From: Roseibacillus sp. | GTDB taxonomy: Bacteria; Verrucomicrobiota; Verrucomicrobiia; Verrucomicrobiales; Akkermansiaceae | Direction: 5' to 3' | Length of the DNA stretch: 40,458 nucleotides | Assembly: GCA_002715825.1 (NCBI GenBank) | Contig: PBAI01000025.1 | Span: 61,405 to 101,862 of the forward strand | Shown: positions 1-40,458 of the stretch, in pieces | Layout of the letters: each line of letters starts with the position of its first letter | How positions within the stretch are numbered: position 1 is the stretch's first letter | Notes under the pieces: model-generated | Databases searched by the model: none | Seen by the model: only the letters and a program-made list of their open reading frames with translations | What the model was told of the DNA's origin: nothing | Position numbers and translations under genes: made by a program

Positions 1-72
1 CTTGGCCCTCGCCAAAATCTATGGTTTCCACAACGCCATCACAGCGCTGTTTTGCGTGCCGCACCTAACCCT

Positions 73-1155
73 ATGGCCGAACATAAAGTCCTTGCTCATG
101 TCGATGAATACCTTGCCATCGGTATCGATTATGATTGCTCAGATATCCACCTTGCGTCGCGATACCCACCGGCGTGGCGTCGTTACGGCAGCCTCGCACC
201 GATCTGGGATGACCACCCCCCACTCAGCTCCGATGATACCGAGAGGCTGGCTCGCTCATTTCTTACGGAGCGAGAGTGGAGTCGTCTTCAAAAGGTAGGT
301 GACGTTGACTTCGCCTACCAAAACGAACAGGGTCGCTTCCGGGCTTCCGTCGTGAAGCAGCGGTTAGGTCTTGATATCGTTTTTCGGATTATCAGCACGG
401 AGCTACGGACCTTGGAAACGCTCGGGTTACCTGTCGACCACCTCGTTCCTCTCACTCGCTATCACAACGGGCTGCTACTTGTAACCGGATCCGTGGGCTC
501 TGGCAAATCAACGACCCTCGCAGCTCTTGTAGATTTCATCAACAAGGACCGCGAAGACCATATCCTTACTCTGGAGGATCCTATCGAATATGTCTTCAAC
601 TCGGAAAAGTGCCACGTGAACCAGCGCGAAGTACACTCCCATACCGAATCTTTTCCGAAGGCACTCCGAGGGGCACTGCGGGAAGACCCTGATGTCATCA
701 TGGTTGGAGAAATGAGAAATCTCGAAACCATTTCTCTCGCACTCACTGCTGCAGAAACAGGACACCTCGTTCTTGCAACTCTGCATACCGGCAATGCCCC
801 CAGAACCCTCGACCGTATCCTCGATGTGTTCCCAGTAGACCAACGAGGGCAGATCAGAGTCATGGTCTCTGAATCCCTCCGTGGTATTATCTCTCAGCAA
901 CTAGTCCCCAACATCAACGGTGATGGCCGTGCCCTGGCCCTTGAACTTCTGGTCAATACCCCCGCGGTCGCAGCAACCGTCCGAGACGGCAAGACCTTCA
1001 TGCTCCCCGGAATCATGCAGACGGGTAAAAACGTCGGCATGATCACGATGGATGAATCCCTCCGTAACCTCTACGTCCAAGGCACTATTTCACAGGAAGA
1101 AGCCCTCTTCCGGTGCGAGGACAAGGTTCAAATGAAAGCCTTTTTCCAGTCCTGA
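73..1155 (+). CDS. PilT/PilU-like type IV pilus twitching ATPase (GspE/PilT superfamily)
   Basis: Walker A-like GSVGSGKSTTLAAL, Asp box (ILTLEDPIEYV), Walker B-like DPDVIMVGEMRN, His box ETGHLVLATLHT. ATG at 73 preferred over upstream start at 52. Confidence 0.88.
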   Translation: MAEHKVLAHVDEYLAIGIDYDCSDIHLASRYPPAWRRYGSLAPIWDDHPPLSSDDTERLARSFLTEREWSRLQKVGDVDFAYQNEQGRFRASVVKQRLGLDIVFRIISTELRTLETLGLPVDHLVPLTRYHNGLLLVTGSVGSGKSTTLAALVDFINKDREDHILTLEDPIEYVFNSEKCHVNQREVHSHTESFPKALRGALREDPDVIMVGEMRNLETISLALTAAETGHLVLATLHTGNAPRTLDRILDVFPVDQRGQIRVMVSESLRGIISQQLVPNINGDGRALALELLVNTPAVAATVRDGKTFMLPGIMQTGKNVGMITMDESLRNLYVQGTISQEEALFRCEDKVQMKAFFQS

Positions 1156-1167
1156 CCTCCTCTCCCC

Positions 1168-2277
1168 ATGGCGAGAATTGACGCATATTTTCAGTACCTC
1201 ATTGAATCGGGCGGGTCAGACCTGCACCTGTCCGAGGGTGGACCTCCAAAGGTTCGTATTCACGGGGCCATAACACCTATCGCTGATCAGCCCGCTCTTG
1301 CAGGGGAGGACTTCAAGGATCTGCTTTCCGAAATCTGCGACAAGGAAGCATTCGCAAGCTACCTTGAGTCTGGCGATCTCGACTTTGCCTACGAGATGAA
1401 TGAGGATTCGCGATTCCGGTGCAATTATCTCAAGCAGAAAAATGGGCTCGCAGCAGTGTTCCGACTCATCCCCACTGAAATCGCCTCTCTCGAGGATCTG
1501 AACATTCCAACCGTGGTGAAGGAATTTGGCCACATGCGCTCCGGCCTCGTCCTTGTTACCGGGCCAACTGGCTCTGGTAAGTCTACCACGCTGGCGGCCC
1601 TGCTCGATTACATCAATTCGAACTTCTCACGACACATCATCACCGTAGAGGAACCAATTGAGTTCGTGCACCGAAACAAGCGCAGTATCATCACACAGCG
1701 GGAGGTTCCAATTCAAACACCCTCTTTCGCTGATGGCCTGCGTGCCGCCCTCCGGGAAGATGCAGACATCGTTCTGGTTGGGGAGATGCGAGACCTCGAA
1801 ACCATCTCTCTTGCTCTAACTGCAGCAGAAACAGGGCTACTTGTGTTCGGTACGTTGCACACCAACAACGCACGAAAAACGGTGGATCGTCTGGTGGACG
1901 TCTTTCCTGCAGACCAGCAGTCGCAGGTCCGGACCATGCTGGCAGCGTCTCTTCGTGGGGTTGTCGCTCAGTTACTCATGAAGCGCAGCGACAAGCCAGG
2001 ACGTTGCGCGGTAAATGAGATCATGTTTGCCACTCCAGCCGTCTCGGCGATTATTCGGGAGGGTCAGACCCAAAAACTTTATGACGTGATTATCGGCGGT
2101 AAAGCAGAGGGAATGCAGTTCATGGACGAATCCATCTGGGACAAACTTCGTGCAGGCAATGTCACTTCACAGGAAGCCTATATGAAGGCGATCGACAAAA
2201 CCCGCTTTAAGAAATTCCTTCCAGAGGAGCATGCCGCTCTCGGCGAGGCGTCCGGGGAAAACCCGATGGAGCACTAG
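1168..2277 (+). CDS. pilT: PilT-like type IV pilus retraction ATPase, second tandem copy
   Basis: GPTGSGKSTTLAALLDYIN, ITVEEPIEFVH, DADIVLVGEMRDLETISLALTAAETG, GTLHTNNARKTVDRLVDVFP. Confidence 0.92.
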   Translation: MARIDAYFQYLIESGGSDLHLSEGGPPKVRIHGAITPIADQPALAGEDFKDLLSEICDKEAFASYLESGDLDFAYEMNEDSRFRCNYLKQKNGLAAVFRLIPTEIASLEDLNIPTVVKEFGHMRSGLVLVTGPTGSGKSTTLAALLDYINSNFSRHIITVEEPIEFVHRNKRSIITQREVPIQTPSFADGLRAALREDADIVLVGEMRDLETISLALTAAETGLLVFGTLHTNNARKTVDRLVDVFPADQQSQVRTMLAASLRGVVAQLLMKRSDKPGRCAVNEIMFATPAVSAIIREGQTQKLYDVIIGGKAEGMQFMDESIWDKLRAGNVTSQEAYMKAIDKTRFKKFLPEEHAALGEASGENPMEH

Positions 2278-2469
2278 GGACCGCAAAGGAGCCCCTGTGG
2301 GCGGGGCCAGGGCAATTGGTAACTCCGCGGATACTTACTCACATTGATTCACATATCGGGAGGATAGGACAACCGAGAAATCGGAACCTTTGCCCATAGG
2401 GTCTTGCTATTTACCGTCGGCGGCTGATTGTCTTGGGCACAATTTTACTCTTTCACCTGAGCCTCTGGA

Positions 2470-4608
2470 ATGTCCGTGAGCCAAGACCTTCTTTCCTTTA
2501 GTTGCCCGAATTGCAAGGTGCAGTTGCGTGTGCCAGCGAGTATGGCGGGCATCGAGGGTCCATGCCCCTCGTGTGCAGCAATTATTCACGCTCCTGAACT
2601 ACCTGCACGCAGTCCCAGCTCCTTCAGTCCAGACGCGCAAACTCCACAGGTCTCGCCCTCCCAGGCAGCAAGCGCTTCCGCCTACGCGGATCCTCCCAAA
2701 TCTCAAGCTGAGCCCAGAGAGTCAGAACCGCCCCGCGACAGCACCCCCACGAGTCCTCCTGCGGACCAGCACTCCCTAAGAAAGCAAATCGGATCCGGCC
2801 GGTCGGCAGCTTCTCCACGATTCCCTAAAGACCGTTCCAACAGTGAACGAGCAGATTGCGCTCCCCAAACTCACTTCCCGGTCGGAAACGAGCCTACTTC
2901 GGAGGGTGTTGTCTACTTGGATGATCATCATCAGCAGAACTCCGCGCTCAATCCTTCCCCAGAATCAGCTGATACTGAAGAATCCAAAATTGCTGCCAGC
3001 TCCGCGAAGAACGTCCCTTCTAAACACCTAGATCCAGAACCTGACCCGCTTGTTGCGCTCAAACCAACTCCGATCACGGATCCTAGTCGCAACGGAAGAG
3101 ATCGCCTGCCCACGAGCAGCAGCCTTCCCAGCGAGCGAAAATCGAGAAAAGAACCAGACCTCCCAGCTTCTCCAGATCAGCTATCTTCCCCTGATGGAGA
3201 CCCTTCGGACTTGGATTCTTCCAAGTCCATGGAGCCCGCTAACCCTTCTTCATCTTCTGCGCTCCCATCTACGACTGAAATACCAGAAGGACCGTTATCC
3301 CGAAAGTCGCGACTGATTCGATCTGACCTGGAATCTAAGGAAACAGTAAAGCTCAACGTCAACGCTTCCACTGTCGGTGCCTTGGTGAGTCATGAGCACG
3401 CTGGTCGTTTTGAAAATAGCAGGCGCTCTTCGCCCACTTGGCCGGGTGTGTCAGTTCTTTTGCTGTTTCTGACACTCTCAGCGGTGATGACCTATCTTGT
3501 TCTGGACCTGACGGATATGCTGCCGCACAGCAAAGGATCAGGTCAGCTTCCAGATCCAGCAGCGGGAGAAAGCTCAAAGTCTCTGCCAATCGCGGCAGCG
3601 AATTCAGCGCCTGCGGAAGAAAGTGGCACTCACCACGGCGAAGAGCATCCAGCCTCGGAACAGGTTTCAGGGGTTTTCAAAGTTGACCCGAATCAACTCT
3701 TCCCTGAATCATCCCCGGCTAATCAGAGCGTTCAACCAGACCCGAAAGCCCCTGTAGACGCTGATGCACAGGGCCTTATCTCTGAAGAACCGCTCGTCGT
3801 CAGCGAGGACTTGGAGGCGGGCTCTGCGCTTGCCTCAGGAGAAAGCCCTGACGCCGCACCTCGTGGCGCCCTGATCGATGAACAGGATGTGAAGGTCAGT
3901 GGCGAGGTCAGCCTCCCCCCACTTATCGACTTAAACCCTTCGCGAAATTCACTTCCACAGCAAAGTGACCGCCCAAGTGCTCCTGCCGAAACACTCTCGC
4001 TCTTTCTCACAGCCCGGAGCCTTAGTGAGCGGCGTCCTTACATGAGCGCTTCCCGTCGGTCAGAAGCCGAGCTGGAGAGAGGGCCGTTGGCGAAAGAGCT
4101 CCCTCCCACGATTAATGTAAAGCTTCTGAAGTATCTAAAGGATCATTCGGAGAGCACCAACGAAACATTTTTTGAAGTGTTTTTCCAAAGAGAGTCTTCA
4201 GCTCCCATTCTGGTCCAAGTGGATGTAACCAGTAACGGGCGCATACAGATTCACACCGATGCGTTTCTGGATCTCTACAATGATGAAATGGCGCGGTTTC
4301 AGGCCGTTCCAGTCAAAGGGGATCGAACCTTCCATACCCTGGCGGACGCCTACAAGCAGTGCTTTGAAGAGAAAATTCCGGGAGCAAAGGACAAGAGTTA
4401 CCTGAAGCTACGCCAGCATGAGCAGGTCGCTCCGCGACTTCAGGCTTATTTTGCGAAAGATTCAACCATCACCCAGCAGATTGAGCAATCCAAGGCGCTC
4501 CTATGGGGCCGGTCAGGGATCTGCACTGTTACGGTAAGATGGAACACTGATTACGGAAGACCTTTTGTGGAGCTCGTGAGCATTGATGATCTCTCGTGGG
4601 GGCCCTGA
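2470..4608 (+). CDS. Zinc-ribbon / disordered / single-TM protein of unknown function
   Basis: N-terminal FSCPNCKVQLRVPASMAGIEGPCPSC four-Cys ribbon, ~270 aa Ser/Pro-rich low complexity, TM VSVLLLFLTLSAVMTYLVL, second disordered segment, folded-looking C-terminal ~170 aa. Confidence 0.75.
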   Translation: MSVSQDLLSFSCPNCKVQLRVPASMAGIEGPCPSCAAIIHAPELPARSPSSFSPDAQTPQVSPSQAASASAYADPPKSQAEPRESEPPRDSTPTSPPADQHSLRKQIGSGRSAASPRFPKDRSNSERADCAPQTHFPVGNEPTSEGVVYLDDHHQQNSALNPSPESADTEESKIAASSAKNVPSKHLDPEPDPLVALKPTPITDPSRNGRDRLPTSSSLPSERKSRKEPDLPASPDQLSSPDGDPSDLDSSKSMEPANPSSSSALPSTTEIPEGPLSRKSRLIRSDLESKETVKLNVNASTVGALVSHEHAGRFENSRRSSPTWPGVSVLLLFLTLSAVMTYLVLDLTDMLPHSKGSGQLPDPAAGESSKSLPIAAANSAPAEESGTHHGEEHPASEQVSGVFKVDPNQLFPESSPANQSVQPDPKAPVDADAQGLISEEPLVVSEDLEAGSALASGESPDAAPRGALIDEQDVKVSGEVSLPPLIDLNPSRNSLPQQSDRPSAPAETLSLFLTARSLSERRPYMSASRRSEAELERGPLAKELPPTINVKLLKYLKDHSESTNETFFEVFFQRESSAPILVQVDVTSNGRIQIHTDAFLDLYNDEMARFQAVPVKGDRTFHTLADAYKQCFEEKIPGAKDKSYLKLRQHEQVAPRLQAYFAKDSTITQQIEQSKALLWGRSGICTVTVRWNTDYGRPFVELVSIDDLSWGP

Positions 4609-4821
4609 GAGTTGCCGGCCGGAAACTCAGGTCAGCTCATAAATCATCGCTCGCACTACCGCATCCGACGGGGGATACATTCGTCACGGATCGACCACAG
4701 CGCTTGGATGAAACTCTTCCTGGGGACGGGATTGGCGATAGTGCCGTGCAGGCCCGGAAAGAGTGAAGCCGATCCCAAATTCGCCCTACGATCGGGTTCA
4801 GAGTTTCTTGCAGGGTATTAC

Positions 4822-5514
4822 TCAATCAGAGGGCTTGGGCAACCGAACAACCATGAATCCCTGGACGCTGCTATATTTCTTGAACTCGCAGTCATTTTTT
4901 ATGCGCAGCAATCCGAAGGCTCGCTCCTTGACGTGAACGGGGGTGACTGCCACATGATATTCTCTCCCTGGCTTGATCACCTTCAATTCGTATTTGAACT
5001 GCTCGTTCGTGCAAGAGAGCTCAGTGACCATAATATCAGTGTCATGGTTCACGCTGATCTTGAAAATCTGGGCTTCTCCCTTTCCGTTCAGGTCCCAGAA
5101 GAGAGTGGGCGGATCAATTGAGAACAAGTCTGGGATTTCCAGCTTCGTGGTGAGAACAATAGGGAGCGCTTCGCCCTCAACGCTAATCACGATCTTCTTT
5201 TCTATCGCACCCTTTATTGTGCCCAGCTTAAAATTACCACGGACTATTCCGTTCTCTCCCGGCTGCCAGGTAAGCTTCCCGTTTCCACTGATCTCAGCAG
5301 ACAGGCAACTGCAAGCCGCCTGATACTCCTTGATCGTGATGGGCTTGTCTCCTTTCACTTTAAAAGGAAACTCAACACTCAGGTGGTCCTTATCCGGTGG
5401 CAGGATCAACGAAATTTCATTCGTCTCGAATGCCAGCTGCCCAAAGAGGCCAGATGAACCCGCCATCATGAGAAGACCGAACCGAATCAAATTTTGCCCC
5501 TTCGAGATATTCAT
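4822..5514 (-). CDS. DUF1573-like exported protein
   Basis: Signal peptide-like N-terminus (LIRFGLLMMAGSSGLFGQ); KVKGDKPITIKEYQAACSCLSAE resembles the DUF1573 core. Confidence 0.6.
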   Translation of the reverse strand: MNISKGQNLIRFGLLMMAGSSGLFGQLAFETNEISLILPPDKDHLSVEFPFKVKGDKPITIKEYQAACSCLSAEISGNGKLTWQPGENGIVRGNFKLGTIKGAIEKKIVISVEGEALPIVLTTKLEIPDLFSIDPPTLFWDLNGKGEAQIFKISVNHDTDIMVTELSCTNEQFKYELKVIKPGREYHVAVTPVHVKERAFGLLRIKNDCEFKKYSSVQGFMVVRLPKPSD

Positions 5515-6014
5515 TACTTCGCCTTGAGGTTAATCAGCTCCACCGTGATGATGAGGTTGCCATCACGCCACCTAGGGCCAATCAGATAAACTCTCTTCCC
5601 TACTTCAAATACCCGGTCCCATCTCAGGGTCATCTTGCGTTTTTGCCAGTATTCAACATCAAGCCGTAATTTTCGCGATTCCTTGATTGAGGCCTGTGGC
5701 TGGAAGGTCAGCATCAACGCTTGCGAATCGTTGATGGGTTGCGCCCAACTCTTATATCCCTTGAGAATATCCTGTTCCACCGAACCAAGTTTCACGAAGG
5801 TCTCATACGCCTCCAACTTGTCTACTTGCCTCAACTTGGCTACTTCCTTTCCACCGAGGGCGACAACGCCATCTCCAAGGGAATCAGGTGATCCGTTTGT
5901 TCCAAAGAGCACTGCTGTTCTCACTTTTCCTATCACTTCCTTACCCGGATCCTGTGCACCCGCAACAGCCATCAGAGCGAGGTAGGTAAGCGCTAACATT
6001 CTCATTTGGTTCAC
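5514..6014 (-). CDS. Exported protein of unknown function
   Basis: 166-aa ORF with signal peptide-like start (MRMLALTYLALMAVAGAQ); overlaps the DUF1573 gene by 1 nt and lies 6 nt from the upstream gene. Confidence 0.65.
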   Translation of the reverse strand: MNQMRMLALTYLALMAVAGAQDPGKEVIGKVRTAVLFGTNGSPDSLGDGVVALGGKEVAKLRQVDKLEAYETFVKLGSVEQDILKGYKSWAQPINDSQALMLTFQPQASIKESRKLRLDVEYWQKRKMTLRWDRVFEVGKRVYLIGPRWRDGNLIITVELINLKAK

Positions 6015-6020
6015 TCGGTG

Positions 6021-6605
6021 TTAGTAAGTTTTCGTGACGTTAACATAGTAACCGTGACGACCATCGAAGGATCGTGCACCCAAGACCAGATCTGAATCAG
6101 ACAGGGGAGCCAGACCCTCAACGACCAAAAGCGTCGAATCTGAATTCGTATCGAGAATTACCTGGGTGGAAACGTTAGTGAGCGGGGAATAGACTTCTGA
6201 ATTCGACCCGGAACCAACAAGTCCGGAAGATGCGTTGCCTGACTGGGCACTCTTCATTCCCAGCAGGAACGCAAACACCACCGCACAGGTGACCGCCGGG
6301 CCCATCCACCAGAGCCATCGACGATTGAAGGCGCTGAAGGCACCGGAATCCTCCTTCAGTCCAGGAGCGGCATTCTCTGCCTTCACAAGCTTTTCAAGAT
6401 GCGAATTAAAGTAGTCTGGAAATGGTGGGTCTAGCTCCCGCGGGACGGAATCGCGCAACCTCTCCCTGAGGCGAAGAAATCTGGCACGCTCCTCATGCAG
6501 CTCAGGAGAACTGGCCAGAATCGGCTCAAGCTCCTTCATCTCTTTTTCGCTCAACCCGTCATCCATCCAGCGGGTGAGCAGCTCTTCTTTCCGGTCGTTG
6601 TTCAT
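6021..6605 (-). CDS. Putative anti-sigma factor (single TM)
   Basis: Start overlaps the end of the ECF sigma gene by 4 nt; N-terminal LLTRWMDDGLSEKEMKELEPIL; TM RWLWWMGPAVTCAVVFAFLLGM. Confidence 0.65.
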   Translation of the reverse strand: MNNDRKEELLTRWMDDGLSEKEMKELEPILASSPELHEERARFLRLRERLRDSVPRELDPPFPDYFNSHLEKLVKAENAAPGLKEDSGAFSAFNRRWLWWMGPAVTCAVVFAFLLGMKSAQSGNASSGLVGSGSNSEVYSPLTNVSTQVILDTNSDSTLLVVEGLAPLSDSDLVLGARSFDGRHGYYVNVTKTY

Positions 6606-7282
6606 ATGTTGATCAGCAAAGTCTGCAGTTTTTTCCGGGCATAAAAAAGGCGGCTCATCACAGTGCCGAGCGAACAGCCCATGACATCAGCAATCTCCTT
6701 ATACTCTAAACCCTGCACCTCACGAAGCAGGATCGCCTCCCGATGTTCTGGAGACAATTTCTCGAGGGCATTTTCAATATTGGTCCTAACTTCCTCTTGA
6801 GAAAGCGCCTCATCGGGTCGGGACACTCGAGCAGGAGTTGCAAGGGCCCCCGCGGCAATTACCTCCCTGTCGAGTAAGTTATCATCAAGGTCTCCCGCAA
6901 CATCCATCTTTCTTTTCCGCATCCAGTCATACACCACGTTGTGGGTAATTCGATACATCCACGTCGAGAATCGGGCACGCGATTCAAATCTGGGCAGAGC
7001 TTTCCAGACCTTCACGAAGACCTCCTGAGCGAGATCCCATGAGTCCGCTTCATTTTTGACCATATTTTGAATCATCGCATACACCCGCCCACGATGTTTG
7101 GTCACCAGCAGATCAAAGGCGCCGTAGTCACCTTCTTTACATCGATCGACCAGCTCCGCATCAGAGGCTTCTGCAGGGGCTCCCTCTCCTCCAGCATCAC
7201 CCGGAACAGGACCCTTTGTCAGATTTGACGCTATGGAGCGGAAAAAATTCATCAAAGATTGCCCCTCGGAAGGTGGCCCCAA
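6602..7282 (-). CDS. ECF-type RNA polymerase sigma factor
   Basis: Region 2 (FSTWMYRITHNVVYDWMRKRK) and region 4 (LSPEHREAILLREVQGLEYKEIADVMGCSLGTVMSRLFYARKKL). Start may be the internal ATG near 7252. Confidence 0.92.
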   Translation of the reverse strand: MGPPSEGQSLMNFFRSIASNLTKGPVPGDAGGEGAPAEASDAELVDRCKEGDYGAFDLLVTKHRGRVYAMIQNMVKNEADSWDLAQEVFVKVWKALPRFESRARFSTWMYRITHNVVYDWMRKRKMDVAGDLDDNLLDREVIAAGALATPARVSRPDEALSQEEVRTNIENALEKLSPEHREAILLREVQGLEYKEIADVMGCSLGTVMSRLFYARKKLQTLLINI

Positions 7283-7446
7283 ACTCCCACTTGAGCAAGC
7301 GGAGACACCTTAAAAACAGGGCTTACCAGACAGGGAACTTTTAAACCGTTTCGCGAATCAACGGAAAATTTACTATCTATCGGCTCTGAGATTCTCAAAT
7401 TCAGCCCGATCGAGCCCCACAAGCCTGGCCCTACTAAACCGGCAAC

Positions 7447-9237
7447 CTAGTAGACATCTCTCTGATAGCGCTTCTCCTTTTTGAGCCCCTTAATATAGGT
7501 TTTGGCTTCGTCCTCACTCTTTCCGCCGTGCTTTTCCACGATCTTGTGGAGGCTTGCATCTACGTCCTTCGCCATTCTCGATGCATCGCCACAGACATAG
7601 AAAGATGCTCCTTCTTCCAACCATTGCCACATTTCAGCCCCATTCTCCTCCATTCGATGCTGAACGTAGATTTTATCCGCCTGGTCTCGCGAAAACGCCA
7701 AGTCGAGACGAGTCAGAAATCCATCCTTCTGCATTGAAACAAACTCCTCCTCGTAGAGGAAATCGGTCTTCCTATGAGGGTTACCAAAGAGTAACCAGTT
7801 TTTTCCCGCCGCACCTCGCACTTTGCGCTCTTCAAGAAATGCCCGAAAGGGCGCCACCCCGGTACCAGGTCCAACCATGATAATCGGAGCGCTATCATCC
7901 TCCACCAGCCTGAAGGCCTTGTTATGGTGAACGAAAACACCCGGCTGGAGCCCCTCTGCCCGATCGGCAAGAAATGTGGAACACACTCCGCCTCTATCTC
8001 GACCGTGAGAGTTATATCTCACGATTGCGATTGTTAGATGCACTTCACCCGGATGCGCATTTGGACTGGAGGCAATTGAATAGAGTCGCGGCTGGAGCTT
8101 TTTAAGGACCTTCACAAAATCCTCCCCGTCAGAAAAATCCGCAGGGTATTCCGTCACCAGGTCAATCAGCTCCCGGCCCCAACAAAAATCGTTCATAACC
8201 TTACGGTCTCCGCTTTCCACAACAGAGCGCAGATAGGGCGAACCGCTTCGACTCTGCCACGCTTGCAACAATTTCGGGGTAAGCGACCTTATGTCGTACC
8301 CGGTCATCAGCGCATCCCTCAGAGAGCTTTCCCCGCCACCCGGCATGGGAACCTGATCGTTGGTATTGAACGGCAGGCTGTTCAATATCTCGTCTACCTG
8401 CTTCTCCTGATTCACCGGAAACACTCCCAGCGCATCCCCCACAACATAGTCCATTCCAGCCCCTTCCAGAGACAGCTCGATATGATGGGTCTCCTTCTCT
8501 GCGCCTTCTCCATTAAGATTGTAATTCCTCAGGATCGGGCTCCCAAACGGATTTTTTTTGCCGTACGGAATACTCTCTTCTTCAGTAGAAGCTGCGGTGT
8601 CAATTGCAGCCGCTCCTCCTCCGAGGCTCTCAATGACCCCTTTTCGCCAACCTGCAAATGCTTCGTCGAAGTCGACATCGCAATCCACCCTCTGGTAAAC
8701 GCGCTCTGCGCCCAGCGATTCCAGCCTCTGATCGAAGTCGATCCCGCACTTGCAGAAATCCGGGTATTCGGTATCGCCAAGGGCGAGCACTGAAAAACGC
8801 ACACCTCTCATTTGCGGAGCCTGATCGCTGAGAATGAACTCATAAAGATCTGCGGCATTGTCCGGAGGCTCCCCATCTCCGTAAGTGCTGGTGATAACGA
8901 GAAGATTTTTCTCCCCGGCGAGGCGTCCGGAATCATATTGCCCCATGTCCACCACCTCAGTATCAAAGCGGCCTCCGTTGAGATCTTTCGCCATCCTTTT
9001 TGCACAACCCTCAGCATTTCCGGTCTGCGAACCCACGAGAATTGTAACGGGGATAGCAGGGCCGTCATGCTCAGCCCCTTCGCCTGACGCAGATCCAAGC
9101 GTCTTGCTGAGGAAATCACTGAGCCACTCCCGCTGCTCGGGAGTAAACGGCGCATCTTCAGGAACCAGGATCCGGTGCGGCATGATCTGAACTGAAAACC
9201 CGGTGGTTACCGGCTGACCAAAGGTATCGTGACTCAA
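7447..9237 (-). CDS. cysJ: Sulfite reductase (NADPH) flavoprotein alpha-component-like diflavin reductase
   Basis: Flavodoxin domain (ILVGSQTGNAEGCAKRMA, STYGDGEPPDNA), FAD-binding LQPRLYSIASSP, NADPH-binding PIIMVGPGTGVAPFRAFLEER, C-terminal KGLKKEKRYQRDVY. Confidence 0.88.
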   Translation of the reverse strand: MSHDTFGQPVTTGFSVQIMPHRILVPEDAPFTPEQREWLSDFLSKTLGSASGEGAEHDGPAIPVTILVGSQTGNAEGCAKRMAKDLNGGRFDTEVVDMGQYDSGRLAGEKNLLVITSTYGDGEPPDNAADLYEFILSDQAPQMRGVRFSVLALGDTEYPDFCKCGIDFDQRLESLGAERVYQRVDCDVDFDEAFAGWRKGVIESLGGGAAAIDTAASTEEESIPYGKKNPFGSPILRNYNLNGEGAEKETHHIELSLEGAGMDYVVGDALGVFPVNQEKQVDEILNSLPFNTNDQVPMPGGGESSLRDALMTGYDIRSLTPKLLQAWQSRSGSPYLRSVVESGDRKVMNDFCWGRELIDLVTEYPADFSDGEDFVKVLKKLQPRLYSIASSPNAHPGEVHLTIAIVRYNSHGRDRGGVCSTFLADRAEGLQPGVFVHHNKAFRLVEDDSAPIIMVGPGTGVAPFRAFLEERKVRGAAGKNWLLFGNPHRKTDFLYEEEFVSMQKDGFLTRLDLAFSRDQADKIYVQHRMEENGAEMWQWLEEGASFYVCGDASRMAKDVDASLHKIVEKHGGKSEDEAKTYIKGLKKEKRYQRDVY

Positions 9238-9533
9238 ATCTTTTTCAAGGCGATTAACCTTCGAAGGATTTGCTTGGACATCAATTCGGAAGAGAAGGAC
9301 GACGAGCCTGTCTGAACATCTCCATCCTGAAACCCTTTAAACCTTAACGTCCTTCGTTGACTGCCAAACAGACTGAAAATAGTCCCAATCCGATCGAAAA
9401 CCACGAATCGTGTTAACGCACCGGTCGCTTTTTTTACCGGGGGGCCAGCAGCCGGCTAAACGCGACATCCCGCAGACACCACAAAGCAGCCCAGACACCG
9501 CTTGGAAAGGTGAATAAACGGTCAGAATAGGCG

Positions 9534-11207
9534 CTACTCCGGAAGAGGGAAATCCTGGTTGAACGCAAAAACCCGCTCGCGAATTTCCTTTAATTTCTGC
9601 CCGTCCTCCCGATTTTGAATTGCCTCAAAGATAAAGTCCGCCACCGACTCGAGATCCGCCTCTTTCATCCCGCGGGTGGTAACCGCAGGCGTTCCCAGAC
9701 GAATTCCACTAGGCTTCATGGGTGACCCCGTATCGAAAGGGATGGAGTTCTTATTTACCGTAATTCCGGCCGCATCCAGAGCCTCATCCGCCATTGTCCC
9801 GTCAAGACCGAGCGGGCGCATATCCACCAGCATACTATGGTTGTCGGTACCCCCCGATACGATTCTGAACCCATGGTCCCCCAGTCTGGACGCCAGCGCT
9901 CTCGCATTCTCAACGACTTGCCCCTGGTAAACCTTAAATTCTGGACGAAGCGCCTCTCCAAAGCACACCGCCTTGGCGGCGATCACATGCATGAGTGGCC
10001 CTCCCTGCACGCCCGGAAATACCATCGAATTAATCTTCTTGGCATACTCTTCTCTGCACAGGATCAATCCGCCGCGAGGACCCCTCAAGGATTTGTGGGT
10101 GGTCGTAGTGACGAAGTCAGCATGCGGGATTGGTGTCGGGTGAACTCCCGAGGCAACCAGTCCCGCGATATGAGCCATATCTACGAAGAGATAGGCCCCA
10201 ACCTCTTTCGCTATTCGACCCATCCTCTCGTAGTCCACGACCCGGGAATAGGCACTCGCTCCACAGGTTATTAACTTGGGCCTCACCTCGGCGGCAGCCG
10301 AGGCCAACTGGTCGTAGTCGATACGCTCATCATCCTCACTCACTCCGTAGTGCGTCACCTCATAGAATTGCCCGGAGAAGTTCGCCTTATGCCCGTGAGT
10401 CAGATGCCCCCCATGGGCAAGATCCATGGTAAGAATCCGATCTCCCGTCTTCAGGAAGGCGAAGTAAACAGCCGCGTTAGCCTGCGACCCTGAATGTGGC
10501 TGCACGTTAACGTGTTCTGCTCCAAAAAGCTCTTTCGCCCTGTCGATTGCGAGCTGCTCGGCCCGGTCCACATTCTCACAACCTCCATACCAGCGACGGC
10601 CGGGATAGCCCTCTGCGTATTTATTGGTCAGCAGTGATCCTTGCACTTCCAGAATCGCCCTGCTGGCAAAATTTTCTGAAGCGATTAATTCAACGTGATT
10701 CCGCTGACGACGCCCTTCCGCCTCGACGACTTCGAAAATCTCAGGATCGCTGAGCGCGAGAGCGCTTCCTGATGCCTTCGCGACCCGATTAACGTGGCGC
10801 CCTCCATCGAAAGGCGTATCGAGAAAAGCTCTCACGATACTCACTGCCTGCTCGCCAGTCAGGCCCCGGGCTCCGAGACATGCGATGTTTGAATCATTAT
10901 GACCACGAGTGATTTCTGCATCCTCTACAGAACATAAACGGGCAGCTCTAACGCCCTGCATCCGGTTGGCTGCGATACTCATGCCGATTCCAGACCTGCA
11001 AACCAGCACTCCGAAGTCAGCTTTCCCTTCGGAAACGCTTCGTCCTACCAGATTTGCGAAGTCCGGGTAATCCACCGAATCTTCACCTTTTGTCCCGTAA
11101 TCGACCACTTGGTTTCCGGTCATTTCAAGTGCCTCGACGATGGCACTTTTGACCTCTACTCCCCCGTGGTCCGCTCCTATCGCGATTCGCAGACTAGCGT
11201 TATTCAT
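9534..11207 (-). CDS. Fused ribose-5-phosphate isomerase B / serine hydroxymethyltransferase
   Basis: N-terminal RpiB ([40 protein letters not shown]) continues in frame into SHMT ([46 protein letters not shown]-lysine motif [14 protein letters not shown]). Start taken at MNNASLR. Confidence 0.93.
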
Positions 11208-11291
11208 TGGTCTAAACTCAGTCCCTCCTCGGGACACCCATTCCTTGGCCCTCTTCCAGCGAAACGCAATAGAGAAAACCAATCCGGGAAA

Positions 11292-11783
11292 TTATTCTTC
11301 ACCATGAGCTCCCTCGGAACGCAGAAATCCAAGAATTCCTTCCACGGCCCGATCCAGAAACGAAGCTACCTCCTCGTAGGCCCGGAAGCCACCGCCTATC
11401 GGGTCCGGGACATCCCTGCCCACAACACCGTCGATTTCCACAAAGTCGCAAACGAGGTGAAATTTTCCTTTTTCCCCGGGATAGCGGTCTTCAAGAGACG
11501 CCAAATGATACTTCGTCATACAGAAAATGTGGCTCGATTCTGCCAGAATATCCTCGTCTACCATCCTGCTCGCAAAGCCCTCCATTCCGATTCCCCGTTC
11601 CTCGAGGATCTCCAGAGTTTCTGCGCTAGCACCGCCACCCTCATAAGCAGCGACCCCCGCCGAGCTTACCGTCAGGGAATCAGACGGCACTTTCGCTCGT
11701 AGCAAGCCCTCGGCCATGGGACTCCGGCACGTGTTCCCCGTGCATACGAAAAGCACATGAGCGAATGAATCTGGCATGCCCAT
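11292..11783 (-). CDS. Low-molecular-weight phosphatase, YwlE-type (putative protein-arginine phosphatase)
   Basis: P-loop VCTGNTCRSPMAEG; DVPDPIGG acid motif. Confidence 0.85.
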   Translation of the reverse strand: MGMPDSFAHVLFVCTGNTCRSPMAEGLLRAKVPSDSLTVSSAGVAAYEGGGASAETLEILEERGIGMEGFASRMVDEDILAESSHIFCMTKYHLASLEDRYPGEKGKFHLVCDFVEIDGVVGRDVPDPIGGGFRAYEEVASFLDRAVEGILGFLRSEGAHGEE

Positions 11784-12042
11784 ATGCTAGGCTCTCCCCC
11801 CCTACCCTCGTCAAACAGGCAATCTCAGGTATTACTCCTCTTTCTGATTTCCAGCAGATTCTACGCCCAATATCTGCCGGTTAGATTAGGACGACCTAAC
11901 CAATAATTTCTCCACTCCGAAAAAAAATAAAGGCAGGCAGCTGAGTGATTCGCTGCATATGAGTTGGTTACGCCCCTTAATAAAAAGCCCCTTGGGTCGC
12001 AGCTTGCCCCCCGTCTTCGATCAGAATACCGAATGGGGTTCA

Positions 12043-12816
12043 ATGATGCCGTTAAATCCCGATCTTGGAAAAAAGCTCAGTGCCGCCCGGCACGGATTGG
12101 GTGCTTCCATTCAGGACATTTCCCGGCGGACTCACATACCCGAGAATGCGATTCGACACCTGGAAAAAGGTCAATTCTCGGAGTTTCCCAGTGTCGAATA
12201 CGCAGTGGGATTCCTCGCTCAATATTCTGATTATCTGGGTCTCCCCACCCTCGACCATCTTGATTCTTTCGCTACCAGTGAGGATCGCTCCGGCATTGCC
12301 ACGAGAGAGAGTAACAAAAATCGCTGTATTACGAGGGTCTCGGTCACCGAAAAGCGGCCACTACCCATCACTGGATCCCGCAATTCCCAGCGGGGCCTCC
12401 TGCGATCCAGAAGCCTTCCTGAGGAGGAGCCGGAAGAGAATCAACTGCCGATTAACAAGGGGCAGCCTCTCATTGTATTTTCGATCACCTCAATCCTGAT
12501 CGCCTGCTCGCTGTTCGCATATATGAGACTGAGCGGTGACTTCGATCAGGAAGACGCTTCGGCTACGCAGAATCCCTCCGCGCCCCTGGGTGAGATTGGA
12601 GGCCTGTCAGCCCAAGCACCTATGAGTCCTGTGTTTTCCGATGTGCCTCGAGCTCTCCCTGTCTCTCCGGAGAGCACCTTGCCTCCCACCGCCAAGAACC
12701 CAGGTGAAAGGACCAAGATCCAGAATTTGAGCGCCTCGAACGTGACCCCAGCGTTACCCTTTGAGGGGTTCTCTCTCGAAAGTCCACCGCCTAGAGCGGT
12801 CATCGTTGAGGAGTAA
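12043..12816 (+). CDS. RodZ-like helix-turn-helix membrane protein
   Basis: LGKKLSAARHGLGASIQDISRRTHIPENAIRHLEKGQFSEFPSVEYAVGFLAQYSDYLGL is the RodZ/HTH_25 pattern; TM LIVFSITSILIACSLFAYM. Confidence 0.8.
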   Translation: MMPLNPDLGKKLSAARHGLGASIQDISRRTHIPENAIRHLEKGQFSEFPSVEYAVGFLAQYSDYLGLPTLDHLDSFATSEDRSGIATRESNKNRCITRVSVTEKRPLPITGSRNSQRGLLRSRSLPEEEPEENQLPINKGQPLIVFSITSILIACSLFAYMRLSGDFDQEDASATQNPSAPLGEIGGLSAQAPMSPVFSDVPRALPVSPESTLPPTAKNPGERTKIQNLSASNVTPALPFEGFSLESPPPRAVIVEE

Positions 12817-12858
12817 GCCACTGGGTGAGAAACCATCGTTGCTTGCAGTCGAGTCCAA

Positions 12859-14988
12859 TCATGATTGTTCTCTGATAAGCTGGAGAAACGGTTTAAGAAA
12901 TCTTTCGGCTTTCACCGATCCCACGCCTTTGATCGTCATTGCTGCCTCAACCGAAGTTGGTCGCAACCGGGCCAGTGACTCCAACGTCTTGTTTGTGAAA
13001 ACTCCATAGGGCGGCACCCTGTATTGCTTGGCAAGGCCATTCCGAAGACCCTTCAATTGAGCGTAAAGACCCGCATCACGCGGGAGAAGCTTTCCATCCT
13101 CCTTCCCTGTTCCAGAGCCTGCCTTGCCCTTCCTGCTCCCCTGCTCAGGCCACACCAGACTATAACCGCCTGCTCCCTTCATAACCTGCTCACCCTTTTC
13201 CGTCAGGGTCACAAGAGGAAATTCACCTGTCTGGGTAACGAGAAGTCCCGCAGAGTGTAGCGCGTGGAAAAGCTCATTCAGATAGGCGGTTCCCTGTCCC
13301 TTGAGGATTCCGTAGGTCGAAAGATCGTGTAACCTTACCCGCAGGATTTCCTGTGATTTACTGCCGGTGAGCATCTGAACGATACGACCCCTTCCGAAGA
13401 TCCCCTCCCATCCCTTGGATGTTCGTCGACTCATACGGGCCACGCCACTAAGGGCTTTGCGCACGAGAAGGTCCTCGCTTTCTGTCGGCTCTCTACGGTC
13501 TGTCCCATAATCGCTCCGGCAGACGTCACAGGTTCCGCACTCTGCTGGATCGCTCTCCCCGAAATATTCAAGAATTGCCTGTTGCCGACAGGAAGCGCCA
13601 TAGCACAGAGCTACAATCGCCTTCAGTTTTTTCCGATCACGATTCTCCTTCTCTTCGAGGGAATCTCGGTTGATTTCCAACTGACCCGGTTGAACCTCGG
13701 GCCGCTGCAAGCGTGTCCCTCGCCTGCGCTGACCCGGAAGATCAAAGCGTTCCACGTAGCCACCACGAACCAGAAATGAAAGCGCACTGCTTACCGCCAT
13801 GCCATTCTTTACCTCTACCGCCTCGGTAATTTCCTCGATGGTGGCATGAACCTCTCGCTGCTCGTTGGCCTTCTCGTAAAGGTGCTCGTAAACCTGACAG
13901 ATTATTCCGTATCCCGGGTTAGCCCCCTCCAGGAAAAATTCCTGAGTACGCGTATCCGCATAGTTCCAGAGCAGCTCACAATAGGCAGCCTCTCCATCGC
14001 GACCTGCACGTCCTGCTTCTTGATAGTAGGCTTCCACGCTACCGGGAACTTCAAAGTGAATAACGAAGCGGACATCTGAGCGGTCGATCCCCATCCCGAA
14101 AGCATTTGTGGCCACTGCAACATCCACCTCACCCCGGATGAAGCGATCCTGCGTTTCTTCCCGCTCCTGCTCCGTCATCCCACCATGATACCCGATACAA
14201 CGCACGCCCCAGTTGTGAAGAGTCTCCGCAACTTCCTCCACTCGCTTGCGAGTCGCGCAATAGACAATCCCCGTCCGATGTTCCTCGAGAATCTCGCGGA
14301 TTCGCCGGAACTTGGTCGCCTTGGTCTCAATCGGGTTAATATTAAAACTCAGATTCGCTCGCGCAAATCCAGTTACAGTCTGGAAGGGTTCACGTAGTTC
14401 GAGCACCTTCACGATGTCCTCACGGACCACTTGGGTGGCCGTCGCCGTGAAGGCCACGCACTGGGGATTCCCTAAAGCCCGCCGCGCTTCTCCCAACCTT
14501 AGATAATCCGGCCGAAAATCATGCCCCCACTGGCTCAGGCAGTGCGCCTCGTCGATAGCGAGAAGCCCTACCTTCACTCTTCTCATTGCCGAAACAAACC
14601 GGTCCGCACGAAACCGCTCTGGAGCTACGTAGACCAACTTATATTCTCCCCTGACCATTCCATCGATCCGATTTCTCTGCTCTCCATGAGAAAGGGTGGA
14701 ATTGATGAGAGTCGCGGCTACTCCCCTGTCCACCAGCGCATCCACCTGGTCCTTCATCAGGGCGATGAGGGGGCTCACCACTACCGTCACACCCTCAAGG
14801 CAGAGAGCTGGAAGCTGATAACAGAGAGACTTGCCTCCTCCTGTAGGCATTACCACCAAGCCGTCCCGCAAACCCAGAATCTCCTCCACGATGCCGGCCT
14901 GACCGTCTAGGAACTCCTCAAAACCGAATGCCTTACGCAACGTCTCTTTCGCAAGGTCGAACACGGGGTGAGACTGCACCGCCAGCAT
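12859..14988 (-). CDS. recQ: ATP-dependent DNA helicase RecQ
   Basis: VVMPTGGGKSLCYQLPAL, IDEAHCLSQWGHDFRPDY, FTATAT, GRAGRDG, zinc-binding Cys cluster (CDVC), C-terminal HRDC-like region. ORF can extend to 15093. Confidence 0.93.
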   Translation of the reverse strand: MLAVQSHPVFDLAKETLRKAFGFEEFLDGQAGIVEEILGLRDGLVVMPTGGGKSLCYQLPALCLEGVTVVVSPLIALMKDQVDALVDRGVAATLINSTLSHGEQRNRIDGMVRGEYKLVYVAPERFRADRFVSAMRRVKVGLLAIDEAHCLSQWGHDFRPDYLRLGEARRALGNPQCVAFTATATQVVREDIVKVLELREPFQTVTGFARANLSFNINPIETKATKFRRIREILEEHRTGIVYCATRKRVEEVAETLHNWGVRCIGYHGGMTEQEREETQDRFIRGEVDVAVATNAFGMGIDRSDVRFVIHFEVPGSVEAYYQEAGRAGRDGEAAYCELLWNYADTRTQEFFLEGANPGYGIICQVYEHLYEKANEQREVHATIEEITEAVEVKNGMAVSSALSFLVRGGYVERFDLPGQRRRGTRLQRPEVQPGQLEINRDSLEEKENRDRKKLKAIVALCYGASCRQQAILEYFGESDPAECGTCDVCRSDYGTDRREPTESEDLLVRKALSGVARMSRRTSKGWEGIFGRGRIVQMLTGSKSQEILRVRLHDLSTYGILKGQGTAYLNELFHALHSAGLLVTQTGEFPLVTLTEKGEQVMKGAGGYSLVWPEQGSRKGKAGSGTGKEDGKLLPRDAGLYAQLKGLRNGLAKQYRVPPYGVFTNKTLESLARLRPTSVEAAMTIKGVGSVKAERFLKPFLQLIREQS

Positions 14989-15116
14989 TCCATGATCAAC
15001 CCAAAGCGCCGGCCCAATCCTTCCTCGTCCTGCCAGCTCGGCGCTCCACCCATCATCTTTCCTCTGGTGCCCGCTGGAACAAGTTGGGAACATTATTCCT
15101 CATAAACCCGATCACC

Positions 15117-16490
15117 ATGAATTCTGGGCCTCTTATTCTCACCTGCCTTATCGCCCTTTCGCCCCCGTCGACTCATGCCGGGATCAGGGCTGGGGCCGCA
15201 GAACAGGAAATTACTCCAAGGGCCGGTCTGGAGATCCAGCACTACTTCCGAAAAAGTATCGGGGTGCGTGACCCTCTCTTCGCACGTTGTCTCTACCTCG
15301 AAGACACAACGGGAAATGCGGTCGCTATCGTGGGACTTGACCTCATCATGGCCAGCTTCGAGACCTGCGACGAACTACGAGCTGAGATACGTGAGAAGTG
15401 CGGAGTCAAAAATACGCTCCTCAACTTCAGTCACACCCATGCTTCCGCGGCCCTCGGTCCTCGCGGACGCTCCACCGTCTCGAACGATGAAGGCTCCCAG
15501 TGGAATGATCACACCCTTGACTCCATCATCGCAGTCGTAGCGAAAGCTCGAAAACAAGCCGAACCAGCATCCCTCCGGGCCGGACGCGCCAAAGTTCAGG
15601 TCGGCTATAACCGGCGTCTCACCAACACCCGGAATGGGCAGGTCTTCATGGGAGTCAATCGTATGGGACCAGCGGTTCCATGGGTTAACGTTCTGGTGGC
15701 GGACAGTCTACGGACCAGCAAACCTCTCGCCGTACTTTTTGAACACGCCGCCCATCCGGTCATTGTTCCCCACACCAGTAAACTTACCAGCGCCGACTTC
15801 CCGGGAGCCGCTGGAAAACGAATCAGGGAGATTCTTGGCGACGATGTCATTACCGTCTTTGGTCAAGGATGCGGGGGGAACATCAATGGATTCCCTCTCC
15901 GCTCTACACATGAGAAGGCGGAGGAGGCCGGTCGTCGACTCGGGGAAGCCAGCCTCAAGGCCATTCAAGAAAGCAGGCGCATTACAGCCAGCCTGCTTAC
16001 TGTGAAGTCCACCACAGTCACTCTTCCCTCCGCGCCCCTCCCTGACCGGGAGCTTCTTGCGGAAATGATGGACCTCGAAAAACACAATGAAGATCGCATG
16101 AAGCAATTACGACGAATTGAGCATCTTCTCGAAGAGGGAAAGCAACCTCCTGGTCGTCGGTTTGACGCTCACGCCGTAATGCTGGGGCGCGAATGGTGCC
16201 TCACTGCCATGCCCCATGAGATGTTCTGCCAGTACGAACTCTGGATCGACAAGCATGCTCCTTTCCGGACCACCATGACTTTTGCCTTCACCAATGGATA
16301 CGAGGGTTACGTTGCGGTGGATAAAGCCCTGGCCCTCGGTGCTCGTGGAGGTTACGAGGCCGGCCGGCTCCCCAACTGGGGCGGACAAGTCTATAGCAGA
16401 CATCTGGGCCCGCCTGCAGTCGGCGCCGAGAAAATCGTGAAGAGGGCTCTTTCTTCTCTCTGGCCATCCGAAACCTTACCCCCAAAGTAA
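15117..16490 (+). CDS. Neutral/alkaline ceramidase-like exported hydrolase
   Basis: Signal peptide-like N-terminus; AGAAEQEITPRAGLEI, LNFSHTHASAALGP, FEHAAHPVIVP match the neutral ceramidase N-terminal domain pattern. Confidence 0.72.
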   Translation: MNSGPLILTCLIALSPPSTHAGIRAGAAEQEITPRAGLEIQHYFRKSIGVRDPLFARCLYLEDTTGNAVAIVGLDLIMASFETCDELRAEIREKCGVKNTLLNFSHTHASAALGPRGRSTVSNDEGSQWNDHTLDSIIAVVAKARKQAEPASLRAGRAKVQVGYNRRLTNTRNGQVFMGVNRMGPAVPWVNVLVADSLRTSKPLAVLFEHAAHPVIVPHTSKLTSADFPGAAGKRIREILGDDVITVFGQGCGGNINGFPLRSTHEKAEEAGRRLGEASLKAIQESRRITASLLTVKSTTVTLPSAPLPDRELLAEMMDLEKHNEDRMKQLRRIEHLLEEGKQPPGRRFDAHAVMLGREWCLTAMPHEMFCQYELWIDKHAPFRTTMTFAFTNGYEGYVAVDKALALGARGGYEAGRLPNWGGQVYSRHLGPPAVGAEKIVKRALSSLWPSETLPPK

Positions 16491-16510
16491 GCAGTTTCTG
16501 TCGAACACAT

Positions 16511-16542
16511 GAAGCCCGGCCCTTTTCAGGACCGGGCTTCTT
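16511..16542. terminator. Intrinsic terminator-like hairpin between convergent genes
   Basis: GAAGCCCGG-cccttttcagga-CCGGGCTTC, 9-bp perfect stem between the convergent genes ending at 16490 (+) and 16580 (-). Confidence 0.75.
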
Positions 16543-16579
16543 GCCACAGGGCACTTTGCCGGGGGCTGATGCCGGTGGG

Positions 16580-19192
16580 TTATTCCGGCGTCGCAATCAC
16601 CCTGAAGAGAGCCATATTCTTGGAGCGGTCGACTGGAACATGTGCCGAGCTGGTCATATTTACCTGAGGGGCAAGCTCAGGCCTGTTCTCAATCACTGGC
16701 ACCAGGTCGGGGAAAGGCCGCCATTCTGACATCGGGAAGGCCGTATTGCCGCCCTGTGGCTCCTGACCTTCCGGATCTTCATTCCATTCTCCCATCGGGT
16801 ATTCCTGAGGAGCCTCCTCCCAAGCTACCCCCGTAGGGAACAATTCATCAACGCGAGGGACTTCATGCTCGCCAAGATTTTCGCGGATCCATGCCTGAGG
16901 AGAAGCGTTAGTCTCGAGGGTATAATTCATGCCGATCACCGTGTTCCAACTCACCGTCAATTGGTTCTCCTGTAAATTGGGGACCATCATCCATTTCCAC
17001 ATCTTACCAATCTTTACCTGATAATCCTCCACTTCGCCACCAATCTGGTGTCCCGTGTAGAAGGATCCTCCATGACTTAAGCGAAAACGGGCTGCCGTCT
17101 TGAATGGTTTTTTCACTTTTGGCACCTTGAAGGCCAGAACCTGCCCTGGGTTTACAGTCTCGCTGTTGAAGATGCGGTTGTTAGGCTGAGCCCAGCTGCC
17201 ATCTCCGTCGAAGTCGATCCAAGCATCCAGGATACCCGTCATGGTCGGCAGGACCCGCACGAGAGCATACGAACCGGAGATCATCGGAGTCAGGAAGATC
17301 ACGCCATCTTCATCATCATTACCGTCGAGGTCATCGCCGAGGCTCATAAGGCTGGGTTGCCCGTCGGGCTCGGAATCGATGGCCTGACCAAGAAAGAGAT
17401 CATCGATCTGATGGGAGGCTCCGACACCAATCGAACCAGGATTTGACTGACGGGTTGGAAATGGCTTCGGGGCATCGCCCCAGTCTAAAAAGACGGGTGG
17501 CTGGTTGCCCTTGATGTAAACAAGGTGGTCCTCAACCTCTCCGTCACTGGCATAGCCGGAAGGCCCGAGTCCACCGGTTGAATTGATTCTGACCCGTGCC
17601 ACCGTGTGTCCTGTCGCAGCTGAGGATGGAACTGTGAAACTATAGCTGTTGATTCCGGGATTCGCGACCGCGTTCAGCACGATCTGCTCGCCGGCACCCC
17701 AGATCCCATCCCCATTAAAATCAAGGAAGGCATTGATATACCCCGAAGCGGAGGCGATCACTGAAACTACCGAGACAGTGCCTTGCTGCAAGGTCGTGAA
17801 AGCAACACCATCTTCGTCATCAGACCCAATATTGTCATCGCCTTGCGCCGAGGAATCAGGCTGCCCATCGCCTTCAGGGTCGCACATGGCCCCAAGGTAT
17901 ATTCCGTTGCTAATCATGTGAACGGCTCCTCCATCAACCGCGAGTGTCGGATAGGGCGCTGGGGCATCTCCCCAGTCGAGTTCTCCATTTGGCTGACCAG
18001 GCTCGATTCCTATCTGGTAATCCTCCACCTCTCCGTCCGAGGAACCACCAGCAGGGCCCAATCCTCCTCCGGAACTAATTCGGAAGCGGGCGTAGGTTCC
18101 TCCAGCAGAGGCACTGGCAGGCACAGGGAAGTTCATATTGTTCACCCCCGCTACAACTGGATGCCCGACAAAGACCTGTTCGCCGGTATCGTTCCAGTCT
18201 CCATCGCTGTTGAAATCCACCCAGGCGTCAATCCGCCCCGGCATACTGGCCACTGCCTCAAGAGTGGCATTACCCCCTATGAGGATTGGGGAGGTAAAGG
18301 TGATTCCATCCTCGTCGTCGATAGCGGAGTCCAGATCGTCACGAAGCGCGCTGCTGCCCGGGATTCCATCGGGTTCCGAGTCTACCGAGGTTCCAAGCAT
18401 GAGATCGTTGGTCATGAGATGGAATGCACCGCTGTTAGATGAAGTCACCGGGTAGGTGCCGGGGGCGTCTCCCCAGTCCAATTCCGGACCAGGATCATGA
18501 CCGCCATCGATCTTAATCTGATAATCCTCTACCTCTCCGTCCTGAGCAGTTCCCACCGGGGCAAGCATTCCCTGCGAACTCAGCCGGAAACGTGCATAAG
18601 TCGTTCCAGCCGGGGTCGAAGCAGGAACCGCAAAATCCAAAGTATTCAGGTTAGCGGCCAGAGGCTCTCCGGTGAAGATCTGCTCTCCTGGATCCATCCA
18701 GCTTCCGTTTCCATTAAAATCAATCCACGCGTCTAATCGACCGGGTCCGGAAGCCCAGACCTCGATTTCGGCAATCCCGCCGGCTTGCAGAGGACTGAGA
18801 AAGGCTATCCCGTCTTCATCGTCAAATGGTCCCATTGCATCATCTCCGTTAGCAAAAAATGTGGGCTGTCCATCGACCTCGCTATCGATCCGGGAACCCA
18901 GAGTAAGGAGAAATCCATCTGCAGACGGCGCCACTAGATGGCGAGCTCCGTCGTTGGCATGGAGAGTAGGATAACTCGGATCTGGTGCATCTCCATAGTC
19001 AAACTGCTGGGCGATCTGCGGAATGTCCGGGAAATCTGGAATTCCGGGGATATCCGGGAGGTTAATATCGATGCCGGCGTCCAGTAATTCTGTAACGCGA
19101 TCCAGATCGAGCTGGAGGGACTGCCCCCCCGCGATTGGAATAGTTCCGAGTAAGGCTACCAGCGAGAGGTTGAATAAGGCGTTTAATTTCAT
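16580..19192 (-). CDS. Exported protein with four GEVED-type repeats
   Basis: Signal peptide, then four units beginning (F/L)D(Y/W)GDAP and ending GEVED(Y/H), each with a DxNxDGxW-like segment; distinct C-terminal domain. Confidence 0.85.
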   Translation of the reverse strand: MKLNALFNLSLVALLGTIPIAGGQSLQLDLDRVTELLDAGIDINLPDIPGIPDFPDIPQIAQQFDYGDAPDPSYPTLHANDGARHLVAPSADGFLLTLGSRIDSEVDGQPTFFANGDDAMGPFDDEDGIAFLSPLQAGGIAEIEVWASGPGRLDAWIDFNGNGSWMDPGEQIFTGEPLAANLNTLDFAVPASTPAGTTYARFRLSSQGMLAPVGTAQDGEVEDYQIKIDGGHDPGPELDWGDAPGTYPVTSSNSGAFHLMTNDLMLGTSVDSEPDGIPGSSALRDDLDSAIDDEDGITFTSPILIGGNATLEAVASMPGRIDAWVDFNSDGDWNDTGEQVFVGHPVVAGVNNMNFPVPASASAGGTYARFRISSGGGLGPAGGSSDGEVEDYQIGIEPGQPNGELDWGDAPAPYPTLAVDGGAVHMISNGIYLGAMCDPEGDGQPDSSAQGDDNIGSDDEDGVAFTTLQQGTVSVVSVIASASGYINAFLDFNGDGIWGAGEQIVLNAVANPGINSYSFTVPSSAATGHTVARVRINSTGGLGPSGYASDGEVEDHLVYIKGNQPPVFLDWGDAPKPFPTRQSNPGSIGVGASHQIDDLFLGQAIDSEPDGQPSLMSLGDDLDGNDDEDGVIFLTPMISGSYALVRVLPTMTGILDAWIDFDGDGSWAQPNNRIFNSETVNPGQVLAFKVPKVKKPFKTAARFRLSHGGSFYTGHQIGGEVEDYQVKIGKMWKWMMVPNLQENQLTVSWNTVIGMNYTLETNASPQAWIRENLGEHEVPRVDELFPTGVAWEEAPQEYPMGEWNEDPEGQEPQGGNTAFPMSEWRPFPDLVPVIENRPELAPQVNMTSSAHVPVDRSKNMALFRVIATPE

Positions 19193-19373
19193 GGCTATAA
19201 TGTCTCTTCGTCCCTTTCAACCGAAGTTCGCCATGTAGATTTCCAAGAATCTTTCACGATTCTTTCTCCTGTTCCGAGGACCTCAAATGACTTGAATCGT
19301 AGCCCAAAAAAGCACGGAGGTTCCCATGCTCCCCAGTGATCCAGATCAGACGCAACCTCAGACGGGCCAGTGC

Positions 19374-20540
19374 CTAGCGGCCACCCAGAGCACCCCCTCC
19401 CAGGACCCACGCGACGTTGAAGCGCGCCATCCAGCCCTTGTTGGAAAGAAGGTAGATCAAGCCCTCGCTGGGCGTATCTTTCCGGCCCACTGCCAGCCAC
19501 GTGTAATTGCCGGGCCCCTCCTTGAGGAGTCGGCTGACAGGCCACGTGTCTCCTCCGTCCAAACTCGCCCGGATCGTAATATCGTCACGCTTGTCTCGAC
19601 GTCCCGGAGCACTGAATAGAAGAATCTCCTGCCCTTTGTGCTGAAGCTTGGCGAGGGATCCCTTGCATCCATAGACATCAGGGGGACCATCAAAAAGCTC
19701 ATCATCCTCTCGGGCCTCCACCCAGCTTTCCCCACCGTCGAGGCTCTCCCCCACAAGCTTGTTGCCCGGCCGCACGTGAGTCCGGGCATTGTAATAGATT
19801 CGACCATCCTGTAATTCAAGAAGACCCGGTTCCGAGCTCCCGAGGATCGGAAAGGGGTTACTTGGGGTCCACGTTCGCCCTCCATCATCACTGTAAAGGG
19901 CGTTGCTGTAACGCTTTCCAAAGAACTTGCGCTTTTGCCCCTTGTTCAGGTAGGTCCTGCTTCCATCCTCGTCCACAGATCCCACGAAGACCTGAGACGG
20001 CATCAGGAGCCGGCCTTTCCTCCTCCCGTGCTGGAGGGTAATTCCCGCATCACAGCAGTAGGTGGTCGCCAACCAGCCATTACGATCCGGCTTTATGAGG
20101 GTTTTCTCGCTACGCCACGTCCTGCCATGATCCATGCTTCTGTAAAGAGTATTGCTCGGAGCCAGCCCCATCGCAAAAACCATGATATCGCCGGTGCTTT
20201 CGTCCACCGTGACATTCCCCAGCTCGCTCCAACCCACATGCTCGCCCTTGTAACGCCCATCGTCCGACATGTCGGCTCCGATCGCTACTCTCTTCCCTAC
20301 CACGATCGGATCGCTCCAACTACGGCCTCCATCCTCACTTCGTTTTACTTCTACCTGTTCCCTTTCCCGCGCCTCCTTGAACACCAGCACCGTCCCGTTC
20401 ATCGCCACCGCGACGTGCCCCATCACTGGAACCTGTTCCTCCCATATCTCACGAAACGGTTTCTTCTCCGCAGCCTGCACGGTAAAGCCCGGTATCACTG
20501 CTACAAAAAGAGTGAAAACAAGCCGCAGGCTGAGATTCAT
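19374..20540 (-). CDS. Exported sialidase-like BNR-repeat protein
   Basis: Signal peptide; Asp-box repeats SEDGGRSWSDP, SMDHGRTWRSE, SDDGGRTWTPS, SLDGGESWVEA, SLDGGDTWPVS. Confidence 0.85.
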   Translation of the reverse strand: MNLSLRLVFTLFVAVIPGFTVQAAEKKPFREIWEEQVPVMGHVAVAMNGTVLVFKEAREREQVEVKRSEDGGRSWSDPIVVGKRVAIGADMSDDGRYKGEHVGWSELGNVTVDESTGDIMVFAMGLAPSNTLYRSMDHGRTWRSEKTLIKPDRNGWLATTYCCDAGITLQHGRRKGRLLMPSQVFVGSVDEDGSRTYLNKGQKRKFFGKRYSNALYSDDGGRTWTPSNPFPILGSSEPGLLELQDGRIYYNARTHVRPGNKLVGESLDGGESWVEAREDDELFDGPPDVYGCKGSLAKLQHKGQEILLFSAPGRRDKRDDITIRASLDGGDTWPVSRLLKEGPGNYTWLAVGRKDTPSEGLIYLLSNKGWMARFNVAWVLGGGALGGR

Positions 20541-20745
20541 TTCCTAACCGTGGCGAGATTCCGGGAAACTGACGAGAGGAAAGAAGGCCTCCGGTCGCAT
20601 CGTTGGACTACCCAGACCCCCCGAATACAGATTTCCAGCTTATCTCAGGGCGTGGAGTATGCGATACTTCAGAGTCGCAAACAGTTTCACGCCACTCGAA
20701 TTCCAAGAGCTGACAAAATGCAGGTAGCCAGAAGCAAAACCACCG

Positions 20746-22128
20746 ATGAGTAAGCGCCGCTTTAAAAGGGCCGCTTATCTGACTCGCAGGGACCTTCTTC
20801 GAGCTGGAGCCTTGGGCATGGGCCTTCCTGGCTATCTCTCACTGTCAAATACCGCCAAAGCGATCAGGCCCCATCAGACGAGCGGATTCGGTAAGGCCAA
20901 GAGCTGTATCGTCGTCTTTGCGTGGGGTGGCCTTAGCCATATTGACAGCTTTGATCTCAAGCCGGATGCGGGCAGTAACATCAAGAGTGCATTCGGGTCT
21001 ATTCCCACAACCATCCCGGGTTATCATGTCTGCGAGCATCTGCCCCTGCTCTCCAAGCAGGTTCATCGCATGACCCTGATCCGCAGTATGCACCACGATG
21101 CTCCCTCGCATCGCTCCGCAGCCTACTGGAACCTCACCGGTCACGCCCCTGCCAAACCAGATAAGAACTGGCCACGAACCCGCAAGGATTGGCCCAGTAT
21201 TGGATCAATGGTCGCCCATGCCCGACACGATCCCGGAAGCCATCTTCCCGGAAATGTAGCCCTTCCTTATCCAATCTATGATGGCGGATGGGCTAACGGC
21301 CAGCATGCAGGATTCCTCGGGATGAAGTATGACCCGGTAATAATGAAGCCTGATGGAGGAAAACCTTATGATGGGAAATCTCCGATCTCCGGGCATCTCT
21401 CCTTTGACTTCATCGAGGGCGTGAATGAGCAACGCCTCGCTGATCGCAGGAACCTCCTGACTCAGCTTTCCGGCAGCGCTCAGCCCACCGAACCTCTCGA
21501 GCACTATCAGCAGCGAGTCTTCGACATGCTCCTGGACGAAGAGACCAGACGCGCCTTCAAGATTGATGATGAACCCGCACGTCAGCATCGCCGCTATGGA
21601 TCTCACGTTCTCGGACAAAGCCTCCTCACTGCCCGGCGACTCACAGGCGCCGGCGTCCCTCTGGTAACAGTCTACGCCGCAGCCGGAGACCTGAATGGCA
21701 GCAAGGGAGCCCACTTCGACACTCATGCGGATGGATACAATCGCCTTAAAAAGCAGATGCTCCCACCCTTGGATCAGGGACTTTCGGCCCTTCTGGACGA
21801 TCTATATGAAAGTGGTCGAATTGATGACACCCTCGTCGTTCTGCTCACCGAATTTGGCCGCACTCCCAAGGTCAACGGTGCAGGTGGCCGTGATCATTAC
21901 CCCAAGGTCTACACCGTGGGACTGGCGGGAGCCGGGGTAAGCGAAGGCCTGCTCTACGGAACGTCCGATAAGAGTGGCGCCTTCCCGGATAGCGCAGCTG
22001 CGACCCCAGCTGACCTTCACGCCAGTATCTTCCATTCCCTCGGAATTCCTCCAGAGCAGCGAATCCATGATCTCGAAGACCGCCCTTTGCCCATGTGCGA
22101 CGGGTCGGTTCTCCCTGTTTTTTCCTGA
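20746..22128 (+). CDS. DUF1501 domain-containing protein
   Basis: TRRDLLRAGALGMGLPGYLSL Tat-like N-terminus; CIVVFAWGGLSHIDSFDLKPDA; LLTEFGRTPKVNGAGGRDHYP. Confidence 0.9.
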   Translation: MSKRRFKRAAYLTRRDLLRAGALGMGLPGYLSLSNTAKAIRPHQTSGFGKAKSCIVVFAWGGLSHIDSFDLKPDAGSNIKSAFGSIPTTIPGYHVCEHLPLLSKQVHRMTLIRSMHHDAPSHRSAAYWNLTGHAPAKPDKNWPRTRKDWPSIGSMVAHARHDPGSHLPGNVALPYPIYDGGWANGQHAGFLGMKYDPVIMKPDGGKPYDGKSPISGHLSFDFIEGVNEQRLADRRNLLTQLSGSAQPTEPLEHYQQRVFDMLLDEETRRAFKIDDEPARQHRRYGSHVLGQSLLTARRLTGAGVPLVTVYAAAGDLNGSKGAHFDTHADGYNRLKKQMLPPLDQGLSALLDDLYESGRIDDTLVVLLTEFGRTPKVNGAGGRDHYPKVYTVGLAGAGVSEGLLYGTSDKSGAFPDSAAATPADLHASIFHSLGIPPEQRIHDLEDRPLPMCDGSVLPVFS

Positions 22129-22204
22129 CGGGCTTTCTTTTCTCAGTGAGCTCGGATCACCCTGTACTTGACGAAGTATCTGCGGTCCCAAAGTGTGGTG
22201 ACTG

Positions 22205-23008
22205 ATGAGAAGAATCCGCTCTGCGGCCTTAACTCTGGCCGGACTATTTCTATCCTCTCTGGGGTCCTTCGCAGCTGAACCTGCTGCTGGAAAGATGATC
22301 AAGGTCACTCCCGGGAAGGGTGACCGCGTCGCCTACTGGCTCTACCTCCCGGAGGGCGCTGTCGAAAACAACGAGAAGCTTCCGGTTGTTGTCTTCCTGC
22401 ATGGCATGGGGCAGAGAGGAAGCAATCTCGATCAGGTCCTTGCTCACGGACCTCCGAAATTGATCGCTGGAGGTAAGCACTTTCCGTTTATCATGATTGC
22501 ACCGCAATGCCCGAATGACAGTCATAAGGGCAGGCGCAACGCCAAGTCGTTCTGGTGGCACCCCGAAGGACCCATAGACAAGGTAAAAAACATTCTCGAT
22601 TTTGAGTCTAAGAGACTGGGAAACATCGATCCCGACCGCATTTATATTACTGGCCTGAGCATGGGAGGCTTTGGGACCTATCAGATCGTGGGCCGTTACC
22701 CGGACTACTTTGCTGCCGCCGCTCCGATATGCGGACACGGCAACCGTATCGAGGACAAGCAGGCCCTCCAAGAAGCCTTCGCCAAAGTTCCAGTCTGGGC
22801 CTTCCATGGAGACAGGGACAACGTAGTCCGCCTTGGTGAACAGCAGAAGACGATTAACCTTCTGAGGGAAGGTGGCGCAGATGTTAAATTTACGATATAC
22901 CCCGGAGTCGGGCATGACTCATGGACCCGCACCTACGACGATCCCGCATTTTACCAGTGGCTACTCATGCAGAGAAAGGGACAGGTGAAGCGCAAGACCA
23001 AGCCTTAG
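22205..23008 (+). CDS. Exported alpha/beta-hydrolase (esterase / polysaccharide-esterase-like)
   Basis: LPVVVFLHGMGQRGSN oxyanion region, GLSMGGFGTYQI nucleophile elbow, GVGHDSWT catalytic His. Confidence 0.85.
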   Translation: MRRIRSAALTLAGLFLSSLGSFAAEPAAGKMIKVTPGKGDRVAYWLYLPEGAVENNEKLPVVVFLHGMGQRGSNLDQVLAHGPPKLIAGGKHFPFIMIAPQCPNDSHKGRRNAKSFWWHPEGPIDKVKNILDFESKRLGNIDPDRIYITGLSMGGFGTYQIVGRYPDYFAAAAPICGHGNRIEDKQALQEAFAKVPVWAFHGDRDNVVRLGEQQKTINLLREGGADVKFTIYPGVGHDSWTRTYDDPAFYQWLLMQRKGQVKRKTKP

Positions 23009-23118
23009 GGCCCTTCGTAAGGAAGCTGCTTCATGGCACCCTCTTCCCAAACCGGGGCCACCACAACCGAGGCATTTCACTGGTTGCGGAAAAGCGAGCT
23101 CGCCGATTCTCAGGAACT

Positions 23119-26100
23119 TTACCGGCCTTCCTCGGGCAGAATTCTCCATTCATGGATACCTGCCGAGACGCCTGATTGCAGCCGAGCCTCCAACCTGATG
23201 CGGTCGGTCTCGAATGCCTTGAATGTGACCTCGTTGAACTGGTCTAGCTCGAGAGGATAAGTCCCTAGAGGCTCCGCCGGTTTCCAGTGTCCATGATGGC
23301 GATACAGGATTCGCCAGCTCTCGGGAACGCTGCAATCGCCCCCGTTGGCATACCAGTATACCTGCACGCCGGTGATCTGACGAGGTTTCTCAAATTCATA
23401 CTGAACCCACTCAGCCTCCTTATCGTTAGGCCTCTTTCCCCCCTTCCAGTTCGCGGGGTCCTCCCACTCTCCTCCACCCTTGCCCGACCAAGTGTAAGAA
23501 GAGCTCTCGCGCTGCTGTTCAACAGGTAGCACGGTTTCTACTCTTGGAACCGGGACAGGTGGCATTGCGGGAGGGGTTTCCGGGCTGAGCCGTGGCGCGA
23601 ACACGCTGAATTGCAATCTGGTGCCCACCAGATGAAACGTCCCCTGAAAATTCTGGCTCTTATCAAGACGGAAATCATTAGCGTCGACATCGACGAAACT
23701 AGCCCCCGTAAAATCGATCAGATTGTAACTTCTCCCGGCCTTCACCCCTCCACGGTCCTTGATCGTGATGACCACACTACGGTGCTTAGTTCCCCGGAAT
23801 GTGCCTCCGGTAATTCGCAGGAGGTCGGCCTGCTCCCCAATTTCGAATTGCATGCGAGCTCCTTCCCTGAGCTCGAGTCCATCCCGAAACGTCAAAGTTC
23901 CAATTCCGTCTCCCGGATCAATTCTTCCCCCGGGGTTGACCAGAACAGGGGAAGAGCTCCCCCCAGTCCCGATGGCGCCGTTACCACTGAGAACCGCCCC
24001 ATGATTCACCACCACGGTCGACTTCGGGCTGACTCCCGACCCCTTGGCGTTATTAACCAGAAGCACCCCGGAATTCACCATAGTGGCAGCACGATAAGCC
24101 CGGTTATTCCTCTGGTCCGGATCGTAGACCGTAGTGTAATCCGCAGTCAGCTCACACACTCCCGGTCCATTTTTGATAATTCCAGCACCATCGCACCACG
24201 TGTATGCACCCTGTATTTCCTGCACGAGTCCGTGGAAACTGAACTTCGCTCCCTCGGCTACGTCCACCACCATGTTGTAGGTTTCCGAGGGGGACCATCC
24301 CGTGGTGGTCCAGGTAGAGCCCGGAGCCCACGCGTGCCTGCCACCTTTGACCAAAATAGCAAGGTCACCACTTCCCTTCAAATTGCCTGAAAAGGTGTAT
24401 CCGTGTTGCGAGTCAATCTGCATTGCGCTGATCGCATTTCGACTTTCCGGGTGATCAATGATTCCAGAAATAGTCACCGGCCCATTGAGCACGTCGGGAA
24501 AGAGTACAACCGCTTCCTGAGTGGGCTTACGAACATTCTGCCACGACATGACCGGAACGCTCGTGTCTCCAGAGGAAGAGGGCAGGAGGTCATCACAAAG
24601 GGCGGTAGCGATATGAGGATAGTAAAGATGAGAGGCACTGGGCTTATAGGACCGGAATATTTCAGCCCTCAGATAAGGCATCTGCTCTCCTTCATTACTG
24701 CCAGCATAAGAGGGCACTTCGTCAAGCCTGTCCCTCATCGCTGCCTCAAGGGTCAGCAGTGCCAGCGGTTCAGCAGAACACAAGTTCGCATGACGGTGAA
24801 GCGGACTGGGGGTAAACAGGCCCTGTTCAGGACGAAAATGAGCACGGAAGGCGTTGTTGGCGATTACTCTTCCGAGATCCAGATAGGCCATGTTGCGAGT
24901 CGCTTTGTAGAGCTCCACAAGTGGGAAAATGAAAAGGTAATTTTCCTCAGCGGTTCTTAGATTGAGCCGAGGATCCTCACCTGCCCAAGATCCGATATCT
25001 CCGAAGTGGTGTCCCCTGAACATTGCCCGCAGAGCCTCCCAGATCTCTTTATCGGCGCTTTGCTTGTAACAGATGGCGAAGGCCAGAATGTTCGTGGGAG
25101 TAGGCGACCATGGGATCCACGAGCTTTTAACCTCCTCTCCCGGGCTGGCATTCTTCGCATCACGATCGGCGAGATCCGTTCCGTCGAAAAGCATATTGCG
25201 CATCTCGTTGACCTCTGGCCTGTAGCAGTGCCTCGCGTAAGCCTTAAGGTGCTTGAGCATCGTTTCACGATAGTATCTCCCCTTGGGACCTAGCTCTTCA
25301 CCCAGCCTTAGCATGGCAATTCCTCCACCATTCATCAGCCCCGCAGAGCCCGAAGTAATCAGGGCATATTCGGGGACGGGATCTTTCTCAGAACCGAAGT
25401 CTCTCAGGGATGTGTGATGCCATGGCGGGAGACCCGTATCGGGATGAGCACTCTCCGAGTAGCGGGCATAGAGTCTCTGAGCCCAGAATAACGGCCGATC
25501 ATCATCATTTAGAAGACCCAGCTGAGCTCCTGCGTAAATGATGTCAGATCCCGAATCAAAGAAGGTCAGGTTCCCCTTGACGATGCCCACCACGGGCTCG
25601 GTGATGGGCTGGCTCCAGACGGTCTCTTCGTTCAATTGCTTCACGTAGCTTCCGTGGCGCGTAAAGTTCATGAAACCCCAGTCCTGTATATGGGAGTCCC
25701 AGTGCGCAGTCATCATGCGGCGGGCTGCCACGGGATCGGCATCCCAGAAAATCGGATAGAACGGGTAGTCCCGCTTCATCTCATGCCCACTCTTTCCAGC
25801 TGGCCAGTCATTGCCGTCCTGATCATCGGTATTCAAATTGATCCAGCGATGATGCCCCATATGCAAAAGGCCATTGGGCACCGAATAGTGCTTGAAGCAG
25901 TAGCGGAGGCTGTCCTTGTAGGCATCGCGGTAGCGCTCATCACCCGTCAGATTACTGATCCCTACGAGGAAACGCATGAGATTTCCCTGATAGGCGAGAT
26001 TAGATGAGATTACCGGCTGAAAAGGCTGCTTTGAGCGGGGGCCCGGGCCACCAAGGCGATGGATATACATCTTCTCCGGCGCCTTCATCGTATTCACCTC

Positions 26101-26319
26101 GAGAGCATCAACGAATAGCGGGCTGTGTTTTTTCCCGTAGGTATCGCGACCATGACGAAGAACGGCCGCCGCGTAGCTCTGCAATCCTGCCATTCGCTCA
26201 GTATCGGGATCTTCCACCACCGCTGCGCCGGCTTGAACAGGGAAACATCCAACGAGAAAAAGTAGCGCGACATCCCGTCCGCATCTCCAGAAGCGAATTA
26301 TCGATAGTGGTCTCTTCAT
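23119..26319 (-). CDS. Large exported GH127-like/passenger-repeat chimeric protein
   Basis: Signal peptide; alpha-helical N-terminal ~600 aa; autotransporter-associated-like segment (STVVVNHGAVLSGNGAIGTGGSSSPVLVNPGGRIDPGDGIGTLTF); C-terminal EWVQYEFEKPRQITGVQVYWYANGGDCSVPESWRILYR resembling the C-terminal domain seen in GH127-type proteins. Confidence 0.65.
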   Translation of the reverse strand: MKRPLSIIRFWRCGRDVALLFLVGCFPVQAGAAVVEDPDTERMAGLQSYAAAVLRHGRDTYGKKHSPLFVDALEVNTMKAPEKMYIHRLGGPGPRSKQPFQPVISSNLAYQGNLMRFLVGISNLTGDERYRDAYKDSLRYCFKHYSVPNGLLHMGHHRWINLNTDDQDGNDWPAGKSGHEMKRDYPFYPIFWDADPVAARRMMTAHWDSHIQDWGFMNFTRHGSYVKQLNEETVWSQPITEPVVGIVKGNLTFFDSGSDIIYAGAQLGLLNDDDRPLFWAQRLYARYSESAHPDTGLPPWHHTSLRDFGSEKDPVPEYALITSGSAGLMNGGGIAMLRLGEELGPKGRYYRETMLKHLKAYARHCYRPEVNEMRNMLFDGTDLADRDAKNASPGEEVKSSWIPWSPTPTNILAFAICYKQSADKEIWEALRAMFRGHHFGDIGSWAGEDPRLNLRTAEENYLFIFPLVELYKATRNMAYLDLGRVIANNAFRAHFRPEQGLFTPSPLHRHANLCSAEPLALLTLEAAMRDRLDEVPSYAGSNEGEQMPYLRAEIFRSYKPSASHLYYPHIATALCDDLLPSSSGDTSVPVMSWQNVRKPTQEAVVLFPDVLNGPVTISGIIDHPESRNAISAMQIDSQHGYTFSGNLKGSGDLAILVKGGRHAWAPGSTWTTTGWSPSETYNMVVDVAEGAKFSFHGLVQEIQGAYTWCDGAGIIKNGPGVCELTADYTTVYDPDQRNNRAYRAATMVNSGVLLVNNAKGSGVSPKSTVVVNHGAVLSGNGAIGTGGSSSPVLVNPGGRIDPGDGIGTLTFRDGLELREGARMQFEIGEQADLLRITGGTFRGTKHRSVVITIKDRGGVKAGRSYNLIDFTGASFVDVDANDFRLDKSQNFQGTFHLVGTRLQFSVFAPRLSPETPPAMPPVPVPRVETVLPVEQQRESSSYTWSGKGGGEWEDPANWKGGKRPNDKEAEWVQYEFEKPRQITGVQVYWYANGGDCSVPESWRILYRHHGHWKPAEPLGTYPLELDQFNEVTFKAFETDRIRLEARLQSGVSAGIHEWRILPEEGR

Positions 26320-26433
26320 GCCATCAGTGTTGAGAGAATGCAGCCACATGCTTTTCGCCGCAGTCCATGGAGGCTGAACCACTTTAAGCTAGGCTATGCG
26401 ACGGCATGCTCTAAAGGACAAAAGGTCTCAGAT

Positions 26434-27759
26434 TCAGGTCAGGGGGGTTTCAGTAAAAATGGAAATCCTACCATCCTCCGTCCTGCAGGATGCCTCCAGA
26501 TCCTGATACTCCTTGGCTTTGTTGTACATCGTGAAATAGACAAATGGATCGTGAAGCACGCTTCGCTTGAGCCGCGCGTAAGGGTCTCCTCGCTGAGACA
26601 TCATAAGAGAGAGATGAACCTTGTGCTTTTTCTCATACAGGTAGGCTAACCCCTTCAGGAGCTTAGCCACGTCACTCACTTCTCCTACGAAATGAATTGG
26701 CCATAAGATTCGTTCCGTAATCTTCAAGGAGGAAATCAACTTGAACAACCCCCTAGGTTCCTCAAGAGTCAGGTTAAAATAATCTCCCCAGTTGATGGCC
26801 AGAGCAGCAGCGAGAATTTCACCATTCTTCCCCTGCAGCATGTAGATCCCGCTCGTGGTGCTGTAGGCTCGCACTCTCTCAAACATCTCTTTGAAAGAAT
26901 CATACGTGGCATACTGATTGAGGAGGAACATGTCTCTCCTCTCGAGAAGCTTCTTATGGAAGTTCCTTATTCGGGCATCGTCCTCAGAGATGTCCACCAG
27001 TCTCTTGCTCCATTTCCTGCTCCGGAAGAGACGGTTGATCTTGATGTAGGAATCCACCGGGAACTGATTATATCCTTTCTTAAACACCCGGGAGAGTGTC
27101 TCCATGGATCGCTGCATCCCCCGGTTGTCCTTTCCGAAGTTGGCGTATCCGACATTCACACCGTTGATTCTGGTGAGCTCATCGAATATCGAAAAGATTG
27201 TCGCGAACATTCCGCATTGCCGATAGAGCGCCTTTCCGTTTTCGCTGAAAGTGCTAACCCGGAGAAGATTGTAATAATAGGAAGGGCACAACGCACCGGA
27301 AGATTGGTCCATGTAATCGAAGCTGTTTACATGAGCATAACCGGCTATTCTGTAATTTCTCTTTCCCGCCTGATCCTTGTCCTTCAGCGGGTGCAGACAG
27401 AGGACCACCAAAGCTCGTCCATTGATTGAAGCAAGCGAGTCGGGAAGGTTTCTGAAGTAGACTCTGAAGGTTAAAAGTCCTTGCCCCGTTTGCTCATTGA
27501 AGTGCTTCTCAGGAACCGATATCACCTCCTGGCATTGCTCCCTGAAAAAGTCACGGGAAGTGTTGAGTCCTACGTCTGCAAGAACCTCGTCGATCCTTTC
27601 AAGACTTCGCACGGGAACAACCAGCAATTCGAGTTGCTCTTTGAAGCGGTCGATCACCTTGATCTCGAAGCTGTCGAAACGCAGGGGTTCTTCCGGATGA
27701 AAATCCATCCTATCTCTCTCCAGAGGACGAAAATAATGAAATGTGCGGATCTTCCCCAT
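26434..27759 (-). CDS. Protein of unknown function, possibly GNAT-like
   Basis: 441-aa ORF with soluble composition; central GKALYRQCGMFATIFSIFDELTRINGVNVGYANFGKDNRGMQRSMETL loosely resembles an acetyltransferase core. Confidence 0.5.
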   Translation of the reverse strand: MGKIRTFHYFRPLERDRMDFHPEEPLRFDSFEIKVIDRFKEQLELLVVPVRSLERIDEVLADVGLNTSRDFFREQCQEVISVPEKHFNEQTGQGLLTFRVYFRNLPDSLASINGRALVVLCLHPLKDKDQAGKRNYRIAGYAHVNSFDYMDQSSGALCPSYYYNLLRVSTFSENGKALYRQCGMFATIFSIFDELTRINGVNVGYANFGKDNRGMQRSMETLSRVFKKGYNQFPVDSYIKINRLFRSRKWSKRLVDISEDDARIRNFHKKLLERRDMFLLNQYATYDSFKEMFERVRAYSTTSGIYMLQGKNGEILAAALAINWGDYFNLTLEEPRGLFKLISSLKITERILWPIHFVGEVSDVAKLLKGLAYLYEKKHKVHLSLMMSQRGDPYARLKRSVLHDPFVYFTMYNKAKEYQDLEASCRTEDGRISIFTETPLT

Positions 27760-27837
27760 CGCGAAGTCAAACCAGACTCTTTTAGTGCCTTAATTTCCCA
27801 GAATCCTCAATCATAACGAAAGGGTCTTATTCTAAAA

Positions 27838-27870
27838 CGATAAGGCGGATTAGCATCCGCAACCTTATCG
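27838..27870. other. Stable two-tier stem-loop in divergent intergenic region
   Basis: CGATAAGG-CGGAT-TAGC-ATCCG-CAA-CCTTATCG: 8-bp outer plus 5-bp inner perfect stems with a 3-nt bulge; a T-run follows on the minus strand. Confidence 0.6.
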
Positions 27871-28129
27871 CGATTACCATGGGCCAAGTTGGCAAAGCCC
27901 CGGAAGGTTCACTTGATATTCGACCTTCATAATGCAGCATTTAAGTAACCCATGAGAATCTTCTGGAATTCGTGCTTACCCATTGCGCTTGCGGCCGCGG
28001 TGCGACAGGCGGCTCCTCCCTTGGAACCAGCGGGAACTGGAGTGGAAACTACCTCAGGATAAGTAAGAACCCCTGAGATCCTGAATTTTTCCCAAGCCTT
28101 CTCGCGACTCAACTCAAGACCCTCTGAGT

Positions 28130-30838
28130 ATGAAGCTGATCCAGTTACTGACTTTTTTTATTACCGCTGCAAACCCCCTTGGAGCAGAGGACGTCTGGAA
28201 ACCTGATCACACACCCAAGTCCATTCCTCCCGAAATGTTCAAGCTCGACCCGTCCCTCGAGGTGACGGTCTGGGCCACCACTCCGCAGCTCTACAACCCA
28301 ACCAACATGGACATCGACCAGAAGGGTCGAATTTGGGTTACCGAGGGGGTGAACTACCGGGGAAACAACGGCCAAAGACCAGCTGGTGACCGGGTCGTCG
28401 TATTGCAGGATACAAACGGAGACGGGAAGTGTGACCAGTCTCACACCTTCGTTCAGGAAACCGGCTTTATCGCGCCGCTCGGGATAGCGGTATTCGACAA
28501 TGTCATCTATGTCTCTCAACCTCCTGACCTTCTCGCCTACACCGATGTCAATCGGGATCTGAAGTTTGATCCGGAGGTAGACAAGAGAGAGGTGATTCTC
28601 ACAGGCTTTAATGCCGTCAACCATGACCACGGGCTACATTCCCTGGTAGCGGGTCCGGGCGGGAAATTCTATTTCAACAATGGCAACTGCGGCGCAGTCT
28701 TCACCGACAACTCTGGCAAATCCTTCTACCTCGGAGGCACCTACGGCAATCGAGGTCCGAATTGGCCCGCAGACCATCTCTCCACGACCGGAAAAACATC
28801 CGACGACGGACATGTATGGATATCTGGATTTGCGGTTCGAATGAATCCCGACGGCTCTGAAGCCGAAATCGTCAGCCACGGACTTCGTAACTCCTACGAG
28901 CAGATCCTTACTTCTTTCGGAGACATGTTCCAGAATGACAACGACGATCCTAAGGGATGCCGCACGTCTTTCGCACTTGAGTATGGTTGCGCGGGCTATT
29001 TCACGCGGAGCGGAAAGCAGCGAAACAAAGCGGTCCGCCGGCCCGGGCAGCCCTACGACCGGGTGCACTGGCGGCAGGATGACCCGGGCACAATGGATGC
29101 AGGAGACGTCTATGGTGGAGGAGCGCCCACGGGAATCACCTTTTATGAAAATGGAGCACTGGGAGAAAAGTGGAACGGCTCTCTCCTGAGCTGTGACACC
29201 GCTCTAAACACCATTCTGGGTTACCGCCCGAAACCTGCCGCAGGCACCTTTGAGCTTAACCGGTTCCACTTTCTTACAGCCAACCCTCTGAAAAGATACG
29301 ACGGGGCGGACTTCGTGGGTGGAGGACCCAAAAACCGTGATATTGAAAAAATTGCTCCCAGCTTCTTTCGACCGAGCGACATAACCGTAGGACCGGACGG
29401 TGCGATATATTTCTGTGACTGGTTTGATCCACGTGTCGGCGGATCCGGGCACATGGACAGCTCGTTCTCAGGCACAATTTACCGAGTTGCTCAACACGGG
29501 TTCAAACCCGTGATTCCCGCTGTGAACACTGCGACTCTCGCGGGCCAGATCGCTGCCCTGCGAAGTCCCGCAGTTAATGTCCGCTACCTTGGTTTTCGTG
29601 GGCTCCGCGCAGCCGGAGAAAGAGCTCTTCCTGTTGTAACAACGCTGCTTACCGACCGTAACCCATGGATTGCAGCACGGGCTGTCTGGCTTCTTCCTCA
29701 CTTGGGGCAGGAAGGAGTGCAGAAGTGTCTCTCCCTTCTGAATAGCACGGATTCACAGCAGCGGGTGGTTGCCTATCGAGCGCTGCGTCGTGCTGGTCAT
29801 CCCATTCTTCCTCATGCCAGACGTCTAGCCACTGATTCCTCTCCCCAAGTCCGCCGGGAAATCGCACTTTCCCTGAGGGATCTTCCTGCCGCTGAGACTG
29901 CCGAAATTTTTGTTGAGCTTGCCCAACGGTGCGATACCGAAGACAAGAATTCGCTGGAAGCAATAGGCCTTGGCGCAGCGAATAAGGAGAGCGCGATCTG
30001 GAAAGTCCTGCGAGCGAAGCTTCAACCCGGACCACCTTCTGAATGGCCCGATTCCTTTGCTCGTCTGACATGGCGACTATGGGGTCCTGCCTCAATCAAC
30101 GACCTCAGGAAGCGGATTCTCGACCGTTCCCTGAGTCTCGAGAAGAGAAGGTTCGCGGTAGAGTCCATCGCGTTTATTGATGATGAGAAGGCAGCTAAAG
30201 TCATGCTCGAGCTCGCCACTCCAGGATCTCCTCTTGCGGGAGAGGCTACTGCATGGCTCATGCGAAACGTCACAGGTGAGTGGTCTAAATACAACCTTCG
30301 TGCGGCACTCAAGGAAAGGAACATTTATGATCCGGAATCTCTCGTGATTTCACCCTCTCCGGTTCCGCTGCCAGCTGCCCCTACACCTGAAGTGAATGAG
30401 ATCCTCAACCTTGAAGGCGATCCCGCCCGGGGGAAAATTGCTGCTGCCAAATGTCTCTTGTGTCACAAAATCGATGACCTCGGAACAGACTACGGACCGA
30501 ATCTTCAGGGTTGGGCGCGGAATCAGGAAAGAGAGGTCATCATTCGTGCCATTGCTGACCCATCAGCTGAGATCGCGCTCGGCTACGGTGGGACGGAAGT
30601 AATCCTGAAGAGCGGGGGCCGAATACACGGTATCGCCTTCAACAACAGCGACCTCGGTCGAGATGATTCCCCCCCGGTTGTTATTCAGTCTGCGGGCGGC
30701 CAGACTCAGCTGATCCCCAAGGAGCGAATCGAAAAACGGCAGGGATTGAAACGCTCCCTGATGTACGATCCAGGAACGCTCGGCCTGACGAATCAGGACA
30801 TTGCCGATCTTGCTGCCTGGCTGCGGACCTACCGTTAG
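28130..30838 (+). CDS. PVC-type heme-binding CxxCH protein (membrane-bound dehydrogenase domain, HEAT-like repeats, c-type heme domain)
   Basis: Beta-propeller-like N-terminal half (PEMFKLDPSLEVTVWATTPQLYNPTNMDIDQKGRIWVTEGVNYR), HEAT-like middle, C-terminal KCLLCHKIDDLGTDYGPNLQGW. Confidence 0.88.
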   Translation: MKLIQLLTFFITAANPLGAEDVWKPDHTPKSIPPEMFKLDPSLEVTVWATTPQLYNPTNMDIDQKGRIWVTEGVNYRGNNGQRPAGDRVVVLQDTNGDGKCDQSHTFVQETGFIAPLGIAVFDNVIYVSQPPDLLAYTDVNRDLKFDPEVDKREVILTGFNAVNHDHGLHSLVAGPGGKFYFNNGNCGAVFTDNSGKSFYLGGTYGNRGPNWPADHLSTTGKTSDDGHVWISGFAVRMNPDGSEAEIVSHGLRNSYEQILTSFGDMFQNDNDDPKGCRTSFALEYGCAGYFTRSGKQRNKAVRRPGQPYDRVHWRQDDPGTMDAGDVYGGGAPTGITFYENGALGEKWNGSLLSCDTALNTILGYRPKPAAGTFELNRFHFLTANPLKRYDGADFVGGGPKNRDIEKIAPSFFRPSDITVGPDGAIYFCDWFDPRVGGSGHMDSSFSGTIYRVAQHGFKPVIPAVNTATLAGQIAALRSPAVNVRYLGFRGLRAAGERALPVVTTLLTDRNPWIAARAVWLLPHLGQEGVQKCLSLLNSTDSQQRVVAYRALRRAGHPILPHARRLATDSSPQVRREIALSLRDLPAAETAEIFVELAQRCDTEDKNSLEAIGLGAANKESAIWKVLRAKLQPGPPSEWPDSFARLTWRLWGPASINDLRKRILDRSLSLEKRRFAVESIAFIDDEKAAKVMLELATPGSPLAGEATAWLMRNVTGEWSKYNLRAALKERNIYDPESLVISPSPVPLPAAPTPEVNEILNLEGDPARGKIAAAKCLLCHKIDDLGTDYGPNLQGWARNQEREVIIRAIADPSAEIALGYGGTEVILKSGGRIHGIAFNNSDLGRDDSPPVVIQSAGGQTQLIPKERIEKRQGLKRSLMYDPGTLGLTNQDIADLAAWLRTYR

Positions 30839-30960
30839 GCTTCGCACGAATTTGAAAGATTGGCCCCCCGGCAAGGCCCTCCCTTTTCTCGTTTGAAGGC
30901 AAATGCTCTCGTTTCGTTGAATATTTTTTGGTTCGCAAAGGCCCCTAATTACTCTTAATC

Positions 30961-30975
30961 GACTAAAAATTAGTC
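30961..30975. promoter_or_regulatory. Perfect inverted repeat GACTAA-AAA-TTAGTC, possible operator
   Basis: 15-nt palindrome in the 245-bp intergenic region, 108 bp upstream of the ATG at 31084. Confidence 0.35.
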
Positions 30976-31083
30976 TGTTATGGATTTAATGATCTCTTTG
31001 GATTCGACCTTAACATGCGATTGAGATTTAAATTTCCATACGTATCATTTCCACGGATGGTCAACCCCATCTGTTCTAGAACA

Positions 31084-31395
31084 ATGAAAGTACATCACCT
31101 CATCGCCTTTCTGGCGGTTATGCTGTTGGGCGTCGCCTATGGTGCGGACGTTAAATACGAGGCCACCTTCACGGGTGTCACTTGAGCCGGATGTAAGCGG
31201 AGCGTCAGTTCGTCGCTCCAAAAGCTCGCAGGCGTAAAGACTGTCGAGATCAAAGCCGGTAAGGCACCCAAGACCCAGACCATCATCGTGATGGCTGAGA
31301 AGGGCGGCATCAGCAAGGAAGACGTAGTAAAGGCCCTCGGAAAGACGGCCAAGAAGTTCGTCTGTAAAGACTGGAAAGAGGCCAAAGGCTCCTAA
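31084..31395 (+). CDS. Candidate selenoprotein: exported HMA/MerP-like protein with UxxC motif (in-frame TGA at 31183-31185 read as Sec)
   Basis: MKVHHLIAFLAVMLLGVAYGADVKYEATFTGVT-U-AGCKRSVSSSLQKLAGVKTVEIKAGKAPKTQTIIVMAEKGGISKEDVVKALGKTAKKFVCKDWKEAKGS. TGA replaces the first Cys of the HMA CxxC; frame intact on both sides; SECIS-like hairpin at 31199-31219; TAA stop then terminator. Confidence 0.8.
31199..31219 (+). promoter_or_regulatory. Candidate bacterial SECIS hairpin
   Basis: GGAGCG-U-C-[AGUUC]-G-U-CGCUCC: 6-bp stem, U.U mismatch, C-G closing pair, 5-nt loop with G at loop position 2; stem starts 13 nt after the TGA. Confidence 0.65.
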
Positions 31396-31423
31396 CCAGA
31401 AAGCTTTAACCACAAGCTTTATT

Positions 31424-31457
31424 AAACGCCCCGCGCTCTGAGGAGCCGGGGCGTTTT
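31424..31457 (+). terminator. Intrinsic terminator downstream of the candidate selenoprotein gene
   Basis: CGCCCCG...CGGGGCG stem with inner GCTC/GAGC pairing, followed by TTTTT. Confidence 0.85.
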
Positions 31458-31469
31458 TCTTTGGTAGTT

Positions 31470-32852
31470 CTACCCAACGATATCACCAATTGAACCAAAT
31501 CCTGGCGAAAATAGCCTCTGATACATCCGCACCGCATACCCATCAGTCATTCCTGCCAGAAAGTCACAAACCAGTCGTGCTCGTTCTCCGGCGGTTTCGA
31601 CATTCTCAATCTCCTCAACCTGCTCAGGTGGCAATAATTGAAAAAACTGACCATCAACAGGCTGCTGATCTACGTAGCGGAGGTGAAAGAGTTCCCATAG
31701 TCTTCGCAGCATCATACTTCCCTTATGCTCGAGCTGCTTGAGCTGGGTCGAGAGAAAGACGACTTCAAAAGCGAGACGTTTAAAGATTTCGCTTTCTGCC
31801 TGCGTCGCCTCATCAATCACGAGCCGAAAGCGGTAGCGGTTACTTTGTTCGCTCAAAAAATTCTTGGTTTCCTCCACTTTGGCCGCTCTTACATACAAGC
31901 CGATCCGGTGGCCCACGAAAGAATCTATCCGGCCCCGGCTTATCGCCCGGATTAAATCGCCCAAGGGACTGTCCGGCCCCGACTCCAATCCCTTTTTTTC
32001 CGCCCACCGACGAACTGATTCCTCGTTGAGAAAACCTGCGCGTACGCTGTCCGCCAGATCGTTCAGCGAATAGGCGGTATCGTCAGCCCAGTCCATGACC
32101 TGACACTCCACTGACTTGAAACTATCTCGCACCTTCCCAGCCTCCAGCTCTCCCGGAAATGCCAGCCCTCCCAATGTCCACTCAGTGTATTCCGACTGTT
32201 CGTCATAAATAAAGTGATTCGCAGGCTCTTTGCCTTTTAGACCCTTCAGCTCTCCCCATCCTGACTTGTATTTGAGGATGCCGTCCACGAAAGCCCGGGA
32301 GGGGTCCATCCCGGTTCGCCGCTGCGAAAAAATACGTTCTGTGAGAAGCCTGAGGGTCTGAGCGTTTCCCTCGAATCCTCCGTAAGGTGCCATGAAGTGG
32401 TTAAGCGACCTCTCCCCCGCATGTCCGAACGGCGGATGACCCAGATCGTGCGAGAGGCATACTGCTTCAACCAAATCCGCATCAATCGTATTTTCCGACG
32501 AGAATTCTTCTGTGGAGGCAAGCAGCCATCCGCAAATAGAGCGTCCTATCTGGGCGACCTCAAGTGAGTGAGTCAGCCTCGTTCTGTAGAAATCATATTC
32601 TCCACTCCAGAACACCTGAGTCTTATTCTGAAGGCGCCGAAAAGCAGTCGTATGAAGCACTCGGTCCCGATCGACTTGGAACGGGCTGCGGAAATCGCCC
32701 TCCACAGGGAGAGCACCGGACAATCTCTCGAAATCAAATTCCTGATAGAAGCGGTTTCGCACGCCCAATAGGTGACCTCTCCAAGCGTTCATGGGAACCA
32801 CGAACTTTTCAAATTCGCCACCAGAGCATCCGCGTCTCGTTGCCAACTCCAT
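31470..32852 (-). CDS. Deoxyguanosinetriphosphate triphosphohydrolase-like HD protein
   Basis: FRSPFQVDRDRVLHTTAFRRLQNKTQVF, RTRLTHSLEVAQIGRSI, CLSHDLGHPPFGHAGE. Confidence 0.92.
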   Translation of the reverse strand: MELATRRGCSGGEFEKFVVPMNAWRGHLLGVRNRFYQEFDFERLSGALPVEGDFRSPFQVDRDRVLHTTAFRRLQNKTQVFWSGEYDFYRTRLTHSLEVAQIGRSICGWLLASTEEFSSENTIDADLVEAVCLSHDLGHPPFGHAGERSLNHFMAPYGGFEGNAQTLRLLTERIFSQRRTGMDPSRAFVDGILKYKSGWGELKGLKGKEPANHFIYDEQSEYTEWTLGGLAFPGELEAGKVRDSFKSVECQVMDWADDTAYSLNDLADSVRAGFLNEESVRRWAEKKGLESGPDSPLGDLIRAISRGRIDSFVGHRIGLYVRAAKVEETKNFLSEQSNRYRFRLVIDEATQAESEIFKRLAFEVVFLSTQLKQLEHKGSMMLRRLWELFHLRYVDQQPVDGQFFQLLPPEQVEEIENVETAGERARLVCDFLAGMTDGYAVRMYQRLFSPGFGSIGDIVG

Positions 32853-32926
32853 GATTTCGGCTCGAAAATCACGGGCTGAGACAATTAGAAGTTCTCTATG
32901 AGCCTGTAATTCCTCACACTGGAGTC

Positions 32927-34744
32927 GTGGCTCCAGCTATCTACCTCGCCCTCGTCCTGGCTTTGGGAATTCTTGCCCAGTGGCTTGCGTGGCGCTTGAA
33001 AATACCATCCATTCTCATTCTTCTGGCCTTCGGCTTTGGACTTTCCCTGACCACGGGCGCACAGATAGATGGCTACCTCGGAGGCGAAACGGATACTCTC
33101 CTTGCAGTCGTAAGCCTTTTTGTCGCGATCATCCTTTTCGAAGGAGGACTTACCCTGAAATTCTCTGAGCTCAAGCAAGCTGGAGCCCCTATCCTCCGCC
33201 TCTGTACGCTGGGAGTGGCCATTGCTTTTATTCTCAGCAGTATCGGAGCAGCAATGATCTTCCAGTGGAACTGGCGGGTCGCGGCTTTGCTCGGAGCGAT
33301 CCTAGTCGTTACCGGACCTACTGTAGTTGGGCCACTCCTGCGAGTTATCAAACCTTCCCGAAAAATTTCCTCGATAGTTAAATGGGAAGGAATCGTAGTT
33401 GATCCCATCGGAGCAATTCTTGCCGTTCTCGTCTTTCAGGCCGCTGTAGCGGGCGAAATTCAATCTGCGGGGAGTGCGGTGTTAATCGCCCTGATCAAGA
33501 CCGCGCTAGTTGGTATCGTTCTAGCTTTGATTATCGCCAAGATAACCGAATTTCTTCTGAAACGGCACTACGTGCCTGAATTCCTCGAAAGTGTATTCCT
33601 GCTCGCAGTGGTCGCCGGGGCCTTTGCCGCCTCTAATTCTTTCCAAGAGGAGTCCGGCCTTCTCACTGTCACCGTATTGGGGATCGCGCTCGCTAACCAG
33701 AAAGCGGTCTCTGTCCGTAAAGTACTCGAGTTTAACGAAAACCTTCGAGTGCTTATCATCTCCATCTTGTTCATTGTCCTCGCTGGTCGCATCAATCCCG
33801 CCGACCTCTCCTCGGTCGCTGTTCCCAGTCTCATATTTCTTGCACTCCTGATTATCGTCGTTCGACCCGCGTCCGTTTATCTCTCGTGCATCGCCTCCGG
33901 CAAACTGGACTTCCGTGAGCGTTCCTTTCTCGCAGCTCTAGCACCAAGGGGAATTGTCGCTGCGGCGGTTACCTCTGTCTTTGCTATAGAATTCGGACAT
34001 GCGGCTCACGATGGTGCCCTCCCGCCGGAAATCGCGGAACAGGCCACCCAGATGGTTCCAACCGTTTTCATGATCATTATTGGAACCGTATTTTTTTACG
34101 GCCTTAGCGCGAGACGCCTCGCTCTCTCTCTGGGCGTAGCCCCTCCGACAGCTGACGGCGTCCTCTTCGCAGGTGCCGATCCTTGGATTCAAGCAATCGC
34201 ATCTTCTCTTCACGAAGATGGGCACCCGGTCATGCTTCTCGATACACGCTATCCCAATATAGCCGCTGCCAGAATGGCGGGACTCCACGCAACCCGTGCG
34301 AACATCCTGTCCGAGCATGTCGAAGAAAACCTGGAGTTCCCCGGCATAAATCATCTTGTTGCGGGCACCTCCAATGATGAAGTGAACTCTCTGGCTACCC
34401 ACGAGTATGCCCATATCTTCGGCAAATCCAATGTTTGGCAGATCCCCACATCTGATAAGGACAATCATCCCTCCACATCCGTCGCAGCTCATCGCAGAGG
34501 CAGAATCTGCTTCAGTGGAGAACCTACATTCAAGAGACTTGAAAAGCTGGCCTCAAGTGGTGGCCTGATCGTGAAGACCCAACTTACAGAGGTATTCAAT
34601 CTCCAGAATTTTTTCGAAGTCCATGGCGACGACGCAATTATCATGTTCCTGCATGATAACACCCGGGGACTCCGCCCCGCTGAAACCGACCTTGAGGACG
34701 TGCCGCCGGGAACAACGATCTACGCGATGGTCAGTCCTTCCTGA
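32927..34744 (+). CDS. CPA-family Na+/H+ (cation:proton) antiporter with C-terminal Rossmann/TrkA-N-like domain
   Basis: Multiple TM helices; GAILVVTGPTVVGPLLR, FAASNSFQEESGLLTVTVLGIALAN, FLAALAPRGIVAAAVTSVFAIE; C-terminal ADPWIQAIASSLHEDGHPVMLLDTRY. GTG start. Confidence 0.88.
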   Translation: MAPAIYLALVLALGILAQWLAWRLKIPSILILLAFGFGLSLTTGAQIDGYLGGETDTLLAVVSLFVAIILFEGGLTLKFSELKQAGAPILRLCTLGVAIAFILSSIGAAMIFQWNWRVAALLGAILVVTGPTVVGPLLRVIKPSRKISSIVKWEGIVVDPIGAILAVLVFQAAVAGEIQSAGSAVLIALIKTALVGIVLALIIAKITEFLLKRHYVPEFLESVFLLAVVAGAFAASNSFQEESGLLTVTVLGIALANQKAVSVRKVLEFNENLRVLIISILFIVLAGRINPADLSSVAVPSLIFLALLIIVVRPASVYLSCIASGKLDFRERSFLAALAPRGIVAAAVTSVFAIEFGHAAHDGALPPEIAEQATQMVPTVFMIIIGTVFFYGLSARRLALSLGVAPPTADGVLFAGADPWIQAIASSLHEDGHPVMLLDTRYPNIAAARMAGLHATRANILSEHVEENLEFPGINHLVAGTSNDEVNSLATHEYAHIFGKSNVWQIPTSDKDNHPSTSVAAHRRGRICFSGEPTFKRLEKLASSGGLIVKTQLTEVFNLQNFFEVHGDDAIIMFLHDNTRGLRPAETDLEDVPPGTTIYAMVSPS

Positions 34745-35573
34745 TCGAAGCGGACGTGGATCCAGCCCACCACCAGAGCTTGGGATCCAGTTCTTTCCTG
34801 GCATCCCCTACCAACTCCGTGGCTCTCACGCCTTTCTCCAGAATTGCGAATACGGTCGCACCTGACCCACTCATCATGGCACCCTTCACGCCCCGCCGGT
34901 CAAGCAGCCACATCTTCAATTCAGCAAGGAAGGGGAATCTCGCAAACGCTGGACGTTCGAGGTCATTAATCATCTGCAAGTCATCCACTTGCTGGGGCCC
35001 GTAGAAGACACCAGCGAGATCCGTAGATTCTGCCCACCTTCGGTAAGCGTCCACGGTGTTGACTGAGAACGCTGGCTTGAGAAGGACAACCTCCTGCGAG
35101 GCCAGAGAGGTCTCTTCCAGAACTTCACCCCTGCCCCGGCACCAGCATGGCGAATCTCGAAGGAAAAAAGGCACGTCCGATCCCAGGAGCGCTGCCATCT
35201 CCTCCAGCTCAGCATTACCAAGACCCGCCTTCTCGACTTCGTTCAGAGCACGAAGGACTGCTGCTGCGTCACTGCTACCACCACCGAGACCCGCCCCTGA
35301 AGGAATATGCTTCTCGAGCTTGATACGATAGGAACACCTTCGACCTGTGCTCTGTTCAAACAGGCGCAGAGCTCTCGTGACGAGATTAGTTTCAACCGGT
35401 CCAACTTCCGCATTACCCGTCTCAAGCTCAAAAGACTCTGAAGGGTTGATCTCCAGACGATCACAAAGACCTGCCACGGGAACCATCAGGGTCTTCAATT
35501 CGTGAAATCCGTCTTCTCTTTTCCCGAGAATCTGCAGAGAAAAGTTGAGCTTCGCTGGAGCAAAAACGGTCAT
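34731..35573 (-). CDS. ispE: 4-diphosphocytidyl-2-C-methyl-D-erythritol kinase
   Basis: FAPAKLNFSLQILGKREDGFHEL, HIPSGAGLGGGSSDAAAVLRALN, GAMMSGSGATVFAI. Start taken at MTVFAPAK. Confidence 0.93.
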   Translation of the reverse strand: MTVFAPAKLNFSLQILGKREDGFHELKTLMVPVAGLCDRLEINPSESFELETGNAEVGPVETNLVTRALRLFEQSTGRRCSYRIKLEKHIPSGAGLGGGSSDAAAVLRALNEVEKAGLGNAELEEMAALLGSDVPFFLRDSPCWCRGRGEVLEETSLASQEVVLLKPAFSVNTVDAYRRWAESTDLAGVFYGPQQVDDLQMINDLERPAFARFPFLAELKMWLLDRRGVKGAMMSGSGATVFAILEKGVRATELVGDARKELDPKLWWWAGSTSASIRKD

Positions 35574-36268
35574 ACCGGCTCCGTATTGTTGATTCTGCGA
35601 CCGAGGAGTGCCAGCATTCGTCCTGTTTTTCCCCGCTCTACCCGGTAGGAATAATACCTGTCGACGCGAGCACCCGTACATTCTCCACTTGAGAAGATCT
35701 GCCCGGAAGGAATTCCCGCTTTTATCAATTGTTCCGCAATCAGAGAGGAGAAGTCCACCTCATAAAGCGGGGGCCTTATACAGGGAGAGATCGCCACCTC
35801 AAGATTACGGGGGTCGGATCCATATGCTGCACGCATCTTCTCTAACGCCCTCACCGCGATCTCCTGTTCCGTGCCTCTTCTCCCTGAGTGCACCAGCCCG
35901 AGAGCTCCGGTGTGGCAATCACAGATATACACTGCCGCACAATCGGCCACGTAAATACCGAGAAGAGATCCTTCCGTTCCACACGTCACCAATCCATCCG
36001 CGCCTTCCACAATTTTTCCCTCTACCCCCTCTGCCGGAATTTGCACGACGAGATCCTCATGAATCTGTTCTGCCCTCCAGAGATTATTCCAACCGAAACC
36101 AAGATCCTTCACCGCCTCCTCGTGTGCTGGTTGAAGCTTTTCGAGGGTATCCCACTTATCTCGCGACACTGTAATCTCGGGAATTCTGGGAACGAAGCAG
36201 GCACTTACTCCGCCCCGAGCTCGTAACCGTTCCAGAAAAGAAAGAGCCCCCGTCATGGATAGAACCAT
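35570..36268 (-). CDS. pgeF: PgeF/YfiH-family (laccase-domain, multicopper polyphenol oxidoreductase-type) protein
   Basis: WRAEQIHEDLV, ADGLVTCGTEGSLLGIYVADCAAVYICD, GALGLVHSGRRGTEQEI, ISPCIRPPLYEV. True start uncertain. Confidence 0.88.
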   Translation of the reverse strand: MVLSMTGALSFLERLRARGGVSACFVPRIPEITVSRDKWDTLEKLQPAHEEAVKDLGFGWNNLWRAEQIHEDLVVQIPAEGVEGKIVEGADGLVTCGTEGSLLGIYVADCAAVYICDCHTGALGLVHSGRRGTEQEIAVRALEKMRAAYGSDPRNLEVAISPCIRPPLYEVDFSSLIAEQLIKAGIPSGQIFSSGECTGARVDRYYSYRVERGKTGRMLALLGRRINNTEPV

Positions 36269-36282
36269 AACGGGGGCTTCTG
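36243..36282 (-). terminator. Terminator-like hairpin overlapping the annotated start of pgeF
   Basis: Minus strand AGCCCCCGT-TATGG...CCATG-ACGGGGGCT with one mismatch, followed by CTTTCTTTTC. Confidence 0.55.
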
Positions 36283-36327
36283 CATCGTGCCAAGTTTCCC
36301 CGGCATCGATGATGGAAAAATCATTCC

Positions 36328-36777
36328 CTAGCGGGTCACCACGCGCCGGGCGTGATCGAGGGTCTCAGCCTCTTCCTCATCCATTTCAGACATGATGTCG
36401 GCGAGATTCGTAGCGATTTCCTTGCGCATGTGAGCAACAAGTTCGGTGCCCTTGTGAGTAATGCGGACCATAATCTTGCGGCGGTCCTCAGCAGCATGCA
36501 CTCGCTCGACGTAGCCGAGCTTCTCGAGCCGATCGACAAGTCCAGTGGCGGCAGCTGTGGAATGGCCCATCTTTTTGGCGATGTCGGACATCGTCAGGTA
36601 ATCCTCACTCGAAAGGTAGGCGAGCAGGAAAAACTGGGGGAAAGAGATGTTACCGCGGTTAAGCTCGTTCGAGAGGTTGAGAATGCAGGAGCGCTGTGTG
36701 AAGAGGACAAAGTCCGCAAGACGATCAGCGTCCGCTTGTACTGCACCTCTTGATTGGTTGGCTGTGCTTGATTTCAT
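36328..36777 (-). CDS. MarR-family transcriptional regulator
   Basis: Winged-helix LTMSDIAKKMGHSTAAATGLVDRLEKLGYVERVHAAEDRRKIMVRITHKG. Confidence 0.92.
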   Translation of the reverse strand: MKSSTANQSRGAVQADADRLADFVLFTQRSCILNLSNELNRGNISFPQFFLLAYLSSEDYLTMSDIAKKMGHSTAAATGLVDRLEKLGYVERVHAAEDRRKIMVRITHKGTELVAHMRKEIATNLADIMSEMDEEEAETLDHARRVVTR

Positions 36778-36956
36778 GACTATTCGACTGTGATGATATT
36801 TGGTAGGTTTGGGTGCTCAGCAGCTTCGGGTGAAGGGTATTCCAATTTTTATAAACTTTTCAAGAGTCTAATTAAAAAAAAGTAGGTAATCGGGCTCTAG
36901 GGGACCATAAAGCTCTCTTAAAGGCCTGAAATTGCGGTCTTTTTTTTAAAAACGCA

Positions 36957-37424
36957 CTACTGCGTGACGTTTTTGGTCTTGGAGCCAGGCTCCGAACTTC
37001 CAGTTCGGTCCCCGGTTCTGTCAGTTTTTCGTATTACGACTACATCACCTCTCGAGGGCTTTCCCTCCTGGATGTCCGCAGCGTAAAAGCGTCCCAGCTT
37101 CTCTCCGGTTAGGATGAGCGAGCTCGTTATTCCGTCCCGACTGACCGCTGCGATCAGATCGCTCGTTCCGAAAGGGCCAGCTTGCAGGAATCTTTTGACC
37201 AAGACGAATTTTTCGTCTGGATGCACCGAGATAATTTCTCCAACGATCCTCATTGGAGCAGCCTTTGCCGCCCCAGCCTCATCTGGTTTCTTCGAATCAC
37301 CATCTGACTGCGACGCTATCCCGTTCGAATGATTACCTTTTCCCGATAGACCACAACTGGTGATTGATCCGGTAAGGATCATTATCACGACAAGCGATGG
37401 GGATAACTGGGAATAAAACCGCAC
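36957..37424 (-). CDS. Putative lipoprotein of unknown function
   Basis: Signal peptide with lipobox-like ITSC; RIVGEIISVHPDEKFVLVKRF and GDVVVIRK beta-rich pattern. Confidence 0.6.
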   Translation of the reverse strand: MRFYSQLSPSLVVIMILTGSITSCGLSGKGNHSNGIASQSDGDSKKPDEAGAAKAAPMRIVGEIISVHPDEKFVLVKRFLQAGPFGTSDLIAAVSRDGITSSLILTGEKLGRFYAADIQEGKPSRGDVVVIRKTDRTGDRTGSSEPGSKTKNVTQ

Positions 37425-37549
37425 ACCTCTTCATAGTCTGGACAATCGATATGACACGAAAATTCAGCGATATCACCTTTCTCGCCATTGACGAATCTCC
37501 TTCGCTATGGTTTCCCTCTCTCCGCACTCACCCTAGTAAGTGAAAAAAC

Positions 37550-37640
37550 GGATCGGTGGCTGAGTGGTCGAAAGCGCTCCCCTGCTAAGGGAGTATACCT
37601 CAAAAGGGTATCGAGGGTTCGAATCCCTCCCGATCCGCCA
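37550..37640 (+). tRNA. tRNA-Ser (anticodon GCU), encoded CCA
   Basis: Acceptor GGATCGG/CCGATCC, anticodon loop CTGCTAA on a CCC-C/G-GGG stem, long variable arm, T-arm GGGTTCGAATCCC, 3' CCA. Confidence 0.95.
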
Positions 37641-37717
37641 GTTCATCCCGTTGGTCATTGAATTGGATCCACGACCCGCGTGTCACTTTCCCGAAAAATT
37701 CGCTTCTCCCTCTGGTC

Positions 37718-40458
37718 TTACTTCGAGGGTATTTGTCCGCCGCCAGCGATATACTCGAGAATACGGATAAATGAGTGGCCCCGATTTTTCATATTCGGAT
37801 GCAGCCGCTGTTGTTCCTTCCAGAGCGCACCGACCAGCGGCCTCTGGTTCGGCTTCATCTCCGCAATCCGCCGGTCGACATAGTTCTGATGCGCGGCAAC
37901 CTTATAGGCGGCAGGAAGATCGTGGCTGCTCAATCTTACGAGCAACTGCTCCAAGGTCTCCTTCCCTTTCTTCAACTCCAGTTTGTGATCGCCCCAGATC
38001 GGAGCATCGGCAAGGACACTGGCATTGATTCGCAGCAACTCCCTCTTCAAGCGTTCCGTTACTTCGGGTTCTCTGGTGGCGATATCCGTGAGCTGGCGGG
38101 GGTCACTCTCCAAATCATACAGCTCAAACTTTCTGAAATTTACCGCCTTCTCTTTGATCGCCTTGCTCCATGATTCCTGAAATCCATTCCTTTGAACAAG
38201 TTCCCGCCGCAGCGCCTCAGTCGAGCCAGTTTTGAAGCTGCTGTTGAAAATCAGGGAAAAGAGCTCTCGTCTCTCAACCTTACGCTTCATCTCCTTCTCC
38301 ACGAGAGGATGAATCCGCTTTACCAACATCCCGATCGTCTCCCGGTCCTTTCTACTCCTGTATTCGTGGGCCCGGTATCCCATCAGGGTATAATTACCTT
38401 CCCTGACTGATGCACTCGGCTGCCCTGTCGGCCAGCTCCAGAAGAGAGGCTGACTCCGTTCGAACTTACCAGACCTCGTCAGCAAGGGAGACAGATCAGC
38501 CCCGTCCAAATGAACGTCGCGAGGCCGTGCCACCTGCAGAAGCCCACACAGAGTCGGCAGAAGATCAACGGATCCGGCTGGCTGATCTTCCACTCGCTGA
38601 CCGGCAAAACCGTCTGGCCAGAAGAAAATACCAGGAGTGAGGAGTCCCCCCTGAAACTGCGACCCCTTGTTGCCCCGAAGACCTCCATTCCGATCTTCCC
38701 GGTAGCTTCCGTGGTCAGAAGTATAGACAATCAGGGTATTGTTCAGCTCCCCTAGCTCCTCAAGTTTGGCGACCAAACGGGCGATCGCCCGGTCCGTATT
38801 CTCGATGGTCGCAGAATAGATGGCAGCTGGATCGTCAAGGGCCCCATAGCGCGCCACAATCTCATCCGGAGCCGCAATTGGATCGTGGGGTTCCTGAAAC
38901 CAGATATTGAGGAAAAACGGGGCCTCTTTATTTCGTTCTTTCTCAAGCCACGTGATCGCCTCGTCGGCGAGAATCTGACAGGCATACCCCTCCATCTCTC
39001 CTACTCTCTTACCGTTGCGGTAAAAGTTCGACGGGTTTCGATGGCTCGGACTGGCGTTATTATCAGTGGCTAACCAGTAGTCAAAACCGTGGTCATTAAG
39101 ACTGGGCTTGTCTCTCCCCCGAAAAGGCGCACCAACGTGCCACTTACCGAGGTGCACAGTCTGGTAGCCGTTGGATTTGAGTAACTCGGCAATCGTCACC
39201 TCTCTCTCCAGGAGGTGCATGTCATGCTCATGATCCTGAATCACGTGATACACTCCGGTGCGCAAATGCTGCCGTCCCGTGAGGAAGGTGGCCCTTGAGG
39301 GCGAGCACACCGGGGCTCCTGCATGAAAGTTACGAAAGCGGACTCCACGCGCCGCCAGTTTGTCCAAGGCAGGCGTACGCACAGGCCCCCCGTAACACCC
39401 AATATCCTTGGAGCCGAGGTCGTCAGCCAGCAGCAGGACCACATTCGGACGCTTTTGGGATGCAGAGGACTCCAACACTTTTCTCACCGCCGGGCTCTCG
39501 CGGAGATAGCGCCGGTGATCGAGGGTCAAATTCACGTTGTGAGGGGCATGGTATTTCTCGAAATGCCCGGGTCGGTTGAAGTGACCGACCAGATTTACCG
39601 GACGTTTTTCCTTATTGTCGACAAGCGACGGGTCGGCACCCGCACGCAGCAGCATCATGCAGATCTCCAGTCGCCCCATATGAGCAGCCCGGTGCAAGGC
39701 CGTGTCCCCATTCTTGGTTCGGATATTCGGATCCGCTCCACGCCTCAGCAGCTCCTTCACCATCAAGGTCCTTCCATAATGCGCAGCGATAATGAGCGGT
39801 GGCCGTTCCTTGTTAAAATGCTCATGGGGCATGTTTAAATCAGCTCCTGCATCCATCAGAATCCTCGCCTCTGCTGGATGATTATTGATCAGGGCAGAGT
39901 TCAGAACGGTGGTAAGATGATAATCAGGCTCCTTCTGATAACGCTCTACCGCCTCGTCCTCGGACTCTACGAAGAAGATGAACTCATTACTCAAGTAGCT
40001 TCCCGGATTCTGCACCTGGAGCATTCGAAGGCCCTTTTCCGGGAGGCTCTCCAACCGGATCTCCACGAGATCCTTTCCCGCTTCCTCAATCGTTCCTCGC
40101 ACTTTTTTCCCATCCACCAGAAGACTCGCTCCGTCTCTCAGATAAAGAGCGCTGATAACCATGGAGCGCTGCTTCTCATTGATTCGCGGGAAGAGCTGTG
40201 CGCCTCGCTGCTTGTGCAAAACTCCAGCGGTCCAAAGCGCTGGAGGAGGTGAGGTCACGTCCTCTCCATGATATCCGGTGAATGTTCCCGTAAATGATTC
40301 AGCAATAGCGAGCTCAAACAGCTCCTTCCGGCTCAGGACCGGTTCTCCCCCCACCGTATGATAAGCTCCTTCGGCAAAGTAGAACTTCACACGTCGAGGG
40401 CCCTCAGAACCGTGAAAGCATCCATTCACTCCCAGCACAACACTCCCCTCCCGTGCGC
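37718..40458 (-). CDS. Ankyrin-repeat / sulfatase fusion protein, 5' end outside window
   Basis: Ankyrin repeats (PPLIIAAHYGRTLMVKELLRRGADPNIRTKNGDTALHRAAHMGRLEICMMLLRAGADPS) followed by sulfatase (NVVLLLADDLGSKDIGCYGG, FGly motif CSPSRATFLTGR, HLGKWHVG). Frame is open to the window edge beyond the GTG at 40438. Confidence 0.88.
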   Translation of the reverse strand, partial: AREGSVVLGVNGCFHGSEGPRRVKFYFAEGAYHTVGGEPVLSRKELFELAIAESFTGTFTGYHGEDVTSPPPALWTAGVLHKQRGAQLFPRINEKQRSMVISALYLRDGASLLVDGKKVRGTIEEAGKDLVEIRLESLPEKGLRMLQVQNPGSYLSNEFIFFVESEDEAVERYQKEPDYHLTTVLNSALINNHPAEARILMDAGADLNMPHEHFNKERPPLIIAAHYGRTLMVKELLRRGADPNIRTKNGDTALHRAAHMGRLEICMMLLRAGADPSLVDNKEKRPVNLVGHFNRPGHFEKYHAPHNVNLTLDHRRYLRESPAVRKVLESSASQKRPNVVLLLADDLGSKDIGCYGGPVRTPALDKLAARGVRFRNFHAGAPVCSPSRATFLTGRQHLRTGVYHVIQDHEHDMHLLEREVTIAELLKSNGYQTVHLGKWHVGAPFRGRDKPSLNDHGFDYWLATDNNASPSHRNPSNFYRNGKRVGEMEGYACQILADEAITWLEKERNKEAPFFLNIWFQEPHDPIAAPDEIVARYGALDDPAAIYSATIENTDRAIARLVAKLEELGELNNTLIVYTSDHGSYREDRNGGLRGNKGSQFQGGLLTPGIFFWPDGFAGQRVEDQPAGSVDLLPTLCGLLQVARPRDVHLDGADLSPLLTRSGKFERSQPLFWSWPTGQPSASVREGNYTLMGYRAHEYRSRKDRETIGMLVKRIHPLVEKEMKRKVERRELFSLIFNSSFKTGSTEALRRELVQRNGFQESWSKAIKEKAVNFRKFELYDLESDPRQLTDIATREPEVTERLKRELLRINASVLADAPIWGDHKLELKKGKETLEQLLVRLSSHDLPAAYKVAAHQNYVDRRIAEMKPNQRPLVGALWKEQQRLHPNMKNRGHSFIRILEYIAGGGQIPSK

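Follow-up and report, generated by a model that had tools for sequence, protein, structure and literature searches.

Selenocysteine (Sec) in an HMA-type site for soft metals is already known, since UxxU metal-binding proteins, MerT/CopZ fusion-like proteins, cation-transporting P-type ATPases and a 'MerP' from the GOS survey are on record as selenoproteins. The GOS survey lists 2 sequences under the name 'Mercuric transport protein MerP' (PMC2398784), and an inventory from 2026, which covers 119 families and subfamilies of prokaryotic selenoproteins, includes the UxxU metal-binding protein, a Sec-containing P-type ATPase and a Sec-containing MerT (PMC13188914). The same inventory does not contain an exported HMA family with a UxxC site, which is the type of protein described here.

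The locus lies in a 40,458-nucleotide stretch of a Roseibacillus sp. contig (PBAI01000025.1), hereafter called the window. Its predicted product reached the cut-off of no model in NCBIfam 20.0. The UxxU metal-binding (seleno)protein (NF041115, 'putative mercuric reductase') is also small, HMA-type and has Sec in the CxxC site, and its model was weakly matched by 19 of the 22 members of our local family alignment (best 6e-07); the window protein scored 20.9 bits against a cut-off of 95, and differs by its single Sec (UxGC, not UxxU) and its signal peptide. MerP (TIGR02052) is likewise an exported, free-standing HMA domain, and profile and fold searches matched the window protein to the MerP structures 1afi and 1osd, but the score against the model was 18.9 bits for a cut-off of 92.55 and no mer operon context was seen around the window gene or in the annotated conserved neighbourhoods. 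The MerT/CopZ fusion-like heavy metal transport selenoprotein (NF045683) shares an HMA (CopZ-like) segment; the window protein lacks its MerT membrane part and scored 12.6 bits against a cut-off of 375 (E 0.068). The P-type ATPase selenoprotein (PMC13188914, PMC2398784) has the UxxC motif in a soft-metal protein, and is a large membrane ATPase rather than a free exported domain. Finally, the chaperones CopZ and Atx1 (NF033795, NF047957) have the same fold and metal-site loop. CopZ models gave the best NCBIfam E-values (2.8e-06), with 27.4 bits against the NF033795 cut-off of 91; unlike these cytosolic chaperones, the window protein is predicted to be exported, its first Cys is replaced by Sec and the Met of MxCxxC by Val. 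The window family, its order-wide distribution, its tandem double-Sec forms and its selenium-gene neighbourhood therefore appear new, the GOS 'MerP' pair having been compared by name only.

An in-frame UGA interrupts an otherwise open HMA gene

The original prediction described a gene of 103 codons interrupted by a TGA, and the frame reads exactly as claimed, with the TGA as codon 34 followed by 69 sense codons and a TAA (Table 1). As had been pointed out, no plus-strand open reading frame of at least 80 amino acids spans the locus under translation table 11; the gene is overlooked by ordinary gene finding because the internal UGA splits its frame in that reading. Alignment to the Pfam HMA model placed the TGA on the first Cys of the metal site and showed that the second one is kept. 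General reassignment of the code was ruled out, since TGA terminates 7 of the 19 long open reading frames in the window. The observation that started this work is real and far above chance. The source assembly spans 3.65 Mb in 48 contigs and is 88% complete.

Table 1 Features of the locus; positions are counted from the first letter of the window.
Feature	Position	Strand	Description
Palindrome TGTTCTAGAACA	31072..31083	+	Immediately 5' of the ATG; kept in 11/11 same-genus loci; possible cis element
Predicted selenoprotein gene	31084..31395	+	103 residues including Sec34, HMA fold, exported; TAA stop at 31393-31395
Signal peptide MKVHHLIAFLAVMLLGVAYGA	31084..31146	+	About residues 1-21, from the sequence; putative cleavage site
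HMA domain	31150..31383	+	Residues 23-100, beta-alpha-beta-beta-alpha-beta; Pfam, PDB profile and predicted structure
In-frame UGA, Sec34 (strongly supported)	31183..31185	+	Takes the place of the first Cys in the CxxC metal site of HMA
Cys37 (TGT)	31192..31194	+	Second metal-site residue, invariant across aligned Sec and Cys forms
SECIS-like hairpin within the coding sequence	31200..31218	+	Stem 18-24 with 30-36 (U of UGA = 1), pentaloop, G26-U27 invariant
Possible intrinsic terminator	31433..31454	+	One site found; shuffles yield about 1 by chance

The UGA codon is conserved in related genomes

Homologues were present in 30 of the 58 related genomes examined. UGA stood at the same codon in all 11 close copies from the same genus, including that of the window, in a further, more diverged copy of that genus (G012) and in genomes from other parts of the family and order. 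Where other genomes had homologues, the codon was TGC or TGT. Codon 34 exists in both the UGA and the Cys form, the comparison that the original prediction had asked for. G012 also carried a second, divergent UGA gene. A tree of the family required 3 changes between the Sec and Cys forms, based on few columns and with long branches.

To cover a broader range of genomes, a strict DNA pattern, [M/F]-T-G-[V/I]-T-UGA-x-G-C-[K/Q], was scanned over 84,980 species represented by one genome each. The scan returned 51 loci, for about 3 matches expected by chance according to our estimate from the content of the pattern. Fifty of them belonged to Verrucomicrobiota, overlapping in part with the 11 same-genus genes, and the frame was open on either side of the UGA in 50/50. 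The remaining match, in a Bdellovibrionales MAG (L080), showed homology neither before nor after the TGA and was rejected as a chance hit. The nearest named relatives recovered were MAGs labelled Roseibacillus sp. or Akkermansiaceae. A phylum-wide search did not reveal clear family members outside the order, its weaker matches being mostly generic HMA domains in large proteins. Two loci (L095, the same gene as L023, and L086) encoded two tandem HMA domains with one UGA each. Each of these tandem domains also had its own SECIS-like hairpin.

The same TGA occurs in independent genomes and is therefore not a sequencing error. Decay of the downstream frame, which had been named as an outcome that would undermine the proposal, was not found among homologues: frames were open in the 50 loci, and the region downstream of the UGA was under purifying selection, with a pN/pS (dN/dS-like) of 0.04-0.32 in close pairs when measured beyond the hairpin described below. 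Both a pseudogene and a sequencing error are contradicted by the UGA in independent genomes, the open frames and the downstream selection. Judging from these loci, the gene family is conserved across one bacterial order.

The UGA form is found with a complete Sec machinery

All the components that Sec insertion would call for, and whose absence had been set out as a ground for rejection, were encoded in the source genome: SelA (E 2.4e-125), SelB (281 bits, above cut-off), a tRNA-Sec with a UCA anticodon (67 bits) and SelD (above cut-off). SelD is itself a selenoprotein in this genome, its CAGUASK motif containing an in-frame UGA (L048, C18:15633-16559). SelU, the tRNA 2-selenouridine synthase, was encoded on a contig other than that of the window. 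PF12390, a 40-residue model of the SelA N terminus, found no match in the source genome, a negative that is uninformative because full SelA is present.

selA was present in 18 of 19 genomes with the UGA form, the exception being a genome that is 70% complete, and in 1 of 11 genomes in which the family was represented solely by Cys forms or other variants. The association of the Sec form with selA gave Fisher p values of 4e-6 by genome and 0.0014 by genus, both optimistic because the genomes are related.

A covarying hairpin follows the UGA

The sequence following the UGA can form a hairpin (Table 1), and the core of the same stem was proposed independently by RNAalifold. Across Sec sequences, pair 20-34 was A-U, G-C or G-U, pair 21-33 was C-G or U-A, pair 24-30 was C-G or U-A, and pair 22-32 was invariably G-C. 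Among 44 distinct sequences, changes on both sides of the stem were counted in 21 cells versus 5.8 +/- 1.8 in shuffles; the covariation score was reached by 0/500 shuffles and was also above that of all slid versions, although these controls remove the relatedness between sequences only in part. The second copy of G012, which was outside the alignment, has by inspection a G-C at 21-33, a further compensatory state, and gave no match to the covariance model.

Codon usage was constrained over the same region. Synonymous differences, measured as same-amino-acid pairs with different codons (complete for rows before codon +14), were 0.12, 0.00, 0.15, 0.36 and 0.26 at codons +7 to +11 after the UGA, versus 0.42-0.69 at most other nearby codons. 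Val was encoded by GTC in 46 of 48 distinct sequences and, at +8, Ser was always AGT and Arg always CGT.

A covariance model of the hairpin matched the window element (E 9e-14) and 7/7 Sec loci searched, including some used to train it, but 0/10 Cys-form loci. A second match in the source genome (C30:35891, E 4.7e-4) was taken as chance, as no Sec-like frame is found there. None of the Rfam SECIS families matched the gene. Bacterial SECIS elements are hairpins located just downstream of the UGA with an apical G or GU, and a covarying hairpin with an invariant G26-U27 is what we find here; the distance from loop to UGA also agrees with that of bacterial SECIS elements. Collectively, the comparison of sequences establishes that the UGA is under selection to be translated and that the hairpin is itself under selection.

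The product is predicted to be an exported HMA domain

The proposed signal peptide was supported by the sequence itself, by pLDDT values below 50 across most of residues 1-18 and by lipoprotein signals (lipobox) in two relatives, one a Sec form (L038) and the other a Cys form (L030). The HMA-like fold also withstood Pfam, PDB-sequence and structure comparisons. With Cys substituted for Sec, residues 31-90 passed the cut-off of the HMA model PF00403 (28.6 versus 24.8 bits). The predicted structure had a mean pLDDT of at least 90 in blocks over residues 21-100 and a strand-helix-strand-strand-helix-strand order. Fold matches in the PDB included the ZntA N-terminal domain, MerP (1afi, 1osd), Atx1 and plant HMA domains at E 0.002-0.02, with none below E 0.001 and other ferredoxin-like folds also among them. 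A profile built from 22 family members matched PDB chains of CopA, ATP7B, MerA-N and MerP. Both the predicted fold and export of the window protein are thus well supported.

All aligned Sec members had UxGC at the metal site, and Cys relatives had CxxC. T30, G31, T33, U34, G36, C37, V41, T64 and Q65 were invariant in the Sec alignment, and the canonical Met of GMTCxxC is replaced by Val in the window protein. A Pfam search detected no other HMA domain in the source genome, which therefore has no evident HMA-type partner, given an 88% complete assembly and a search that also missed this split gene.

Genomic neighbourhoods differ between clades

The window gene is flanked upstream by a PVC-type haem-binding protein gene and downstream by an opposing dGTPase gene. 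The latter, a dGTP triphosphohydrolase (31470-32852, minus strand), scored 370.8 bits against the anti-phage dGTPase model, close to its cut-off of 400 but below it. In one clade (10 loci), a divergently transcribed SelU/MnmH gene adjoined the Sec gene and was mostly followed by a NifS/IscS-type desulfurase. In another (7 loci), a ZnuA-like metal-binding protein was encoded immediately upstream of the Sec gene. The conserved neighbourhoods were not of the cop operon type.

Distant Cys paralogues had other neighbours. They adjoined SCO1/SenC in L134 and L140, and cytochrome c in L134, suggesting a copper-delivery role for the L134 paralogue. The genes for cytochrome c, SCO1/SenC and the exported Cys-type HMA protein overlap in that locus (L134:5914-7456). 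In L135, a distant Cys paralogue was flanked by genes for an exported rhodanese and an exported thioredoxin-like protein, and in L139 (1649-2314) a Cys-type HMA domain of the wider family was fused to an exported rhodanese domain. The fusion gene lies near a HupE/UreJ-like membrane protein gene, with a Fur-family regulator further off.

Extracytoplasmic soft-metal binding is the most likely role

The selenoprotein interpretation is supported, about as far as sequence allows, and the identity of residue 34 as Sec strongly so. tRNA-Sec would decode the UGA as Sec34 with the help of SelB, which would recognise the hairpin located 17-35 nt beyond the first base of the UGA. We infer both this SelB-dependent insertion and a Sec34/Cys37 site. 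The product would be exported via its signal peptide, or as a lipoprotein in relatives, and fold into an HMA domain in which the T-Sec-x-G-Cys loop forms a selenolate/thiolate site. Outside the cytoplasm, this site may bind a soft metal, for example Cu(I), Ag(I), Hg(II) or Cd(II), with the protein acting as a scavenger or chaperone; the selenolate could make metal binding tighter or reversible by oxidation.

Two alternatives concern the codon itself. In a truncated gene or pseudogene, the UGA would be a real stop and the downstream frame a remnant. Beyond the fact that TGA is a stop in table 11, nothing speaks for this reading, and the UGA with open frames in 50 loci, the low downstream pN/pS, the covarying hairpin, the tandem two-UGA proteins and the co-occurrence with selA make it very improbable. 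A suppressor tRNA could also insert Cys, Trp or some other amino acid at the UGA, as the Cys found at this site in non-Sec relatives might suggest. This is more improbable still: the genome encodes a full Sec system, whose occurrence correlates with the UGA form, the post-UGA hairpin is not found in Cys forms, and other genes use TGA as an ordinary stop.

The role of the protein is a less settled matter. A genuine selenoprotein made of an exported HMA domain, with soft-metal binding as its most likely activity, is the explanation we favour and think reasonably probable as a whole, and extracytoplasmic binding of soft metals, taken as a role, is probably right. The ZnuA-like protein adjoining 7 Sec loci and the Cys paralogues beside SCO1/SenC and cytochrome c are hints of metal, whereas the lack of an evident HMA partner, the non-mer/cop neighbourhoods and the Val in place of the canonical Met count against it. 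The protein may be the metallochaperone or scavenger for Hg, Cu, Ag or Cd put forward in the original prediction, and the neighbours of relatives also point to selenium or sulfur redox chemistry. One rival to weigh is that the HMA scaffold carries a periplasmic thiol/selenol oxidoreductase, in which a Sec34-Cys37 selenenylsulfide would reduce disulfides, persulfides or peroxides and metal would be secondary or absent. UxxC selenoproteins are mostly thought to be redox proteins (PMC13188914), the rhodanese and thioredoxin-like associations of L135 and L139 fit such a function, and the Met that anchors metal-binding HMA loops is missing; however, fold and motif are those of HMA and not thioredoxin-like, and it is distant Cys paralogues rather than Sec forms that have the redox-partner associations, so that we regard this reading as rather unlikely. 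It is less likely again that the protein serves selenium supply or homeostasis by binding reduced selenium or selenium-metal species outside the cytoplasm, in connection with SelU and the use of selenophosphate. The SelU/MnmH and desulfurase genes of the 10-locus clade would agree with it, but this linkage is limited to one clade, SelU of the source genome lies on another contig while the window gene sits between genes for a PVC haem-binding protein and a dGTPase, and genes for the same trait often cluster without direct interaction.

With soft-metal binding retained as the preferred role, the locus could represent an uncatalogued, order-specific selenoprotein family that employs a selenolate to ligate metal in an HMA metallochaperone or metal buffer outside the cytoplasm, includes tandem double-Sec forms and is tied to SelU; we put forward this fuller proposal tentatively, at slightly short of an even chance. 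If true, selenium would here belong to the handling of soft metals in the periplasm and not to redox catalysis. The locus adds a widespread and easily missed selenoprotein family. As a small system (103 residues, exported, with natural Sec/Cys pairs and tandem double-Sec forms), it offers a test of whether Sec is ever selected to ligate metal away from catalytic redox sites, and a covarying bacterial SECIS inside a conserved coding motif should be useful to train selenoprotein predictors.

The 5' leader is conserved within the genus

The leader CCCCATCTGTTCTAGAACA upstream of the ATG was identical in 11/11 loci (window 31050-31130, L010-L020). It includes the perfect palindrome TGTTCTAGAACA and a possible GATGG...CCATC stem. 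The palindrome occurs as a single copy in the genome, which ruled it out as the operator of a regulon. Within the genus, synonymous sites of the signal peptide were less variable than downstream sites.
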